Source: Actinomycetes bacterium (lineage in GTDB: Bacteria > Actinomycetota > Acidimicrobiia > Acidimicrobiales > Bog-793). From it: a stretch of 64,000 bases of DNA. Below the pieces are notes generated by a model. The model ran no database searches, was not told where the DNA came from, and saw nothing but the letters and a program-made list of their open reading frames with translations. The position numbers and the translations under genes are program-made. The stretch covers positions 62,001 to 126,000 of the forward strand of contig JAJZBI010000005.1 in assembly GCA_021798985.1 (NCBI GenBank). The letters are read 5' to 3'. Below, piece by piece: positions 1 to 64,000 of this stretch. The number at the start of each line of letters is the position of its first letter. Positions within the stretch are counted from its first letter, which is position 1.

Positions 1-1108
1 GCGGGATGCCGGGGGCCTCGGCGCTGAGACGCACCAGCAGCTCGCGCAGCGCGTCCGGGTCGACCAGCCAGCCCATTGGCGTCCGGGCGAGCCAGTCCGG
101 CTGATACTCGACGACCCCGGGCACCCCGCTCGTCGGAACCGATTCTCCGATCCGGAGGTCCTCGGGGTCTCCGGGGCGCAAATAGACCGGCGCGTAGTAG
201 TTGATCCCGAGGAAGTCGATTGGCTGGCTGATGAGCGCGAGGTCGCCGTCGCGCACGAGCGCGGGCGGCGGGAGGAGGTGCGGGCGGGCGTGGGTGGGGT
301 AGCGGCCGTGCAGGACCGGCTCGAGGTACAGGCCGTTCTGCTCGGCGTCGGTGACAAGGCGCGCCCGTTCGAGGTCGTCGCCGAGCCCTTCGCCGAGGAC
401 GCGCACCGGGTGGAGGTCGAAGGTGATGCCGACGCGCGCGCCGGCAGGTAGCTCGTTGCGCAGCGCCTGCAAGGCGAGCCCGTGCGCGACGAGCAGGTGG
501 TGGTTGGTCGCGGTCGCCGCCTCGTTGTCCTTGAGGCCCGGGGCGTGCTCCCCGAAGCGATAGCCGTGGCTCGCCACGACCTGCGGCTCGTTCAACGTGA
601 TCCAGCGGTCCACGCCGTCGCCGAGGACCTCGGCGACGATGCCGGCGTATTCGGCGAAACGCTCGGCGGTCGAGCGCACCGCCCAGCCGCCTTCGTCCTG
701 GAGTGCCTGGGGCAGGTCCCAGTGGAACAGCGTCGCGGCCGGAGCGATGTCGTGCTCACGCAGCTCGTCGACGAGCGCGCGGTAGTAGTCGAGGCCCTTT
801 TGGTTGGCCGGCCCGCTCCCGGTCGGCTGCACCCGGGCCCAGGAGACCGAGAAGCGGTACGCCTTCAGGCCGAGCGAGGCCATCATCGCGACGTCGTCGC
901 GGAAGCGGTGGTAGCTGTCGCAGGCGACATCTCCCGTGTCACCGTGCAGCACCTTGCCGGGCGTGCGGCTGAAGGTGTCCCACACCGAAGGGCCGCGTCC
1001 GTCCTCGTTCGCCGCGCCTTCGATCTGGTAGGCGGCCGTCGCGGCCCCGAAGAGAAAGCCCTTGGGAAAGCTGAGGCTTTCTTCGGTGCCTGCTGCCGTC
1101 GTCGTCAT
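1..1108 (-). CDS. Beta-glucosidase, glycoside hydrolase family 1 (3' end cut by window edge)
   Basis: Reading from ATG at 1108, the protein opens with the GH1 N-terminal signature (FPKGFLFGAATAAYQIEGA, about residues 14-32). It continues with YRFSVSWARVQP and the acid/base motif TLNEP near residue 160. The later IDFLGINYYAP segment is also typical. About 369 of the usual ~450 residues are inside the window; the nucleophile motif (ENG) lies beyond base 1. There is no signal peptide, so it should cleave beta-glucosides or cello-oligosaccharides in the cytoplasm. It is divergent from a LacI regulator and an ABC importer, with twin LacI-type operators in the gap, so it is probably a target of that regulator. 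Exact sugar preference (glucoside, galactoside, xyloside) cannot be read from the sequence. Confidence 0.95.
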   Translation of the reverse strand, partial: MTTTAAGTEESLSFPKGFLFGAATAAYQIEGAANEDGRGPSVWDTFSRTPGKVLHGDTGDVACDSYHRFRDDVAMMASLGLKAYRFSVSWARVQPTGSGPANQKGLDYYRALVDELREHDIAPAATLFHWDLPQALQDEGGWAVRSTAERFAEYAGIVAEVLGDGVDRWITLNEPQVVASHGYRFGEHAPGLKDNEAATATNHHLLVAHGLALQALRNELPAGARVGITFDLHPVRVLGEGLGDDLERARLVTDAEQNGLYLEPVLHGRYPTHARPHLLPPPALVRDGDLALISQPIDFLGINYYAPVYLRPGDPEDLRIGESVPTSGVPGVVEYQPDWLARTPMGWLVDPDALRELLVRLSAEAPGIP

Positions 1109-1197
1109 GAATCCTCCCTTGGCCATCTGGAATCCCCCCACTTGGCGCTCGGCACCCCTCGCCGCTTCGCCTTGACGACCCCGATGACGCACCTTAG

Positions 1198-1232
1198 TGT
1201 AAGCGCTTAGACGACGGATGTAACCGCTTAGA
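1198..1232. promoter_or_regulatory. Twin LacI-type operators
   Basis: TGTAAGCGCTTAGA (1198-1211) and TGTAACCGCTTAGA (1219-1232) differ at one base and are 21 bp apart, two helical turns. The core TAAGCGCTTA is a palindrome with the central CG typical of LacI-family sites. They lie about 90 bp upstream of the beta-glucosidase start and about 150 bp upstream of the LacI gene, so they could control both directions. Regulator identity is inferred from proximity. Confidence 0.65.
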
Positions 1233-1279
1233 TCCCCACCGGAGCGGCAAGGCGGTCGTTCAGCCGGGGGTCAGCGACA

Positions 1280-1305
1280 TTACGCTACGGTTACGCTGTA
1301 TTACG
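1280..1305. repeat. Three phased TTACG direct repeats
   Basis: TTACG occurs at 1280, 1291 and 1301, spaced 11 and 10 bp, so all three copies face the same side of the helix. They lie between the twin operators and the LacI start. They could be a direct-repeat activator site or part of the promoter; there is no family evidence for either. Confidence 0.3.
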
Positions 1306-1379
1306 TTTAGGTTGCGGGAGACTCAGAGAGGGATCCCGACAGGTCAGGGGGGAGCGGGCACGGCGGGGATGACCTACCG

Positions 1380-2756
1380 ATGCCCACGGCAGGCGCGCGG
1401 GGAGACCCGACGCCGCCGGTGACAGAGGAGTTGGGGAAGACGGCAACGCTCTATGATGTCGCGCGCCTCGCGGGCGTTTCCACGGCGACGGTTTCACGGG
1501 TCGTGCACGGACATGACCGCGTGAAGGCGGACACCCGGGACCGGGTGCAGGCCGTGATCGAAGAGCTCGGCTACGTGCCCGACGGCGCGGCCCAGAGCCT
1601 GTCGCGGCGCCGCAAGGAGATCATTGGGTTGGTCTCTGAAGCCCGCAAAGCGGCACAGTACGACGTCGAGAACATGAGCCTGCTCTTTTACGACGAGGTG
1701 CTGCACGGCGTCGAGGCGAAGATCCGCGATCACGGCTGGTCGCTTCTCATCAGCTACATCACGGGCGAGGATCCCGACGGGTTCGAGCGGCTGCAGGCCA
1801 TGTCGGCCAAGGTCGACGGCTTGCTGATCGGCGAGGGCATCGTCGAGTCCAAGCGACTGGCCCAGCTCGCGGCGCGCGTGCCCGTGGTGGTGATCGCGGG
1901 TGCACCAGACGAGCGCTCGGTCGACGTGATCACCGCCGGCAACCGCTCGGGCGCCTTCGCGCTGGTGAGCCACCTTGTGGCCGAGCACGGTCGACGCCGC
2001 TTCTTCCACGTCGACGGGCCGGCGAACGCGCCCGACGCCCGCGAACGGCGCTCGGCGCTCGAGCAGGTGCTGCGCGCCGAGCCACGCTGCCGGCTGATCG
2101 GCACCTCCCAGGGATCTTTCAGCGTCGAGAGCGGCCAGCGCGCGGCAGAGCAGTTGCTCGCCGAGCATGCCGACGCCCTCCCGGACGCGGTCGTGTGCGC
2201 CAACGACCAGATGGCCATCGGTGCACTCCAGATGCTCACCCGCGCCGGGGTGAAGGTGCCCGAGCAGGTCGCGGTGGTCGGCTTCGACGACATCTACCCG
2301 GGCAGCCTCCAAGAGCCTCCGCTCACCACAGTGCACCAGCCGATGCGCCTGATGGGCGAGCACGCGGCGGTGCGCCTGCTCGAGCGGATCGCGCGGCCCG
2401 GCCTGCGCCCCAAGGTTGAGGTGCTGGCGACCGAGCTCGTGCTGCGCGCGAGCTGCGGTTGTTCGCCCGATGCCGAAGAGCGCCGGGTGATCGAGCCGGC
2501 AGGGGCGCGCCGCCGAGCCACCAAGGGGCGCGCGGTTGGCACCACGGCCGCCACCCCAGCGTCGCCGCGTGCTTCTCGGGTGGCGGCACGCGCGGCGTCG
2601 GCCGTGGCGAGCGCCCCGAGGCAGGCGGCCGAGGCGGCACCCGCACCAAGCGATGGAGCAGCGAACATGCACGAGCACGGGGGCCGCCGCACGCGCGGCG
2701 CGACGACGGCCAGGACCACGACCTCGCGACGCCGGGTGGCCGGCGCCGCCAGCTGA
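1380..2756 (+). CDS. LacI-family transcriptional regulator with long basic tail
   Basis: The LacI helix-turn-helix (LYDVARLAGVSTATVSRVVHG, about residues 24-44) is followed by the hinge helix region and a periplasmic-binding-protein-like sugar domain. That domain ends with the usual AVVGFDDIYPG and LTTVHQP segments. A typical member ends near residue 345-365. This one runs about 90 residues further with an Ala/Arg/Thr-rich, probably disordered tail. ATG at 1380 is chosen because it precedes the HTH closely; GTG at 1419 is an in-frame alternative, and no strong ribosome site marks either. It sits 12 bp ahead of the importer genes, so it is probably co-transcribed with them and represses them and the divergent beta-glucosidase until a sugar binds. 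The effector is unknown. Confidence 0.93.
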   Translation: MPTAGARGDPTPPVTEELGKTATLYDVARLAGVSTATVSRVVHGHDRVKADTRDRVQAVIEELGYVPDGAAQSLSRRRKEIIGLVSEARKAAQYDVENMSLLFYDEVLHGVEAKIRDHGWSLLISYITGEDPDGFERLQAMSAKVDGLLIGEGIVESKRLAQLAARVPVVVIAGAPDERSVDVITAGNRSGAFALVSHLVAEHGRRRFFHVDGPANAPDARERRSALEQVLRAEPRCRLIGTSQGSFSVESGQRAAEQLLAEHADALPDAVVCANDQMAIGALQMLTRAGVKVPEQVAVVGFDDIYPGSLQEPPLTTVHQPMRLMGEHAAVRLLERIARPGLRPKVEVLATELVLRASCGCSPDAEERRVIEPAGARRRATKGRAVGTTAATPASPRASRVAARAASAVASAPRQAAEAAPAPSDGAANMHEHGGRRTRGATTARTTTSRRRVAGAAS

Positions 2757-2768
2757 GGGGCGGCGGCC

Positions 2769-3752
2769 GTGCAATTCCTGCTCCGCCGCTTCGTCTTCTA
2801 CATCGTGGCTGCCTGGGCCGCGCTGACGGTGAACTTCTTCGTGCCGCGCCTCATGCCGGGCAACCCCGCTGAGGTGCTCTTCCAGAGCCTGCCGTCGCTG
2901 CAGCCCGGGGCGTTGAAGGCCATCGAGGCCGAGTTCGGCATCGGCAAGTCGGGCAGCTTGTGGCACCAGTACGGGACGTACCTGTGGGACGTGCTGCACG
3001 GGAACTTTGGCATCTCGGTGGCCGAGTACCCCGCGCACGTGTCCACCATCATCGGCGAGACGCTGCCGTGGACGCTGATCTTGGTTGGGACCGCGACGGT
3101 GATCGCCTTCGTCCTCGGCACGCTGCTCGGCATCATGGCCGCCTGGCGCCGCGGCGGTTGGCTGGACCGCCTCCTGCCCGGGCTGACCTTCTTGCAAGGC
3201 GCGCCCTACTTTTTCCTCGCCTTGCTGCTGGTCGACCTCTTGGCGATGCACCTGCACTGGTTCCCGATCCAGCAGGGATACTCCCAGGGGCTGGTGCCAG
3301 GCTGGCACTGGAACTTCATCGGCAGCGCCATCTACCACTCGCTGCTGCCGGCGATCACGATCGTGCTCACCTCGATGGCGGGCTGGATGCTCCAGATGCG
3401 CAACGTCATGATCACCACGATTGGCGAGGACTACGTGCTCGCGGCCCAGGCCAAGGGGCTCAAGTCGCGCCGCGTGATCATGACCTACGCGGCCCGCAAC
3501 GCCATCTTGCCCAACCTCTCCGGCTTCGCCCTGGCGCTCGGCTTCGTCGTCTCGGGCGCCTTGTTGATGGAGATCGTGTTCTCCTATCCCGGCATCGGCC
3601 TCACCTTGTTCAACGCCGTGTCTGCTGATGACTATCCCCTGATGCAGGGCATCTTCTTGATCATCGCCCTCGTCGTGCTGGTGGCCAACCTCGCCGCCGA
3701 CGCGATCTACGTCTTCGCCGACCCGCGCGCTCGCACGAAGGGAGCGAAGTAA
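2769..3752 (+). CDS. ABC transporter permease, DppB/OppB type
   Basis: 327 residues. The start FLLRRFVFYIVAAWAALTVNFFVPRLMPGNP is the classic first transmembrane helix of the DppB/OppB family. The BPD_transp_1 domain follows, with the ATPase-contact loop AAQAKGLKSRRVIMTYAARNAILP near residues 225-245 and about six membrane helices. It forms the translocation channel with the next gene, whose ATG overlaps this gene's stop codon (TAATG). Although the family is named for peptides, members in cellulolytic bacteria carry cello-oligosaccharides, and the neighbouring LacI regulator and beta-glucosidase favour that role here. Confidence 0.93.
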   Translation: MQFLLRRFVFYIVAAWAALTVNFFVPRLMPGNPAEVLFQSLPSLQPGALKAIEAEFGIGKSGSLWHQYGTYLWDVLHGNFGISVAEYPAHVSTIIGETLPWTLILVGTATVIAFVLGTLLGIMAAWRRGGWLDRLLPGLTFLQGAPYFFLALLLVDLLAMHLHWFPIQQGYSQGLVPGWHWNFIGSAIYHSLLPAITIVLTSMAGWMLQMRNVMITTIGEDYVLAAQAKGLKSRRVIMTYAARNAILPNLSGFALALGFVVSGALLMEIVFSYPGIGLTLFNAVSADDYPLMQGIFLIIALVVLVANLAADAIYVFADPRARTKGAK

Positions 3753-4806
3753 TGGCGGTCGCCATCAACCTTCCCGAGGCGGTCGAAGTCCCGCGGGCCA
3801 AGCGGCGCCGCTTCGCGTTCTGGCACGAGATGTCGACCAAGGCCAAGGTCGGCGTCTACATCATCGGGGTCTTCGTGATCGTCGGCATCATTGGCCCCTA
3901 CATCGCGCCCTACGACCCGTCCACGCAGGTGCCGAACGTGGCCGTCGCCGCGCCGTCGGCGGCGCACCTGCTTGGCACCACGAGCTTTGGCCAAGACATC
4001 TTGTCCCAGCTCCTCGTGGGCGTCCGGGCGACGCTGGTGCTCAGCTTGCTGGTCGGGCTCATCGCCACGGCGCTGTCGGTGATCATCGGCATCTCCGCCG
4101 GCTTCCTCGGCGGCTGGGCCGACGAGGGGCTCTCGCTGTTGAGCAACGTCTTTTTGGTGCTGCCGTCGCTGCCGCTGCTGATCGTGCTCCTTGGCTACCT
4201 GCCGGGCCACGGCGACACGCCGACGATCTTCGTGCTGAGCTTCCTCGGTTGGCCCTGGGGCGCGAGGGTGATCCGCGCCCAGACGCTGTCGATCCGACAA
4301 CGCGACTTCGTCGCCGCAGCCAGAGAGACCGGCGACTCGGCGTGGCGGCTGATCTTCTTCGAGGTGATGCCGAACGAGGTGAGCCTGATCGCCGCCAGCT
4401 TCGTCGGCACGGTCATCTACGCCATCGGGACCTCGGTGGCGCTCGCCTTCTTGGGGCTCGCCGATGAGAACACCTGGACGCTCGGCACGATCTTGTACTG
4501 GGCCGGGAGCCAGAGCGCCCTTCAGGCCAACGCCTGGTGGTGGTTCGTGCCGCCCGGGGTGTGCGTCGCTGCGCTGGCGGCCGGCCTCGTGCTGGTGAAC
4601 TTCGGCATCGACGAGCTCGGCAACCCGCGCCTTCGCGACGCCGCGGGCGGCAGCCGCATCGGCGGGCGCCGCTGGCGCCCGGCGGACCCGACGCCGGTGG
4701 TGATCCCCGGCGCGCCGGTCCAACGGGGTCGCGTCGCCACCTTCTTGCACGGCTTTACGCGCGCGTCAGCGGTCGAGGCGCGGGCGACGACGCGAAGGGA
4801 GCTCCG

Positions 4807-4810
<4 letters not shown>
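3752..4810 (+). CDS. ABC transporter permease, DppC/OppC type
   Basis: 352 residues. The N-terminal cytoplasmic segment is followed by a first membrane helix (VGVYIIGVFVIVGIIGPYIAPYDP), then the DppC-type signature HLLGTTSFGQDILSQLLVG and a six-helix permease domain. The coupling loop is FVAAARETGDSAWRLIFFEVMPNE. The start overlaps the stop of the preceding permease by one base, and the stop overlaps the next ATPase start (ATGA), so translation is probably coupled. The last ~60 residues after the final helix are Arg-rich and unlike the core family. It partners with the preceding permease in one importer. Confidence 0.93.
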
Positions 4811-7229
<2,419 letters not shown>

Positions 7230-7261
7230 CCCGGCCTCGCCGCGATGGGCGGCGACCACGA

Positions 7262-7280
7262 GGGCACCGTCCCGGTGCCC
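7262..7280 (+). terminator. Intra-operon hairpin upstream of the binding-protein gene
   Basis: GGGCACCG (7262-7269) pairs with CGGTGCCC (7273-7280) around a 3-nt loop, with no T-run after it. It sits in the 130-bp gap between the second ATPase gene and the solute-binding protein. It may be an attenuator or an RNA-processing barrier that lets the binding protein be made in excess. Confidence 0.4.
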
Positions 7281-7359
7281 CCCGGCAGGGGGCGTGGCGG
7301 CGAAGCGCCGTCCCGCTGCGGTCACACATTCAGGCAGAGCAGAAAGGCATCAAGCACTG

Positions 7360-9030
7360 ATGAAGGACTTCCTTAAGCACAAGAAGGTCGGCGCGATCGT
7401 CGCCGCCGGCCTCATCGGAACCGGCTCGATGGCCGCGGCGCTGGCCAGCATCGGCGTGCAGAGTTCGTCGGCGGCCTCGGGCGTCGTGCTCACCATGGAG
7501 TCGAGCCCGACCAACACGCTGACGCGGAGCTTCAACCCGTTCAGCACGACCGACGCCATCTATCTCGTGGCGGGCACCTCGTTCGTCTACGAGCCGCTCT
7601 TGCAGTTCGACGCCGCCAAGGCGGGCGTGATCTACCCCTGGCTGGCGACGGGCTACAAGTTCACCAACGGCGGCAAGTCGGTCGTCTTCACCATCCGCAA
7701 GGGCGCCAAGTGGTCCGACGGCTCGCCGCTCACGCCGGCCGATGTGGCCTTTACCTACGAGCTCGTGAAGAAGAACCCGGCCATCAACACCGGTGGGCTC
7801 GCCATCACCAAGGTCGCCACCGCCGGCGACACGGTCACGATCAGCTTCGCGACGCCGCAGTACACCAACCTGCAGAACATCGCCTCGGTGTACATCGTCC
7901 CGAAGAAGATCTGGAGCGGCGTCGGCAACCCGGCGACCTACGTGGACCCGAACCCGGTCGGCTCGGGCCCCTACACGGTCGGCACCTTCACGCCCCAGGG
8001 CTTCACCTTGGTGAAGAACCCGAACTACTGGGCCGCCAGCAAGGTGCGCATCCCGACGCTCGACTTCCCGGCCTACGCGTCGAACACCAACGCCGAGGAG
8101 GCCCTCTTCTCGGGCCAGCTCGACTGGGCCGGCAACTTCATCCCGAACCTGAAGAAGCTGTTCTTGTCGAAGTCGAAGCTGAACACGGCCTGGGAGGCGC
8201 CGCTCAACACGGTCACCCTCGAGCCGAACCTGAACCGCTTCCCGCTGAACCAGCTGCCGGTGCGCCAGGCGATCAGCCTGGCCGTCGACCGCCAGGCGAT
8301 CAGCACCCAGGGTGAGGCCGGCCTCGAGCCGCCGGCGGTGAACGCCAGCGGCATCACGCTGCCGGTCTTCAACGCCTACCTCTCGCCCGCGGTCGCCGGC
8401 GCCAAGCTGGCGCCGACCGCCAACGTCTCGGCCGCCAAGGCTGTGCTCGAGAAGGCCGGCTGGAAGATGGGCAGCAACGGGTACTTCCAGAAGAACGGCA
8501 AGACGCTGACCTTCTCGATCTCGGACCCGTCGTCCTACACCGACTACGCGGCCGACGCCTCGATCATCGCTTCGGACCTGAAGAAGGCCGGCATGGACGT
8601 GACCTTCAACGGGCTCACCGTGACGGCGTGGTCGAACGACGTCGCCGACGGCAACTTCGACTCGGTCATCCACTGGTCGAACGGCGGCGTGAACCCGTAC
8701 TCGATGTTCAACGGCTGGCTGAACAGCACGCTCGACACCAAGTCGGCGAGCGGTGACTACGAGCACCTCCACGACGCGGCGATCAACGCCCAGCTGAACA
8801 AGGTGGCGGCGGCACCGACGCTCGCGGCCGAGAAGGCGGCGCTGGCGCCGATCGAGAAGTACATGGCCACCAACCTCCCGCTGATCCCGCTCGTCTACGG
8901 CGTGGCGTGGTCGGAGGTGAACGGCCAGCACATCAAGGGTTGGCCGACCCCGGCGAACCCGTACGAGTCGGCTCAGCCGGCGACGCCGACCAACGAGGTC
9001 GTCGTGCTGCACCTGTCTCCTCGGGGCTGA
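7360..9030 (+). CDS. ABC transporter solute-binding protein, family 5 (DppA/OppA fold)
   Basis: 556 residues from ATG 7360, preceded by AGAAAGG; the longer reading frame from 7294 has no ribosome site. A signal peptide with a basic start (MKDFLKHKKVGAIVAAG) and a long hydrophobic core ends near SSSAAS. There is no lipobox cysteine, so attachment to the membrane is not evident. The SBP_bac_5 domain shows the family pattern KWSDGSPLTPADVAFTYEL (about residues 117-135) and GSGPYTVGTF. It captures the substrate outside the cell for the permease/ATPase genes upstream. Context suggests an oligosaccharide rather than a peptide ligand. Its codon use is very regular, with C or G at almost every third position, consistent with high expression. 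Confidence 0.94.
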   Translation: MKDFLKHKKVGAIVAAGLIGTGSMAAALASIGVQSSSAASGVVLTMESSPTNTLTRSFNPFSTTDAIYLVAGTSFVYEPLLQFDAAKAGVIYPWLATGYKFTNGGKSVVFTIRKGAKWSDGSPLTPADVAFTYELVKKNPAINTGGLAITKVATAGDTVTISFATPQYTNLQNIASVYIVPKKIWSGVGNPATYVDPNPVGSGPYTVGTFTPQGFTLVKNPNYWAASKVRIPTLDFPAYASNTNAEEALFSGQLDWAGNFIPNLKKLFLSKSKLNTAWEAPLNTVTLEPNLNRFPLNQLPVRQAISLAVDRQAISTQGEAGLEPPAVNASGITLPVFNAYLSPAVAGAKLAPTANVSAAKAVLEKAGWKMGSNGYFQKNGKTLTFSISDPSSYTDYAADASIIASDLKKAGMDVTFNGLTVTAWSNDVADGNFDSVIHWSNGGVNPYSMFNGWLNSTLDTKSASGDYEHLHDAAINAQLNKVAAAPTLAAEKAALAPIEKYMATNLPLIPLVYGVAWSEVNGQHIKGWPTPANPYESAQPATPTNEVVVLHLSPRG

Positions 9031-9050
9031 TCAACCCGAGCGAGCAAGGC

Positions 9051-9085
9051 GGACCCGCCCCCGGAATAGCCCCGGGGGCGGGTCC
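9051..9085 (+). terminator. Transcription terminator hairpin after the importer operon
   Basis: A perfect 14-bp stem (9051-9064 with 9072-9085) encloses a 7-nt loop, AATAGCC. It begins 20 bp after the binding-protein stop codon. There is no T-tract, which is common for terminators in high-GC actinobacteria. Confidence 0.75.
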
Positions 9086-9476
9086 CACCCCAGGCAGGGC
9101 ACGTCACGATACCCGGCAGCGCGCCGCCGGCGTCGGGCGTGCCCTGCGGCGCGCCCGACTCCCGCCCATGTGGTGCAACTAGTGCACGCGCCGGACGTGG
9201 CAGTTCTTTGTGGCGTGCCCGGGCTTGATGCGGCCGATGGGCCGCGCGGCGCAAGATCGTGACGCGTTGATGACGCCCCAATGCCACCTCGATCGCCGCC
9301 CGGCCGCCAGGTGACGCGGCGGCGACGAAAGAGCACCGCCGTGCCGCTCCTTCGTTGCAGATCTGTTGCTCTTGGCCGGGACCGACCCCAGGGTCGTGGC
9401 AAGGTCGTATGGTTGTTCCAGGCCTCATCGCTGAGCGTCCCGTTCCCCCCGCGGGCACGGCTCGCGAGGTCGAAGG
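9086..9476. other. Intergenic stretch without a recognised gene
   Basis: All frames give only Arg/Pro/Ala-rich shadow translations. No tRNA-like TPsiC arm, ribosome site with convincing codon use, or domain was seen. It separates the convergent importer operon and the YihY-like gene. Confidence 0.5.
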
Positions 9477-9512
9477 GCACGGCCCGGGCTCCCCCCCCTG
9501 CCCGGGCCGTGC
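9477..9512 (-). terminator. Strong GC hairpin in the convergent gap
   Basis: A 13-bp perfect stem (9477-9489 with 9500-9512) has a C-rich 10-nt loop. It is the second hairpin met when transcription leaves the YihY-like gene on the minus strand and could also stop plus-strand read-through. Confidence 0.5.
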
Positions 9513-9557
9513 CGCGCCGGGCCCGTCCTGAGCTGGGCCGATGCGACCGTGCCTGAC

Positions 9558-9583
9558 CGATGAGCGCACCCCCGCGCTCATCG
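9558..9583 (-). terminator. Terminator hairpin downstream of the YihY-like gene
   Basis: CGATGAGCGC (9558-9567) pairs with GCGCTCATCG (9574-9583) around a 6-nt loop, about 40 bp beyond the stop codon at 9625. Confidence 0.55.
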
Positions 9584-9624
9584 CCGCACCATGATCGTTG
9601 CGGGGCCATGCAGGTTGTCGAGCC

Positions 9625-10683
9625 TCACGCCCCGGCTGGTGCCGGGTGGTCGTCGTCGTGCGCAGAGCGCGCATAGGGCGCGCTCGGGGAGGGCTGCGCG
9701 CGCTGGGCCGGGGCGACCGAGGTGTGCTCGGCGTCGTAGGTGACCTCGACGCGCTGCTCGGGGCGGCGGCGCTGCTCGGTCACCTGCAAGGTGAGGGAGC
9801 GCTCGTCGGCCTCGGTGAGCGGCGGCTGGATGATGCTGCGCGGCCAGAGGCGGTAGGCGAGGACGGCGTTGACCTCGCTCGCGTAGACGGCCACCCGGGC
9901 CGCGAGGTAGATCCAGGCGACCAGCCCGAGGACGATCGCGAACAGCCCGTAGACGGGGCTCGCGTGCTTGAGGTCGCGCTCGACGAGGTAGCCGCCGACC
10001 GCTTGGACGACGGTCCAGATGATGCCGCCGAAGACGACGCCCACGATCAGCTGGCGCGTGCGGACCACGGGCGGGGTGAGGACGCGAAAGCTCAGCAGGT
10101 AGGCGCCGATATTCAACAGGGCCGAGACGATCTCGGCGGCCGCACCGAGGAGGAACCCGCGCTGGCCGACGATGCCGAAGCTCGAGAGGAATGCGGAGCA
10201 GACGACCGAGAGCGCCAGCACGCCGAGGAAGGCGAAGGCGCGCCACAGGCGGCCGACGAAGTTCGGCCGGATGACGCCCGGGACGTTCCAGATCTCCTCC
10301 ATCGCATACATCGCGGTCTGGCTGAGCCCCGTCGCGCCCCACAAGAGCCCGAGGATGCCGATCGTGAGCGAGACCGCCGATGCCCGATGGAGCGCGTGGA
10401 TGTTGTGCTGGATCTCCGGCCCGATGATCGGGAACTGGGAGAGGGCGGACTTCTCGATGGAGTGGGCGATGGCGCTGCTCGAGCCGGCGAGCAGGCCGAG
10501 CACCGTGACCAACAAGAGCATCAAGGGGAACAAGGTGACGAAGCCGGCGTACGCGAGGTTGGCGATCAGCGTTCCGGCGTTGTCGTCGCCGAACTTCTTC
10601 TGGACGCCGAAGAGGAACGCCGTCGCCGTGTGGCGCTGCTGGAAGCGGTCGACGCGGCGCAGCCCTGCCTCGATCGGGTTCAC
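9625..10683 (-). CDS. YihY/BrkB-family inner membrane protein
   Basis: 352 residues. The N-terminal amphipathic stretch (RRVDRFQQRH) precedes the family pattern ANLAYAGFVTLFPLMLLLVTVLGLL. Further membrane helices include LTIGILGLLWGATGLSQTAMYAMEEIWNVP, a hallmark of YihY/BrkB proteins, and about six helices in total by eye. The family was once thought to be ribonuclease BN; its true transport or envelope role is unsettled. The C-terminal ~60 residues are cytoplasmic, charged and Pro/Ala-rich. It is transcribed alone towards the importer operon and ends with two hairpins. Its upstream region holds a 9-bp palindrome and a G-rich tract. Confidence 0.9.
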   Translation of the reverse strand: MNPIEAGLRRVDRFQQRHTATAFLFGVQKKFGDDNAGTLIANLAYAGFVTLFPLMLLLVTVLGLLAGSSSAIAHSIEKSALSQFPIIGPEIQHNIHALHRASAVSLTIGILGLLWGATGLSQTAMYAMEEIWNVPGVIRPNFVGRLWRAFAFLGVLALSVVCSAFLSSFGIVGQRGFLLGAAAEIVSALLNIGAYLLSFRVLTPPVVRTRQLIVGVVFGGIIWTVVQAVGGYLVERDLKHASPVYGLFAIVLGLVAWIYLAARVAVYASEVNAVLAYRLWPRSIIQPPLTEADERSLTLQVTEQRRRPEQRVEVTYDAEHTSVAPAQRAQPSPSAPYARSAHDDDHPAPAGA

Positions 10684-11061
10684 GTGCGCCCGGCGTCGGT
10701 GATCGGCCCAGGGCCGATCGGCGGCGGCTCGGCGGGCGGCGGGGGAGAAGGAGGGGGGATTGGGCCGGGCCCAGGGTTCGGTGGCTCGATCGGCGGTTCG
10801 GGGCGCGGATCGGGGATCGGCGGGAGCGGCTCGGGAAGGACACCGCCGGGACGCGCCGCCGTGCGCGGGGAAAATGTTGTGAGCGGGGACAATAAGGTGG
10901 CGATCACGGCCGGCTCATACCCAACGGGCACGGCCATGGTGCCCGCACTGAACCGGTCCAGGCGGGCACACCTGCGGGCAAGGGGGCATGGAGCCGACCT
11001 GGCCAGGGGAAATTCCGATCCGACCCCCTCTGCATCGCGCACCTCGCCCGATCGGAGCCCT
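10684..11061. other. Intergenic region with palindrome and G-quadruplex-like tract
   Basis: GATCGGCCC-A-GGGCCGATC (10701-10719) is a 9-bp palindrome 18 bp upstream of the YihY-like start and could be an operator. Four G-runs at 10734-10764 (3, 5, 6 and 3 Gs with loops of 4, 7 and 3 nt) fit the G-quadruplex rule. The rest (10765-10860) is a GGX-rich low-complexity tract that reads open in several frames as Gly-rich or Pro-rich peptides. No gene is called here. Confidence 0.45.
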
Positions 11062-11502
11062 ATGGCACTCACCACCCACCATTGTGACGCCCCTGCGGAT
11101 GAACCGGTGATCCGTCACCTGGCCGACGCGGTCGCGCCGCGGGCGGCTCGGACGCTCATCCGAAAGCTCCTTTGCAACGAGCCCCCCGAGGCGATCGAGG
11201 TGGCCGTCTTGCTGACGAGCGAGCTCGTGGCGAACGCCGTCGTGCACGGGCGAGGCGAGGCGGTTCTCGAGGTCACCTACGCGCCAGCGTGCGGGCTGCT
11301 GCGGGTTCGGGTGGGCGATCACAGCCACGAGGTGCCGGTCTTGCGGCACCCCTCGCTCAGCCAGGACCACGGTCGCGGCATCGCCATCGTCGAGCACTTC
11401 TCGAGCTGCTGGGGCATCGACGGCCCTGGCGCGGAGGGAAAGTGCGTCTGGTTCGAGCTCCAGCTGCCACGCGCCGAGCGCGGCGAGGGGAGCTGGAACT
11501 GA
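11062..11502 (+). CDS. RsbW-like anti-sigma regulatory factor (HATPase_c_2), stand-alone
   Basis: 146 residues from ATG 11062, with GGAG just upstream. The GHKL ATPase motifs are intact: N-box VAVLLTSELVANAVVHG (about residues 48-64) and G-box HGRGIAIVEHF near residue 103. Such single-domain proteins are serine kinases that bind sigma factors or phosphorylate STAS-domain anti-anti-sigma partners. It lies near the sigma/anti-sigma/STAS module at 11911-13473, in the opposite orientation. It may act on the STAS protein encoded there, because the RsbW-like protein of that module has a degenerate N-box. A longer start at 10936 is possible but would add a low-complexity leader. Confidence 0.8.
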   Translation: MALTTHHCDAPADEPVIRHLADAVAPRAARTLIRKLLCNEPPEAIEVAVLLTSELVANAVVHGRGEAVLEVTYAPACGLLRVRVGDHSHEVPVLRHPSLSQDHGRGIAIVEHFSSCWGIDGPGAEGKCVWFELQLPRAERGEGSWN

Positions 11503-11561
11503 TCGAGGTCCCCGAGCTTCCCTCGTCTTGGAGCCCCTTCGGGCAAGGGGCGAGGGCGCGG

Positions 11562-11590
11562 CACCGCCCGCAGCAGCGCTGCGGGCGGTG
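11562..11590. terminator. Bidirectional terminator between convergent genes
   Basis: A 13-bp perfect stem (11562-11574 with 11578-11590) has a 3-nt AGC loop. A second 7-bp hairpin lies at 11533-11551. Together they separate the plus-strand ATPase gene from the minus-strand small hydrophobic protein. Confidence 0.7.
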
Positions 11591-11649
11591 GGTGCGCCAA
11601 CAGAGCGCGCACTGGCGCCGACCTCGGCGGCGCGGGGACCGTTAGCCGG

Positions 11650-11805
11650 TCACCATCGATACCAGCTGCGCTCGGCGCCTCGGACGAAGAAGCCGATCAG
11701 CCAGAGCAGCAGCGCGATCACGGCGACGATCCACAACAGGTGGATCGCAAAGCCGAGCCCGCCGAACAACAGCACCACGGCAAGGAACAACAATGCCAAG
11801 AACAC
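11650..11805 (-). CDS. Small hydrophobic membrane protein (51 residues)
   Basis: From GTG 11805 the peptide reads MFLALLFLAVVLLFGGLGFA, then IHLLWIVAVIALLLWLIGFF, and ends VRGAERSWYRW: two membrane helices and a short basic C-terminus. This matches the short 'hydrophobic protein' family found widely in actinobacteria beside stress genes. AGGGGAGA sits 7 bp upstream of the GTG; a TTG two codons earlier would collide with that site. A GTTT-N15-GGGCAA SigB/SigF-type promoter lies 50 bp upstream, just beyond the sigma-factor terminator. It is probably a general-stress envelope protein made by the adjacent sigma factor. The molecular role is unknown. Confidence 0.75.
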   Translation of the reverse strand: MFLALLFLAVVLLFGGLGFAIHLLWIVAVIALLLWLIGFFVRGAERSWYRW

Positions 11806-11854
11806 GGTCAAGTCTCCCCTCGTCGGCGTCGAAAGACGTCACTTGATAAGACAA

Positions 11855-11879
11855 TTGCCCCGTGTCTTGCAGAAGAAAC
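11855..11879 (-). promoter_or_regulatory. SigB/SigF-type promoter
   Basis: On the minus strand GTTT (11879-11876), a 15-bp spacer and GGGCAA (11860-11855) match the consensus GTTT-N14..17-GGGTAA/T with one change. It drives the 51-residue hydrophobic protein. The GTTT overlaps the T-tract of the sigma gene's terminator. Confidence 0.5.
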
Positions 11880-11909
11880 CGCCCCCGGCGAAGATACGCC
11901 GGGGGGCGG
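11872..11909 (-). terminator. Rho-independent terminator of the sigma-factor operon
   Basis: CCGCCCCCGGCG (11879-11890) pairs with CGCCGGGGGGCGG (11897-11909, one bulged G) around a 6-nt loop. On the minus strand it is followed by TTTCTTCT. It starts directly at the sigma-factor stop codon. It is one of the few hairpins here with a T-tract. Confidence 0.75.
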
Positions 11910-11910
11910 C

Positions 11911-12663
11911 TCAGGAGTCGGCCTGGCAGGCGTCGTGCAGCTTGGCGAGGCTGCGCGCCAAAAGCCGCGAGACGTGCATCTGGCTGATGCCGATGCGCGC
12001 CGCGATCTCGGACTGGGTCAGGTCCTCGACGAAGCGCAGGTGCAAGATGAGGCGCTCGCGGCTCGGCAGCTGGGCGATGTGGGGGAGCAGCAGGTCGCGC
12101 TCGTCGATCTTGTCGTAGGCGTCGTCGTCGGCGCCGAGCCGGCTGGTGAGCGGCTCGCCCTCGGGTCCGGGGGTGTCGAGGGACGCCGAGCGGTAGGCAT
12201 GGCCGGCCTCGAGCGCCTCCAGCACCTCTTCTTCGGATGCGCCCGTCTCGTTCGCGAGCTCCTTGACCGTCGGCGAGCGGCCGAGGCGCTGGGACAGCTC
12301 GTCGACCACCTGGCCGAGGCCGAGGTAGAGCTCCTGCACGCGCCGCGGGGCGCGCACGGACCAGCCCTTATCCCGAAAGTGGCGCTTCAGCTCGCCGACG
12401 ATCGTCTTGGAGGCGTAGGCCGCGAACTCGAAGCCGAGGTCGGGGTCGAAGCCATCGACCGCCTTGATCAGGCCGATCGAGCCCGCCTGGACGAGATCGT
12501 CGTAAGCCTCGCTGCGGCGCATGAAGCGACGGGCGAGGTGCTCGACGAGGTCGAGGTGGGCGGCGATGATCTCGTCGCGCAGCTCCTTGTCCCGCGTGCG
12601 GGCGTACTCGCGCAGCTTGTCGTTGAGCTCCTCGCTGCGACCGGCCGAGGTGAGGACCGCCAT
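11911..12663 (-). CDS. RNA polymerase sigma factor, SigB/SigF/SigG family
   Basis: 250 residues from ATG 12663, chosen because it overlaps the upstream anti-sigma stop (ATGA). Region 2 is clear: HLDLVEHLARRFMRRSEAYDDLVQAGSIGLIKAVDGFDPDLGFEFAAYA, then GELKRHFRDKGWSVRAPRRVQEL. Region 3 follows, and region 4 ends with EDLTQSEIAARIGISQMHVSRLLARSLAKL. This domain set (2, 3 and 4, no region 1) marks the general-stress/sporulation group. It is encoded behind its likely anti-sigma factor and an STAS protein, the standard partner-switching set. Likely targets include the small hydrophobic protein downstream, whose promoter fits this class. Confidence 0.93.
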   Translation of the reverse strand: MAVLTSAGRSEELNDKLREYARTRDKELRDEIIAAHLDLVEHLARRFMRRSEAYDDLVQAGSIGLIKAVDGFDPDLGFEFAAYASKTIVGELKRHFRDKGWSVRAPRRVQELYLGLGQVVDELSQRLGRSPTVKELANETGASEEEVLEALEAGHAYRSASLDTPGPEGEPLTSRLGADDDAYDKIDERDLLLPHIAQLPSRERLILHLRFVEDLTQSEIAARIGISQMHVSRLLARSLAKLHDACQADS

Positions 12664-13106
12664 CAAGACCCGGAGTCGCGGCGCATGACGAGCCAACCGC
12701 GACGCCGTCCCTCCTTCACCTCCTCGATCGCGTGCTCATCGACGAGCGCCTCCAAGATGCGCGCCGAGAGCTCCAAGGACTGCAGGTCGTCCTCGTCGCT
12801 CGCATCGAGCACGGGGAACACCGAGCAGATGACGTACACCGAGCGGTCATCTGAGCGGTAGTCGAGGTGCAGCCGGCTGTTGGCGCTCGCCTGCACGGCG
12901 CAGGAGGTGCACAGCTCGTCGATCGAGAGCCGCAGGTCCTCGAGCTGGTCGACGCTGAAGTCGAGGCGTGCCGCGATGGCGCTCGCGGTCATGCGGGCGA
13001 GCGCCCACAGCTCGGGACGGACGGGCAGCACGAGCTCGACGTGCTCGAGCTCGTCGCTCGGCCCGGTCCAGCCCGGCAGGTCACTTGCTAATGGGTGTTC
13101 GCTCAT
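12663..13106 (-). CDS. RsbW-like anti-sigma factor with degenerate ATPase motifs
   Basis: 147 residues. The fold pattern of RsbW is recognisable (ELVLPVRPELWALARMTASAIAARLDFSVDQLEDLRLSIDELCTSC). However, the N-box reads SIDELCTS, where the usual E-A-x-T-N has an Asn that binds Mg-ATP; here Ser takes its place. The glycine-rich G-box (GRGL) is also missing, replaced by LELSARILEALVDE. It probably still binds the sigma factor encoded next, with which it overlaps by ATGA, but kinase activity on the STAS protein is doubtful. Context between STAS and sigma genes supports the anti-sigma call. Confidence 0.8.
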   Translation of the reverse strand: MSEHPLASDLPGWTGPSDELEHVELVLPVRPELWALARMTASAIAARLDFSVDQLEDLRLSIDELCTSCAVQASANSRLHLDYRSDDRSVYVICSVFPVLDASDEDDLQSLELSARILEALVDEHAIEEVKEGRRRGWLVMRRDSGS

Positions 13107-13134
13107 GTGCGTGCCGTTCTATCGGGAGCGTCGC

Positions 13135-13473
13135 TCAGGCGAGCGCTTCGTCGAGGCTGGGGAAGACGGAGAAGACCGTGGACAGGCCGGTCACCTCGAG
13201 GACCTTGGAGACCTGTGGCCGCGTCACGACGAGGCGGAGGTCGCCCCCCGCATCGCTCTCTCGGACGCGCTTCAGCGCGGCGACGAGCACGCCGAGCCCG
13301 GTCGAATCGAGGAAGGTGACCTCGGACAGGTCGACGACCACCTTGGCCGAATCGGGCAGCTCATAGAGGCGCTGACGCAACGCCGGTGCGGTGGACACAT
13401 CGACCTCGCCCTCGGCGCTCACCACGCTGGCGCCGGCCTGCTCACGCACCTTGACCTGGAACAGCTCGTCCAT
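13135..13473 (-). CDS. STAS-domain anti-sigma factor antagonist (RsbV-like)
   Basis: 112 residues from ATG 13473, preceded by CAGGGGG; the longer frame from 13560 lacks a ribosome site. The STAS core reads VVSAEGEVDVSTAPALRQRL and VVVDLSEVTFLDSTGLGVLVAALKR. The DSTGLG loop carries the Ser that RsbW-type kinases phosphorylate. Unphosphorylated protein sequesters the anti-sigma factor and frees the sigma factor. It is first gene of the STAS - anti-sigma - sigma cluster on the minus strand, with 28 bp to the next gene. Confidence 0.92.
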   Translation of the reverse strand: MDELFQVKVREQAGASVVSAEGEVDVSTAPALRQRLYELPDSAKVVVDLSEVTFLDSTGLGVLVAALKRVRESDAGGDLRLVVTRPQVSKVLEVTGLSTVFSVFPSLDEALA

Positions 13474-13552
13474 GAAGCCCCCTGCGACTCGATTGCCTGA
13501 TTGGTTGACTGCTCTCGCCGGGCCCGTGAGCTGCACGAACGGGCCACGACGC

Positions 13553-13578
13553 GTTTTCACCCCCGGAGCGCCGGGTAG
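13553..13578 (+). promoter_or_regulatory. Candidate SigB/SigF-type promoter on the plus strand
   Basis: GTTT (13553-13556), a 16-bp spacer and GGGTAG (13573-13578) match the stress-sigma consensus. It faces away from the sigma module, towards a possible small ORF at 13644 and the ABC exporter at 14018. Confidence 0.4.
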
Positions 13579-13643
13579 CGCCCAAGTGGCGTAGCCATCA
13601 CGGTACCGGTCTCATGCGATGCGCTGCGCGCTGGAGGAAGCTG

Positions 13644-13934
13644 ATGAATGGATATTCCGAAAACGAGGAGCGGACCGAGCACGCGAGCCCTGCGCCGCAA
13701 GAGGGCGAAGAGCGTGGCGCGGGGCGCCCGAGGCGCTCGATGCGGTCGACCAAGGCGGACACGGGTCCGGTGATCGCCGCTGCGGTGGTCCGGATCTCCT
13801 CGGCCGTGCGTCCCGAGACGCGCCCGGGAGAGGGGTGGCCCCGCGATCGCGCCGGCGTCGCGCTGCAGATGGTCTCCGCGCCCGCGCGCGCTCATGGCGG
13901 TCGCCACGAGTCGCGCCGCCAAGGAGCGGCCTGA
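13644..13934 (+). CDS. Possible small hydrophilic protein (96 residues)
   Basis: GGAGGA (13633-13638) lies 5 bp before ATG 13644, an unusually good ribosome site. A stress-sigma-type promoter lies about 65 bp upstream. The product starts MNGYSENEERTEHASPAPQE, is rich in Arg, Glu and Ala, and has a short central Val/Ala/Ile stretch. It matches no family I recognise. A second ATG four bases later (13648) in another frame would give an Arg-rich 41-residue peptide from the same site. Other frames across this stretch are also open, as expected at this GC content, so the call rests on the promoter and ribosome site. Confidence 0.3.
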   Translation: MNGYSENEERTEHASPAPQEGEERGAGRPRRSMRSTKADTGPVIAAAVVRISSAVRPETRPGEGWPRDRAGVALQMVSAPARAHGGRHESRRQGAA

Positions 13935-14017
13935 TCCAAACCACGGCCTGCCCGGCGTCGCCGGGCACTTGGAGGGCTGGCTTCGGGCTCCCGTGGCGTT
14001 GGCTACGGTGAACCTCC

Positions 14018-14953
14018 ATGTCGCTGCTGTCGGACACCGTGGTCCATGCCCGCCAGCTGACCAAGCGGTTCGGTGACTTCACCGCCGTCGGCGGCATCGA
14101 CTTCTCCATCTCTCGGGGGGAATTCTTCGGGTTTCTCGGTCCGAACGGGGCCGGCAAGACCTCGACCATGCGCATGGTCGCGTGCATGTCGCCGCGCTCA
14201 GACGGCGAGCTGTTGGTGCGCGGCATGGACCCTGCGCACCACGGCCCCGAGATCCGCTCGGGCATCGGACTCGTGCCCCAGGAGGACGCGCTCGACACCG
14301 AGCTGACGGTGCTCGACAACCTCTTGCTCTATGGCCGCTATTTCGGGTTGCCGCGCAAGGTTGTGCGCGAGCGGGCGCATGCATTGCTGGCTTTCGCCCA
14401 GCTCGAGGACCGCGCCGGGGCGAAGGTCGACGCGCTGTCGGGCGGGATGCGCCGGCGGCTCGTGATCGCGCGGGCCCTGATCTCTCGGCCGGAGCTCGTC
14501 ATCTTGGACGAACCGACCACCGGGCTCGACCCCCAGGCGCGCCACCTCGTCTGGGAGCGCCTCTACCAGCTCAAGCAGCAAGGTGTGACGCTCATCTTGA
14601 CGACGCACTACATGGACGAGGCCGAGCAGCTCTGCGATCGGCTGGTCGTGATGGACCGCGGCCAGATTGCCGCCGAGGGTGCGCCCCGGGCGCTGATCGC
14701 CAAGTACTCGAGTCGCGAGGTGCTCGAGCTGCGCTTGGAGGCGGCCGACCGGCCACGCGCGCTCGGCGTGCTGCGCGAGCACGCCGAGCGCGTCGAGGAG
14801 CTCACCGATCGGCTGTGCTGCTACGGCGATGACGGGGATCGGCTGCTCGAGCTCGTCCAGCACGCCGGGGTGCGCCCCCAGGGCGTCCTCGTGCGCCGCG
14901 GCTCGCTCGAGGACGTGTTCTTGCGCCTCACCGGCCGCAGCCTGGTCGATTGA
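14018..14953 (+). CDS. ABC exporter ATP-binding protein, DrrA/NodI type
   Basis: 311 residues. Walker A GPNGAGKTS is near residue 44, the signature LSGGMRRRL near 142, Walker B LVILDEPTTGLD near 162, and the H-loop LTTHYMDEAEQLCDR. MDEAE and the C-terminal domain of about 80 residues are typical of DrrA-like drug and polysaccharide exporters. The start is taken as ATG 14018; upstream sequence has no better in-frame start. It overlaps the following permease gene (stop TGA and ATG share a base) and forms an exporter with the two permeases behind it. Substrate unknown. Confidence 0.93.
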   Translation: MSLLSDTVVHARQLTKRFGDFTAVGGIDFSISRGEFFGFLGPNGAGKTSTMRMVACMSPRSDGELLVRGMDPAHHGPEIRSGIGLVPQEDALDTELTVLDNLLLYGRYFGLPRKVVRERAHALLAFAQLEDRAGAKVDALSGGMRRRLVIARALISRPELVILDEPTTGLDPQARHLVWERLYQLKQQGVTLILTTHYMDEAEQLCDRLVVMDRGQIAAEGAPRALIAKYSSREVLELRLEAADRPRALGVLREHAERVEELTDRLCCYGDDGDRLLELVQHAGVRPQGVLVRRGSLEDVFLRLTGRSLVD

Positions 14954-15783
14954 TGGCCGACGCGCTCGCCGCGCCGTCCGCGCCACTCGCGCGCCCACGC
15001 GCCCTGTCGTGGCGCGCCTTGCGCTTTTGGTGCTTCCGCTGGAGCCGCACCTGGCGCTCGACGCTCGCCGGCAACGTCGTCTACCCCCTCGTCTACCTAG
15101 CGGCGATCGGCATTGGGCTCGGGCACCTCGTCAACCACCACCTCGCCGCCGACCACGGCGCCGGCACGATCGGGGGGGTCAGCTACCTCGCCTTCGTCAC
15201 GCCGGGGATCCTCGCTGCCTCGATGATGCAGATCGCGGTGCACGAGGCGACCTATCCGGTGATGGGCGCTATTCGCTGGGACTACGCCTATCTCGGCCAG
15301 CTCGCCTCGCCGCTGCGCATCGGCGACATCGTCTTTGGCCACCTCGGCTTCATCGGGGTGCGGGCGCTGTTTGCCTCCTCCTTCTTCCTCGCCGTCGCTG
15401 CGGCCTTCGGGGCGCTGTCGTCTCCTGAGGCGATCGTCGGCGTCCCGATCGCCATCGTGGTGGCGCTGGCCTTCGGCGCCCCGGTGGCGGCGTTCGCGGT
15501 CACGAGGGACAACGACTCTGCGTTCTCAAGCATCCAGCGCCTCGGCGTCGTGCCGCTCTTCCTCTTCTCGGGTTGCTTCTTCCCGATCGGCGAGCTGCCC
15601 GAGGTGCTGCGCGTGCTGGCGGTTTGCACCCCGCTGTACCAAGGCGTGGTGCTGGAGCGCGCCTGCTCGCTCGGGACGCTCGGCGCACCGGAGAATCTCG
15701 CGCATGGCGCCTACCTGCTCGTGATGGCCACCGGCGGCTTCCTGGTCGCCCGCCGCACCTACCAGCACCGCCTCGCAAGATGA
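14953..15783 (+). CDS. ABC-2 type transporter permease
   Basis: 276 residues from ATG 14953, which overlaps the ATPase stop (TGATG); a TTG at 14950 is less likely. The ABC-2 membrane domain has about six helices. It includes YLAFVTPGILAASMMQIAVHEATYPVMGAI and the late helix PLFLFSGCFFPIGELPEVLRVLAVCTPLYQGV, a family hallmark (F-S-G-x-F-[YF]-P-[IL]). It is followed, with an ATGA overlap, by a second, related permease. The two probably form a heterodimer driven by the upstream ATPase, as in NodJ/DrrB-like exporters. Confidence 0.9.
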   Translation: MADALAAPSAPLARPRALSWRALRFWCFRWSRTWRSTLAGNVVYPLVYLAAIGIGLGHLVNHHLAADHGAGTIGGVSYLAFVTPGILAASMMQIAVHEATYPVMGAIRWDYAYLGQLASPLRIGDIVFGHLGFIGVRALFASSFFLAVAAAFGALSSPEAIVGVPIAIVVALAFGAPVAAFAVTRDNDSAFSSIQRLGVVPLFLFSGCFFPIGELPEVLRVLAVCTPLYQGVVLERACSLGTLGAPENLAHGAYLLVMATGGFLVARRTYQHRLAR

Positions 15784-16649
15784 GCGAGCGGGGACCCATG
15801 GCCTTGGCGGAGGCGGGCTCGGCGGGCGCCGAGCTCGATCCGCGGGGGCGGTTCGTCGCGCCGTGGCGACTGACGCCGGTCCTGCCGAGTCCCGACCGGG
15901 CGGCGCGGGTGATCTCGCGCAACATCCGCGTCTATCGCCGCGGTTGGGTCTATTTGATCTCGGGCTTCGTCGAGCCCTTCTTGTACCTGTTGAGCATGGG
16001 CGTTGGCCTCAGCCACCTGGTCGGTGGGCTCAGCGTGGGCAACAAGGCGGTGACCTACGCGCAGTTCGTCGCGCCCGGGCTGCTCGCGGCCCAGGCGATG
16101 AATGGTGCCATCTTCGACAGCACCTACAACCTCTACTACAAGCTCAAGTACGCCCATACCTACGAAGCGGTGCTTGCCACGCCGATCAGCACCTCGGATC
16201 TCGCGCTCGGCGAGCTCGGCTGGGCGGTGCTGCGCGGCACGATCTACGCGGCGGCCTTCCTCGCGGTGATGGCCGGGCTCGGCATGGTCGACTCCTACTG
16301 GGCGATCGCCTGCTTGCCGGTGGCGACGCTCTTGAGCTTTTGCTTCGCCGGCCTTGGGATGGCGGTCACCTCCTACATGCGCAGCTGGCAGGACCTCGAC
16401 ACCGCCGCGCTCGCCCTCTTGCCCCTCTTTTTGTTCTCGGGCACCTTCTACCCGCTGTCGGTGTACCCGGGCGCGCTGGCCTGGCTGGTGCGGGTCAGCC
16501 CCCTCTACCAGGGCGTCGACGTGATCCGCTCGCTCGACGTCGGTGCCGTGTCGGTCGGGCTGATCTGGCATGTCGCCGAGCTGTCGGCGCTCGGCGTCCT
16601 CGGCCTCGTGCTCGCCGGCCGACGCCTCCAGGCCCTGCTCGCCCCCTGA
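15780..16649 (+). CDS. ABC-2 type transporter permease (second subunit)
   Basis: 289 residues from ATG 15780 (ATGA overlap with the preceding stop). It has an N-terminal cytoplasmic segment of about 40 residues, then helices such as GWVYLISGFVEPFLYLLSMGVGLSHLV and the hallmark LFLFSGTFYPLSVYPGALAWLVRVSPLYQGVDVIR. It is clearly related to the previous permease, suggesting ancient duplication. With that protein and the ATPase at 14018 it forms an exporter of a hydrophobic or lipid-linked compound; the substrate cannot be read from sequence. Confidence 0.9.
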   Translation: MSERGPMALAEAGSAGAELDPRGRFVAPWRLTPVLPSPDRAARVISRNIRVYRRGWVYLISGFVEPFLYLLSMGVGLSHLVGGLSVGNKAVTYAQFVAPGLLAAQAMNGAIFDSTYNLYYKLKYAHTYEAVLATPISTSDLALGELGWAVLRGTIYAAAFLAVMAGLGMVDSYWAIACLPVATLLSFCFAGLGMAVTSYMRSWQDLDTAALALLPLFLFSGTFYPLSVYPGALAWLVRVSPLYQGVDVIRSLDVGAVSVGLIWHVAELSALGVLGLVLAGRRLQALLAP

Positions 16650-16839
16650 GCGCCGCCGAGGGGCGCGTCGCCTGGGCGATGGGTCCGGATGGGGGCGGTG
16701 GGCCTCTTGTTTGAGGTCATGCGCGGCGGGTAGCCAGGACAGCCAGGTAGCCCAACGTGACCGTCGTGGCCCGGCGATATCCGGTCGATGACCCGCGACG
16801 TCGCGATCCGCCCAGCGCGAGTTAGAGAAGAAGGGGTCG

Positions 16840-18240
16840 ATGATCAGCTTTGTCCGGGAGTTGGCCCGGCCGAAGAACCGCTACGTGGCGGGCATCGCCG
16901 TGCTGGCAGCGATCGGCGGCTTCCTGTTCGGTTTCGACACCGGCGTGGTCGGAAGTGCCGAGCCGTTTTTCGCCAAGGCGCTCCACATCGGCTCGTTCGG
17001 AGAATCCTGGGTCGTGGGCTCCTTGCTCCTCGGTGCGATCTGCGGCGCCGCGCTCGCGGGATGGCTGGCGGAGGCGATCAGTCGCAAGTGGACCAAGTTC
17101 GGCGGGGGATGCCTGTTCGTGCTCGCCGCGCTCGGGTCGGCGGCCGCGCCGAACGTCGAGCTCGTCTGCGCGGCGCGCTTTGTGTTGGGGGTGGCGGTCG
17201 GCAGCGCCTCCTTCGTCGCCCCGATGTACATCTCCGAGCAGTCGCCGAAGTCGCTGCGCGGTGGCATGACGGCGCTGAATCAGGTGATGATCGCGTTCGG
17301 CATCTTCGTCGCCTACCTGTCCGACTACGGCCTGAGTGGCATCGGGGCGCAGAACTGGCGCTGGATGTTCGCCGTCGAGGCGATCCCCGGCCTGGCGCTG
17401 GCAATCGCCATGGTGATCGTCCCCCACACCCCGCGGTGGCTGCTCGAGCGCGGGCGGGAGGACGAGGCCCGGGCGGTGCTCGCGAAGACGCGCGATCGCG
17501 ACGAGATCGACGACGAAGTCGGTGAGATCCAAGACGTCGTCAACGCGCAGCGCAGCACCAAGCTCGGCGAGCTGATCGGCCCGCGGCTTCGCCCGATGGT
17601 GCTCGTCGGCATCATCCTCGCGTTCTTGCAGCAGGCGGTCGGGATCAACGCCGTCATCTACTTCGGTGCGAGCGTGCTCAAGTTCATGGGCGCGACGACC
17701 AACACCGCGGTCTACGAAGCGATCAGCCTCGGCGTCGTGAACTTCCTCGGGGCGCTCGTTGCGGCATTGCTATTGGACTGGGTGGGCCGCCGCGTGCTGT
17801 TGATCATCGGGAGCGCCGGAATGGTCACCTCGCTCGGGGCGCTCGGGTGGTACTTCTCTACCGGCCACAGCTTCCAGCACAACGAGGCGTGGGTGGGCCT
17901 CGTCTGCGTGCTCGGCTTCCTCGCCTTCTTCGAGATCAGCCTGGGACCGGTGTTCTGGCTGATGATCGCCGAGCTGTACCCGCTTGGCATCCGCTCCAAG
18001 GCGATGGCCAGCGCGACGATGGTCAACTGGACCGCCAACTTCCTCGTGTCCTACTTCTTCTTGTCGCTCACCAAGGGCATCGGCAAGGACGGCACGTTCT
18101 GGCTCTTTGGCGGTTTCGCCCTCCTCGCGGTGCTCTACAGCATGTTCCGGGTGCCAGAGACCAAGAACCGCTCGCTCGAGGAGATCGAGCAAGAGCTCGG
18201 GGCGCACGAGGAAGGTGCCGCCAACCACGTCGCCGCGTAG
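16840..18240 (+). CDS. Sugar porter, major facilitator superfamily
   Basis: 466 residues, with AGAAGAAGGGG just before ATG 16840. Twelve membrane helices are expected. Sugar-porter motifs are visible: GFLFGFDTGVVGSAEPFF in helix 1, HTPRWLLERGRE after helix 6 (usual PESPRWL), QQAVGINAVIYFGA in helix 7 (substrate-binding QQxxGxN), DWVGRR between helices 8 and 9, and PETKNRSLEEIE at the C-terminus. It is a proton-sugar symporter or uniporter for a monosaccharide. Its stop is 4 bp from the stop of the convergent LacI regulator, which lies within a beta-galactoside/cellobiose-type locus. Confidence 0.94.
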   Translation: MISFVRELARPKNRYVAGIAVLAAIGGFLFGFDTGVVGSAEPFFAKALHIGSFGESWVVGSLLLGAICGAALAGWLAEAISRKWTKFGGGCLFVLAALGSAAAPNVELVCAARFVLGVAVGSASFVAPMYISEQSPKSLRGGMTALNQVMIAFGIFVAYLSDYGLSGIGAQNWRWMFAVEAIPGLALAIAMVIVPHTPRWLLERGREDEARAVLAKTRDRDEIDDEVGEIQDVVNAQRSTKLGELIGPRLRPMVLVGIILAFLQQAVGINAVIYFGASVLKFMGATTNTAVYEAISLGVVNFLGALVAALLLDWVGRRVLLIIGSAGMVTSLGALGWYFSTGHSFQHNEAWVGLVCVLGFLAFFEISLGPVFWLMIAELYPLGIRSKAMASATMVNWTANFLVSYFFLSLTKGIGKDGTFWLFGGFALLAVLYSMFRVPETKNRSLEEIEQELGAHEEGAANHVAA

Positions 18241-18244
18241 GGCG

Positions 18245-19345
18245 TCAGGCCGAGGAGCGCACGAACAGCTCGGTGTCGAGCAACACGTGCTGGGGAGCGT
18301 CCTCGCCCTCGATCAGGCGGCTCAAGATCGCGACTGCCTCGAGCGCGGTGGCCTCGATCGGGTTCGAGACGGTGGTGAGCGGGGGATCGGCGGTCACTGC
18401 CGAGGCGGAGTTGTCGAAGCCGACGACACCGACGTCTTCGGGCACTGCCCGCCCATGGCGACGCAGCACCCGCAGGGCACCGAGCGCCATCAGATCCGAC
18501 GCCACGAAGAGCCCGGCGAGCTTCGGCTCACGCGCCAGCAGCGCCTCGGCGCCGGCCTCGCCGCTCTTGGACGACCAGTCGCCGATGGCGACGAGGTCGG
18601 AGGAGAACCGGACGCCGAGCGCGCGGCGAAAGCCGGCGAGGCGCTCCCGCCCACTGCTCGTGTCGAGCGGCCCGGTGATCGTGCCGACCGGCCCGTCCCG
18701 GCGCGCGGCCAGGTGCGAGGCGACCAGGAACGCGGCGTGCTCGTCGTCGATCGCCACCCACGAGGCGCGCGCCGCGACGTGCGCGTCGGCGGGGCGGCCG
18801 AGCACGACGAGCGGGACGTGGCGGTCGAGCAGCTGGGTGAGGAGCGGCTCGCCCTCATGGGGGAGGGCCAAGAGCGCCCCGTCGACGTGGCCGGCGCTCA
18901 GGTAGTCGCCGAGGAAGTCCTCCTCGCCTTGGTCCTGCGCGGTCGTGACGAGCAGGTGGATCCCGCGTTGGCGCAGCTCTCTTGAGAAGATCCGGACGAA
19001 CAGACCGAAGTTCGGGTCCTCGAAGAGGTGCTCTTGGTGCTCGGAGATGACGAAGGCCACCGAGCCGGTGCGCCCCCGGGCGAGGTTGCGCGCCGCCTGG
19101 TTGACCGAGTAGCCGAGGCGGGCGATCGCCTCGTTCACCGTCGCGACCACGGCCGGCCGGACGCTTTGGCCGCCGTTGATAACCCGCGACACCGTTCCCC
19201 GGGACACGCCCGCCGCGCGTGCGACGTCCTCGAGCGTCGGCCGCCGCAGCGAGCGATGCGGGGGTGGCGGGACCGTACTGGGCGCGCCGGCACGCCGACG
19301 CGCCGGCGCCGTCGCGACGCCATCGCCGTCCTGACCCAGGGGCAC
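18245..19345 (-). CDS. LacI-family repressor, CebR-like
   Basis: 366 residues from GTG 19345, with a Pro/Arg-rich leader. The HTH (LEDVARAAGVSRGTVSRVINGG, about residues 38-59) and hinge (NQAARNLARGRTGSVAFVISE) resemble CebR, the cellobiose/cellotriose repressor of streptomycetes. The sugar-binding domain follows, with VGVVGFDNSASA and LTTVSNP near the end. A perfect TTGGGAGCGCTCCCAA palindrome, whose core is the known CebR operator, lies 66 bp upstream, between this gene and the divergent importer. It probably represses itself and the importer/beta-galactosidase operon. The actual inducer (cellobiose, lactose or another beta-disaccharide) is not shown. Confidence 0.92.
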   Translation of the reverse strand: MPLGQDGDGVATAPARRRAGAPSTVPPPPHRSLRRPTLEDVARAAGVSRGTVSRVINGGQSVRPAVVATVNEAIARLGYSVNQAARNLARGRTGSVAFVISEHQEHLFEDPNFGLFVRIFSRELRQRGIHLLVTTAQDQGEEDFLGDYLSAGHVDGALLALPHEGEPLLTQLLDRHVPLVVLGRPADAHVAARASWVAIDDEHAAFLVASHLAARRDGPVGTITGPLDTSSGRERLAGFRRALGVRFSSDLVAIGDWSSKSGEAGAEALLAREPKLAGLFVASDLMALGALRVLRRHGRAVPEDVGVVGFDNSASAVTADPPLTTVSNPIEATALEAVAILSRLIEGEDAPQHVLLDTELFVRSSA

Positions 19346-19410
19346 GGCCGCAAAGGTTACGCGTCATTGCCGCGTCCAGAGGCGACTGATATGGTGCCCA
19401 GCACCCGCGG

Positions 19411-19426
19411 TTGGGAGCGCTCCCAA
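19411..19426. promoter_or_regulatory. CebR-type operator palindrome
   Basis: TTGGGAGCGCTCCCAA is a perfect 16-bp palindrome containing TGGGAGCGCTCCCA, the consensus bound by CebR in Streptomyces. It is 66 bp from the repressor start and 92 bp from the binding-protein start. Confidence 0.85.
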
Positions 19427-19517
19427 GCGGGCATGGCTCGAACGGGCAGCCGTCGGGCCGCCATGGACAGATCCGGGCGCCGCATGGCCCCGGTCGGGGG
19501 AAGATGAGGGGGAACGC

Positions 19518-20864
19518 ATGAAATTGCGCAAGCGTGCGGCCGCGGCCGTCGGGATGGCGGCCGCGTGCTCGGCGCTGATCGCGACCGGCGCCGGGGCCTC
19601 GGCGGTCGGCCAGCACTCGGCGCCGCGGGCCGCCAAGGTGTCGCTCACCTGGTGGACGTGGACGACCAATCCGCAAAAGGTCATCGCCAACTTCGAGAAG
19701 ACCCACCCGGGCATCACGATCAAGCCGCCACCCGCCTATGGCTCGGGCGGAACCTTCTACGCCAAGCTCACGACGGCGCTCGCCGGTGGCACGGGGCCCT
19801 GTATCAGTCAGGTCGAGTACGACCACCTGCCGCAGTTCCTCGGCGCGAAGGACCTGTTGCCGATCACCAAGTATGTGTCCTCCTACAAGAAGGACTTCCC
19901 GAAGTGGGTGTGGAACCAGGTCTCCCAGCACGGCCAGGTCTACGCCATGCCCGAGGACATCGGCCCGATGGGCCTGATGTACCAGCCGGCGGTGCTGAAG
20001 AAGTACCACCTGCCGGTCCCCGCCACCTGGGCGCAGTTCGCGAGCGATGCCGTGGCGCTGCACAAGGCGAACCCGAAGATGTACCTCACCTACTTCGCGC
20101 CGAACGACGCGGACGAGCTCGAGTCGCTGTTCTGGCAGGCCGGGGCCTTCCCCTACCACCTCGAGGCGAACGGCACCTGGAAGGTTGACCTGAACGGCCC
20201 GCTCGAGCGCAAGGTCCTCAACTTCTGGGGCAAGCTGGTCAAAGAGGGCGCCGTCGCGGTCGACAACGACTTCACCGCTGACTGGAGCCACCACATCGCC
20301 CAGGACCGCTACGCCGCGATGGTCGGGGCTGGCTGGTCGCCCACCTACATGGTGGACGCCTACCTGCCCAAGAACACGACCCAGCACTGGGCGGTGACCC
20401 AGATGCCGCAGTGGAGCGCCGGGGGGCACGCCTCGGCGAACTGGGGTGGCTCGACCAACGCGGTGACCAAGGACTGCCCGTCGAACCTGGTGAAGGACGC
20501 GGCGACGTTCGCGGCCTTCATCAACACCTCAAAGAGCGGCCTGGCGATCGATGAGAAGCCGGCGACGCCCGCGGGAGGCGGTCGGGGGCTGTTCCCCGCC
20601 TCGCTGCAGCGCGCCAGCGTCCCGGAGTTCAACGCCGCGGTGCCGAACTTCTCCGGCAACGTGAACGCGCAGTTCTCCAAGTTCGCCAACAACGTTCCTA
20701 CGAACTTCGAGTGGAGCCCGTGGGACACCGAGTTCGGGAACTACGTGACCACCCAGCTGACCGCCGCAGCGGCCGGCAAGGAGAGCTTCGACGCGGCCTT
20801 GAAGACGACCCAGTCCCAGCTCGTCTCCTACGCGCAGTCGGCGGGCTACTCGGTCCAGGGCTGA
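19518..20864 (+). CDS. ABC transporter sugar-binding protein, family 1 (CebE-like)
   Basis: 448 residues, with AGGGGGAA 5 bp before ATG 19518. The signal peptide (MKLRKRAAAAVGMAAACSAL) ends near AGASA; no convincing lipobox is seen. The mature protein starts VSLTWWTWTTNPQKVIANFEKTHPGI, the standard opening of family 1 sugar-binding proteins. It ends with TQLTAAAAGKESFDAALKTTQSQLVSYAQSAGY, also typical. It should bind an oligosaccharide for the two permeases downstream, under the CebR-type operator. A 12-bp hairpin follows the gene and may raise its expression over the permeases. Confidence 0.94.
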   Translation: MKLRKRAAAAVGMAAACSALIATGAGASAVGQHSAPRAAKVSLTWWTWTTNPQKVIANFEKTHPGITIKPPPAYGSGGTFYAKLTTALAGGTGPCISQVEYDHLPQFLGAKDLLPITKYVSSYKKDFPKWVWNQVSQHGQVYAMPEDIGPMGLMYQPAVLKKYHLPVPATWAQFASDAVALHKANPKMYLTYFAPNDADELESLFWQAGAFPYHLEANGTWKVDLNGPLERKVLNFWGKLVKEGAVAVDNDFTADWSHHIAQDRYAAMVGAGWSPTYMVDAYLPKNTTQHWAVTQMPQWSAGGHASANWGGSTNAVTKDCPSNLVKDAATFAAFINTSKSGLAIDEKPATPAGGGRGLFPASLQRASVPEFNAAVPNFSGNVNAQFSKFANNVPTNFEWSPWDTEFGNYVTTQLTAAAAGKESFDAALKTTQSQLVSYAQSAGYSVQG

Positions 20865-20890
20865 TCAAGGCGTCACGCATCGACGACCTG

Positions 20891-20919
20891 GCCGGCGCGA
20901 GGGCTCACCTCGCGCCGGC
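20891..20919 (+). terminator. Intra-operon hairpin after the binding-protein gene
   Basis: A 12-bp perfect stem (20891-20902 with 20908-20919) has a GCTCA loop and lies 27 bp after the stop codon. In such operons a hairpin here partly stops transcription or protects the upstream mRNA, giving binding protein in excess. Confidence 0.6.
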
Positions 20920-20966
20920 TGGGCGCCGAGCGCCGGGAGGAAAGAGGAGATTGCCGTGGAGCGAGC

Positions 20967-21934
20967 GTGGTGCAGGCCCCAGCTGAACTCATAACGCCGC
21001 CGCGACGCCAGCGCGCCGCGGGGCGCCTGCTCGTCCCAAAGCGCAGTGACGAGCGCCGCCAAGGGCGGGCGGGCGCGCTGATGACGGTCCCGTTCCTTGC
21101 CCTGTTCGCCCTGTTCTTTGCCGGGCCGCTCATCTACTCGATCGTGCTCAGCCTGCGCTCGCCCCTGACCGGGGGCTTCGCGGGCCTGCTCAACTACCGC
21201 ACGGTCATCGGCAACGCCGAGTTCTGGAGCGGCGTGCAGCGCATGGCCTACTTCGGTGCGGTGCAGGTGAGCGTGATGATCGGCCTCGCGATCTTGCTGG
21301 CGATGTTCCTCGACAGCCCGTACTGCAAGGGCAAGCGGGTCTTCGCGCTCATCTACTTCCTGCCCTATGCGGTGCCCGGGGTGATCGCCGCCATCATGTG
21401 GGGTTTTTTGCTCGAGCCAGACCTGAACGGGGCGCTGTCGATCCCCTCCAAGCTCGGACTCACCTCGGGCCCGATCAGCCCGCTCGACTACCGGCTGGCG
21501 CTGTACGCCATCATGTTGATCGTCACGTGGGAGTTCACGGGCTACAACATGACGATCCTGTTGACCAGCCTCACGAACGTGCCGCGCCAGGCGCTCGAGG
21601 CGGCCAAGATCGACGGGGCGAGCGAGCTGTCGATCGCCTGGCGCATCAAGCTGCCGCTGATCCGCCGCACGGTGCTCTTCATCGTGATCCTCTCGATCAT
21701 CGGCACGCTGCAGTTGTTCAACGAGCCGGTGATCTTGAACGACATCGCCTCGATCGGCAGCAGCTACACGCCGAACCAGATCATCTACAACACGGCGTTC
21801 TCCTTCGGCAACGAACAGCTCGCCGCGGCGCAGTCGGTCGTGCTGGCGGCGATCACCATCGTCGCCACGACGGCGTTCTTCGGCCTCGTGCGCCGGCGGG
21901 TCATGCCGCGCAGCGAGAACCGGGCGGTGGCCTG

Positions 21935-21935
<1 letters not shown>
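20967..21935 (+). CDS. ABC sugar transporter permease (CebF/MalF type)
   Basis: 322 residues from GTG 20967, with GGAG 5 bp upstream. Six membrane helices follow a basic N-terminus (MTVPFLALFALFFAGPLIYSIVLSL is the first). The EAA coupling loop is RQALEAAKIDGASELSIAWRIKLPLIRR near residues 208-234. It pairs with the next gene, whose ATG overlaps this stop. No ATPase gene is present in the operon, so the pair probably uses a shared MsiK-like ATPase encoded elsewhere. Confidence 0.93.
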
Positions 21936-25976
<4,041 letters not shown>

Positions 25977-26040
25977 CCAGCGCGTCGCACGCGCGCGCAC
26001 GTACGTGGGCGCGGCCTGGCGCCTGTGCGACGCTGTCGCC

Positions 26041-26595
26041 GTGGAGCTGGATCGCCTGGAGGGCGCGCTGGTCGCAGCCCGCCAGGGCGACGAGGCGGCG
26101 ATCGGGAAGCTGTTCGCGGCGTTCCAGCCGCTCCTGCTGCGCTTCTTGCGCCGCCAGGCGCCCCGGGTCGCCGAGGATCTCGCCGCAGAGACCTGGCTCG
26201 CGCTGGCGCGCCAGCTCCCGAGTGTTGTGGGCCAGGTGGCCGATTTCCGCGCGCTGCTCTTCACGGTCGCGCGGCGCCGGGTCGTCGATCACTACCGCGC
26301 CGAGGGGCGCCGACCGGCGTCTCGTCCACTCGAGGCGAGCGACGACCGATCCGGAGGTGACGACCCGAGCGAGACGGTCGTCGATCAGCTCTCCGCCCAA
26401 CAAGCGATCGACCAGCTCGTCGGCGGGCTCCCTCCAGCCCAGGCCGAGGTCGTCTTGTTGCGGGTGGTGGCAGGGCTGAGCGTCGAGGAGACGGCCGCGG
26501 TGATCGAGCGGAGCCCGGGTGCGGTCCGCGTGCTCCAGCACCGCGCGCTCCGCCGCCTCGCCGGCCAGCTCGCCGCCGACGGTGTAACGCCGTGA
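26041..26595 (+). CDS. ECF-type RNA polymerase sigma factor
   Basis: 184 residues from GTG 26041; GTG 26005 would add 12 residues and neither has a strong ribosome site. Region 2 is short: LEGALVAARQGDEAAIGKLFAAFQPLLLRFLRRQAPRVAEDLAAETWLALAR, then FRALLFTVARRRVVDHYRAEGRR. Region 4 is GLPPAQAEVVLLRVVAGLSVEETAAVIERSPGAVRVLQHRALRRL. The layout (regions 2 and 4 only) is that of an extracytoplasmic-function sigma factor. It overlaps the next gene (GTGA), a membrane-anchored protein that is the likely anti-sigma factor. Confidence 0.92.
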   Translation: MELDRLEGALVAARQGDEAAIGKLFAAFQPLLLRFLRRQAPRVAEDLAAETWLALARQLPSVVGQVADFRALLFTVARRRVVDHYRAEGRRPASRPLEASDDRSGGDDPSETVVDQLSAQQAIDQLVGGLPPAQAEVVLLRVVAGLSVEETAAVIERSPGAVRVLQHRALRRLAGQLAADGVTP

Positions 26596-28001
26596 GCGGC
26601 CCGGACGATGAATCCCTCGACATGGCCCGCTCGAGTGACGCCGACCGCCTCTTCGACGGGCTCGTTCCTCCCGAGGACGCACCGGCCGAGCTCCGCCATG
26701 TCGCGGCGCTGATCGAGGCCGCCCGCGGCGCCGCCGCACCGTCCGAGCTCGCCGGCCACGAGCTCGTCGCCGAGATCGCGATGGCGGTGCGCGCCGCGCC
26801 GTCAGCGCCGAGCGACACCGGCCGGCGCCGGACCCTTCGGGTGCACTCGGTCAAGGTGGTGGCGCTCGCCGCGACCGCGGTCGTGGTGGTGGGTGGCGTC
26901 GCCGCCGCCGCCACCGGCGCGCTTCCGTCCGGCATCCAGCGGGCGGTCGCCCGCGGCCTCGCCCACGTCGGGATCTCGGTCCCGGTTCCGGCCGTGACCC
27001 ACCAGCCACCGGCCATGGTCAGCCCGGCGACCACCAGCACGACGACGACCACCACCCCGGCCACGACCACGACGCCGGCCGTGGCCGCACTCCCGGCCAC
27101 GACGAGGTTCCCCTCCTCGCCGCAGCGGTCCTCGTCCCTGCCGTCCTCGTCCGTGCGCTTGCCTTCGGGGTCCTCCTCGTACCAGCCGTCCTCGGCATCT
27201 GGTGCCGCCAGGGTGGCGACGAGGGTGCACCCGGTGGCCTGCGGCGGGGCCGCCTCCTCGCCGCAGGGTGCTGGGGCCTTCCTGCTCGACCCGGTGCTCG
27301 GCGCGAGGGCGCGGCACGTGGCGCACTGTGGCGGCGAAACGGCCGCGTCGACCCAGCCACGCGACGCCGCCAACGATCAGCGCGCTCGGCGGCGCCGATC
27401 GAGCGTTCCTGCCACCGCGCTGCGAAGCGGCACGGCGCCGCCGGAGGCGACCAGCCGCCGGTCTGAGACGCCGCGGCCGTCCGAGCGCGCGCTGCGTCGC
27501 GGCGAGCGGCCGCACCGCGACGGTGCGCCCAACGGCCAGCCGAGCAGCACGCGGCCCGCCGCCGACGCGTCGGGCCGTGTGACGCGACCTCGCCGCCATG
27601 CTGCCCACCGCGACGCGCCGCCGGCCTCTGAGCCGCAGACCAGCCCGTCGGCGACGACCGCGCCCGCACCGGTGAGCTCGCCGCGACCCCGGCGCGCGAG
27701 TGACGGTCGAGGCGGGCACCGAGACCCTGGCGAACGCTCCGGCCATCGGCATCGGCGGACCACGAGGGCCAGCGCCCTGCCGAGCTCGCTGCCCTTGCCC
27801 GCACCGGCGCTCTCGGGCACCGCCACCACCACGACGACCGCATCTGCCTCGCCGACCCCGCTCAGCGCGACGGCGACGACCGACGCGCCCCCTGGATCAT
27901 CGGGGCACGCGGCCGGCGACGGCACTTCTCCGGCTGGAAAGGAGGGATCGCCGCACCCGCCGAATGACCACCAGCAGTCCAATCCGGCGCGAACCCACTA
28001 A
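26592..28001 (+). CDS. Putative membrane-anchored anti-sigma factor with long low-complexity tail
   Basis: 469 residues from GTG 26592, overlapping the ECF sigma stop (GTGA). The first ~85 residues are cytoplasmic and acidic (SSDADRLFDGLVPPEDAPAE), with a helical stretch that could hold the sigma factor. One membrane helix follows (VVALAATAVVVVGGVAAAATG, about residues 91-111). The remaining ~355 residues would be outside the cell. They are low-complexity: Thr/Pro runs near residues 140-160, an Arg/His-rich middle and another Thr/Ser/Pro section at the end. No zinc-finger HxxxCxxC motif is present. The function is inferred from position only. Frame loss in the middle was considered, but both ends share the same Thr/Pro composition. 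Confidence 0.65.
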   Translation: MSGPDDESLDMARSSDADRLFDGLVPPEDAPAELRHVAALIEAARGAAAPSELAGHELVAEIAMAVRAAPSAPSDTGRRRTLRVHSVKVVALAATAVVVVGGVAAAATGALPSGIQRAVARGLAHVGISVPVPAVTHQPPAMVSPATTSTTTTTTPATTTTPAVAALPATTRFPSSPQRSSSLPSSSVRLPSGSSSYQPSSASGAARVATRVHPVACGGAASSPQGAGAFLLDPVLGARARHVAHCGGETAASTQPRDAANDQRARRRRSSVPATALRSGTAPPEATSRRSETPRPSERALRRGERPHRDGAPNGQPSSTRPAADASGRVTRPRRHAAHRDAPPASEPQTSPSATTAPAPVSSPRPRRASDGRGGHRDPGERSGHRHRRTTRASALPSSLPLPAPALSGTATTTTTASASPTPLSATATTDAPPGSSGHAAGDGTSPAGKEGSPHPPNDHQQSNPARTH

Positions 28002-28037
28002 CCACTCGATCCCGGCCAGGAGAGGAAGGAAACCACC

Positions 28038-29159
28038 ATGGCGAGATTCATCGCCGCGCTCATCGCGACCTTGATGTTGCTCGGCACCCCCGCGGCATAC
28101 GCGGCACAGCCGGCCCACCCAGCCCACCCGGGCGCGCCCTTCGCGCACCGCGGTGACCGGGACCATGCCGATGCCACCTACGCCCTGCGGGGAACGCTCA
28201 GCAACTACGTCGCGCCGAGCGCGACGGCAAATGGCAGCATCACCGTCACGGTCTTCGCACCCCAGGGCGAGGACCAGCCGCTGACGGGCACCGTGCTCAC
28301 CGGCACGGCGCTCACCTTCGCCGTGACCTCGGCAACCCGCATCGTCTTGCATGGGGCGTCGGCCATCACCAACGGCGACCGCGGGACCGTCCTCGTGCGC
28401 GCCCCGAAGGGCTCGAGTGTGACGACGCTCGAGGCGACCCCGGCACTGGCCGTCATCGACCAGGCCCAAGGCGGCGCGGACCTCGGGGACCACGGTGGCC
28501 GCAAAGGACATGCCGATGCCACCTATGTGCTGCGCGGCACGCTCAGCAACTACATCGCGCCGAGCGCGACGGCAAATGGCAGCATCACCGTGACCCTGCT
28601 GCCGCCACCCCTTTGGGACCTGAGCCTCACCGGCACCGCGCTCACGGGCACGACGCTCACCGTTGCCATCACCACCCAGACCCGTGTCGTGCTGCACGGG
28701 GCGTCGGCCATCGCCAACGGCGACCGCGGGACCGTCCTCGTACGCGCCCCGAAGGGCTCGAGTGTGACGACGCTCGAGGCGACCCCGGCGCTCGCGGTCA
28801 TCGACCAGGCTGATGCCAGCGGAGATCGCGGCGGGCACGAGCAGCACGTCGACAAGAGCTACGTGATCCGCGGCACGCTCAGCAACTACATCGCGCCGAG
28901 CGCGACGGCGAACGGCAGCATCACCGTCACCCTGGCACCGCCTCGCTTTTGGGGCGTGCCGCTCACCGGAACGGCGGTCACCGGCACCTCGCTCACCTTC
29001 AGCATCGCCACGACGACCCGCATCGTGTTGCACGGTGCGGCGAGCATCGCAAATGGCGATCCCGGGCTCGTCAAGGTGCGCGCGCCTCGCAACTCGAGCC
29101 TCTCGGTGATCGAGGCGACCCCGGCGAGCGCAGTCATCGACCGGGCGGGGAGCCGCTAG
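28038..29159 (+). CDS. Secreted protein with three tandem ~100-residue beta-rich repeats
   Basis: 373 residues. GGAGAGGAAGGA precedes ATG 28038. The signal peptide is MARFIAALIATLMLLGTPAA with cleavage near AYA-AQ. The mature part is three repeats (residues about 44-143, 159-258 and 271-370). Each starts [AV]D-x-[TS]-Y-x-[LI]-RGTLSNY and runs through APSATANGSITVTL, LTGTAxTGTxLT, R[IV]VLHGA and GD to ATPAxAVID. Short Asp/Gly/His-rich linkers join them. The pattern resembles the small OB/beta-barrel domains of the DUF5666 kind (G-x-[IV]-x-x-x-[AS]-x-x-x-[IV]-T-V), but this is a guess from pattern. It directly follows the ECF sigma and putative anti-sigma genes and may be their main product or sensor. 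Confidence 0.85.
   Translation: MARFIAALIATLMLLGTPAAYAAQPAHPAHPGAPFAHRGDRDHADATYALRGTLSNYVAPSATANGSITVTVFAPQGEDQPLTGTVLTGTALTFAVTSATRIVLHGASAITNGDRGTVLVRAPKGSSVTTLEATPALAVIDQAQGGADLGDHGGRKGHADATYVLRGTLSNYIAPSATANGSITVTLLPPPLWDLSLTGTALTGTTLTVAITTQTRVVLHGASAIANGDRGTVLVRAPKGSSVTTLEATPALAVIDQADASGDRGGHEQHVDKSYVIRGTLSNYIAPSATANGSITVTLAPPRFWGVPLTGTAVTGTSLTFSIATTTRIVLHGAASIANGDPGLVKVRAPRNSSLSVIEATPASAVIDRAGSR
28167..29147 (+). repeat. Three in-frame 300-bp coding repeats
   Basis: Copies lie at 28167-28466, 28512-28811 and 28848-29147. Copies 1 and 2 are nearly identical at DNA level in their last 110 bases, for example CGACCGCGGGACCGTCCTCG in both, including synonymous positions. Copy 3 shares the protein pattern but has many synonymous and some amino-acid changes. 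Confidence 0.9.
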
Positions 29160-29176
29160 CACCTCGCGGTGACCTC

Positions 29177-29220
29177 GAGCGGCTGGCTCCCGCAGGCAAA
29201 CGCCCCGGAGCCAGCCGCTC
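29177..29220 (+). terminator. Terminator hairpin after the triple-repeat gene
   Basis: A 14-bp perfect stem (29177-29190 with 29207-29220) encloses a 16-nt loop, 17 bp after the stop codon. No T-tract follows. Confidence 0.65.
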
Positions 29221-29649
29221 TCGGCCCGTCCTTGCTGCGCGGCCAGCAGCAGTCGACACCGCCAGGGGACGCCGCGCTGCCACGCTCATCTGGGTCTCGA
29301 TCGGCGTCTGCTTCATGCCGCTCACCGGCGCGTCCGGCAGTGTGGCCCTTGCGGCATCGTGCTCGAGGCGGCGCGACTTGCCGACGCGGCGGCGTCGCCT
29401 TGGGAAGACGAATCTCGCTGCACCGCTTCGGACGACTCGCGCTGGCTCGTCCTCGAGGAAGCTGAGCTCACCCCGCCGCCCATCGAACCAATCTCGCACC
29501 GACGTATCTCACCGCAATGCAAGTTTCACGAGATCGCGCGGCACCGCCAGCCGCGGGAGCGCTGAGCTTGCCGCCGGCGTCGTCGGTCGCGTGCGGTTTG
29601 GCGCTCGACACCTCAGTGATGCGCCAAGGGGCACGTGGTCGCCGTCGTC
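29221..29649. other. Intergenic stretch without a recognised gene
   Basis: Convergent gap between the triple-repeat protein and the enolase-superfamily gene. Base composition is slightly less GC-rich around 29340-29560. Reading frames there give Arg/Ser-rich peptides with no ribosome site or family pattern. No RNA gene was seen. Confidence 0.5.
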
Positions 29650-30828
29650 CTACCAGTCCGAGATCGACCCGTCGTCGCGGTACAGCACGTGGGGCTGCTG
29701 GGGCTCGTAGGGGAGCTCGGCGGCCGCCTCCTCGTTCAGCTCAACCCCAAGGCCTGGACGGTTGCCCGAGTACAGGTTGCCGCCCTCGAGGCGCAGGTCG
29801 GTGGTGACGATGCCCTCCAGCACTCCGGGGCGCCAAGTGAGCTCTTGGACGGCGAACAGCGGCGTGGAGAGGTCGAAGTGCACACAGGCGGCCGTGGACA
29901 CCGGCCCGAGCGGGTTGTGGGGGACCTGCTCGACGTAGTGCGTCTCGCACCACGCCGCCACCTTGCGGCTCTCGCTCAGGCCTCCGCAGATGCACAGATC
30001 GACGCGGCAGTAGTCGAGCAGGTCGCGCTCGATCAGCTCGCGCCACTCCCACTTGCTCGAGAGCTGCTCGCCCGTCGCGATCGGCACCGAGACCTGGGCG
30101 CGCAACAGCGCGAACTCGCTCGGGTTTTCGGCGCGGATGGGGTCTTCGATGAAGAACGGCCGCATCGGCTCGAGGGCCCGCGCCAGCTGGATGGCATAGG
30201 TCGGCGTGGTGCGCTGGTGGAAGTCGACGCAGATCTCGATCTCGTCTCCGAGTGCCGAGCGCAGCTCGGAGAAGGCGTCGACCGTCCACGACAGGGCGCG
30301 CGCCTGCTCGTGGCGGCGCTCGCGGTGGCGCACTGGCCCCTCGCTCACGTGGAAGCGGACGAAGCGCCAGCCTTCGGCGACCCGGGCCTTCGCGTACTCG
30401 ACCATTTCGGGGATCCCCGTGCCGTCCTTGGCGGCGTCGGCGCCTTGTTGGACGTGGCAGTAGCAGCGGACGTAGTCGCGGGTCTTTCCGCCCAAGAGCT
30501 GATAGACCGGCACGCCGAGCACCTTGCCGCGAAGGTCCCACAGGGCGATGTCGATGGCGGCGACCACGGCGCCGTGCACGTGGCCCCCCCGGAAGAACTG
30601 CCCGCGCCACAACAGCTGCCAGAGGTGCTCGATCCGGGTGGGGTCCTCGCCGACAAGGAGTGGGCGGTAGACGTCGGCGAGTCCCGAGAGCGCCGGCTCT
30701 TTCCAGGTGATGCCGGCCTCGCCGAGCCCGGTGACCCCCTCGTCGGTGAAGATCTTGACGAAGAAGTAGTTGCGGTCCGGACGATCCGGGTCGTGGACGG
30801 CGAAGGTCTTCAGATCTGAGATGCGCAT
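29650..30828 (-). CDS. Enolase-superfamily sugar-acid dehydratase (galactonate dehydratase-like)
   Basis: 392 residues, with AGGAG upstream of ATG 30828. The mandelate racemase/muconate lactonizing fold is clear: capping domain (FFVKIFTDEGVTGLGEAGITWKE), then the barrel. Metal ligands and catalytic residues can be read as CVDFHQR (Asp-x-His as in GalD), FIEDP and ATGEQLSS. The later HNPLGPVSTAA carries the catalytic His typical of D-galactonate/D-gluconate dehydratases. It should remove water from an aldonic acid to give a 2-keto-3-deoxy acid. The next gene upstream encodes an FAH-family enzyme that could process such products. Exact substrate is unresolved in this family without assay. Confidence 0.88.
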   Translation of the reverse strand: MRISDLKTFAVHDPDRPDRNYFFVKIFTDEGVTGLGEAGITWKEPALSGLADVYRPLLVGEDPTRIEHLWQLLWRGQFFRGGHVHGAVVAAIDIALWDLRGKVLGVPVYQLLGGKTRDYVRCYCHVQQGADAAKDGTGIPEMVEYAKARVAEGWRFVRFHVSEGPVRHRERRHEQARALSWTVDAFSELRSALGDEIEICVDFHQRTTPTYAIQLARALEPMRPFFIEDPIRAENPSEFALLRAQVSVPIATGEQLSSKWEWRELIERDLLDYCRVDLCICGGLSESRKVAAWCETHYVEQVPHNPLGPVSTAACVHFDLSTPLFAVQELTWRPGVLEGIVTTDLRLEGGNLYSGNRPGLGVELNEEAAAELPYEPQQPHVLYRDDGSISDW

Positions 30829-30915
30829 GCCCGAGGCTCCTGTGGTCGCGTGGTTCGCTGGTGGCGTGCTCCTGGGTTCGAGAGGTGCGTGGGTTCGCTC
30901 GGTCGGCTGAATCGC

Positions 30916-31782
30916 TCAGGTCGAGGCCGAAAGGCCGCGCACGACGCGGTTGGTGAGGGTGCCGAGCGCCTCGATCGTGACCTCGACCTCGTCGCCCGCC
31001 TCGAGCGTGAAGGGGGTCTCGGGCACAAGGCACGTGCCGGTCGACAGCACCGCCCCGCTCGGGAAGCGGTCGGCCCGGAAGAGGTAGCCGGCGAGCTCGT
31101 CGAGTCGGCGGTGCAGGCGCGCCGTGCTCGTCACGCCGTCGAAGACGGCCGTGTCGCCGCGGACGATCCGCAAGGCGATCGACAGCGCGTAGGGATCGGG
31201 CACCTCGAAGGCGGGCCGGATCCCTGGGCCGAGCGCGCAGCTGGCGGCGTAGACCTTGGCCTGGGGGAGGTAGAGGGGGTTCTCGCCCTCGATCGAGCGG
31301 GATGAGCAGTCGTTGCAGATGCTGTAGCCGACGATCTCACCGGCCGCGTTGCACACGATCGCCAGCTCGGGCTCGGGCACGTTCACCGGGGAGTCCTCGC
31401 GGATCCCAAGGGGGCCGTCCGGCCCGCTGACCTTCCAGGACACCGCCTTGAAGAAGAGCTCGGGGCGCTCGGCGTCATAGACGAGGCGGTAGATGTCGGC
31501 CGCGGCCTCGCTCTCTTCCATGCGGGCCTCGCGGGAGATCTCATAGGTCACCCCACTCGCCCACACCTCGGTGCGGCCGTCGATCGGAGCGAGGAGCTCG
31601 ACCTCGGCGAGCGGCACCCCGCTGGTGCGCGCGCCGTCCCTGCAGCGGGCGGCGAACTCGCTCGCGGGCAGTGCCCAAAGCGCTTCGAGGGAGGCCACGC
31701 CCTCGAGCGGGCGCACCTCGCCGTCTTCCAAGATGCCCGGGCGCGCCAACGCGCCGGCGTGTTGGTAGCGGACGAGGTGCAT
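30916..31782 (-). CDS. Fumarylacetoacetate hydrolase-family protein (2-keto-3-deoxy acid dehydratase-like)
   Basis: 288 residues, ATG 31782 with a purine-rich AAGGGG before it. The FAH domain shows the metal-binding PEPELAIV (Glu-x-Glu), GYSICNDCSSRSIEGENPLYLPQAKVYAASCALGPG, and the late GAVLSTGTCLVP loop. The ENPLYLPQAK variant resembles 2-keto-3-deoxy-arabinonate/xylonate dehydratases rather than true fumarylacetoacetases. With the enolase-superfamily dehydratase 87 bp downstream it could form a non-phosphorylated pentonate or hexonate pathway. Function beyond the family is inferred from context. Confidence 0.85.
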   Translation of the reverse strand: MHLVRYQHAGALARPGILEDGEVRPLEGVASLEALWALPASEFAARCRDGARTSGVPLAEVELLAPIDGRTEVWASGVTYEISREARMEESEAAADIYRLVYDAERPELFFKAVSWKVSGPDGPLGIREDSPVNVPEPELAIVCNAAGEIVGYSICNDCSSRSIEGENPLYLPQAKVYAASCALGPGIRPAFEVPDPYALSIALRIVRGDTAVFDGVTSTARLHRRLDELAGYLFRADRFPSGAVLSTGTCLVPETPFTLEAGDEVEVTIEALGTLTNRVVRGLSAST

Positions 31783-31825
31783 CGCTTCCCCCTTGTCGGA
31801 TTCGGTTGATCTCGGTGGTACGCGG

Positions 31826-33184
31826 CTAGATCGCAGCGGCGAGCTGGCTGCGCAAGGGCTCGCGCACGACGCAGTGCTCGAGCGCGAAGGAGTCCGCGAG
31901 CGCGTCGAGCTGCTGGTCGCTCAGCCCAGACAGCAGCGCCGCGTACTCGCCCGCGAGCGGCTGGGCGAACATGATGTGGTGCAACAAGGTGCGCACCCAG
32001 TCCGCGCGCCCCCACGGATAGGGGTCGAAGTCGGGGAACTCGGCCGCCATCAGCTCCTGCAGCGGCACGCTGACCTCGGCGGGCCCGATCCCGTCGGTGC
32101 CCCACGCGTCCGCCGCCAGCCGCTTTTTCTTCGCCACGAAGCCGTCGAAGCGCTGGCGGTAGGGCGTGGTCGGCGCGACGTAGGCGAGGCCCTGGATGCC
32201 GATGTCCTTGTAGGTCCAAAGCGACCAGCTCGCCCCGTGGCGGCGGTAGCAGTCGAGCTGATCGCCGAGCAGCTGGCTGCGCTGGGCGTCGATCGTGGGG
32301 TCGCCGGTGTAGATCGGGCCGAACTCGCCGACCCAGATCGGGGTGTTGGTGCGCCGCGCGTACTCGCTGCGCTCGAGAAACTTCTCCTCGATACTCGCCG
32401 CGTCGTGGTAGACGCCCCGGGTTGGCCCCGGATAGGGGCCGCCGTAGCCGAGGCCGGCCGGCACGTAGTCATGACAGGCGTACACGGTGTTCTCGAAGGG
32501 CTCGGTGAAGACGTCGAACTCGGTCGAGTAGGTGTTGCCGTCGAGGAACAGCAGATGGTGCGGGTCCACCGAGCGGATCGCCGCGACGAGGCGCGCGTAG
32601 TACGGACCGATCACCTCGCGAGATGGATCGGCCGGCTCGTTGATCGGGTTGTAGCCGGCGACGAAGGCCTCGTCCTTGTAGCGGTCCGCGATCGCCTCCC
32701 ACAGGTTCACCGCCCGGTCCTGGAAGTGGGGGTGGGAGAAGAGCTGGGCGAGGTGCGTGGGGTTGTCCGAGTGCCAGTGCGCGTTCTGGGCACCCGGCAG
32801 CGCGTGGAGGTCGATGACGCTGTAGATGTTGCGCTCGGCTAGGAGCGCGATGGTCCGGTCCAGGTGCGAAAAGCCGGCCTCGATCACCTGGAAGGGGTGC
32901 CGGTCGTCCTCGAGGTGGTGGTAGTTGACCGGGATGCGCACGCAGTTGAAGCCGCACGAGGCGATCAGGTCGGCGTCCGCCGCGCGGAAGAAGGCGTGGA
33001 GGAGGCGATCGAAGAAGGCCTCGGCGCGCTCGTGGCCGAGCACGGCGGCGACCTCGGCGCGCATCAGCGACTCGTTCGCCGCGTAGCCGGTGACGAAGTT
33101 CTCCATGTTCAAAAAGCCGCCGAGCGCCACGCCGCACAGGCGGATGGGCTCGCCGCTCGGGGCGATGAAGCGATCGGCGCGCAT
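31826..33184 (-). CDS. Glycoside hydrolase family 5, apparently cytoplasmic
   Basis: 452 residues. The GH5 barrel is recognisable by CGFNCVRIPVNYHHLED, the acid/base motif YNPINEPADP (near residue 180), CHDYVPAGLGYGGPYP and the nucleophile motif PIWVGEFGPIY (near residue 285). There is no signal peptide: the protein begins MRADRFIAPSGEPIRLCGVA. That suggests action on an imported oligosaccharide or glycoside rather than on cellulose outside the cell. It lies 43 bp upstream of the FAH-family gene on the same strand, so these sugar genes are probably one transcript. Aglycone or linkage specificity (cellulase, mannosidase, glucosylceramidase-like) cannot be set from sequence. Confidence 0.88.
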   Translation of the reverse strand: MRADRFIAPSGEPIRLCGVALGGFLNMENFVTGYAANESLMRAEVAAVLGHERAEAFFDRLLHAFFRAADADLIASCGFNCVRIPVNYHHLEDDRHPFQVIEAGFSHLDRTIALLAERNIYSVIDLHALPGAQNAHWHSDNPTHLAQLFSHPHFQDRAVNLWEAIADRYKDEAFVAGYNPINEPADPSREVIGPYYARLVAAIRSVDPHHLLFLDGNTYSTEFDVFTEPFENTVYACHDYVPAGLGYGGPYPGPTRGVYHDAASIEEKFLERSEYARRTNTPIWVGEFGPIYTGDPTIDAQRSQLLGDQLDCYRRHGASWSLWTYKDIGIQGLAYVAPTTPYRQRFDGFVAKKKRLAADAWGTDGIGPAEVSVPLQELMAAEFPDFDPYPWGRADWVRTLLHHIMFAQPLAGEYAALLSGLSDQQLDALADSFALEHCVVREPLRSQLAAAI

Positions 33185-33265
33185 CGACAGCAGGGAGGAA
33201 GCGATGGCCCATCTTGGCGCACCGGAGCGGCCGGCGCATCCTTCGTCAGATGGTAACGCTGCGCC

Positions 33266-34507
33266 TCAGCGCGCCGGCGAGGTGGGCGAGTAGGCGTGCT
33301 CGCCGTGCTGGGTCACATCGAGCCCTTCGAGCTCGTCATTGAGCGGCACCCGCAGCGGCAGCACGCGGTCGATGCCGCGGGCGAGCAGGTAGGTGGCCCC
33401 GAAGGCGTAGGCGGCCGAGACCACAGCGGCGAGCACCTCGAGGCCGAACAGGTGCAGCCCGCCACCGAGGAACAGGCCGCTTGCGCCTCCCGTCGCCGAG
33501 CGCTCGGCGAACAGACCGAGCAGCACCATGCCGACCAGGCCGCCAACCCCGTGGATGCCGAGCACGTCGAGGGAGTCGTCGTAGCCGAAGCGGAACTTCA
33601 GCTGCACCGCGCTCACTGACACGAAGCCGGCGATCGCCCCGATCAACAGCGCCGGCATCGGGCCGACATATCCGGCGCACGGCGTGATCGCGACCATCCC
33701 GGCGACGGCCCCCGAGGCGGCGCCCAGTCCAGTCGCGACGCCGCGCCGCACGAGCTCGAAGGCAAGCCAGCCGAGCATCCCCGTCGCCGCCGCCAACTGG
33801 GTGTTGACGAAGGCGTGCAGCGCGTCGCTGTTTAGGCCGAGGGCCGAGCCGGCGTTGAAGCCGAACCAGCCGAACCACAAGATCCCCGCCCCCAACATGG
33901 TGAGGGGGAGCGAGTGGGGCAGCATCGGGTCGCGGGGCCAGCCGTGACGGCGCCCGATGACGAGGGCGAGGGCGAGGGCGGAGAAGCCCGAGTTGATCTC
34001 GACGACCGTGCCGCCGGCGAAGTCGAGCACCCCGAGGTGGGCGAGCCAGCCGGTCGGGCTGAAGACCCAGTGGGCGAGGGGGACGTAGACCACAAAGAGC
34101 CAGGCGATGATCACCACCACGAGGGCGACGACGCGGATGCGGTCGACGACCGCCCCGGTGATGAGGGCGGCGGTGATGGCCGCGAACATCAGCTGGAAGA
34201 TCATCACCGCTTCGGGCGGCACCATCAGGTGGTGGCCGAAGCCCGGCAACGTGGCGCTCAGGTGGCCGAGGCCGAAAAAGGAGAGGTCGCCGATCAGGCC
34301 GCCGCCGGCGTCGTGGCCATAGACGAGGCTGAAGCCCAAGATCGCCCAGCAGACCGTGACGACGGCCAGCACCACCAGGCTCTGGACGATGATCGACAGC
34401 ACGCCCTTGCTGCGGACCATGCCGGCGTAGAAGAGGCCGAGGCCTGGGATCATGAAGAGCACCAGCGCGGCGCTGATCAGCACCCAGGCGGTGTCGGTCG
34501 CATGCAT
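33266..34507 (-). CDS. amt: Ammonium transporter (Amt family)
   Basis: 413 residues with about eleven membrane helices and no clear signal peptide. Amt hallmarks include the start TAWVLISAALVLFMIPGLGLFYAGMVRSK, FAGGTVVEINSGFSALALALVIG (conserved D-x-A-G-G-x-x-V-H region, here with Glu-Ile-Asn rather than His-Ile), and LDVLGIHGVGGLVGMVLLGLFAE with the second pore His. The C-terminal DELEGLDVTQHGEHAY is the GlnK-contact tail. No glnK or glnD gene follows, unlike the common amtB-glnK pair. The first twin-His position reads VEINSG, so its loss of His may change the pore chemistry. The gene is upstream of the GH5 gene on the same strand but probably independent. Confidence 0.93.
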   Translation of the reverse strand: MHATDTAWVLISAALVLFMIPGLGLFYAGMVRSKGVLSIIVQSLVVLAVVTVCWAILGFSLVYGHDAGGGLIGDLSFFGLGHLSATLPGFGHHLMVPPEAVMIFQLMFAAITAALITGAVVDRIRVVALVVVIIAWLFVVYVPLAHWVFSPTGWLAHLGVLDFAGGTVVEINSGFSALALALVIGRRHGWPRDPMLPHSLPLTMLGAGILWFGWFGFNAGSALGLNSDALHAFVNTQLAAATGMLGWLAFELVRRGVATGLGAASGAVAGMVAITPCAGYVGPMPALLIGAIAGFVSVSAVQLKFRFGYDDSLDVLGIHGVGGLVGMVLLGLFAERSATGGASGLFLGGGLHLFGLEVLAAVVSAAYAFGATYLLARGIDRVLPLRVPLNDELEGLDVTQHGEHAYSPTSPAR

Positions 34508-34631
34508 TGGGGTGCGGTCCCTCCTCGGCGGTCACGTGGCGCCTGCGGCGCCCGCCGAACCGTATTCGCTCGGCGGCCCCCCGCGCGAACGGCCCTCGAG
34601 CTGCCCGGTGCGCCGCCACGTAGGATGTCGC

Positions 34632-35243
34632 ATGCTCGCCAGCCTGCTCGCCTTCACGGCGGCGGCCATCTTGATCGTCTTGTTGCCCGGTCCCGACACC
34701 CTCGTGGTGCTGCGCAACTTGGTGCGCGGCGGGCGCGCGGTGGCGGCACGCACCGTGGCGGGGGTGCTGAGCGGGCTGGCGGTGTGGGTGGTGACCGCCG
34801 CGCTCGGCCTCTCGGCGGTCCTGCAGGCGAGCCACGACGCCTACCTCGGCCTGCGCATCGCCGGCGCGTGCTACCTCGTCGTGCTCGGCATCCGCTCCCT
34901 GGCGTCGCGCGGCGAGGGCTCGCTCGAGCCGACGCGCGGCGCCGGATTGTTGCGCACCGGGTACCCGGCGGGTCTGCTGACCGACTTGTTGAACCCCAAG
35001 GTCGGCGTTTTCTTCGTCACCTTCCTGCCGGGCTTCGTCCCCCACCACGAGCCGGTCGGGTGGTTCTCCGCCGCGCTCGGAGGGATCTTCATCGCTCTGA
35101 CGGCGATCTACTTCGCCATCTTGTTGACCGCCTCGGGCCCGATCACGCGCTGGATCGCCTCGGTCCACATCCGCCGCCGCATGGACCGCTGCACCGGGCT
35201 CGTGCTGATCGGCTTCGGGCTGCGCCTCGCGCTCGAGCCCTGA
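34632..35243 (+). CDS. LysE/RhtB-family amino-acid exporter
   Basis: 203 residues from ATG 34632, preceded by AGGA; a longer frame from 34452 would overlap the divergent amt start. The family pattern is present: FTAAAILIVLLPGPDTLVVLRN in helix 1, GVLSGLAVWVVTAALGLSAVL, then LRIAGACYLVVLGIRSL, LLTDLLNPKVGVFFVTFLPGFV and a C-terminal helix. About six membrane helices. It should export an amino acid or related compound. It is divergent from the ammonium transporter by 124 bp. Confidence 0.9.
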   Translation: MLASLLAFTAAAILIVLLPGPDTLVVLRNLVRGGRAVAARTVAGVLSGLAVWVVTAALGLSAVLQASHDAYLGLRIAGACYLVVLGIRSLASRGEGSLEPTRGAGLLRTGYPAGLLTDLLNPKVGVFFVTFLPGFVPHHEPVGWFSAALGGIFIALTAIYFAILLTASGPITRWIASVHIRRRMDRCTGLVLIGFGLRLALEP

Positions 35244-35426
35244 TCCATCGCCGCCCCGCCGCTCGCGCTCGCCGTGGACTGGCCCGTCGGTCCGAACCGG
35301 AAGGCGACGCACCCTCAGGACGACCTGCGTTCGGAGCAAGCTCGGATTTGAGGAGGAAAATCGAGCGAGACGCGAACTCACGCAGCCCGGCTGGTGCGAA
35401 ATGCGGCTGGTCGATATGGCCCCCGG

Positions 35427-35738
35427 TCAGCGCAAGTCGCGGATCGCGACGAGCGCCTCGTCGATTCCCCACATCTCTTCACGAGAAAGGTGTCCGGCGA
35501 GCTCGCCCAGACGCCGTGCATCAACCGCGCCCATCTGTTCGACGAGCACCCAGGTGGTCGCGCCGGCAATCTCGGCTTCTGGTCCGAAGGAGGCGGCGCG
35601 GGCGCTGCGTGAGGTTGGGGCGACGATCACGTCCGATCCTGGGAGGAACTCATCGGCCGGTACGACGACGCCGTAGCGGTGCTGTTCGCAACCGACGCCG
35701 CGCGGGAGGCGAAAGCGAGAGACGTCACCGCGCAGCAC
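35427..35738 (-). CDS. MazF/PemK-family endoribonuclease toxin
   Basis: 103 residues. The opening MLRGDVSRFRLPRGVGCEQHRYGVVVPADEFLPGSDVIVAPTS is typical of MazF/PemK toxins (the R-G-D-[IV]-[WY] start and R-[PY]-x-[VL]-V-[IV] strand). VLVEQMGAVDARRLGELAGHL completes the fold. It would cut mRNA at short sequence motifs. Its start overlaps the antitoxin stop by 14 bp, so the pair is translationally coupled. It marks the start of a small accessory island between a LysE exporter and the UvrD-like helicase. Confidence 0.85.
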   Translation of the reverse strand: MLRGDVSRFRLPRGVGCEQHRYGVVVPADEFLPGSDVIVAPTSRSARAASFGPEAEIAGATTWVLVEQMGAVDARRLGELAGHLSREEMWGIDEALVAIRDLR

Positions 35739-35970
35739 GGAGGGATTCCATCAGCTCGGCAACGGCCAGCATCTCGCGCTCTTCCGCCTCCAGCGCGGCG
35801 ACCTCGGCCGCGAGCTCCTTGCTCCGGCGCCGGGAGCGGACTTGTCCAACCAGGGCAACGCGAATCGCTTCCGACTGGGTCAAGCCAGTGGCCACCAGGG
35901 CTCTGCGGGCCGTGTCGGCCTCATCGTCCAGTCGAACCGAGATCGCCCGTGCCGCGGGCGAGCGTACCAC
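35725..35970 (-). CDS. Ribbon-helix-helix antitoxin of the MazF-like module
   Basis: 81 residues from GTG 35970; a longer version from GTG 36000 is possible but would put the palindromic operator inside the gene. The N-terminal AARAISVRLDDEADTARRALVATGLTQSEAIRVALVGQV fits the ribbon-helix-helix DNA-binding fold. A coiled, acidic C-terminus (ELAAEVAALEAEEREMLAVAELMESLR) would cover the toxin. It overlaps the toxin start by 14 bp. Confidence 0.78.
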   Translation of the reverse strand: MVRSPAARAISVRLDDEADTARRALVATGLTQSEAIRVALVGQVRSRRRSKELAAEVAALEAEEREMLAVAELMESLRAAR

Positions 35971-35982
35971 AATAGGTGATAC
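35964..35982. promoter_or_regulatory. Candidate antitoxin operator/promoter
   Basis: On the minus strand GTATCAC-CTATT-GTGGTAC is an inverted repeat with one mismatch that covers the presumed GTG start. TATCAC could act as a -10 box 5 bp before that GTG, giving a leaderless message under autoregulation. Confidence 0.4.
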
Positions 35983-36000
35983 ATCGGGGCAGGTGCCCAC

Positions 36001-36237
36001 CCAGCTCCCAACTCACTGGCGAACTCAGGACGACTCGGATTCGGCAACAAGCGTTGATCCTGGTGGGCAAATCGCGGCCGATGAACTCCGAGGAACGACG
36101 AGGAAAGGACGTCCTCGCGGCACCGGTAGAGACCTGCTCGTAAGGTTGGTTGACCTGCCGACACCCCTCGCCTGCAGCGCTATGTAGGCGCGTGACCACG
36201 AAAGCGCGGGCTCTTCTGCGCGCTGCTGAGGCCGTCG
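36001..36237. other. Intergenic stretch within the toxin-antitoxin island
   Basis: No convincing gene. It is slightly less GC-rich than the flanks and separates the MazF-like pair from the XRE/nucleotidyltransferase pair, both on the minus strand. Confidence 0.45.
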
Positions 36238-36765
36238 CTATGGGGTGGTCGTTGCGAAACGATGCCACAACTGGCGCATGGCTGGCGCTGCGATCTCCTC
36301 GGCCGGGTAATAGCAGTCGAACAGCTCCAGTGCGGCCGTTGCGGAGGCGATCCCGCACGCGTCAATGAGCCGATCGATGTCGTCGGCGTCTCGGCTTCCT
36401 CTTCCCGCGTAGAGCTTCATCGCGAGCAGGAGCTCGGGCCGGGCGACGAGGACCGCAACTCCGTCCTCGTCGGTGCGCAACTCCCAGTCACTCTCGGTGT
36501 CTTGGTGGCTGACGTACATCTTCACGGCGTCGTTGAGCCAGTTCCTCTGCCAGTTGCGAGCGTCGGCAATGCGCTGCACCGCCGCGCTGACCGCTGGCGA
36601 GGACGCGTGAAGGGCGTCGATGTCCCCGGTCATGGCCTCTCGACCAACCTGGAGCGCTACGGCTGCGCCGCCGACAATGCGGATGGTCGCCTCAGCAGCT
36701 TCGGCGACCAGCTCGGCTACCAGAGCGTCGAGCACTTCTTCGACGTCCTGCCTTGCGAAGAGCAC
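36238..36765 (-). CDS. Nucleotidyltransferase-fold protein paired with an XRE regulator (DUF6036/AbiEii-like)
   Basis: 175 residues from GTG 36765, one base after the stop of the XRE gene. The nucleotidyltransferase core is RIVGGAAVAL (about residues 29-38) followed by MTGDIDAL, an intact Asp-x-Asp metal site. VLVARPELLLAMKLYAGRGSRDADDIDRLI is the pattern of AbiEii/DUF6036-type proteins. These are found in toxin-antitoxin pairs (type IV or MNT/HEPN-like) where the transferase modifies RNA or protein. The upstream XRE protein is the likely antitoxin or regulator. Start choice rests on the TGACGTG junction. Activity and role are inferred. Confidence 0.72.
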   Translation of the reverse strand: MLFARQDVEEVLDALVAELVAEAAEATIRIVGGAAVALQVGREAMTGDIDALHASSPAVSAAVQRIADARNWQRNWLNDAVKMYVSHQDTESDWELRTDEDGVAVLVARPELLLAMKLYAGRGSRDADDIDRLIDACGIASATAALELFDCYYPAEEIAAPAMRQLWHRFATTTP

Positions 36766-36766
36766 G

Positions 36767-37333
36767 TCAGACGCTTGCCAACTCGGACGCGGCCAAGAGC
36801 ACGCCGTGGCGTCGGAACGCCGCCGGGACATCGGCCGGATCGGTGTGTGGAGACACGATCCAAGGATCGCCCAGCACTCTCGAGGGTTCCCGGATCCAGC
36901 TCGGCACCGGCGATCGGTCCCTGGAGAGGTAATGGTCCACCACCGCGGCGATCGCGGCGTCGAAGCGCGCGTCCCCACAAGGAGCTGGAGGTGCGACGGA
37001 CAAGGCGACCCGCAGAGGCTTCGACACCGACGCGAGGTCGTCGCTGAGACCGACCAGCACGCGGACAGCAAAGGCGTCGCTTCGACTCTTGGACCGGAGC
37101 TCCTGGTAGAGGTAGTCAGCCCATTCGGCCGCTGAACGCGCGGCCGTCGGAAGCACAACGAGACGCCAGCCTGCGGCGTTGACCAGGCGATCCAGTTGCT
37201 CGCCGCGGGTGTCGTGGGCGGAGCGCTCGATGTCAGCGAGGGCAGGTTGGCGCAACCCCGCCCGGGCTGCCAGGGCGCGCTGGGTAAGCCTGCTGCCCCT
37301 CCTTGCGGTTCGCACCAGCTGCCCTGCTGACAT
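36767..37333 (-). CDS. XRE-family regulator with C-terminal partner domain
   Basis: 188 residues from ATG 37333, preceded by GAGGTG at 6-7 bp; ATG 37348 is an alternative without a ribosome site. The HTH spans about residues 5-60 (QLVRTARRGSRLTQRALAARAGLRQPALADIERSAHD). The C-terminal half (FDAAIAAVVDHYLSRDRSPVPSWIREPSRVLGDPW, then PAAFRRHGVLLAASEL) occurs in actinobacterial proteins encoded beside nucleotidyltransferases. A perfect 8-bp inverted repeat 15 bp upstream of the start is its probable operator. It is likely antitoxin and autorepressor of the pair. Confidence 0.8.
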   Translation of the reverse strand: MSAGQLVRTARRGSRLTQRALAARAGLRQPALADIERSAHDTRGEQLDRLVNAAGWRLVVLPTAARSAAEWADYLYQELRSKSRSDAFAVRVLVGLSDDLASVSKPLRVALSVAPPAPCGDARFDAAIAAVVDHYLSRDRSPVPSWIREPSRVLGDPWIVSPHTDPADVPAAFRRHGVLLAASELASV

Positions 37334-37348
37334 GACAGCACACCTCAT

Positions 37349-37370
37349 TGATACGACTTCTCGTATCATA
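37349..37370 (-). promoter_or_regulatory. Perfect operator palindrome overlapping a -10 box
   Basis: TGATACGA (37349-37356) and TCGTATCA (37361-37368) form a perfect inverted repeat with a 4-bp spacer. On the minus strand TATGAT (37370-37365) is a near-consensus -10 box overlapping the palindrome, so binding would block transcription of the XRE/nucleotidyltransferase pair. Confidence 0.75.
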
Positions 37371-37789
37371 GTCCCGCTCAACGTCCGGCGTGCAGCGAGC
37401 CGCGCCTCGAGGTGCAACAGGACCGCCGGCCGGTCCTCGGAACCGCCTCGACCAGCTCAATCGACCTGACCCGCTGATCCTGGGGGAATGCCAGCGCGCG
37501 GCGACGCAAGCAGCTGATCGATGATCTGCTCGCGGTCCGCGCTTGGACGCCGATGGCCAAGAGCGCGGACGTGATCGTGCGCCGAATTCGCCCTCGCCGA
37601 GGAGGTGGTCCTCCGAGGCGCGCCTCAGTCGCCCCCCTTCCCCGCCTCGGCGCCTGGTCCCTCGGGCCACCTCTCGCTCTTGGGGAAGGCCTGCACCCGC
37701 AGTGCCGCCTGGTCGGCCGCTTTGCCGGAGCTGAGACGCGGGCCACGCTCAACCAGCCGGCGACGGACCGCCAGCACGGTGAGCCGAGC
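37371..37789. other. Intergenic stretch, possible gene remnant
   Basis: A plus-strand frame at 37502-37600 reads RRKQLIDDLLAVRAWTPMAK then SADVIVRRIRPR, which looks protein-like but has no start, ribosome site or continuation with sensible composition. It may be the decayed end of a former island gene. Nothing else was recognised. Confidence 0.35.
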
Positions 37790-39835
37790 TCAGTGCCACA
37801 GTCCCTCGAGGCTGACCGCCGCAGCGATCGCGGTGCGCGTCGCCGTCGTGGCGAGGCCGGCCGGCGAAGCGACGCGCCCGAGGCGCCGGTCTTGCTCGTG
37901 CACGTTCACGAGCGTGCTCGCCGCCTCGTCGAGGAAGCGGCTGACGAGCGCCAGCGAGTGGCGGTCGTCGCCGGCAACGCGGTGGTGGGGCATGCGCAGA
38001 GGGCTGTAGGCGCACAGCTCGTCGCGCGCCCGGGTGATCGCGACGTAAAAGAGCCGCTGCTCCTCGGCGAGGCCCGACGGGCTGCGCAGGGCCATGTCGG
38101 AGGGGAACGCCCCGTCGACGAGGTGGGGGAGGTGGACGACCGGCCACTCGAGGCCCTTTGCGGAGTGCACCGTCGAGATGATGAGGAAGTCCTCGTCGAC
38201 CTCGGGCGGTCCGGCACGGTCGCTCGTCGAAGCCGGCGGGTCGAGGGTCACTCCGGCGAGGAAGCTCGCCAGGTCCTCGCTTGCGCGGGCGGCGTCACCG
38301 AGCCGCTCGAGATCGGCGAGGCGGGCCGGCGCGTCGCGGTAGTGCTGCTCGACGAGGCGGCGGACGACCGACAGCACCTGCTCGATCCGCCCTGACAGCT
38401 CGGTGGTCGCCCGCGCCGCTGCCAGGCCGCCGAGGGTCGCGCTGAGCGCCACCCGGGCCATCGGCGGCGCCGCGGCGACGGTCTCCTCCCACGCGCCGGT
38501 TGCATCGGGGCGCCGGGGCGGCAAGGTCTCGAGCAGCTGGCGGGCCCGCGCCGGGCCGATCCCTTCGTGCAGGCGCAACAGGCGGAACCAGGCAATGTCG
38601 TCGGCGGGGTTGTCGATCAGGCGCGCGGCGCAGACGAAGTCCTTCACGTGTGCCGCCTCTAAGAACCGCAGCCCCCCGTACTTGCGATAGGGCACGCGCC
38701 GCGCCGTGAGCTCGAGCTCGATCAGGTCCGCGTGGTGGGCGGCGCGCACGAGCACCGCCTGTTCGCACAAGCGCCGCCCCGCCTCGTGGCGCTCCAGCAC
38801 GGCGTCGACGAGGGCGCGCGCCTCGCTGTTGGCGTCATAGCAGCGCAACAGGCTCGGCCGCTTCCCCCCAGGGCGCGTCGCGCGGAGCTCGATGCGCAGC
38901 GCGGTCGCCCCGGTGCTCGCCACCGGGCGGAGCGCGTTGGCGAGGTCGAGGATCGGCTGGAGCGAGCGGAAGTTGGTCGTGAGGCCGATCACCGTGGCGT
39001 CTGTGTAGGCTTCGGCGAGGGCGCCGAGGTAGCCGGCATCGGCGCCGCGAAAGCCGTAGATCGCCTGGGCGTCGTCGCCGACGACCGTCAGCCCCCTCCC
39101 CCCGGGGCACAGGCGCGCCACGATGTCGACCTGGAGCGCGTTGACGTCTTGGTACTCGTCGACGAGCACGTAGTCGAACAGCCCGGCGAGCTCGGCGCCG
39201 AGCGCCGGCTCGCCGAGCGCGGCGCGCCAGTACAACAAGAGGTCGTCGAAGTCGAGCTGGCCGTGGTGGCGCTTGTGCTCGACGTAGTGGCGGAACAGCT
39301 CGGCGATCGCCGCGAGGTGGGGCTCGCACCAAGGGAAGTCCATCGCCACGACGTCGGTGACCGAGCGGTTGGTGTTCACACAGCGCGAGTAGCACTCGAT
39401 GAGGGTCCCCGGCTTGGGGAGGCGCTTCGCCGTTCCCGACAGGCCGTGCTCATCCCGCAACAGGTCCATCACATCGGCCGCGTCGGCCGGATCGAGCACC
39501 GAGAAGGAGGGCGGTAGCCCGAGCGGCTCGGCCCAGGCGCTCACCATCTGGTGCGCCACCGCGTGGAAGGTGCCACCGCGCAGGCGCCGGGTGAGGTCGC
39601 TGCGGCCGATCAAGGTGGCCGCCCGCGCCATCATCTCCTCGGCCGCCCGGCGGGTGAAGGTCAAGGTCAAGATGCGCTCGGGCGGCACGCCTCGTTCAAG
39701 GAGGCGCGCGACCCGGGCCGTCAGCGTCCGGGTCTTGCCCGTGCCGGCTCCTGCCAGCACGACGAGCGGGCCGTCGCCGTGGCTGACGGCCTCGAGCTGC
39801 GCCGGGTCGAGCCCGTCGTCCCATGGAGCGAACAT
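37790..39835 (-). CDS. UvrD/Rep-type superfamily 1 DNA helicase
   Basis: 681 residues from ATG 39835; the longer frame to 40483 runs through the phosphotransferase gene and is rejected. Motifs in order: Q-motif LDPAQLEAV, Walker A VVLAGAGTGKTRTL (near residue 28), Ia TFTRRAAEEM, II VLVDEYQDVNALQ, III VVGDDAQAIYGFRGA, IV LTTNFRS, V VHSAKGLEWPVVHLPHL and VI FYVAITRARDELCAY. It unwinds DNA 3'-5' in repair. It is shorter than UvrD1/PcrA and its C-terminus lacks a clear RNA-polymerase-binding Tudor segment, so it may be a UvrD2-like or accessory helicase. The upstream phosphotransferase is 50 bp away on the same strand. Confidence 0.93.
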   Translation of the reverse strand: MFAPWDDGLDPAQLEAVSHGDGPLVVLAGAGTGKTRTLTARVARLLERGVPPERILTLTFTRRAAEEMMARAATLIGRSDLTRRLRGGTFHAVAHQMVSAWAEPLGLPPSFSVLDPADAADVMDLLRDEHGLSGTAKRLPKPGTLIECYSRCVNTNRSVTDVVAMDFPWCEPHLAAIAELFRHYVEHKRHHGQLDFDDLLLYWRAALGEPALGAELAGLFDYVLVDEYQDVNALQVDIVARLCPGGRGLTVVGDDAQAIYGFRGADAGYLGALAEAYTDATVIGLTTNFRSLQPILDLANALRPVASTGATALRIELRATRPGGKRPSLLRCYDANSEARALVDAVLERHEAGRRLCEQAVLVRAAHHADLIELELTARRVPYRKYGGLRFLEAAHVKDFVCAARLIDNPADDIAWFRLLRLHEGIGPARARQLLETLPPRRPDATGAWEETVAAAPPMARVALSATLGGLAAARATTELSGRIEQVLSVVRRLVEQHYRDAPARLADLERLGDAARASEDLASFLAGVTLDPPASTSDRAGPPEVDEDFLIISTVHSAKGLEWPVVHLPHLVDGAFPSDMALRSPSGLAEEQRLFYVAITRARDELCAYSPLRMPHHRVAGDDRHSLALVSRFLDEAASTLVNVHEQDRRLGRVASPAGLATTATRTAIAAAVSLEGLWH

Positions 39836-39885
39836 ATGTTTGGCAACGCTAGCCGCGGCGGGGCCGGCGTCGGCGGACCACCACC

Positions 39886-40935
39886 TCAGGCGAGGGCTTG
39901 CCAGCTCGAAAGCTCCCGATTGGCCGCCGCGAAGCGGGCGATCGTCACGTGGCTCACCTCGTCGTCCTGGAAGCGCCCGAAGGAGAGGGTGTGCAGCCAG
40001 GTCGCCAGGCCAAAGGCGGGGGCGGCGACGTGGCGGCGCCAAAGCGCCGCCTCGCTCGGGGGATGGACCCCCGCCGCGCCAAGGGCGGCGCGGTAGTGGC
40101 CAAGCAGGGCGCGCTCTTCCTGGCGCCGCTCGGTTGGCGCCAGGCTCGAGATCATGAAGTAGGAGACGTCGTGGACGGCGTTGCCGCGCCGCACGAGCTG
40201 CCAGTCGTAAAAGCCGGTGCCGCCCTCGGCGGTGGCGTAGGTGTTGCCCGGGTGCGGGTCGCCGTGCAGGAGGCTCTGGGGACCGGTGGCCGCCGAGGCG
40301 GCATGCGCGCGGAACTGGCGTTCGAGCACCAGCGCACCGCCCTCGCGTCCAAGCGCCAGCCCGGCCCGGCGGGCCTTTTGGCGGCCGCGGGCCAAGCTGG
40401 CGGCCGAGATCGGCGCGAAGGCGCGCCCCAGTCGCCACGGGCGGCAGAAGTCGAGCGCGGCGGGGAGCGGGCGGTCCCACCACGCGGCATGCAGCCGGGC
40501 CAGGCCGGTAAGGCCGGAGGCGACCTCATCGAGCGACAGGGGCCGCCGGGCGTCGTTCGGGCGCCCGCCGGCCGCCGTCACGTCCTCCATGACGACGAGG
40601 CTGCCGAGGCGTGCCGGAACCCGTTCGGCCCCATACCAGCGGGGGGAGGTGAGGGGGAGGCAGATGCCGCTCGCCGCGAGGCGCGCCTCGGCGTCGTGGG
40701 CCCCCAGCGCCAAGAGCGCCAGGCGGTTGAGGAGCGGGCCGTGCCACTTGACCACCACGTGCTCGGGGCCGCTGCCCTTGGCATAGGAGAGCTGGACCCG
40801 GGCGCGCCGGTTCGTGCCCTCGGCGGCCTCGAGGACCAGCGCCGTGGCGATCACCGCGCCGTTGAGGTGCGGCCCCATCACACCGCCGAGCAGCTCGGCG
40901 GTGAGTTCGTCGGGGCGATCCGGCAGCCGTGGCAC
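39886..40935 (-). CDS. Aminoglycoside phosphotransferase-family kinase-like protein
   Basis: 349 residues from GTG 40935, near an AGGAT; the upstream in-frame ATG gives an Arg-rich leader and is less likely. The kinase-like fold has the Lys strand VQLSYAKGSGPEHVVVKWHG, the Brenner catalytic motif SLLHGDPHPGNTY (about residue 230) and the metal Asp in GFYDWQLVRRGN. This subgroup (also called DUF1679/EcKL-like choline/macrolide-kinase relatives) phosphorylates small molecules. No resistance phenotype should be assumed. Between a transketolase and a helicase it has no telling partners. Confidence 0.85.
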   Translation of the reverse strand: MPRLPDRPDELTAELLGGVMGPHLNGAVIATALVLEAAEGTNRRARVQLSYAKGSGPEHVVVKWHGPLLNRLALLALGAHDAEARLAASGICLPLTSPRWYGAERVPARLGSLVVMEDVTAAGGRPNDARRPLSLDEVASGLTGLARLHAAWWDRPLPAALDFCRPWRLGRAFAPISAASLARGRQKARRAGLALGREGGALVLERQFRAHAASAATGPQSLLHGDPHPGNTYATAEGGTGFYDWQLVRRGNAVHDVSYFMISSLAPTERRQEERALLGHYRAALGAAGVHPPSEAALWRRHVAAPAFGLATWLHTLSFGRFQDDEVSHVTIARFAAANRELSSWQALA

Positions 40936-40987
40936 CGGTCGATCCTGGCGCGGCGCGACGCCGGTCGCACGGTGGCGCCGACGCGAC

Positions 40988-41020
40988 GATGCCCGGGCCC
41001 GCGTCGGCGGCCCGGGCATC
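40988..41020 (-). terminator. Terminator hairpin of the transketolase gene
   Basis: GATGCCCGGGCC (40988-40999) pairs with GGCCCGGGCATC (41009-41020) around a 9-nt loop, 15 bp past the transketolase stop on the minus strand. Confidence 0.7.
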
Positions 41021-41035
41021 CTCAGCGTGCGCGGT

Positions 41036-42883
41036 TCAGCCGATGAGGCGCTTGGCGGCCTCGGTGATGTGGGAGGCGGAGATGCCGGCCGCGTCGAGGA
41101 GCTCGGCGGGGGTGCCCGACGAGGACAACCCGCGCACCGCCAGGTGCTCGACCTTGAGCTCGACGCCCGCCAACGCCAGCGCGTGGATGACCGCCTCGCC
41201 GATGCCGCCGGAGGGGTAGTGGTCCTCGGTGATGACGACGCGCCCGTTCGTGGCGCGCACCGCGGCGGCGATGGTGGCGGTGTCGATCGGCTTGACCGAG
41301 TAGCAGTCGACGACCCGCACCGCGACGTTGTCTGCCGCCAGCGCCTCGGCCGCCGCCAGGCTCTCGTGCAGCGTCACACCGGCGCCGATCAAGGTCACCT
41401 GGTCCGCGTCGCTCGAACGCACCACCTTGGCGCCGCCGATCGGGAACTCCTCGTCCGGGCCGTACAGGGTCGGGTACGCGCCCCGGGTCGTGCGCAGGTA
41501 GGCGACACCGGGGGCATCGGCCATCTGCTTGACGAGCGCCACGGTCGAGGGGCCGTCGCAGGGATACAGCACGACCGAGTCGTTCACGGCGCGCATCGCG
41601 GCGAGGTCCTCGAGGGCCATCTGGGACGGGCCGTCGGCGCCGATCTCGACGCCTGAGTGCGAACCGCACAGGCGGATGGCCAGCTCGGAGATGCCGGCCA
41701 TGCGCACGAAGTCGAAGGCCCGGGAGAAGAAGGCCCCGAAGGTGGCGGCGTAGGGCACATAGCCCCGAGCCGCAAGACCGGTCGCCACCCCGACCATCGC
41801 CTGCTCGGCGATGAAGGTCTCGAAGTAGCGCTCGGGTGCAACCTTCAAGAACTCCTCAGAGTGCGTGGAGTTGCCCACTTCGGCGTCGAGCACGACGACC
41901 TCGGGGCGCGCGGCGAGCGCAGCGAGGGCCGAGCCGTAGGCCTTGCGCGTCGCCACCTTCTCGCCAAGGGCATAGGTCGGCAGCTCGATCTTGGCCTTGG
42001 GGTCGGGCGTGATGGCGCTCGTCCCCTCAGTCGGTGCCAGCGAGGAGACGACCAGCGAGCTTGGGCCGCCGAGCGCGGCGATCGCTCGCTCGGCGAGGTC
42101 CTTGGGGAGCGCCGTGCCGTGCCAGCCCTCTTTGTCCTCGATCTCGGCGACGCCCTTGCCCTTCAGGGTACGGGCGAGCACGACGACCGGGCGGGAGGCC
42201 TCCTCGGCCTCGCTGAAGGCGTGGTCGATGGCCTCGAGGTCGTGGCCGTCCACGGTGATCGCCTGGCAGCCGAACGCCTCGACGCGGTCCGCGTAGCGCT
42301 CGAGGTCCCACTCGAACTCGGTCGGCCCGCGCTGTCCGAGGCGGTTGACGTCGACCATGACAATGAGGTTGTTCAGCCCGTAGAAGGCGGCCTTGTCGAG
42401 CGCCTCCCACACCGAGCCCTCGGTCATCTCCGAGTCCCCGCACAGCACGAAGGTGCGGTAGTCCAACTTGTCGAGCTTGCGGCCCGCCAGCGCGATGCCG
42501 ACGGCGCCGGTGATGCCGACCCCGAGCGATCCCGTTGCCATGTCCACCCACGGCAGGATCGGCGTCGGGTGCCCTTGCAGGCGGGAGCCGAACTTGCGGT
42601 AGCCGTGGATCAGCTCGTCCTCGTCGACCACGCCGACGGCCCGGAACAGCGAGTAGATGAGCGGCGAGCAGTGGCCCTTTGAGAAGACCAGGTGGTCGTT
42701 GTTGGCGAGCTTGGGCTGGCGCCAGTCGTAGTGCAGGTGCCTCGCCGTCAGCACCGCCAGCAAGTCGGCGGCCGAGAGCGACGAGGTCGGGTGTCCGGAC
42801 CCGGCCTCGGTGCTGCAACGGATCGAGTCGACCCGCAGCTGGCGGGCGAGCTCAGCGACGGTATCGAGGTCGGGAACGCTCAT
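41036..42883 (-). CDS. tkt: Transketolase
   Basis: 615 residues from ATG 42883, with GAGGTG upstream. The thiamine-diphosphate-dependent fold is complete: STEAGSGHPTSSLSAADLL near residue 28, SKGHCSPLIYSLFRAVG, LCGDSEMTEGSVWEALDKAAFYGLNNLIVMVDVN (Mg/TPP binding GD-x24-N), the pyrimidine-domain Glu in FIAEQAMVGVATGLA, and FVRMAGISELAIRLCGSHSGVEIGADGPSQMALED. It is shorter than E. coli TktA (663) and resembles the archaeal/human-like single-chain group. It transfers two-carbon units in the pentose phosphate pathway. It stands alone, 113 bp downstream of the TetR regulator. Confidence 0.92.
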   Translation of the reverse strand: MSVPDLDTVAELARQLRVDSIRCSTEAGSGHPTSSLSAADLLAVLTARHLHYDWRQPKLANNDHLVFSKGHCSPLIYSLFRAVGVVDEDELIHGYRKFGSRLQGHPTPILPWVDMATGSLGVGITGAVGIALAGRKLDKLDYRTFVLCGDSEMTEGSVWEALDKAAFYGLNNLIVMVDVNRLGQRGPTEFEWDLERYADRVEAFGCQAITVDGHDLEAIDHAFSEAEEASRPVVVLARTLKGKGVAEIEDKEGWHGTALPKDLAERAIAALGGPSSLVVSSLAPTEGTSAITPDPKAKIELPTYALGEKVATRKAYGSALAALAARPEVVVLDAEVGNSTHSEEFLKVAPERYFETFIAEQAMVGVATGLAARGYVPYAATFGAFFSRAFDFVRMAGISELAIRLCGSHSGVEIGADGPSQMALEDLAAMRAVNDSVVLYPCDGPSTVALVKQMADAPGVAYLRTTRGAYPTLYGPDEEFPIGGAKVVRSSDADQVTLIGAGVTLHESLAAAEALAADNVAVRVVDCYSVKPIDTATIAAAVRATNGRVVITEDHYPSGGIGEAVIHALALAGVELKVEHLAVRGLSSSGTPAELLDAAGISASHITEAAKRLIG

Positions 42884-42995
42884 GGAGTCACACCTCAGGG
42901 GCTGATCGGAAGGTCGCGCGTAGGCTACCGGCGCGTCGCCGATGCGGCGACCCCGGGGGGAACGGCCGAGCTCGCTCGCCAGCGAGCCGCACCGA

Positions 42996-43634
42996 TCAGC
43001 TGGCCTTGGCCGCCCGCTTGGCCGGCGCGCTGCGCAGCCCGAAGAGGTCCGACAGCAGCCGGACAATCACCTTCTCGGCCGCGGCAGGCGATCGTCCAAG
43101 GCCAGAGCGGAGGTAGTTCCAGCTTTCCCAGCTCGTCGCCAGGTCGACCGAGTCGAGCAGGCTCCGGGCGTCCTCGCTGCGGCGAGCGAGCTCGGGGGCG
43201 AAGGCCTCGGCGATGTGGTCCCGCCGGATCGCGCGGGCCCGGCGCAGGCCCTCGGCCATCTCGTCGGACTCGTGCTGGTCGAACATCGTCGCCTGGCGGA
43301 TGGGGGTGAGCATCTCGAGCAGCTTGCGGTACTGGCGTGCCACGAGCTGGATGCGATCGGCGAGGGCCAGCTTCGGATCGACCGGCGTGAGTACCTCGCG
43401 GTAGCGCTCCATCTGCAGCGAGAGCGCCATCGAGCGCAGTGCCGCCACGTCCTCGAAGTGGTGGTACACGGTGCGCAATGCCACGCCGGCACGCGCCGCG
43501 ACCTCCTGGGCGGTCGGTCGGAGCTCGCCTTCCTCGACGAGCTCGAGGAGCGCCTCGAGGACGCGCAGGCGGGTCCGCTCGCCGCGGGCTCGTCGTCCAT
43601 CGATTGGGGGGGTGCGGTCATTGTCGCGGGCCAT
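42996..43634 (-). CDS. TetR-family transcriptional regulator
   Basis: 212 residues. The N-terminal HTH is RLRVLEALLELVEEGELRPTAQEVAARAGVALRTVYHHFEDVAAL (about residues 22-66). The ligand domain is all-helical and ends with a Lys/Ala-rich tail. On the minus strand TAATCT lies 6 bp before ATG 43634, suggesting a leaderless start. A CATTTGGC-N10-GCCAAATG inverted repeat 50 bp upstream is a candidate operator. The regulated gene and effector are unknown. Confidence 0.88.
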   Translation of the reverse strand: MARDNDRTPPIDGRRARGERTRLRVLEALLELVEEGELRPTAQEVAARAGVALRTVYHHFEDVAALRSMALSLQMERYREVLTPVDPKLALADRIQLVARQYRKLLEMLTPIRQATMFDQHESDEMAEGLRRARAIRRDHIAEAFAPELARRSEDARSLLDSVDLATSWESWNYLRSGLGRSPAAAEKVIVRLLSDLFGLRSAPAKRAAKAS

Positions 43635-43684
43635 AACGACAGATTACTGCGCGTTCCCGCTCTCGACGAAACGCAATTGGGCGA

Positions 43685-43710
43685 CATTTGGCCTTTGAGA
43701 CTGCCAAATG
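43685..43710. promoter_or_regulatory. Inverted repeat upstream of the TetR gene
   Basis: CATTTGGC (43685-43692) and GCCAAATG (43703-43710) pair perfectly over a 10-bp spacer. It could be the TetR operator. Because it also lies just past the stop of the YfhO-like gene on the same strand, a terminator role is possible. Confidence 0.45.
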
Positions 43711-43715
43711 GTCGA

Positions 43716-46700
43716 TCAGGACGTCGGCACTTGCATGCGGGGACCAGTAATTTGGCGTCGCGCCGTCTTGGCTCGCGCCCGGAGGGGGTGGCCGGGTGCG
43801 CCCGCCTCCCCCCGTCCTCGCCGGGCGCGTCGCTCGGCGAGGACGGCGAGGACCAAGCCCGCGCAGGCGATCGTGCCGAGAATCGAGCCGACGAGGCCCT
43901 CGAGCAGGCTGCGCGGCGCGTAGCGCCAGCGCAGCTTCCAATGCCCGGCCGGCAGGTCCACGACCTGGACCAGGCCGAACCGGTGCACGGTGAGCACCCG
44001 AGTCGGGCCTCCGCCGAGCGGGGTGAGCCGCGCCGTCCAGCCGGGCTCGTAGGTCTCGGCGCGCACGAGCAGCGCGGGGTGCGGGCTGTCGACGACCATC
44101 TGCTCGGGCACGAGCACCGACGAGAGCACGGTGTGGACGCTGCCGGCCGCCCGGGCCCGCGTGTCGGGCGTGTGGTAGTGCGGCGGCTGCAGCCAGGCGA
44201 GGCCGCGGGTCTCGGTATTGGCGTAGATGACGAAGTCGCCGAGCGCCGCGCGCCAGACCCAGTGCGGTGGCGCCAGGTGCCCCTGCAGCGGCCCGTCGAG
44301 CACCAGGCGCTCAGCAGGGCTCCCGCTCGTCGTCACGACGAGCGCATCGATGCTCGTCCGCAGGTGGCCCGGGTTGGCCACCGACAGCCCGACGAGGCGC
44401 CGCGAGGTGCCCGGCGCGAGCTGAACGGTGTCACCGTGCACGGCGACGGTGCGCGTCCTCGTGCCGCCGGCGGCGAGGCGCTCGCGCACGGTAAGGCGCG
44501 CCGGCAGGGGGTCGGCGCGCGGCGACAAGGCGCCGGCGTGCTGGGCCAGGGTGCCGCCCGGCGGCGACAGGGTGATCGTGATCGCCCGCAGCGCCGTGGG
44601 ATTGCCGAGCTCGAAGTAGTCCGAGCCATGGGCGGCGAGCGCGAAGGTGCGCGCGCTCGTGGTACTTGGCGCACCTGGTGCCGCCGATGCGCCGCCACCG
44701 GGCGGGCTGAGGGGGGTGGCGAGCTCGAGCGGCGTGGTGACGAGGGCGCTCAGGTCCAAGGTGTTGAAGGTCTCGCCCGACAGACGAGCGACCCGCAGGT
44801 CTTCGTAGGTGTGGGTGGACGTGGCCGCGGCGTAGGTGTCGTCCACGATCGAGCCGTAGCCCTGCACGCTCGGGCTGTGCTGGAGGATGTTGAGGTCGCT
44901 CGCACCGAGCTGCAAGAGCTCGCCGCTGTCGGCGGTGGGATTGGCGTGGCTCGGGTCATACAGTGCGAAGCGCCCTTGAAAGCCCGCCAGGCGGTGCACG
45001 GCGCGGCTTTGGGGGTTCGGCCCCGACAAGACGGCGCTCGGGATGGTGGCGTAGCTGGCCATCAAGACGAAGGCGCCGAGATCGAGGGCGCAGGTCGCGA
45101 GCAGCACGCGGCGCAGCCGTCGCTCCCCGAGCCGCCGCCAGCCAAAGAGGAGCGCGCCGGCACCGGCGATGACGAGGAGCTCCCAGCAAAAGTAGGGGAG
45201 CAGGTGCAGCGGGAGGCTCGGGGTGGCGCCGCTCACGCCGTAGTCGTGCTGAGCCGTGATCGGCGCGGCGGCGACGAAGATCCCAAAGCCGACGATCGCC
45301 GCCAGCACCGCGACGCCAAGGGGCCGGGCACCGCGCACGTCAAAGACCGAGCGGCGCTCGCGGCGCCGAAGCGCCGAGGGCACGCCGGTGAGCTCGTCGA
45401 CCAACAGCGCCAGCAAGATCACGAGGCCGAGGTCCATGATCTCGGCGTTGCGATTCTGCAGCCGCTCGGAGCCAAAGAGCGGAATGTGCACGAACAGGTG
45501 CCCAAGCGGCGTCGTGTTGCCGAGCGTCATGAGCGCCCCGACGATGACGAGCGCGTAGGCAAAGCCGAGGTCACGCTCGGGCACCGCCGGGGCTCCCGTC
45601 GCCGGCGCGCGCCGCTGCCCAAGGCGTCGAAGCCAGGCTCCGATCGCGGCGACCAGGCTCGGCAAGAACGCGGCGAAGGCGACGAGCGCGAGGACGCCGA
45701 CCCCGATCGTGATCTCGGGCATGTTGTAGGTGCCCTGGTAATAGGGGAGGCCGAAGTTGCCGTTGCCTCCGTCCGCAAAGGGCAGCGCCAGCTGCATGAG
45801 CAGGTGGGCGGGGGAGAGCGAGCCGCTGCCGAAGAAGGCGTAGGCGGCCTGCCCGCGCTGTGAGCTGCGCAAGAAGCTGAGGCCGGGCACCCACTGCATC
45901 GCCGAGCAGGCGACCGCCAGCACCCCCGCAGCGACGACCGCGGCGAGGAAGCGACCACAGCGCCGCCCCAGGCGGTAGCAGCAGGCGAGCGTCGCGACGA
46001 CGAGGACGACCGCCGACGAGGAGACGGCGCGGGGATCTCCGGCGAGGACGGTGAGGGAGAAGGAGGCGCCGAGGCCGAGCACCCCGGCTGCGTACGCCCG
46101 GGGTCGGGCACCCTCGCCGCGCCGTCGTGCCAGGGCCTCCATCGCCACGAGCGACCAGGGCAAGAAGCTGGCCCCCTGGACGAGGCCGATGTGGACGGAC
46201 TGGCCGCTCATGAAGCCGGTCCAGGCGAACGCGAAGCCGCCGATCGCGGCGGCGAGCGGCCCGAGGCGGCGCGCCCGCAAGAACACGAAGGTGCCGGTGG
46301 CCGCCGCGATTGGCGCCACCAGGGCGTTCAGGCACCAGGCGGCAAGGTGGGGCAGCACGGCGAACAGCCAGGTGCCCGGGAACATCGACCCGGCGTTCCA
46401 TCCCGCGAGCAGCGGCGTGCCGCTCCAGATCAGCGAGTTCCAGCTCGGCAGGTGGCCGGCGGCCAGCTCCTCGCCCGTCAGCGAGCGCAGCGGGAAGTTC
46501 TGGGTGAGGTTATCCCCCTGGATGAGGGGGTGACCCGCAAGGGCGAAGGGGACCTGGATCAGCACGGGCAGCAAGATGAGGACCGCGAGCGCGGCCCGGT
46601 CGCCGACGCACAGTCGGCGCCAGGGCGCCGTCACGGCGGCGACGGGTCCCCGGCACGCCGGGCTGGGGAGTCGCGCGATGTCGGAACCGAAGGCGCTCAT
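43716..46700 (-). CDS. Large YfhO-like membrane protein
   Basis: 994 residues. The N-terminal half has about twelve membrane helices, starting ALAVLILLPVLIQVPFALAG, with the conserved loop QGDNLTQNFPLRSLTGEELAAGHLPSWNSLIWSGTPLLAGWNAGSMFP. The Asp in QGD is a likely GT-C-type catalytic residue. The C-terminal ~450 residues are mostly outside the membrane and beta-rich, ending with ETYEPGWTARLTPLGGG and a last helix near residue 960. YfhO-family proteins move lipid-linked sugars onto cell-wall polymers in some Gram-positives. The role here is not established. Divergent from dedA by 118 bp. Confidence 0.85.
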   Translation of the reverse strand: MSAFGSDIARLPSPACRGPVAAVTAPWRRLCVGDRAALAVLILLPVLIQVPFALAGHPLIQGDNLTQNFPLRSLTGEELAAGHLPSWNSLIWSGTPLLAGWNAGSMFPGTWLFAVLPHLAAWCLNALVAPIAAATGTFVFLRARRLGPLAAAIGGFAFAWTGFMSGQSVHIGLVQGASFLPWSLVAMEALARRRGEGARPRAYAAGVLGLGASFSLTVLAGDPRAVSSSAVVLVVATLACCYRLGRRCGRFLAAVVAAGVLAVACSAMQWVPGLSFLRSSQRGQAAYAFFGSGSLSPAHLLMQLALPFADGGNGNFGLPYYQGTYNMPEITIGVGVLALVAFAAFLPSLVAAIGAWLRRLGQRRAPATGAPAVPERDLGFAYALVIVGALMTLGNTTPLGHLFVHIPLFGSERLQNRNAEIMDLGLVILLALLVDELTGVPSALRRRERRSVFDVRGARPLGVAVLAAIVGFGIFVAAAPITAQHDYGVSGATPSLPLHLLPYFCWELLVIAGAGALLFGWRRLGERRLRRVLLATCALDLGAFVLMASYATIPSAVLSGPNPQSRAVHRLAGFQGRFALYDPSHANPTADSGELLQLGASDLNILQHSPSVQGYGSIVDDTYAAATSTHTYEDLRVARLSGETFNTLDLSALVTTPLELATPLSPPGGGASAAPGAPSTTSARTFALAAHGSDYFELGNPTALRAITITLSPPGGTLAQHAGALSPRADPLPARLTVRERLAAGGTRTRTVAVHGDTVQLAPGTSRRLVGLSVANPGHLRTSIDALVVTTSGSPAERLVLDGPLQGHLAPPHWVWRAALGDFVIYANTETRGLAWLQPPHYHTPDTRARAAGSVHTVLSSVLVPEQMVVDSPHPALLVRAETYEPGWTARLTPLGGGPTRVLTVHRFGLVQVVDLPAGHWKLRWRYAPRSLLEGLVGSILGTIACAGLVLAVLAERRARRGRGEAGAPGHPLRARAKTARRQITGPRMQVPTS

Positions 46701-46818
46701 GTTACGAACACGCTACTTTGCGACCCGCTCGCATCGCGGCAGCCCCGGGGCCGCCCAGCGCCGGCGCGACCGCGTTCGGGGAGCATCACCGTAGGATCGC
46801 GGATCAAGAAAGGCGACG

Positions 46819-47508
46819 ATGCTCACCTCCCTCCTCCATCCACTACTCAGCCTGGGTGGCTGGGAGGCCTATCTCCTCGTCGGCGCGCTCTGCTTCGGCG
46901 AGGCGGCCATCCTGCTCGGCTTCGTGATCCCGGGGGAGACGGCGGTCGTCTTCGGCGGCATCCTCGCCTCCGAGCACCACATCAGCCTGATCGCCCTCGT
47001 CATCTTGGTCTGCGTGGCGGCGGTCGCCGGCGACAGCGTGGGCTACGAGGTCGGCCGGCACTTCGGCCCGCGGCTCTTGGCGCTGCGCCCCCTGCGCAAC
47101 CGCCCGGCGATCGACAAGTCGCGGTCCTTCCTCAAGCGCCACGGCCCCTGGGCGGTCTTCTTCGGCCGCTTCACCGCGGTCTTCCGGGCCCTGATGCCCG
47201 GCATCGCGGGTCTCTCCGAGCTCCCCTACCCACGCTTTCTGCTCGCCAATGCGATCGGCGGGGTGATGTGGGGCTGCCTGTACTCCTTTGCCGGCTACTA
47301 CGTCGGCAAGACGGTGCTGTCCACCGGCAGCACGATCTCGACGGTGATCCTGGCGCTGGCGGCAGCGGCGCTGTTGACCTTGGAGGTGCGCCGTCGCCTG
47401 CGCGACCGGCGCGAGCGCCAGGCGCACGACCGCTACGAGCGAAACCTGACCTCGCAGGTCGACAATAGGGAATCCCGTCGATATGCTGCCGAGGAGCAGC
47501 CAGGATAG
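46819..47508 (+). CDS. DedA-family membrane protein
   Basis: 229 residues from ATG 46819, with AAAGG at 6 bp. The family core is visible: AAILLGFVIPGETAVVFGGILAS, CVAAVAGDSVGYEVGRHFGPRLL, HGPWAVFFGRFTAVFRALMPGIAGLSELPYPRFLLANAIGGVMWG (the signature GRF-x5-R) and a final helix before a basic C-terminus. DedA proteins are half-transporters thought to flip lipids such as undecaprenyl phosphate. The 40-bp gap to the peroxiredoxin gene suggests possible co-transcription. Confidence 0.9.
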   Translation: MLTSLLHPLLSLGGWEAYLLVGALCFGEAAILLGFVIPGETAVVFGGILASEHHISLIALVILVCVAAVAGDSVGYEVGRHFGPRLLALRPLRNRPAIDKSRSFLKRHGPWAVFFGRFTAVFRALMPGIAGLSELPYPRFLLANAIGGVMWGCLYSFAGYYVGKTVLSTGSTISTVILALAAAALLTLEVRRRLRDRRERQAHDRYERNLTSQVDNRESRRYAAEEQPG

Positions 47509-47548
47509 AACCACCGGGCGATCGGCCCGCTGATCAGGAGGACGACGC

Positions 47549-48184
47549 ATGGCTCTGCAACTTGGCGACGCAGCCCCCGACTTCACCGCTGAGTCAACGG
47601 AGGGCACGATCCACCTCTATGACTACCTCGGCGACAGCTGGGGCGTCCTGTTCTCCCACCCGAAGGACTTCACCCCGGTGTGCACCACCGAGCTCGGCGA
47701 GGTGGCCAAGCTGAAGGGCGAGTTCGACAAGCGCAACACCAAGGTCCTCGGGCTGTCGGTGGACTCGGTCGAGAGCCACAACGGCTGGGTGGGCGACATC
47801 AAAGACGCCACCGGGCATGCGCTCAACTACCCGCTCATCGGCGACCCCGACCACAAGGTCGCCGACTTGTACGGGATGATCCACCCGAACGCCAACGACA
47901 CCTTGACCGTGCGCTCGGTCTTCGTCATCGGCCCGGACAAGAAGATCAAGCTGACGATCACCTACCCGGCGAGCACGGGGCGGAACTTCCAGGAGATCCT
48001 GCGCGTGCTCGACTCGCTCCAGCTCACCTCGGGCTACCAGGTCTCCACCCCGGTCAACTGGACCGAGGGCGAGGACGTGATCATCGCACCGGCGATCTCT
48101 GACGACGACGCCAAGCAGAAGTTCCCGAAGGGCTTCCGCACGATCAAGCCGTATCTCCGCTACACGCCACAGCCCAACCGCTGA
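47549..48184 (+). CDS. 1-Cys peroxiredoxin (Prx6 type)
   Basis: 211 residues, with a perfect AGGAGG 8 bp before ATG 47549. The peroxidatic motif is HPKDFTPVCTTELG (Cys45); it is the only cysteine in the protein. The long C-terminal part (STGRNFQEILRVLDSLQLTSGYQVSTPVNW, then FRTIKPYLRYTPQP) is characteristic of the Prx6/AhpC-like 1-Cys group. It reduces hydrogen peroxide and organic peroxides; the reductant must come from elsewhere. Strong ribosome site and very regular codon use suggest high expression. A 13-bp terminator hairpin follows. Confidence 0.94.
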   Translation: MALQLGDAAPDFTAESTEGTIHLYDYLGDSWGVLFSHPKDFTPVCTTELGEVAKLKGEFDKRNTKVLGLSVDSVESHNGWVGDIKDATGHALNYPLIGDPDHKVADLYGMIHPNANDTLTVRSVFVIGPDKKIKLTITYPASTGRNFQEILRVLDSLQLTSGYQVSTPVNWTEGEDVIIAPAISDDDAKQKFPKGFRTIKPYLRYTPQPNR

Positions 48185-48200
48185 GTAGGTAGCTTCTTGG

Positions 48201-48232
48201 TTGCGCCCCCGGCCCGGCCGCCGGGGGCGCAA
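48201..48232 (+). terminator. Terminator hairpin after the peroxiredoxin gene
   Basis: TTGCGCCCCCGGC (48201-48213) pairs perfectly with GCCGGGGGCGCAA (48220-48232) around a 6-nt loop. Confidence 0.75.
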
Positions 48233-48408
48233 CCGCGCCTGGGCCCGGAGTCGCGGCGATTGCGGGGCGACGGGGGAATTCGTCACCAATAACGCGACGA
48301 CACGTCGCGCTTTGACACAGAGCGCGGTCAGACGACCGCCAGGTGGCGCAAGATCGTTGATTCTTCGCCCTTTTGCCCAGATGAACTTGCACAATCGCGA
48401 TACCACCG

Positions 48409-48427
48409 CGACCATGCGGCATGGTCG
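48409..48427. promoter_or_regulatory. 9-bp palindrome upstream of a small coiled-coil gene
   Basis: CGACCATGC-G-GCATGGTCG is a perfect palindrome centred 55 bp before the presumed start at 48473. It may be an operator, but no neighbouring regulator is an obvious partner. Confidence 0.35.
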
Positions 48428-48472
48428 ACACGCGAGCGCGGCGCCGGCAACCCTGGAGTGGGTGGTGAGGCG

Positions 48473-49015
48473 GTGAGCGAAGAGCCAGGCGAGTTGACCG
48501 AGCCGTCGCTAGCCACACCCGCACTACCGACCCCCGCGTCAAGCGGCGCGTTGCAGCGCTCGGCGGCGCTCGAGCCGACCAACGCGCTCGAGCCGCTCAG
48601 CCCTGATCGCCTTCCTGTCTCTCCGACCGGTGCGGTCGCGTCGAACACCGCCGAGGAGCTCGCGGCGATGCTCGCCCGCTCGGCGCGAGAGGTGTCGGGA
48701 TACCTCGACGCGCTGGCGCGTCGGATCGGCGAGCTCGACAGCGGGCGCGCGGACCGCTCGGACCTCGCCCGCCAGATCGAGACCTTCGCCCGCCAGTACC
48801 ACGATCGCTTCCCCGAGGTGGCAGCGATCGCCGATCGCCTCGCCAAGCTGCTGCGCCACCAGGCGCACCTCGTCGAGCGGCTGCAGTGGGCGAGCGAGCT
48901 GTTGATCGCCGGATCGGGCCGCCTCGCCGACAAGCTGGCGCCGCCCGAGGAGGGCCCGCGGGCCCGGGGAGCCGGCGAGGGCGCCGAGCCACCCGAGCGC
49001 TCAATACGCCGCTGA
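48473..49015 (+). CDS. Uncharacterised helical (coiled-coil) protein
   Basis: 180 residues from GTG 48473; GTG 48458 would add five residues. The N-terminal ~55 residues are Pro/Ala/Ser-rich and probably disordered. The rest is helical (NTAEELAAMLARSAREVSGYLDALARRIGELDS, then DLARQIETFARQYHDRFPEVAAIADRLAKLLRHQAHLVERL). No family is recognised. Codon use is strongly G/C-ending, so it is likely real. Its stop lies 6 bp from the stop of the convergent GGDEF-EAL gene. Confidence 0.6.
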   Translation: MSEEPGELTEPSLATPALPTPASSGALQRSAALEPTNALEPLSPDRLPVSPTGAVASNTAEELAAMLARSAREVSGYLDALARRIGELDSGRADRSDLARQIETFARQYHDRFPEVAAIADRLAKLLRHQAHLVERLQWASELLIAGSGRLADKLAPPEEGPRARGAGEGAEPPERSIRR

Positions 49016-49021
49016 GCTGGC

Positions 49022-51397
49022 TCAGCCGGCGCCCTCGGCGCAGCGCGTCGCCTCGGCGGCGTCCGGCGCGGCATTCTGCACGACGGCGGTCCCGATGACC
49101 GGGAGCAGCGCGACCGGTGCTGGCTCGGGGCGCAGCCACGCGCTCAGCTCGTCGCCGCTGGCCGGCGGGCTCAGCAAGTACCCCTGGGCGTAGCCGCAGC
49201 CGAGCGCGGCGAGCTCGTCGAGGGTCTCCTCGCGCTCGACGCCCTCGGCCACGACGTCGAGGCCGAGGCTGCGTCCGAGCTCGATCATCGAGCGGACGAT
49301 GGCGGCGTCATCGGGGTCCTCGTGCATCGTGGCGACGAAGGAGCGGTCGATCTTCACCTCGCGCAACGGGAGGCGGCGCAGGTGGACGAGCGAGCTGTAG
49401 CCGGTGCCGAAGTCGTCGATCGAAAGTCGCAGCCCCATCGCGTCGAGCTCGGCGAGCACGGCACCGATGCGCGTGCGCTCGGCCATCATCACCGACTCGG
49501 TGATCTCGAACATGAGGCTCGCTGGGGGCATCGCGGCGCGCTCGAGGAGCTCGGCGACCTGGAGGGGGAACTCGAGGTCCAACAAGTTGCGCGTCGAGAG
49601 GTTGACCGAGACCGAGACGTCGAGCCCTTCGGCGCGCCAGCGGGCGCACTGGGCGAGGGACTCCTCGATCACATACAGCGTGAGCGGCTTGATGAGCTCG
49701 GAGTGCTGGGCGATCGGGATGAAGTGGTCGGGGAACACCAGCCCCTCGCTCGGGTGCTGCCAGCGCACGAGGGCTTCGACCGAGCTCGTGTGGTTCGAGG
49801 AGATCTTGACCTTCGGCTGGTAGTGCACCACGAGTTCGCGCTCGGTGATGGCGCGGCGCAGCTCGGCGGCCAAGGTGAGGTGCGCCGAGTCGTTGGCGTC
49901 CTCGCGAGGGTCATAGAAGGCGCACCCGGTCTCGTTCGCCTTGGCCTGGTACATCGCGATGTCGGCGTGCTGGAGCAAGGTGTCGACGTCGCCGCCGTCG
50001 TCGGGGTACAGCGAGACGCCGATCGACGCCTCGAGTGCGATCGGCAGGCCCTGCATCATCACGGGCTGGCCGAGGGCGGCCTGGATCGCGCCGATGAGGT
50101 CGAGGACCGAGGTGCGGTCGACCACCCGCTCGAGCAGCACGGCGAACTCGTCCCCGCCGAGGCGCGCGACCATGCCCGCCTGGGCGACGGCGCGCTCGAG
50201 GCGCGAGGCGACGTGGCTGAGCACGCCGTCGCCGGTGTGGTGGCCGAGGGAGTCGTTGATGTCCTTGAAGCGGTCGAGGTCCATCAACAACACCGCACAG
50301 CGCTCGCCCCACTCGCCCCGCTCGGCATGGGCGTCGATCGCCCTGGCGATCCACTCGCGAAACAGCACCCGGTTCGGCAGGCCTGTGAGGCTGTCGTGCT
50401 GGGCCTGGTAGCGGTTGATCTCGGACTGGCAGCGCAGTGCCTCCTCGGCGGCGTGGCGCTCGGTGACGTTCTCGATCATCGCGATCGCGGCGATCGGGGC
50501 GCCGTCGCTCGAGCGCTCGAGGCACACGGTCAGATGGGCCCAGATCGCCTCGCCGTTCTTTTTGATGAAGCGCTTCTCGATCTGGTAATGGTCGCTGTCA
50601 CCGACCATCAAGGCGGCAAAGAGCTCGCGCTCGGCGCGCAGGTGGCGCGGGTGGGTGTAGGCGGTGAAGGAGAGCTCGGCGAGCTCGGCGGCGGAGTAGC
50701 CGAGCATCGCCTCGAGGGCGGGGTTGACCGAGAGCGCGCAGCCATCGGCACCGATGCGGGCGATGCCGATCGAGGCCTGCTTGAAGATCGTCTCGTAGCG
50801 CCCGAGCGCGGCGATCTCGCTCCGCTCGGCCTCGTGCCGCTCGGCGTTGCCGATCCCGGCCGAGGCGATCGCGGCGACGAGCTCGAGGATCGCCCGCTCG
50901 TCCGCTCCGAGGCGGACCTGCTGCGACGTGGAGGCCACCTGAAGCGAGCCGATCACCCGCCCCGCCACCGAAAGCGGCAGGCCGATCACCGAGGGGCCGC
51001 CCAGCCAACTGGGGTGCTCGGGGCCGGCCATGGCGTCCTCGCCGCAGGGCGCGACGAGGATCGGGTCCGTTGTGGCGTCGGGCTGGCCGAGGCGGGCAGG
51101 AGCCGTCGGGCGGCGGTCGCCGCGCAGGCGAGCGCAGCTCCCCGACGCGGCGCGCACCACGAGCTCGTCACCATCGATCAAGCTGACCGTCGCGCCGTCG
51201 GCCCCGGTGAGGCGCTGCGATGCGGTGGCGATCAGCTCCAGCACGCCATCGAGCTCGGCGCCGGCCGCCGTGATCGCCCGCTGGAGCGCGATCACGCCGT
51301 GGAGGTGATCGAGGGGGGCACCGCCGGTGGGGGCGCTCGCGCGCGCGTGACCGGTGTGTGGACGTCGAGACGTCACCTTGCCCTCGGCGTTGGTCAC
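49022..51397 (-). CDS. GAF-PAS-GGDEF-EAL cyclic-di-GMP signalling protein
   Basis: 791 residues. Order of domains: GAF (about residues 35-190), PAS (about 205-330, YETIFKQASIGIARIGADG to IEKRFIKKNGEAIWAHLTV), GGDEF (intact ARLGGDEFAVLLE near residue 412), EAL (VEALVRWQHPSEGLV near 540, with NLLDLEFPLQ, EITESVMMAE, IDDFGTGYSSL and IDRSFV). Both catalytic signatures are complete, so it may make and break cyclic di-GMP. There is no RxxD inhibitory site five residues before GGDEF. No membrane segment is seen, so it senses a cytoplasmic signal. It stands alone. Confidence 0.94.
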   Translation of the reverse strand: MTNAEGKVTSRRPHTGHARASAPTGGAPLDHLHGVIALQRAITAAGAELDGVLELIATASQRLTGADGATVSLIDGDELVVRAASGSCARLRGDRRPTAPARLGQPDATTDPILVAPCGEDAMAGPEHPSWLGGPSVIGLPLSVAGRVIGSLQVASTSQQVRLGADERAILELVAAIASAGIGNAERHEAERSEIAALGRYETIFKQASIGIARIGADGCALSVNPALEAMLGYSAAELAELSFTAYTHPRHLRAERELFAALMVGDSDHYQIEKRFIKKNGEAIWAHLTVCLERSSDGAPIAAIAMIENVTERHAAEEALRCQSEINRYQAQHDSLTGLPNRVLFREWIARAIDAHAERGEWGERCAVLLMDLDRFKDINDSLGHHTGDGVLSHVASRLERAVAQAGMVARLGGDEFAVLLERVVDRTSVLDLIGAIQAALGQPVMMQGLPIALEASIGVSLYPDDGGDVDTLLQHADIAMYQAKANETGCAFYDPREDANDSAHLTLAAELRRAITERELVVHYQPKVKISSNHTSSVEALVRWQHPSEGLVFPDHFIPIAQHSELIKPLTLYVIEESLAQCARWRAEGLDVSVSVNLSTRNLLDLEFPLQVAELLERAAMPPASLMFEITESVMMAERTRIGAVLAELDAMGLRLSIDDFGTGYSSLVHLRRLPLREVKIDRSFVATMHEDPDDAAIVRSMIELGRSLGLDVVAEGVEREETLDELAALGCGYAQGYLLSPPASGDELSAWLRPEPAPVALLPVIGTAVVQNAAPDAAEATRCAEGAG

Positions 51398-51530
51398 GAG
51401 AACTTAACGGTCCGGGGCGTCATCACCTTGAATCGACCGCGCGCCGATTGCGGCGCTGACGTGCAGCTGGCGCCCCGACGTTCCGAGCTGCCCCCCGGGC
51501 GGCGGGGAGGCCCCGGTAGGATCCAGGCTC

Positions 51531-52973
51531 GTGCGCGACCTCCCCGTCCGCCTCCTCGAGCGCCTGCGCGCGCTCCCGGGGCTCACCCAGGACGCGCTCT
51601 TGTACCTTGCCGCGGCGGCCTTCGCCGGGGCGTTGTCGCTCGGCCACGGTCTCGGCGACTACAAGGCCTGGGGCAGCATCGCCGGCTTCTGCTACCTCGC
51701 CGGAGGTCTGCTGCTTGCCGCCGTCGCGCTGCGGCACCGGCGGGTACGCCTGTCGCCGCGAGCCGTCAGCTGGTGGCGGCGCGGCGTCCTCGTGGCGCTG
51801 CTCGCCGGCGCGGTCGTGGCACCGCTGTGCGCGGAGCTCACCTGGCGCGCCGAGGCCGTGCCGGGGGTGCACGCCCAGCCCGAGGTCGCCGTGATCGAGC
51901 GCGCCGGGGACCGCGTCATCGCCGGGCAGAGCCCCTATCCCCGGCGCCCCAATTCGGTCGGCATCGCGCCGTCCAACGACGCGCGGCGCGTGGACGCCAC
52001 CGCGTTCTTCCCCTACCTGCCCGGGATGGCCGGCTTCGGGGTGCTGAACGCGCTCCACCTGCCCCGGGTGCTGCGCGACGCGCGCGTCGCCCTGGCGCTG
52101 TTCACCTTGGCGATCGCGGCGGCGGCCCTCGTCGCGAGCGGCGAGAGCCGGTCGCGGCGCGGGCGCATCGTCCAGTTCCTGGTCGTCCTGCCCTCTGGGG
52201 CGCTGCCGATGGTGACCGGCGGGGACGACCTGCCGGTACTGGCGCTGATGCTGGCCGGCCTGGTGCTCGCCAAGCGCCGCCTGCCGCTGTGCGCCGGGCT
52301 CGTCCTCGGGCTCGCCTCGAGCATGAAGTTCACGAGCTGGGTGCTCGCGTTCCTCCTCGCCTTCGCGGTCCGCGACCGCAGCGACCAGCGCGCCTGGCTG
52401 CGCTACGGGCTCGGGGTGGCGGCGATGGTGGTGCCGGCGATCGCGGTCGGCGTCGCGCTCCAGCCGCATGCCTTCATCGAGAACGTGCTGCGCTTCCCGC
52501 TCGGGCTGACCAGGATCAAGTCACCCGCCGCCAGCCCGCTGCTCGGCCAGTTCCTCGTCTCCGAGCTGCCGTCGCACAAGACGGTGATCACCGCGATCTT
52601 GCTGGTGATCGGCGCGGCGATCGCGCTCGTGATGCTGGTCCGCCGTCCGCCGCGCACGCCCGCGGGCGCGGCGGGCGCCACGGCGTTCATCATGACGCTG
52701 GCCACCGTGCTCGCCCCGGCGACGCGCTTTGGCTATTTGATCTACCCGGCCAACCTCATCGTCTGGGCGCTGCTCTTGCCGAGCCGCCCGCTCGCCGAGC
52801 AGGCGCCGGCGCGCGCCCGGCGGCACCTCGCAGCGGTCATCGCGGGGATCTTCGGGGCGCTTCAGCCGCCGTCGCCGCGCTCGGCGACCCGTAGCACGAC
52901 GGCGCTCGCGGCGCCGGTGACGCCGGGCGTCGGCGAGCTGAGGGGATCGACGAAGGCGCCCACCTCCCAGTAG
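51531..52973 (+). CDS. Polytopic membrane protein, GT87-like (DUF2029) mannosyltransferase family
   Basis: 480 residues from GTG 51531. About ten membrane helices are expected. The first extracytoplasmic loop (IERAGDRVIAGQSPYPRRPN, then FPYLPGMAGFGVLNAL) contains the acidic and Y-P motif common to GT-C/GT87 enzymes that use polyprenyl-phosphate mannose. The core segment VLPSGALPMVTGGDDLPVLALMLAGLVLAKRRL also fits. The final ~40 residues are Ser/Thr/Pro-rich and run 112 bp into the convergent gene at 52862, so the true stop may be questioned. Function in lipoglycan synthesis is an inference. Confidence 0.75.
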   Translation: MRDLPVRLLERLRALPGLTQDALLYLAAAAFAGALSLGHGLGDYKAWGSIAGFCYLAGGLLLAAVALRHRRVRLSPRAVSWWRRGVLVALLAGAVVAPLCAELTWRAEAVPGVHAQPEVAVIERAGDRVIAGQSPYPRRPNSVGIAPSNDARRVDATAFFPYLPGMAGFGVLNALHLPRVLRDARVALALFTLAIAAAALVASGESRSRRGRIVQFLVVLPSGALPMVTGGDDLPVLALMLAGLVLAKRRLPLCAGLVLGLASSMKFTSWVLAFLLAFAVRDRSDQRAWLRYGLGVAAMVVPAIAVGVALQPHAFIENVLRFPLGLTRIKSPAASPLLGQFLVSELPSHKTVITAILLVIGAAIALVMLVRRPPRTPAGAAGATAFIMTLATVLAPATRFGYLIYPANLIVWALLLPSRPLAEQAPARARRHLAAVIAGIFGALQPPSPRSATRSTTALAAPVTPGVGELRGSTKAPTSQ

Positions 52974-53554
52974 TAGCCATCGTTGCTCGCCACCTGGTCG
53001 AGCACCTCGGTGCCGAGCCCGTGGTCGGTCGGGCCGATCGAGAGCTTCGCCCAGCCGAGGCGGGGGAGCTCGTGCTCGAAGAACGAGAGCACCGCCGGTG
53101 GCGCCCCGGGCGCGGTGAGGTGCACGGCGCAGTCGTAGAGATCGATGACGCTCTTCGCGCACTGGACCGAGGTGCGCACCGAGCCCTTCGGCACGACGAG
53201 GCGGTCGAGGACGTCGCGCGGCGGCTCACCGCCGCGTTCGATCGGGGCGAGGATGGCCGTCGCCCGCTCGGCGCGCAGTGACCCACGCCCGCCCACGGGC
53301 AGGGCGGGGCGCTTCTTCGGGCTGGAGTGCGTGCCCGCAAGGGCCATTGCGGCGCCGCCCAGGCTGATCAGCGCCACGATCCCGACGACGACGAGCGCGG
53401 GCCCCCGCTTCGGCATCGCCTGGCGGGGCGGGAGGCTCGGCGCGCCGTCTTCGAAGCGTCCCCCCGGTGTGCTGGCGGCGTGGTCCTCGTCTCGCGGCGG
53501 CGCCACGTCGAGGCCGGGGGCGCCGTCGCCGCCAGGCTGGTGGGGGTCCGACAT
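52862..53554 (-). CDS. Single-pass membrane protein of unknown function
   Basis: 230 residues from ATG 53554; a longer frame to 54259 overlaps relA and is rejected. The N-terminal ~48 residues are disordered (MSDPHQPGGDGAPGLDVAPP). One helix follows (GPALVVVGIVALISLGGAAMALAG, about 50-73), then an outside domain of ~150 residues (LVVPKGSVRTSVQCAKSVIDLYDCAVHLTAPG, then VLSFFEHELPRLGWAKLS). Two cysteines in that domain may form a disulfide. No family is recognised. It converges with the GT87-like gene and diverges from relA. Confidence 0.7.
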   Translation of the reverse strand: MSDPHQPGGDGAPGLDVAPPRDEDHAASTPGGRFEDGAPSLPPRQAMPKRGPALVVVGIVALISLGGAAMALAGTHSSPKKRPALPVGGRGSLRAERATAILAPIERGGEPPRDVLDRLVVPKGSVRTSVQCAKSVIDLYDCAVHLTAPGAPPAVLSFFEHELPRLGWAKLSIGPTDHGLGTEVLDQVASNDGYYWEVGAFVDPLSSPTPGVTGAASAVVLRVAERGDGG

Positions 53555-53690
53555 CGTCGCCAGCCTACCGAGCCTTCGGCGGTGCCCTTGGTCGCCACGA
53601 CCGGCCACCGTCCCGGTCCGCTGGCCGCAAAGCGGCCGCGAGAAGGCCGCGGGCGGGGGTATCGGTGCCGGCGCGGCGCTACCCTGGGAC

Positions 53691-55982
53691 ATGGCCATCA
53701 TCGACCCGCTGCAGCCGGTAGTGGGGAGCCCCGCGGAGTCGTCGCGGGGGCGGGCCGCCCGACCGACCGAGTCGGTCGAGCCGCTGCTCGAGGAGCTCGA
53801 GCGGCACCACCCCGGCGAGGGGGCGGCGCTCGTGCGCGAGGCGCACGCGCTCGCCACCAAGGCGCACGCCGGCCAGACGCGCCGCTCGGGGGAGCCGTAC
53901 GTCACGCACTCGATCGCCGTGGCGATGATCGTCGCCGAGCTCGGGCTCGATGCCACGAGCGTCGCCGCGGCGCTCCTGCACGACGTCGTGGAGGACACCG
54001 ACATCCCGCTTGAGGAGATCGAGGAGCGCTTCGGGCCCGAGATCGCCGGGATCGTCGACGGGGTCACCAAGCTCGACCGGCTGCGCTTTTCCTCCAAGGA
54101 GGCCCAGCAGGCGGCGACGGTGCGCAAGATGCTCGTGGCGATGGCGCGGGACTGGCGGGTGCTCGTCATCAAGCTCGCCGACCGCTTGCACAACATGCGC
54201 ACGCTGTCGGTGATGCCGGAGTGGAAGCAGCACCGCATCGCCCAGCAGACCCTTGACATCTACGCGCCCCTTGCGCACCGCCTCGGCATCCAGGACGTCA
54301 AGTGGCAGCTCGAGGACCTCGCCTTCCAGGCGCTGCACCCCAAGCGCTACGGCGAGATCGCGCAGATGGTGGCGACGCGCGCCCCGCGGCGCGAGACCGA
54401 GCTCGCCCAGGTGATCGAGGTGCTCCGCGGCCGCCTGGCCGCCCTTGGGATCGAGGCCTCGGTCACCGGCCGGCCGAAGCACTTCTGGAGCATCTACGAG
54501 AAGATGGTGGTGCGCGGCAAGGAGTTCGACGAGATCTACGACCTCGTCGGCATCCGCATCATCGTCGAGGCGGAGAAGGACTGCTGGGCCGCCCTCGGCT
54601 CGGTGCACGCGCTCTGGCCACCCGTCCAGGGCCGCTTCAAGGACTACATCAACTCCCCGAAGTTCAACCTCTACCAGTCGCTGCACACGACGGTCGTCGG
54701 CCCCCAGGGCAAGCCGCTCGAGATCCAGATCCGGACCCAGGAGATGCACCGGCGCGCCGAGTACGGCATCGCCGCGCACTGGGGCTACAAGGAGGACCAG
54801 GCCCAGGGGCGCCGGGGCGGCGCGGCGCGCACCGCCGAGGACATCGCCTGGATCCAGCGGATGGTCGACTTCGAGCGCGAGACGCCGGACCCGATCGAGT
54901 TCTTGGAGACCTTGAAGCTCGACCTCGAACAGGACGAGGTCTACGTCTTCACCCCAAAGGGCGAGATCGTCACCTTGCCGACGCACTCGACGCCCGTCGA
55001 CTTCGCGTACGCCATCCATACCGAGGTCGGCCACCGCTGCGTCGGGGCGCGGGTGAACGGCCGCCTCGTGCCGCTCGAGGCCAAGCTGCAGTCCGGCGAC
55101 ACCGTCGAGATCTTCACCTCCAAGGTGCCCTCGGCCGGGCCGTCGCGGGACTGGCTGAAGATCGTCGTCACCCCCCGCGCGCGCAACAAGATCCGCCAGT
55201 GGTTCTCCCGCGAGCGGCGCGAGGACGCGATCGAGTCCGGCCGCGAGGAGCTGACCCGCGAGATGCGCCGGGAGGGCCTCCCGGTGCAAAAGCTCGCCGG
55301 CTCCCAGGCCCTCATCGACGTCGCCGCGGCGCTCGGCTTCTCGGACCTCGAGGCCCTGCACGCGGCGATCGGGGAGGGGCACTGCTCGCCCGGAAGCGTG
55401 GTCCAGCGCATCCGCCGGGCGCTGTCAGGCGGCGAGGTTCAGCTGCCGACGACGGCGCTGCCGACGAGGCGGCCGACCACGCGCAAGCCCGGCGAGGCCG
55501 GCGTGTACGTCGAGGGCCTCGACGACGTGATGGTGCGGCTGTCGCGCTGTTGCACTCCGGTGCCAGGAGATCCGATCATCGGCTTCATCACCCGGGGCCG
55601 CGGCGTCTCGGTGCACCGCCAGGACTGCGTCAACGCGCTGACGCTGTCGGGCGAAGAGCGCGAGCGCCTGATCGAGGTGGAGTGGGACGAGCAGCGTGGC
55701 GGGGGTGTCTTTGTCGCCGGGGTCGAGGTGAAGGCGATCGACCGCAGCCAGCTGCTCGCGGATGTCGCCCGGGTGCTCGCCGAGCACCACGTCGGCATCG
55801 TCGCCTCGTCGTCTCAGGCGACGGCGGATAGGGTGGCGCGCATGCGATTTGAGTGCGAGCTCGCCGATGCCGCGCACCTCGAGTCGGTGCTCAGCTCGTT
55901 GCGCCACCTCGAGGGCGTCTACGACGCCTACCGGCTCTTGCCTGGCAAGCACCACGACGGCGCTCGCCACCAGAGGCGGTGA
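53691..55982 (+). CDS. relA: Bifunctional (p)ppGpp synthetase/hydrolase, RelA/SpoT family
   Basis: 763 residues from ATG 53691. The N-terminal HD hydrolase domain is intact (THSIAVAMIVAELG and LLHDVVEDTDIPLEEIE with the HD pair near residue 96; LADRLHNMRTL). The synthetase domain includes EFDEIYDLVGIRIIV, FKDYINSPKFNLYQSLHTTVVGPQGKPLEIQIRT. TGS (DEVYVFTPKGEIVTLPTHSTPVDFAYAIHTEVG), helical and C-terminal ACT domains complete the long form. It controls the stringent response. Its stop overlaps the hisS start (GTGA). Confidence 0.95.
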   Translation: MAIIDPLQPVVGSPAESSRGRAARPTESVEPLLEELERHHPGEGAALVREAHALATKAHAGQTRRSGEPYVTHSIAVAMIVAELGLDATSVAAALLHDVVEDTDIPLEEIEERFGPEIAGIVDGVTKLDRLRFSSKEAQQAATVRKMLVAMARDWRVLVIKLADRLHNMRTLSVMPEWKQHRIAQQTLDIYAPLAHRLGIQDVKWQLEDLAFQALHPKRYGEIAQMVATRAPRRETELAQVIEVLRGRLAALGIEASVTGRPKHFWSIYEKMVVRGKEFDEIYDLVGIRIIVEAEKDCWAALGSVHALWPPVQGRFKDYINSPKFNLYQSLHTTVVGPQGKPLEIQIRTQEMHRRAEYGIAAHWGYKEDQAQGRRGGAARTAEDIAWIQRMVDFERETPDPIEFLETLKLDLEQDEVYVFTPKGEIVTLPTHSTPVDFAYAIHTEVGHRCVGARVNGRLVPLEAKLQSGDTVEIFTSKVPSAGPSRDWLKIVVTPRARNKIRQWFSRERREDAIESGREELTREMRREGLPVQKLAGSQALIDVAAALGFSDLEALHAAIGEGHCSPGSVVQRIRRALSGGEVQLPTTALPTRRPTTRKPGEAGVYVEGLDDVMVRLSRCCTPVPGDPIIGFITRGRGVSVHRQDCVNALTLSGEERERLIEVEWDEQRGGGVFVAGVEVKAIDRSQLLADVARVLAEHHVGIVASSSQATADRVARMRFECELADAAHLESVLSSLRHLEGVYDAYRLLPGKHHDGARHQRR

Positions 55983-57262
55983 GCGAGCCCAATCCCGGGG
56001 AGCGCAGAGAGGCCTTCCAGGCGCCGACGGGCACCCGGGACGTCCTGCCACCGGAGTCCACGCGCTTTGCCGCCCTGATCGAGCGCTTCGGAGGCCTCGC
56101 GCGCCGCGCCGGATACGGCTTGGTGGTCTCGCCGCTCTTTGAGGACCCCGCCGTCTTCCGCCGTAGCGCCGGCGAGGAGTCCGACATCGCGAAGGACGAG
56201 ATGTACGAGTTCTTCGACAAGGGCGGCCGTCCGCTGGCGCTGCGCCCCGAGGGCACCGCCTCGGTCGTGCGCGCCTTCGTCCAGCATCGCCCCGTGCTGC
56301 CGTGGAAGACGTGGTACGTGACGCCCGCCTTTCGCTACGAGCGGCCCCAGGCCGGCCGCTACCGCCAGCACCACCAGCTCGGCGTTGAGGCGCTCGGCAG
56401 CGAGGACGCCGATCTCGACGTGGAGGTGATCGCGCTCGGGGCGCGCTACCTCCAAGCCGTCGGCCTCCGCAACCTCGAGCTCAAGATCAACTCGATGGGC
56501 GATCCAGCCTGCATGCCCTCCTATCGTGAGGCGCTCATCGCCTATCTCGCTGCCAACGAGGCGCGGCTTTGCGATGGGCACCGCCAGCGCTGGAAGAACA
56601 ACCCGCTGCGGGTGCTCGACTGCAAGAACGCCGCCTGCAGGGCGGTCACCGCTGAGGCGCCCCGCCTCTCGGCGTTTTGGTGCAAGGAGTGCCGGGCGCA
56701 CTACGAGCGCGTGCGCACCGGGCTCTTTGCCCTCGGGATCGGCGTGGTGGAAGACGACTTCTTGGTGCGGGGCTTTGACTACTACACCCGCACCACCTTC
56801 GAATTCGCCGCGCTTGGCCTGGACGCCGCCCAGAACGTCGTGCTCGGCGGTGGCCGCTACAACGGACTGGTCGAGCAGCTCGGGGGTCCGCACACCCCGG
56901 GCATCGGCTTTGGCAGCGGGATCGAGCGGGTGCTGCTCGCCGCCGACGCCGAAGGGGCGCTCGCCGATCTCAGCCAGGGGATCGACGTCTTCGTCGTCGA
57001 TCTCACCGACGGCAGCGCCGCGAGAGACCTGACCGAGCAGCTGCGCGCCGCCGGCATTGGCGCCGAGCGGGCATTCGACCAGCGGTCGATAAAGGCTCAG
57101 CTCAAGCTCGCGGACCGCTCGGGTGCTCGCGTGGCGGTGATCGTCGGCGCCGACGAGCGGGCCCGCGGCGTGGTGAGCCTGCGGGAGCTTCGCGGCGAGG
57201 ACCGAACCCAGAGCGAGGTGCCCATCAGCGAGCTCGTCGCAACTCTGCAGGCGCGGCGCTGA
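55979..57262 (+). CDS. hisS: Histidyl-tRNA synthetase
   Basis: 427 residues from GTG 55979, overlapping the relA stop. Class II motifs: FQAPTGTRDVLPPES and ALRPEGTASVVRAF (motif 1 to start of the active site), TWYVTPAFRYERPQAGRYRQHHQLGVE (motif 2), VRGFDYYTRTTFEFAA and GIGFGSGIERVLLAADAEG (motif 3). The C-terminal anticodon domain ends near VPISELVATLQ. It charges tRNA-His. The relA-hisS pair matches actinobacterial order. Confidence 0.96.
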   Translation: MSEPNPGERREAFQAPTGTRDVLPPESTRFAALIERFGGLARRAGYGLVVSPLFEDPAVFRRSAGEESDIAKDEMYEFFDKGGRPLALRPEGTASVVRAFVQHRPVLPWKTWYVTPAFRYERPQAGRYRQHHQLGVEALGSEDADLDVEVIALGARYLQAVGLRNLELKINSMGDPACMPSYREALIAYLAANEARLCDGHRQRWKNNPLRVLDCKNAACRAVTAEAPRLSAFWCKECRAHYERVRTGLFALGIGVVEDDFLVRGFDYYTRTTFEFAALGLDAAQNVVLGGGRYNGLVEQLGGPHTPGIGFGSGIERVLLAADAEGALADLSQGIDVFVVDLTDGSAARDLTEQLRAAGIGAERAFDQRSIKAQLKLADRSGARVAVIVGADERARGVVSLRELRGEDRTQSEVPISELVATLQARR

Positions 57263-57380
57263 TCGCGGGCGTCCGTCGTCGGTTCGGGGACGCGGACCTC
57301 TCGGTGTGCACGCGCTGACCTGTCTCAGCATTTCTACGGCCGGTTTCCTGAACTGAGAAAGAGTCAGCTCGCTTCGGTGG

Positions 57381-57429
57381 CCGTTTCCGCACGTCAGGAG
57401 AGTTGAAGTAGAAGTGTCTACGGTCCACC
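57381..57429. repeat. Left copy of a ~49-bp degenerate direct repeat
   Basis: CCGTTTCCG starts and CTACGGTCCACC ends this element; between them are GTCA and TTGAAG blocks and AGTG shared with the copy at 58765-58812. Both copies are in the same orientation, and they bracket the two toxin-antitoxin modules. Confidence 0.55.
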
Positions 57430-57481
57430 AAATTCGCGACCGTAGGTCGCTATCGAACGTCAAGATTCCGCACCCGGCCGA

Positions 57482-57760
57482 TCACTTCGGGCGGGAGACC
57501 TCGCTCCGATGGTCGACGCGGCCGATATAGACGATGCGATCGCTCTCGTCGATCCAGTAGATCACCTGGTACGCGCCGACTCGTGCCGCATGCCAGCATT
57601 CGAGTTCACGATCGAGCGGATGCCCGATCCGGTGAGGCTCTCCGATCAGGCGACCGAAGCAGAACTCGACGATGGCTCCGACGACGCGAGGTGAAGACGC
57701 TGCAAGACGGTCGAGCTGGCGAAGCGCAGGTGGTGACCACTGGAGTTGATATTCATCCAC
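57482..57760 (-). CDS. RelE/ParE-superfamily toxin
   Basis: 92 residues. The fold pattern is clear: YQLQWSPPALRQLDRLAAS at the start, GRLIGEPHRIGHPLDRELECWHAARVGAYQVIYWIDESDRIVYIGRVDHRSEV to the end. The Arg-x-Gly-x-[YD]-[RQ]-[VI]-[IL]-Y strand is typical; here the usual Arg is Gln (GAYQVIYWID). Its start overlaps the antitoxin stop by 8 bp. It belongs to the minus-strand module of the divergent pair. Confidence 0.88.
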   Translation of the reverse strand: MDEYQLQWSPPALRQLDRLAASSPRVVGAIVEFCFGRLIGEPHRIGHPLDRELECWHAARVGAYQVIYWIDESDRIVYIGRVDHRSEVSRPK

Positions 57761-58043
57761 GGGCCCAGCGTTCCAACGCCTGCTCCTTGGTCAGCTCGAT
57801 CGTCTGACCAGCCTGGCGAGCAGCGGCGGCCTCGCGGAGATCTGCCATCGCGTTTGGATCGGACAACAGGTCGAGCGTGTCTTCGAGCGTTTCCAGGTCC
57901 TGCACCGCGAGCACGACGACGCTCGGTCGCCCGTGCTTCGTGATCACGACGCGACGGTGCTGGGTCTCCACGCCTTCGACGACCTCGGACAGATGCGCTT
58001 TGGCGTCCGCCAAGGTGACCTGCTCGGCAGCGGGGATGACCAT
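57753..58043 (-). CDS. Phd/YefM-family antitoxin
   Basis: 96 residues from ATG 58043. LADAKAHLSEVVEGVETQHRRVVITKHGRPSVVVLAVQDLETLEDTLDLL is the standard Phd/YefM fold, with a C-terminal toxin-binding tail. TATAGT lies 7 bp before the ATG inside a CTGAGA-CTATA-TCTCAG inverted repeat, so transcription is probably leaderless and autorepressed. Confidence 0.9.
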   Translation of the reverse strand: MVIPAAEQVTLADAKAHLSEVVEGVETQHRRVVITKHGRPSVVVLAVQDLETLEDTLDLLSDPNAMADLREAAAARQAGQTIELTKEQALERWARG

Positions 58044-58045
58044 AA

Positions 58046-58062
58046 CTGAGACTATATCTCAG
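58046..58062 (-). promoter_or_regulatory. Operator and -10 box of the minus-strand toxin-antitoxin module
   Basis: CTGAGA-CTATA-TCTCAG is a perfect 6-bp inverted repeat with a 5-bp spacer. On the minus strand TATAGT (58056-58051) forms a good -10 box inside it, 7 bp before the ATG. Confidence 0.65.
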
Positions 58063-58169
58063 CGACCGAGCGTTGGCAGTCGAGGCGTTGCCGCACGGCA
58101 GGCGAGCTCGAATACGAGTGGACTACGGCGCTCGGGCGGTTTGAATAGGAAATGGTCTGCTTCACCGGT

Positions 58170-58190
58170 GTGTACGCAAGATGGTACACT
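58170..58190 (+). promoter_or_regulatory. Operator and -10 box of the plus-strand toxin-antitoxin module
   Basis: GTGTAC (58170-58175) and GTACAC (58184-58189) form a perfect inverted repeat around 8 bp. TACACT (58185-58190) is a -10 box 6 bp before ATG 58197, with no ribosome site between, so a leaderless transcript is likely. Confidence 0.55.
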
Positions 58191-58196
58191 TTGGGC

Positions 58197-58478
58197 ATGA
58201 GTAAGACGGTTCCGATTCGCGAGCTGCGTAGTGAGCTCAGCCAGGTGATCGACCAGGTCGCTGACCTCCGCGAACACGTCATCGTCACCCGACACGGTCG
58301 GCCCGCAGCCGTGCTCGTCCCCGTGGACGAGTACGAAGCCTTGGAGGAGACGGCGGAGATCCTCTCCGACGCCGAGACGATGACTGCCATCGAAGAGGGA
58401 CGACGGGAAGTCGAGCGGGGGGAGACCGTCACGCTCGACCAGCTTCGCCAAGAACTCCGGTCGCGCCGTCCCACGTGA
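58197..58478 (+). CDS. Phd/YefM-family antitoxin
   Basis: 93 residues from ATG 58197. KTVPIRELRSELSQVIDQVADLREHVIVTRHGRPAAVLVPVDEYEALEETAEIL is a textbook Phd/YefM domain, followed by an acidic toxin-binding tail ending in RSRRPT. It has the same architecture as the antitoxin on the other strand but only moderate similarity, so the two modules are not a recent duplication. The stop overlaps the toxin start (GTGA). Confidence 0.92.
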   Translation: MSKTVPIRELRSELSQVIDQVADLREHVIVTRHGRPAAVLVPVDEYEALEETAEILSDAETMTAIEEGRREVERGETVTLDQLRQELRSRRPT

Positions 58479-58738
58479 GCCGGGTCGAGCTCGCCCGGCG
58501 AGCCCGCAGGGACATCGTCGAGCTCGACTGGCCGCGCTCCGATGCCGTTGTCGAGGCCCTCGGTCTCCTCGAGCGCGAACCAGAGGCAGGTCATCTTCTT
58601 CGGGGGCGGCTCCGCGGCCTGCGGTCGCTCCGAGTCGGGACCTACCGGATCATCTATCAGCTCGACGACGACCAGCGCATGGTGCACGTGCTGGTGGTCC
58701 GCCATCGCTCCGTCGCCTACACGACCGACCCCCGCTGA
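58475..58738 (+). CDS. RelE-family mRNA interferase toxin
   Basis: 87 residues from GTG 58475 (GTGA overlap). VELARRARRDIVELDWPRSDAVVEALGLLEREPEAGHLLRGRLRGLRSLRVGTYRIIYQLDDDQRMVHVLVVRHRSVAY fits RelE, including the catalytic-face pattern RVGTYRIIYQ and the late HR. It would cleave mRNA on the ribosome when free of antitoxin. Forms a module with the preceding gene. Confidence 0.92.
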   Translation: MSRVELARRARRDIVELDWPRSDAVVEALGLLEREPEAGHLLRGRLRGLRSLRVGTYRIIYQLDDDQRMVHVLVVRHRSVAYTTDPR

Positions 58739-58764
58739 CCGTCGTCCCCGAACCGGGCAACGAC

Positions 58765-58812
58765 CCGTTTCCGAGGTCATCGAGGTTTGAAGACGAGTGC
58801 CTACGGTCCACC
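58765..58812. repeat. Right copy of the ~49-bp degenerate direct repeat
   Basis: It shares CCGTTTCCG, GGTCA/CGTCA, TTGAAG, AGTG and the exact 12-mer CTACGGTCCACC with the copy at 57381-57429, in the same orientation. It lies 26 bp after the toxin stop. Confidence 0.55.
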
Positions 58813-59198
58813 GGGGCAAGCAACGAGCTGCGGCGGGGCGGCGGCGGGATTCGGGTGGGTGCCCCAAGCGGTGGGCGCGTGTCGCGTGAGTGAGACGGCG
58901 GTGTCGGAGGTCTCGATCACGAGGCTCGAGCCCGCGTGCCGCGCGGACGATCCGTCGAACAGCACCGGGAGGTCGCGCCACACCGGGCAGCGGTGACCGG
59001 CATCGCCGGGCACGGCCATCGTCGAGGCCGAACCTTCGCCGGCGGGCTCGGCCTCTGAGCCCTGTGCCAGGCAACGCCACTACGCTGCCGAGGATCGCCT
59101 GACCGCCCGTTGTTGTCGGTACGCCACCTCGCGCCGGGCGCGACGAGGTGACCTCGGGTCAGGCAGTGGGCGCGTGAAGCGACGGTGAAGAGGACGTG
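58813..59198. other. Region between the toxin-antitoxin island and aspS
   Basis: Weak reading frames on both strands (for example 58801-59019 on the minus strand) lack ribosome sites and known families. The aspS promoter must lie in its last ~150 bp. No RNA structure such as a T-box was recognised, as expected in actinobacteria for this synthetase. Confidence 0.45.
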
Positions 59199-61037
59199 AT
59201 GACGAGCGAGGCCAAGACCGACCAGCCCGAGGCGCGCGCCGTGGTGGCGCCGGGAGGGACCGCTGGCTACGCCGCGCTCGCCGCGGGGGAGTTCCCCAAG
59301 GCTGCGGGGCTGCGCAGCCACTACTGCGGCGAGCTGCGCCCCACCCAGCTCGGTGAGCAGGTGAGCATCTGCGGCTGGGTGGCGCGCCGGCGCGAGCACG
59401 GCGAGCACCTCGCGTTCTTGGACGTCCGGGACTTCAGCGGCATCGTCCAGTGCGTGGTCGACGGGGCCCACCAGCTGCGAAGCGAGTACGTAGTGCGGGT
59501 CACCGGCACCGTCAGCGCCCGCCCCGAAGGCACCGAGAACCCCGCCTTGTCGACGGGGGAGATCGAGCTGCACGACTGTGCGGTCGAGGTGCTCTCGGCG
59601 GCCGAGCCGCCGCCGTTCTCCCTCGATGCCCGCGTCGACACCGACGAGGTGGTGCGCCTGCGCTACCGCTACGTCGACTTGCGCACCGAGCGGATGCAAA
59701 AGAACCTGCGGCTGCGGGCGACCGTCCTCTCCGCCCTGCGGCGCGCGATGGAGGCCAACGGCTTCTTGGAGATCGAGACGCCGCTGTTGTGGACGCCGAC
59801 CCCCGAGGGCAGCCGGGAGTTCGCCATCCCCTCGCGCCTCCAGCACGGCAGCTTCTACGTCTTGCCCCAGAGCCCTCAGATCGCGAAGCAGCTCTCGATG
59901 GTGGGGGGCTTTGACCGCTACTACCAGATCGCCCGTTGCCTTCGCGACGAGGACCTGCGCGCCGATCGCCAGTTCGAGTTCACCCAGCTCGACGTCGAGG
60001 GGTCCTTCCTCACCGAGCCCGAGATCCAGGCCTTCATCGAACAGGCGGTCGCCGAGGCGATCACAGCGGTGGTCGGCGAGCGCCCCGAGGCGGCGTCGCG
60101 CATCACCTGGGCCGAGGCGATCGACCGCTACGGCACCGACAAGCCGGATCTGCGCTTTGGCATGGAGCTCGTCGAGTGCACGCCGATCTTTGCCGAGACG
60201 GGCTTCAACGCGTTCAAGGCCCCGACGATCAAAGGCATCTGCCACCAAGGTGGTGGCGGTGCGCCGCGCACCCGACTCGACCAGCTGACCGAGCGCGCCA
60301 AGTCCCTCGGCGCGAAGGGCCTCGTGTGGATGCGCGTCATTGCGGCCGAAGGCGGTCTCGAGCTCGACTCCCCGGTCGCCAAGTTCATGAGCGAGTCCGA
60401 GAAATCGGCGCTCATCGAGAAGATGGGCGCGAAGGCCGGGGATCTGTTGCTGCTCGTCGCCGACGAGCATCGCCTGGCCTGTGAGGTCTTGGGTCAGCTC
60501 CGCAACGACCTCGGGCGGCCTCCGGTCTATGAGGGCCCGTGGCGCCTCGTGTGGGTGGTCGACTTCCCCCTCTTTGACGGCGTGGACGAGGACGGCCGGC
60601 CACAGGCCGCCCACCACCCCTTCACGATGCCCCACCCCGAGGACCTCGAGAAGATGGACGCCGACCCGCTGTCGGTACGCGCCCAGTCCTACGACCTCGT
60701 GCTGAACGGCTGGGAGCTCGGCTCGGGCAGCATCCGTATCCATCGCAGCGACATCCAGTCCAAGGTCTTCGCCGCCCTCGGGATCAGCGCCGAGGAGGCC
60801 GAGTCGCGCTTTGGGTTCCTGCTCGGGGCCTTCCGCTACGGCGCCCCGCCGCACGGGGGGTTCGCCGTCGGCTTGGATCGGCTGATCGCGATCTTGGCGG
60901 GCGAGGAGAACATCCGCGAGGTGATCGCCTTCCCGAAGACCCAGTCGGGGGCCGACCCGATGACCGGAGCACCCAAGCCGCTCACCGACAAGCAGCTGCG
61001 CGAGCTCGGGTTGCGCCTACCGCCGAAGAAGGACTGA
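59199..61037 (+). CDS. aspS: Aspartyl-tRNA synthetase
   Basis: 612 residues from ATG 59199, with GAGGA at 5-6 bp. An N-terminal extension of ~40 residues precedes the OB-fold anticodon domain (RSHYCGELRPTQLGEQVSICGWVARRREHG). Class II motifs follow: FLEIETPLLWTPTPEGSREFAIPSR, then CLRDEDLRADRQFEFTQLDVEGSF (motif 2). The bacterial GAD insertion lies in between, and GAPPHGGFAVGLDRLIAIL is motif 3. It charges tRNA-Asp, and perhaps tRNA-Asn if the organism uses the amidotransferase route; this cannot be told here. A 14-bp terminator follows. Confidence 0.96.
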   Translation: MTSEAKTDQPEARAVVAPGGTAGYAALAAGEFPKAAGLRSHYCGELRPTQLGEQVSICGWVARRREHGEHLAFLDVRDFSGIVQCVVDGAHQLRSEYVVRVTGTVSARPEGTENPALSTGEIELHDCAVEVLSAAEPPPFSLDARVDTDEVVRLRYRYVDLRTERMQKNLRLRATVLSALRRAMEANGFLEIETPLLWTPTPEGSREFAIPSRLQHGSFYVLPQSPQIAKQLSMVGGFDRYYQIARCLRDEDLRADRQFEFTQLDVEGSFLTEPEIQAFIEQAVAEAITAVVGERPEAASRITWAEAIDRYGTDKPDLRFGMELVECTPIFAETGFNAFKAPTIKGICHQGGGGAPRTRLDQLTERAKSLGAKGLVWMRVIAAEGGLELDSPVAKFMSESEKSALIEKMGAKAGDLLLLVADEHRLACEVLGQLRNDLGRPPVYEGPWRLVWVVDFPLFDGVDEDGRPQAAHHPFTMPHPEDLEKMDADPLSVRAQSYDLVLNGWELGSGSIRIHRSDIQSKVFAALGISAEEAESRFGFLLGAFRYGAPPHGGFAVGLDRLIAILAGEENIREVIAFPKTQSGADPMTGAPKPLTDKQLRELGLRLPPKKD

Positions 61038-61222
61038 CGAGCTCACATTGAGCGAGCGAGCAGCTCGGCGCCGTCGATCCCGTGGGTTCTCCAATGGAGA
61101 ACGGCCGGTATCTGAGCCCTCGAGGAGAACTTCTCGCAGGCGGTGGGCAGGGCCGCCGCTGGCGAGGTGGTGAGGGCCACCTCGGGGCGGGTCTGTTCCG
61201 CGGATGGCTTCAGTGGACGGCG

Positions 61223-61258
61223 CGCGCCGCCCTCAGGCGGAGCGCTGAGGGCGGCGCG
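61223..61258. terminator. Terminator between convergent aspS and aldo/keto reductase genes
   Basis: A 14-bp perfect stem (61223-61236 with 61245-61258) encloses an 8-nt loop. It is 185 bp after aspS and 12 bp beyond the reductase stop, so it serves mainly the latter. Confidence 0.7.
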
Positions 61259-61270
61259 GCCCACTCGGGA

Positions 61271-62281
61271 TCATCGCAAGTTGATCTCGCCGAGCGCCGA
61301 TTCAATGGCCGTCATCTCGGCGGGGCCGAGGGGACCGTGGGCGATCGCGCCGGCGTTCTCCTGGGCCTGGGCGACGGTCCGGATCCCAGGAATCGGGACG
61401 AAGGACGCGCTGCGGGCGAGCAGCCAGCACAGCGCGCCTTGGGCGAGCGTCCGCCCGTTTGCGGTGAGGATGTCGCGGATCTTCTCGAGCCCGTCGAGGA
61501 TCTTGGCCTCCGTACCGCTCACGAGGTCGAAGCGACTGCGCACATCGTCAGTGCCAAAGGTCGTCGTCCGGTCGAACTTGCCCGTGAGGGCCCCCATCGC
61601 GAGCGGGCCGCGGTTGATCCCCGCCAGCCCGTGCGCTTCGAGCACCTCCACCACCGCCGGGTTGTCGTCGATGACGTTGAAGTGCACCTGTGCGCTCGCG
61701 CAGTGCGGGCTCTTTGCGAACGCGGCGATGCGCTCGGGGTCATCGGTGCTCCACCCAAAGGCGCGGATCTTGCCGGCATCGACGAGGGATTCGAGCGTCG
61801 CCACCACCTCGTCGGCTCGGGCGAGGTCGTAGGTGGCGAGGTGGAACTGGTAGAGGTCGATGACGTCGATCCCGAGGCGGGCGAGGCTGGCGTCGCACTG
61901 CTCACGGATCGATGCCGGCGAGGCGTCCGTCCCGGTCGCCTGGCGCGTCTGCTCATCGAAGACGTTGCCGAACTTGGTCGCGATGACGACCTGGTCGCGT
62001 CGGTCCGCGATGGCGCGGCTGACGACCCGCTCGCTGTGGCCGGCGCCGTAGATGTTGGCCGTGTCGATGAAGGCGATCCCGGCGTCGATGGCGGCGTGGA
62101 TGGCCGCGACCGACTCGTCGTCATCGACCTCGCCCCACCCGATCGGCGTGCCGTCGCGATAGGCCGGGCCGCCGATGGCCCAGGCGCCGAAGCCAATGGG
62201 GCTGACCGAGAGGCCACTCGGGCCGAGCGGGCGAGCGCTTTGCGGCACGGAGGCGGAGGAATTGGAGGCAGGAACAGGCAT
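61271..62281 (-). CDS. Aldo/keto reductase
   Basis: 336 residues. The barrel motifs are clear: LSVSPIGFGAWAIGG at the start, GIAFIDTANIYGAGHSERVVSRAI (catalytic Asp and Tyr), VVIATKFGNVFDE (catalytic Lys) and DLYQFHLA with His. NADPH-binding segments follow, with the late FVPIPGIRTVAQAQENAGA. It reduces carbonyl groups of sugars or small aldehydes with NADPH. An N-terminal Ser/Pro leader of about 15 residues suggests the true start could be a few codons later. Alone in its transcript. Confidence 0.92.
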   Translation of the reverse strand: MPVPASNSSASVPQSARPLGPSGLSVSPIGFGAWAIGGPAYRDGTPIGWGEVDDDESVAAIHAAIDAGIAFIDTANIYGAGHSERVVSRAIADRRDQVVIATKFGNVFDEQTRQATGTDASPASIREQCDASLARLGIDVIDLYQFHLATYDLARADEVVATLESLVDAGKIRAFGWSTDDPERIAAFAKSPHCASAQVHFNVIDDNPAVVEVLEAHGLAGINRGPLAMGALTGKFDRTTTFGTDDVRSRFDLVSGTEAKILDGLEKIRDILTANGRTLAQGALCWLLARSASFVPIPGIRTVAQAQENAGAIAHGPLGPAEMTAIESALGEINLR

Positions 62282-62975
62282 TTCACGATGCTAGTCATGA
62301 CCCGCCCGGCGACGCAGTTCCGCCGATTGTGTGCGGTTTGACCCGCCGAGGTCGGGCGACGAGCGTTTCCCACGGCTCAGGGGGATCCATCCCCCCGCCT
62401 CCGCGGCGCTGCGTGGGCCAATCTGCGATCACGCGCCGGCGATGCTGGGAGCCGTCCCGAGGCCATCGTTTTTGGGAGCGGCGGCGCGGACACGCAGCGG
62501 GCCCGCTGAAAGAGAGAGCCGGCCCCACCGTGGGGAGCGAGGCTCGGTCGGCGCCGCGCGGCAGTGGCCCGCACGCCTGCGCCCGCGCGCTGGCGATGTC
62601 GTGTGCGCGGCGCGAATGGGCCAGCACCGGGCGAGCCGCCAGGCGCTGAACCTTGCCTGGCCAGCACCAAGAGGGGGACGAACGACCTGAGCGGAGCTGA
62701 CCAAGGCCCCCTGGACCCGCCAGCGCGCCCGGCGGACGCTGAGGTGAACCCGCGGGAGGGGGATCGGCCACGTCGCCATCGAGGAGTCCTCAGGGGGATC
62801 GCCGCGGTGGGCTCGGCGAGGCCCGGAGCGACGGCGGGGCGATGGCGCACCTCACCGGTCGCTTCTCGGCGCGCTCCAGCGGAGCCGCACGGCAGTGGAA
62901 CGTGCCGGGCACGGCCCCGAAGCAGGCCGAGCGCCGAGGAGGGCTCCGGCGCTCGGTCGATTCGAGGCCGACGTC
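62282..62975. other. Intergenic stretch of ~690 bp without a recognised gene
   Basis: All frames give Arg/Pro/Gly-rich translations that look like shadows of high GC. No ribosome site with good codon pattern, tRNA or repeat was seen. The promoter of the P-type ATPase must lie in its right part. Confidence 0.5.
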
Positions 62976-64000
62976 GTGACCCGGGGGGACGGGCCGCTCG
63001 CGTCGCCAGATGGTCGGTCGGGAGCCCTCGAGGCGACCGATGAGTCGGCTGGATCGTTCGGCGATGGCGGTTCGGGTCCTCGGATCGATCCGCGCGAGCC
63101 GTCTGAACGACTGCTCCGGGACTTGCGGGCGCGACGCGAGGGCCTGAGCGAGCGCGAGGCTGAGCGCCGCCTCGTCGTCTCCGGGCCGAACGAGCTGGCC
63201 ATCAAGGCGCGCCGATCGTGGCTGCGCGAGGTGGTCCGCCAGCTGACCCACCCCCTCGCCTTGTTGTTGTGGGCAGCAGGCGGCCTCGCCTTCTTGACGG
63301 GTGGCCTCGTCTTGCCGGTGGCGATCGGCGGGGTGATCCTCCTCAACGCCCTCTTCGCGTTCGTGCAGGAGCGACAGGCCGAGCGGGCGATCGACGCGCT
63401 GCGCGCTTATTTGCCCGCGCAGGCGAGTGTGCGACGCGACGGCCGGCGCCGGCGCATCGACGCCACGGCACTCGTGCCCGGCGACGTCTTGTTGATCGCC
63501 GAGGGCGATCAGATCTCCGCCGATGCCCGCCTGTTGGCGGGCTCGGTCGAGCTCGACATCTCCGCGCTCACGGGAGAGTCGCTGCCGGTGTTCCGCTCCG
63601 CCGAGCTCGTCGACACCGACGTCAGCTTCTTGCAGGCCCGCGACCTCGTCTTCAGTGGCACCGTGTGCACGGGCGGAGAGGCCGAGGCGCTGGTGTTCGC
63701 GACCGGCATGGCGACCGAGCTCGGCCGCATCGCCGCGCTCTCCCAGCGCGCCGGGCCGAGCGAGAGCCCGCTCGAGCGCCAGGTGCGCAAGGTGGCGTGG
63801 ATGATCGCGGCGGTCGCCCTCGGCGTCGGGGTCGCCTTCTTGGCCCTCGGCACGCTGGCGGCCGGCCTGCCGGTCGCCGACACGGTCATCTTCTCGGTCG
63901 GCCTGCTCGTGGCGAACGTGCCCGAAGGGTTGCTGCCGACGATCACCCTCGCTCTTGCGGTCGGCGTGCGGGCGCTCGCGCGTCGCGGCGCCCTCATGAA
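62976..64000 (+). CDS. Cation-transporting P-type ATPase (cut by window edge)
   Basis: At least 341 residues from GTG 62976; the start is uncertain because upstream sequence is also open and no clear ribosome site is seen. After a Gly/Asp-rich leader the cation-ATPase N-terminal domain appears ([32 protein letters not shown]). Two helices follow ([19 protein letters not shown] and [30 protein letters not shown]). The actuator motif is [13 protein letters not shown], and the ion-binding helix 4 is [20 protein letters not shown] (PEGL as in P2-type Ca/Na-K pumps). The DKTG phosphorylation site lies beyond base 64000. It pumps a cation such as Ca or a monovalent ion. Confidence 0.9.

Follow-up and report, generated by a model that had tools for sequence, protein, structure and literature searches.

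The operon at positions 26041–29159 of the window (the whole stretch of DNA that was analysed, 64 000 nucleotides from an Actinomycetota genome of 3.76 Mb) most likely serves to sense the state of the envelope. It encodes an ECF sigma factor, a membrane protein by which this sigma factor is probably kept inactive, and a secreted repeat protein. A probability of about 0.6 is given to the reading that the first two products form an envelope-responsive sigma/anti-sigma pair, that the tail of the membrane protein reports the state of the wall, and that the repeat protein acts in the same compartment, with a role in sensing slightly favoured. The sigma factor and its partner are ordinary members of a widespread uncharacterised family; the repeat protein is the distinguishing local part.

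Organisation of the operon

The initial annotation had described a sigma factor gene, a gene for a membrane partner and a repeat gene as adjacent or overlapping. This anatomy was confirmed by the open reading frames, by a GTGA overlap of 4 bp between the first two genes, and by the start of the repeat gene 36 bp 3' of the partner stop. The following features were assigned:

26041..26595, + strand, gene for an ECF sigma factor of 184 aa with regions 2 and 4 only (GTG start)
26592..26595, + strand, GTGA overlap of sigma stop and partner start (4 bp, read from the sequence), which may couple translation of the two genes
26592..28001, + strand, single-pass membrane protein, the partner and candidate anti-sigma factor (469 aa; homologues lie directly 3' of ECF sigma genes)
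26592..26846, + strand, cytoplasmic part of the partner, residues 1–85 (conserved, no Cys), presumed sigma-binding segment
26853..26921, + strand, transmembrane helix of the partner, about residues 88–110 (hydrophobic stretch VVALAATAVVVVGGVAAAATGAL)
26922..26984, + strand, conserved juxtamembrane segment LPSGIQRAVARGLAHVGISVP just outside the membrane (family-wide LPxPVQRAVAxxLxHVGI motif)
26991..27998, + strand, extracytoplasmic low-complexity basic tail of the partner (336 aa, Ala/Ser/Pro/Thr/Arg), assigned from composition, relatives, and G+C by codon position
28019..28029, + strand, purine-rich ribosome-binding site GGAGAGGAAGG, 5' of the ATG of the repeat gene (from the sequence)
28038..29159, + strand, gene for the secreted triple-repeat protein (373-aa open reading frame; orthologues at the corresponding position in G006, G017, and G018)
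28038..28103, + strand, signal peptide MARFIAALIATLMLLGTPAAYA, recognised by eye in the sequence, with probable cleavage after AYA
28173..28466, + strand, repeat unit 1, DUF5666-like (98 aa)
28518..28811, + strand, repeat unit 2, DUF5666-like (98 aa)
28854..29147, + strand, repeat unit 3, DUF5666-like (98 aa)

The G+C content of third codon positions is 0.87 in the sigma gene, 0.90 in the part encoding the partner N-terminus, 0.85 in the partner tail, and 0.88 in the repeat gene; because these values are high, all three open reading frames are read as coding in the frames listed. The trio is flanked in the window by genes for LacZ and a sugar permease upstream and by a gene for an enolase-superfamily enzyme downstream.

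Neither the operon nor the repeat gene was found to be preceded by an ECF-type promoter. The pattern GGAAC-N15-19-CGT occurred 13 times (10.7 expected), none of these ahead of the genes, and inspection of the upstream regions by eye revealed no common motif. The search for sigma-70 promoters and terminators returned none, and no terminator was found between the partner gene and the repeat gene.

Sigma factor

The 184-aa protein, with sigma-70 regions 2 and 4 only, falls within the ECF definition (these two regions only, less than about 200 aa). It scored over the cut-offs of Pfam Sigma70_r2 (1e-10), Pfam Sigma70_r4_2 (6e-13), and TIGR02937, is 57% identical to its counterparts in G017 and G018, and has a start that agrees with those of its homologues. 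The ShbA/SigD-type NCBIfam model (PRK09648) was the best of its kind, the score of 120.2 bits missing the subfamily cut-off of 209 bits; the second-best model, that of the BldN family (TIGR02952), gave 87 bits against a cut-off of 206. SigD region 4 was among the PDB matches. In the literature 157 ECF groups are defined, 102 of which are unstudied (PMC8103513), and the sigma factor may well fall in such a named but unstudied group. A tree was built of 39 sigma factors; those linked to a partner came out as one group, separate from six other ECF factors of the genome (96/93).

Membrane partner

About 355 aa follow the membrane helix of the partner. The last 336 of these contain 17% A, 14% S, 14% P, 12% T, and 12% R, and carry 40 Lys and Arg residues versus 19 Asp and Glu residues. 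An outside tail of this length, rich in Thr, Pro, and Arg, had been proposed earlier; length and residues stand, and the richness in Ala and Ser, which had gone unmentioned, has to be added. The absence of a zinc finger, also claimed, held true: the HxxxCxxC motif is absent from the partner, and no Cys occurs within the first 100 residues. The partner matched no Pfam or NCBIfam family and contained no Pfam anti-sigma domain; a search with its profile gave no likeness to any solved anti-sigma domain. Its N-terminus was modelled as three helices at low confidence (pLDDT 55). The AAAAT end of the transmembrane helix is nearly invariant across the partner family.

An origin of the tail as a wrong-frame artefact was considered and rejected: the in-frame third-position G+C is high, and the tails of the relatives are of the same kind. 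An antisense open reading frame over the bases of the tail shares its third positions and looks like low-complexity noise.

Distribution of the sigma/partner pair

A profile of the N-terminal and membrane region of the partner (A4) was searched in 298 genomes of the order and 396 genomes of the phylum, and this module was found in 99 and 41 of them, respectively. The gene immediately 5' of the partner gene encodes an ECF sigma factor at 29 of 30 order-level loci and at all ten phylum-level loci (39 of the 40 inspected); the single order-level locus without such a gene begins at a contig end. The idea that the pair is peculiar to this genome was thus not borne out, the family spanning the phylum. 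The other inspected pairs mostly form units of two genes, next to unrelated genes that are often convergent.

The zinc motif is absent in all 46 partners compared (that of the window and 45 relatives). Most of their tails are long and of low complexity, with a median length of 193 aa, and the 336 aa in the window are among the longest. A long tail together with a missing zinc finger had been taken as odd; both proved to be the norm of the family. A tail motif with two cysteines (C-x-A-Y ... Y/F-C) is found in 28 of the 46 partners and is degenerate or lost in that of the window. Distances between sigma factors and between partners are correlated (Spearman 0.60, 33 pairs; none of 2000 permutations as high), a value to which shared ancestry contributes as a confounder. 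The family occurs in a third of the order genomes searched and has no Pfam or NCBIfam entry, so one worked example would give a handle on many genomes.

It is quite improbable that the membrane protein is a partner of another kind, such as a co-activator or a sigma-controlled wall protein. Such a role would suit a protein with no recognised anti-sigma domain, no similarity to RsdA, and only a low-confidence model; it would leave aside the conserved cytoplasmic end, the near-universal position, throughout the phylum, immediately 3' of the sigma gene, and the layout of one membrane helix plus a cytoplasmic end, which is the usual one for ECF anti-sigma factors. The linkage, the lack of a zinc motif, and the family-wide long tails support the assignment of the partner as a putative RsdA- or RsgI-like anti-sigma factor. 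What stands of the earlier claim of an envelope-sensing system is an operon of the sigma/anti-sigma type, one component of which faces the envelope, as judged from the conserved linkage, the distance correlation, and the precedent for disordered anti-sigma tails as sensors of the wall (PMC11175481).

Secreted repeat protein

Three copies of a beta-rich repeat of about 100 residues had been proposed. Three ungapped units of 98 aa were indeed located, beginning at residues 46, 161, and 273 and joined by Gly/His/Asp-rich linkers; the beta-rich character rests on a model with a pLDDT of 55. Identity to unit 1 is 82% for unit 2 and 64% for unit 3. The protein is the sole one with such repeats in the genome.

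A profile of the repeat (A1) found matches in nine of the 298 order genomes, eight of them within the same family as the window genome, and in two of the 396 phylum genomes: one is the genome of the window, the other is G618, a distant one, in which a secreted protein with one unit stands by itself. An alignment of 11 repeat rows proved too divergent for pattern scanning; a narrower alignment picked up just two named relatives of the same family, Actinomycetes bacterium DS4.bin24 (JAJYQK010000069) and MAS3.bin140 (JAJZLV010000106).

The searches of the repeat by profile and by structure, as suggested in the initial annotation, yielded a modest link to DUF5666 in the former case and a weak structural model in the latter. 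The window protein itself gave no Pfam match above threshold, DUF5666 (PF18914) included. The homologue of unit 3 from G023 scored 25.5 bits against PF18914 (E 1.7e-5; Pfam cut-off 27 bits). Profile–profile comparison of A1 with DUF5666 gave an E value of 1.9e-4 and a probability of 47%; with another alignment setting, an E value of 0.0017 and a score of 18 were obtained, and 30 column-shuffled controls scored 8.9 or less. Single-sequence scores against DUF5666 were weak; in a ranking of 3011 real and shuffled sequences, four of the 11 units came within the top 12. Judged by these comparisons, the repeat is probably a distant relative of DUF5666. Like the window repeats, DUF5666 domains are repeated in secreted or membrane proteins; the window unit differs in its length (about 98 residues versus about 70), the extra residues lying in the first half.

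The model of the repeat unit (pLDDT 55) contains seven strands and gave weak PDB matches; solved structures related to the repeat protein were sought, and chance matches only were obtained. The best structural match from this model had a Z score of 3.8, and many of the matches were single-stranded-DNA-binding OB proteins. With all Z scores below 4, this leaning towards an OB barrel may be taken as a hint only.

Conservation of the trio

The order sigma factor, partner, repeat protein on one strand was found in G006, G017, and G018 as well as in the window genome (G000), and spans three genera of one Actinomycetota family. These trios lie in three unlike gene settings (the window; G006; G017 and G018). 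Because the order recurs in three genera and in different neighbourhoods, the operon is considered real, beyond chance. The sigma/partner overlap (ATGA or GTGA) is retained in G017 and G018. On the sigma tree the sigma factors of the four trios cluster together, with 87/84 support and as a single group in 88% of bootstrap trees.

The repeat protein is present in ten of the 35 genomes of the family. In G014, G016, G019, G020, and G021 its gene stands without a related sigma or partner gene on the stretch of DNA examined; because of these stand-alone copies and that in G618, the repeat gene does not strictly need the pair. In G023, which belongs to the same genus as the window genome, the contig starts inside the repeat gene, and its upstream side is unseen.

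The repeat gene might be a passenger, that is, a gene for an unrelated secreted protein that came to be located 3' of the pair a single time, in an ancestor, and has remained there. The single origin of the trio, the mostly two-gene make-up of the other inspected pairs with their unrelated and often convergent neighbours, and the presence of the repeat elsewhere without the pair all agree with this proposal. It is nevertheless judged improbable: the order is held down to about 50% protein identity and in three different neighbourhoods, a persistence seldom expected of an idle link, and a related line (G033) carries a fusion with DUF5666.

Fusion of DUF5666 into a partner tail

The partner tail in G033 holds two DUF5666 domains (hhalign E 3.5e-8, probability 93.5), and a separate five-unit protein of the DUF5666 type is encoded about 1 kb beyond the partner gene. 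The separate units are 53% identical to the fused ones in the best segment. The sigma factor of G033 belongs to the same 11-row subclade as that of the window (93/57, weak). Direct profile comparison of the G033 tail repeats with the window repeats failed (E 0.28), so the link between them runs via DUF5666 alone. The fusion is suggestive, and not proof, that secreted repeats and tail may act together, and it comes from a single genome. The co-occurrence of fused and separate repeats of the DUF5666 type offers a testable idea for a poorly understood domain, namely envelope sensing through an anti-sigma tail.

The repeat protein could also be an output of the sigma factor only: a structural protein, secreted or attached to the wall, that is produced under stress, its gene being in third place because the operon autoregulates. 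The odds of this are put at a little short of even. The repeat gene is co-oriented with the pair, follows the partner closely, and has a ribosome-binding site of its own, with no terminator found in between; stand-alone repeat genes without a sigma pair suit an effector. In the order, moreover, the inspected DUF5666 proteins are mostly secreted or single-pass and encoded away from sigma genes, as would be expected of an output. The DUF5666 domains fused into the tail in G033 would remain unexplained by such a role, and because they are built into the tail of a relative from the same subclade, sensing is slightly favoured over pure output.

Proposed mechanism

In the favoured reading, that of an envelope-responsive sigma/anti-sigma operon, the cytoplasmic end of the partner (about 85 residues) would hold the sigma factor at the membrane. 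The membrane helix would anchor the partner, and the basic, Ser/Thr/Pro-rich tail of 336 residues would thread into the wall and report its state. Under stress, stepwise cleavage of the partner by some outer protease and then by an M50 protease would release the sigma factor; M50 proteases are encoded in the genome. The secreted repeat protein would work in the compartment of the tail. It may act as a detached module, either sensor or ligand, with the tail or the wall as its binding site, or it may be an envelope product of the regulon. A more specific variant, in which the sensing domain has moved from the anti-sigma tail to the secreted repeat protein, which would bind the disordered tail or the wall and so set whether the anti-sigma factor is cleaved, is considered unlikely. 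With regard to such a split sensor, the G033 lineage retains both the fused tail domain and a separate repeat protein nearby.

Comparison with known systems

RsbN is a membrane-anchored anti-sigma factor, with a class III anti-sigma domain, of the actinobacterial ECF sigma factor BldN (PMC8103513). The window pair differs from BldN–RsbN in that its partner profile matches no solved anti-sigma domain and its sigma factor lies far below the BldN cut-off. An assignment of the partner to the zinc-type class I anti-sigma factors was rejected, HxxxCxxC being absent in the 46 proteins from the window and its relatives.

The SigI–RsgI system of Bacillus has a sigma factor outside the ECF class and, in RsgI, an anti-sigma factor with domains of its own. 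The likeness to the reading proposed for the window partner lies in RsgI as a membrane anti-sigma factor whose disordered outer part senses the wall (PMC11175481).

The SigD–RsdA system of Mycobacterium and Corynebacterium shares with the window operon a sigma factor and a single-pass membrane partner with a long low-complexity outer tail. RsdA, like the window partner, lacks a zinc motif. An identification of the partner as RsdA was rejected, the cytoplasmic end having no detectable sequence similarity: hhalign of the partner profile with the RsdA segment of 3vep_X gave a probability of 0.2 and an E value of 0.31, and RsdA_SigD_bd had no match in the window partner. The genome search with PF16751 was silent also in the controls and is uninformative on RsdA. 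The outer domain of RsdA (about 160 aa) is disordered and has been proposed as a sensor of wall defects, and the protein is cleaved by MarP, Rip1, and ClpXP (PMC11175481). Compared with SigD–RsdA, the window operon has an extra third gene, that of the secreted repeat protein.

Tails of the membrane partners

A conserved Cys...Cys segment (GLCTAY ... GESVxxYC), the two halves of which are separated by low-complexity inserts, was found in the tails of 28 of the 46 partners compared (for example, in the stretches L063, L064, L041 and L069-L087). Among the members that were scanned, none gave a Pfam match. The segment is possibly a sensor domain closed by a disulphide. The tail of the partner from genome G033 carries two fused DUF5666 domains, and a separate DUF5666 protein with a similar membrane segment is encoded about 1 kb away:

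L042:1-1338, same strand as the partner gene, DUF5666 protein of five units
L042:2414-3925, partner with the DUF5666-fused tail

Gene surroundings

The operon in the window lies in sugar-related surroundings (21929-34507), the downstream side of which is conserved in genome G023. They comprise:

ABC sugar permease
LacZ-type beta-galactosidase
enolase-superfamily enzyme
FAA hydrolase
GH5 cellulase
then an ammonium transporter

A lone copy of the repeat protein, consisting of a single unit, was located in G618, from a distant lineage of the phylum (L145:1489-1941); neither a sigma nor a partner gene was seen within the 3.3 kb examined.

Sigma/partner pairs were also present in other settings:

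L044:4137-8577 (G029) and L046:6588-11210 (G028), pair lying immediately upstream of dnaG, which encodes primase, and of the gene for a primary-type sigma factor
L045:1883-4656 (G024), pair behind which a prepilin-like protein containing TIG and fn3 domains is encoded
L088 (G199), pair with a different secreted protein (~340 aa, same strand) directly downstream of the partner

The setting with dnaG is conserved between the two genomes, both of the same family as the window genome. In G024, further pilin-like genes also follow the pair. The secreted protein of G199 may represent a third gene recruited in parallel to the pair.
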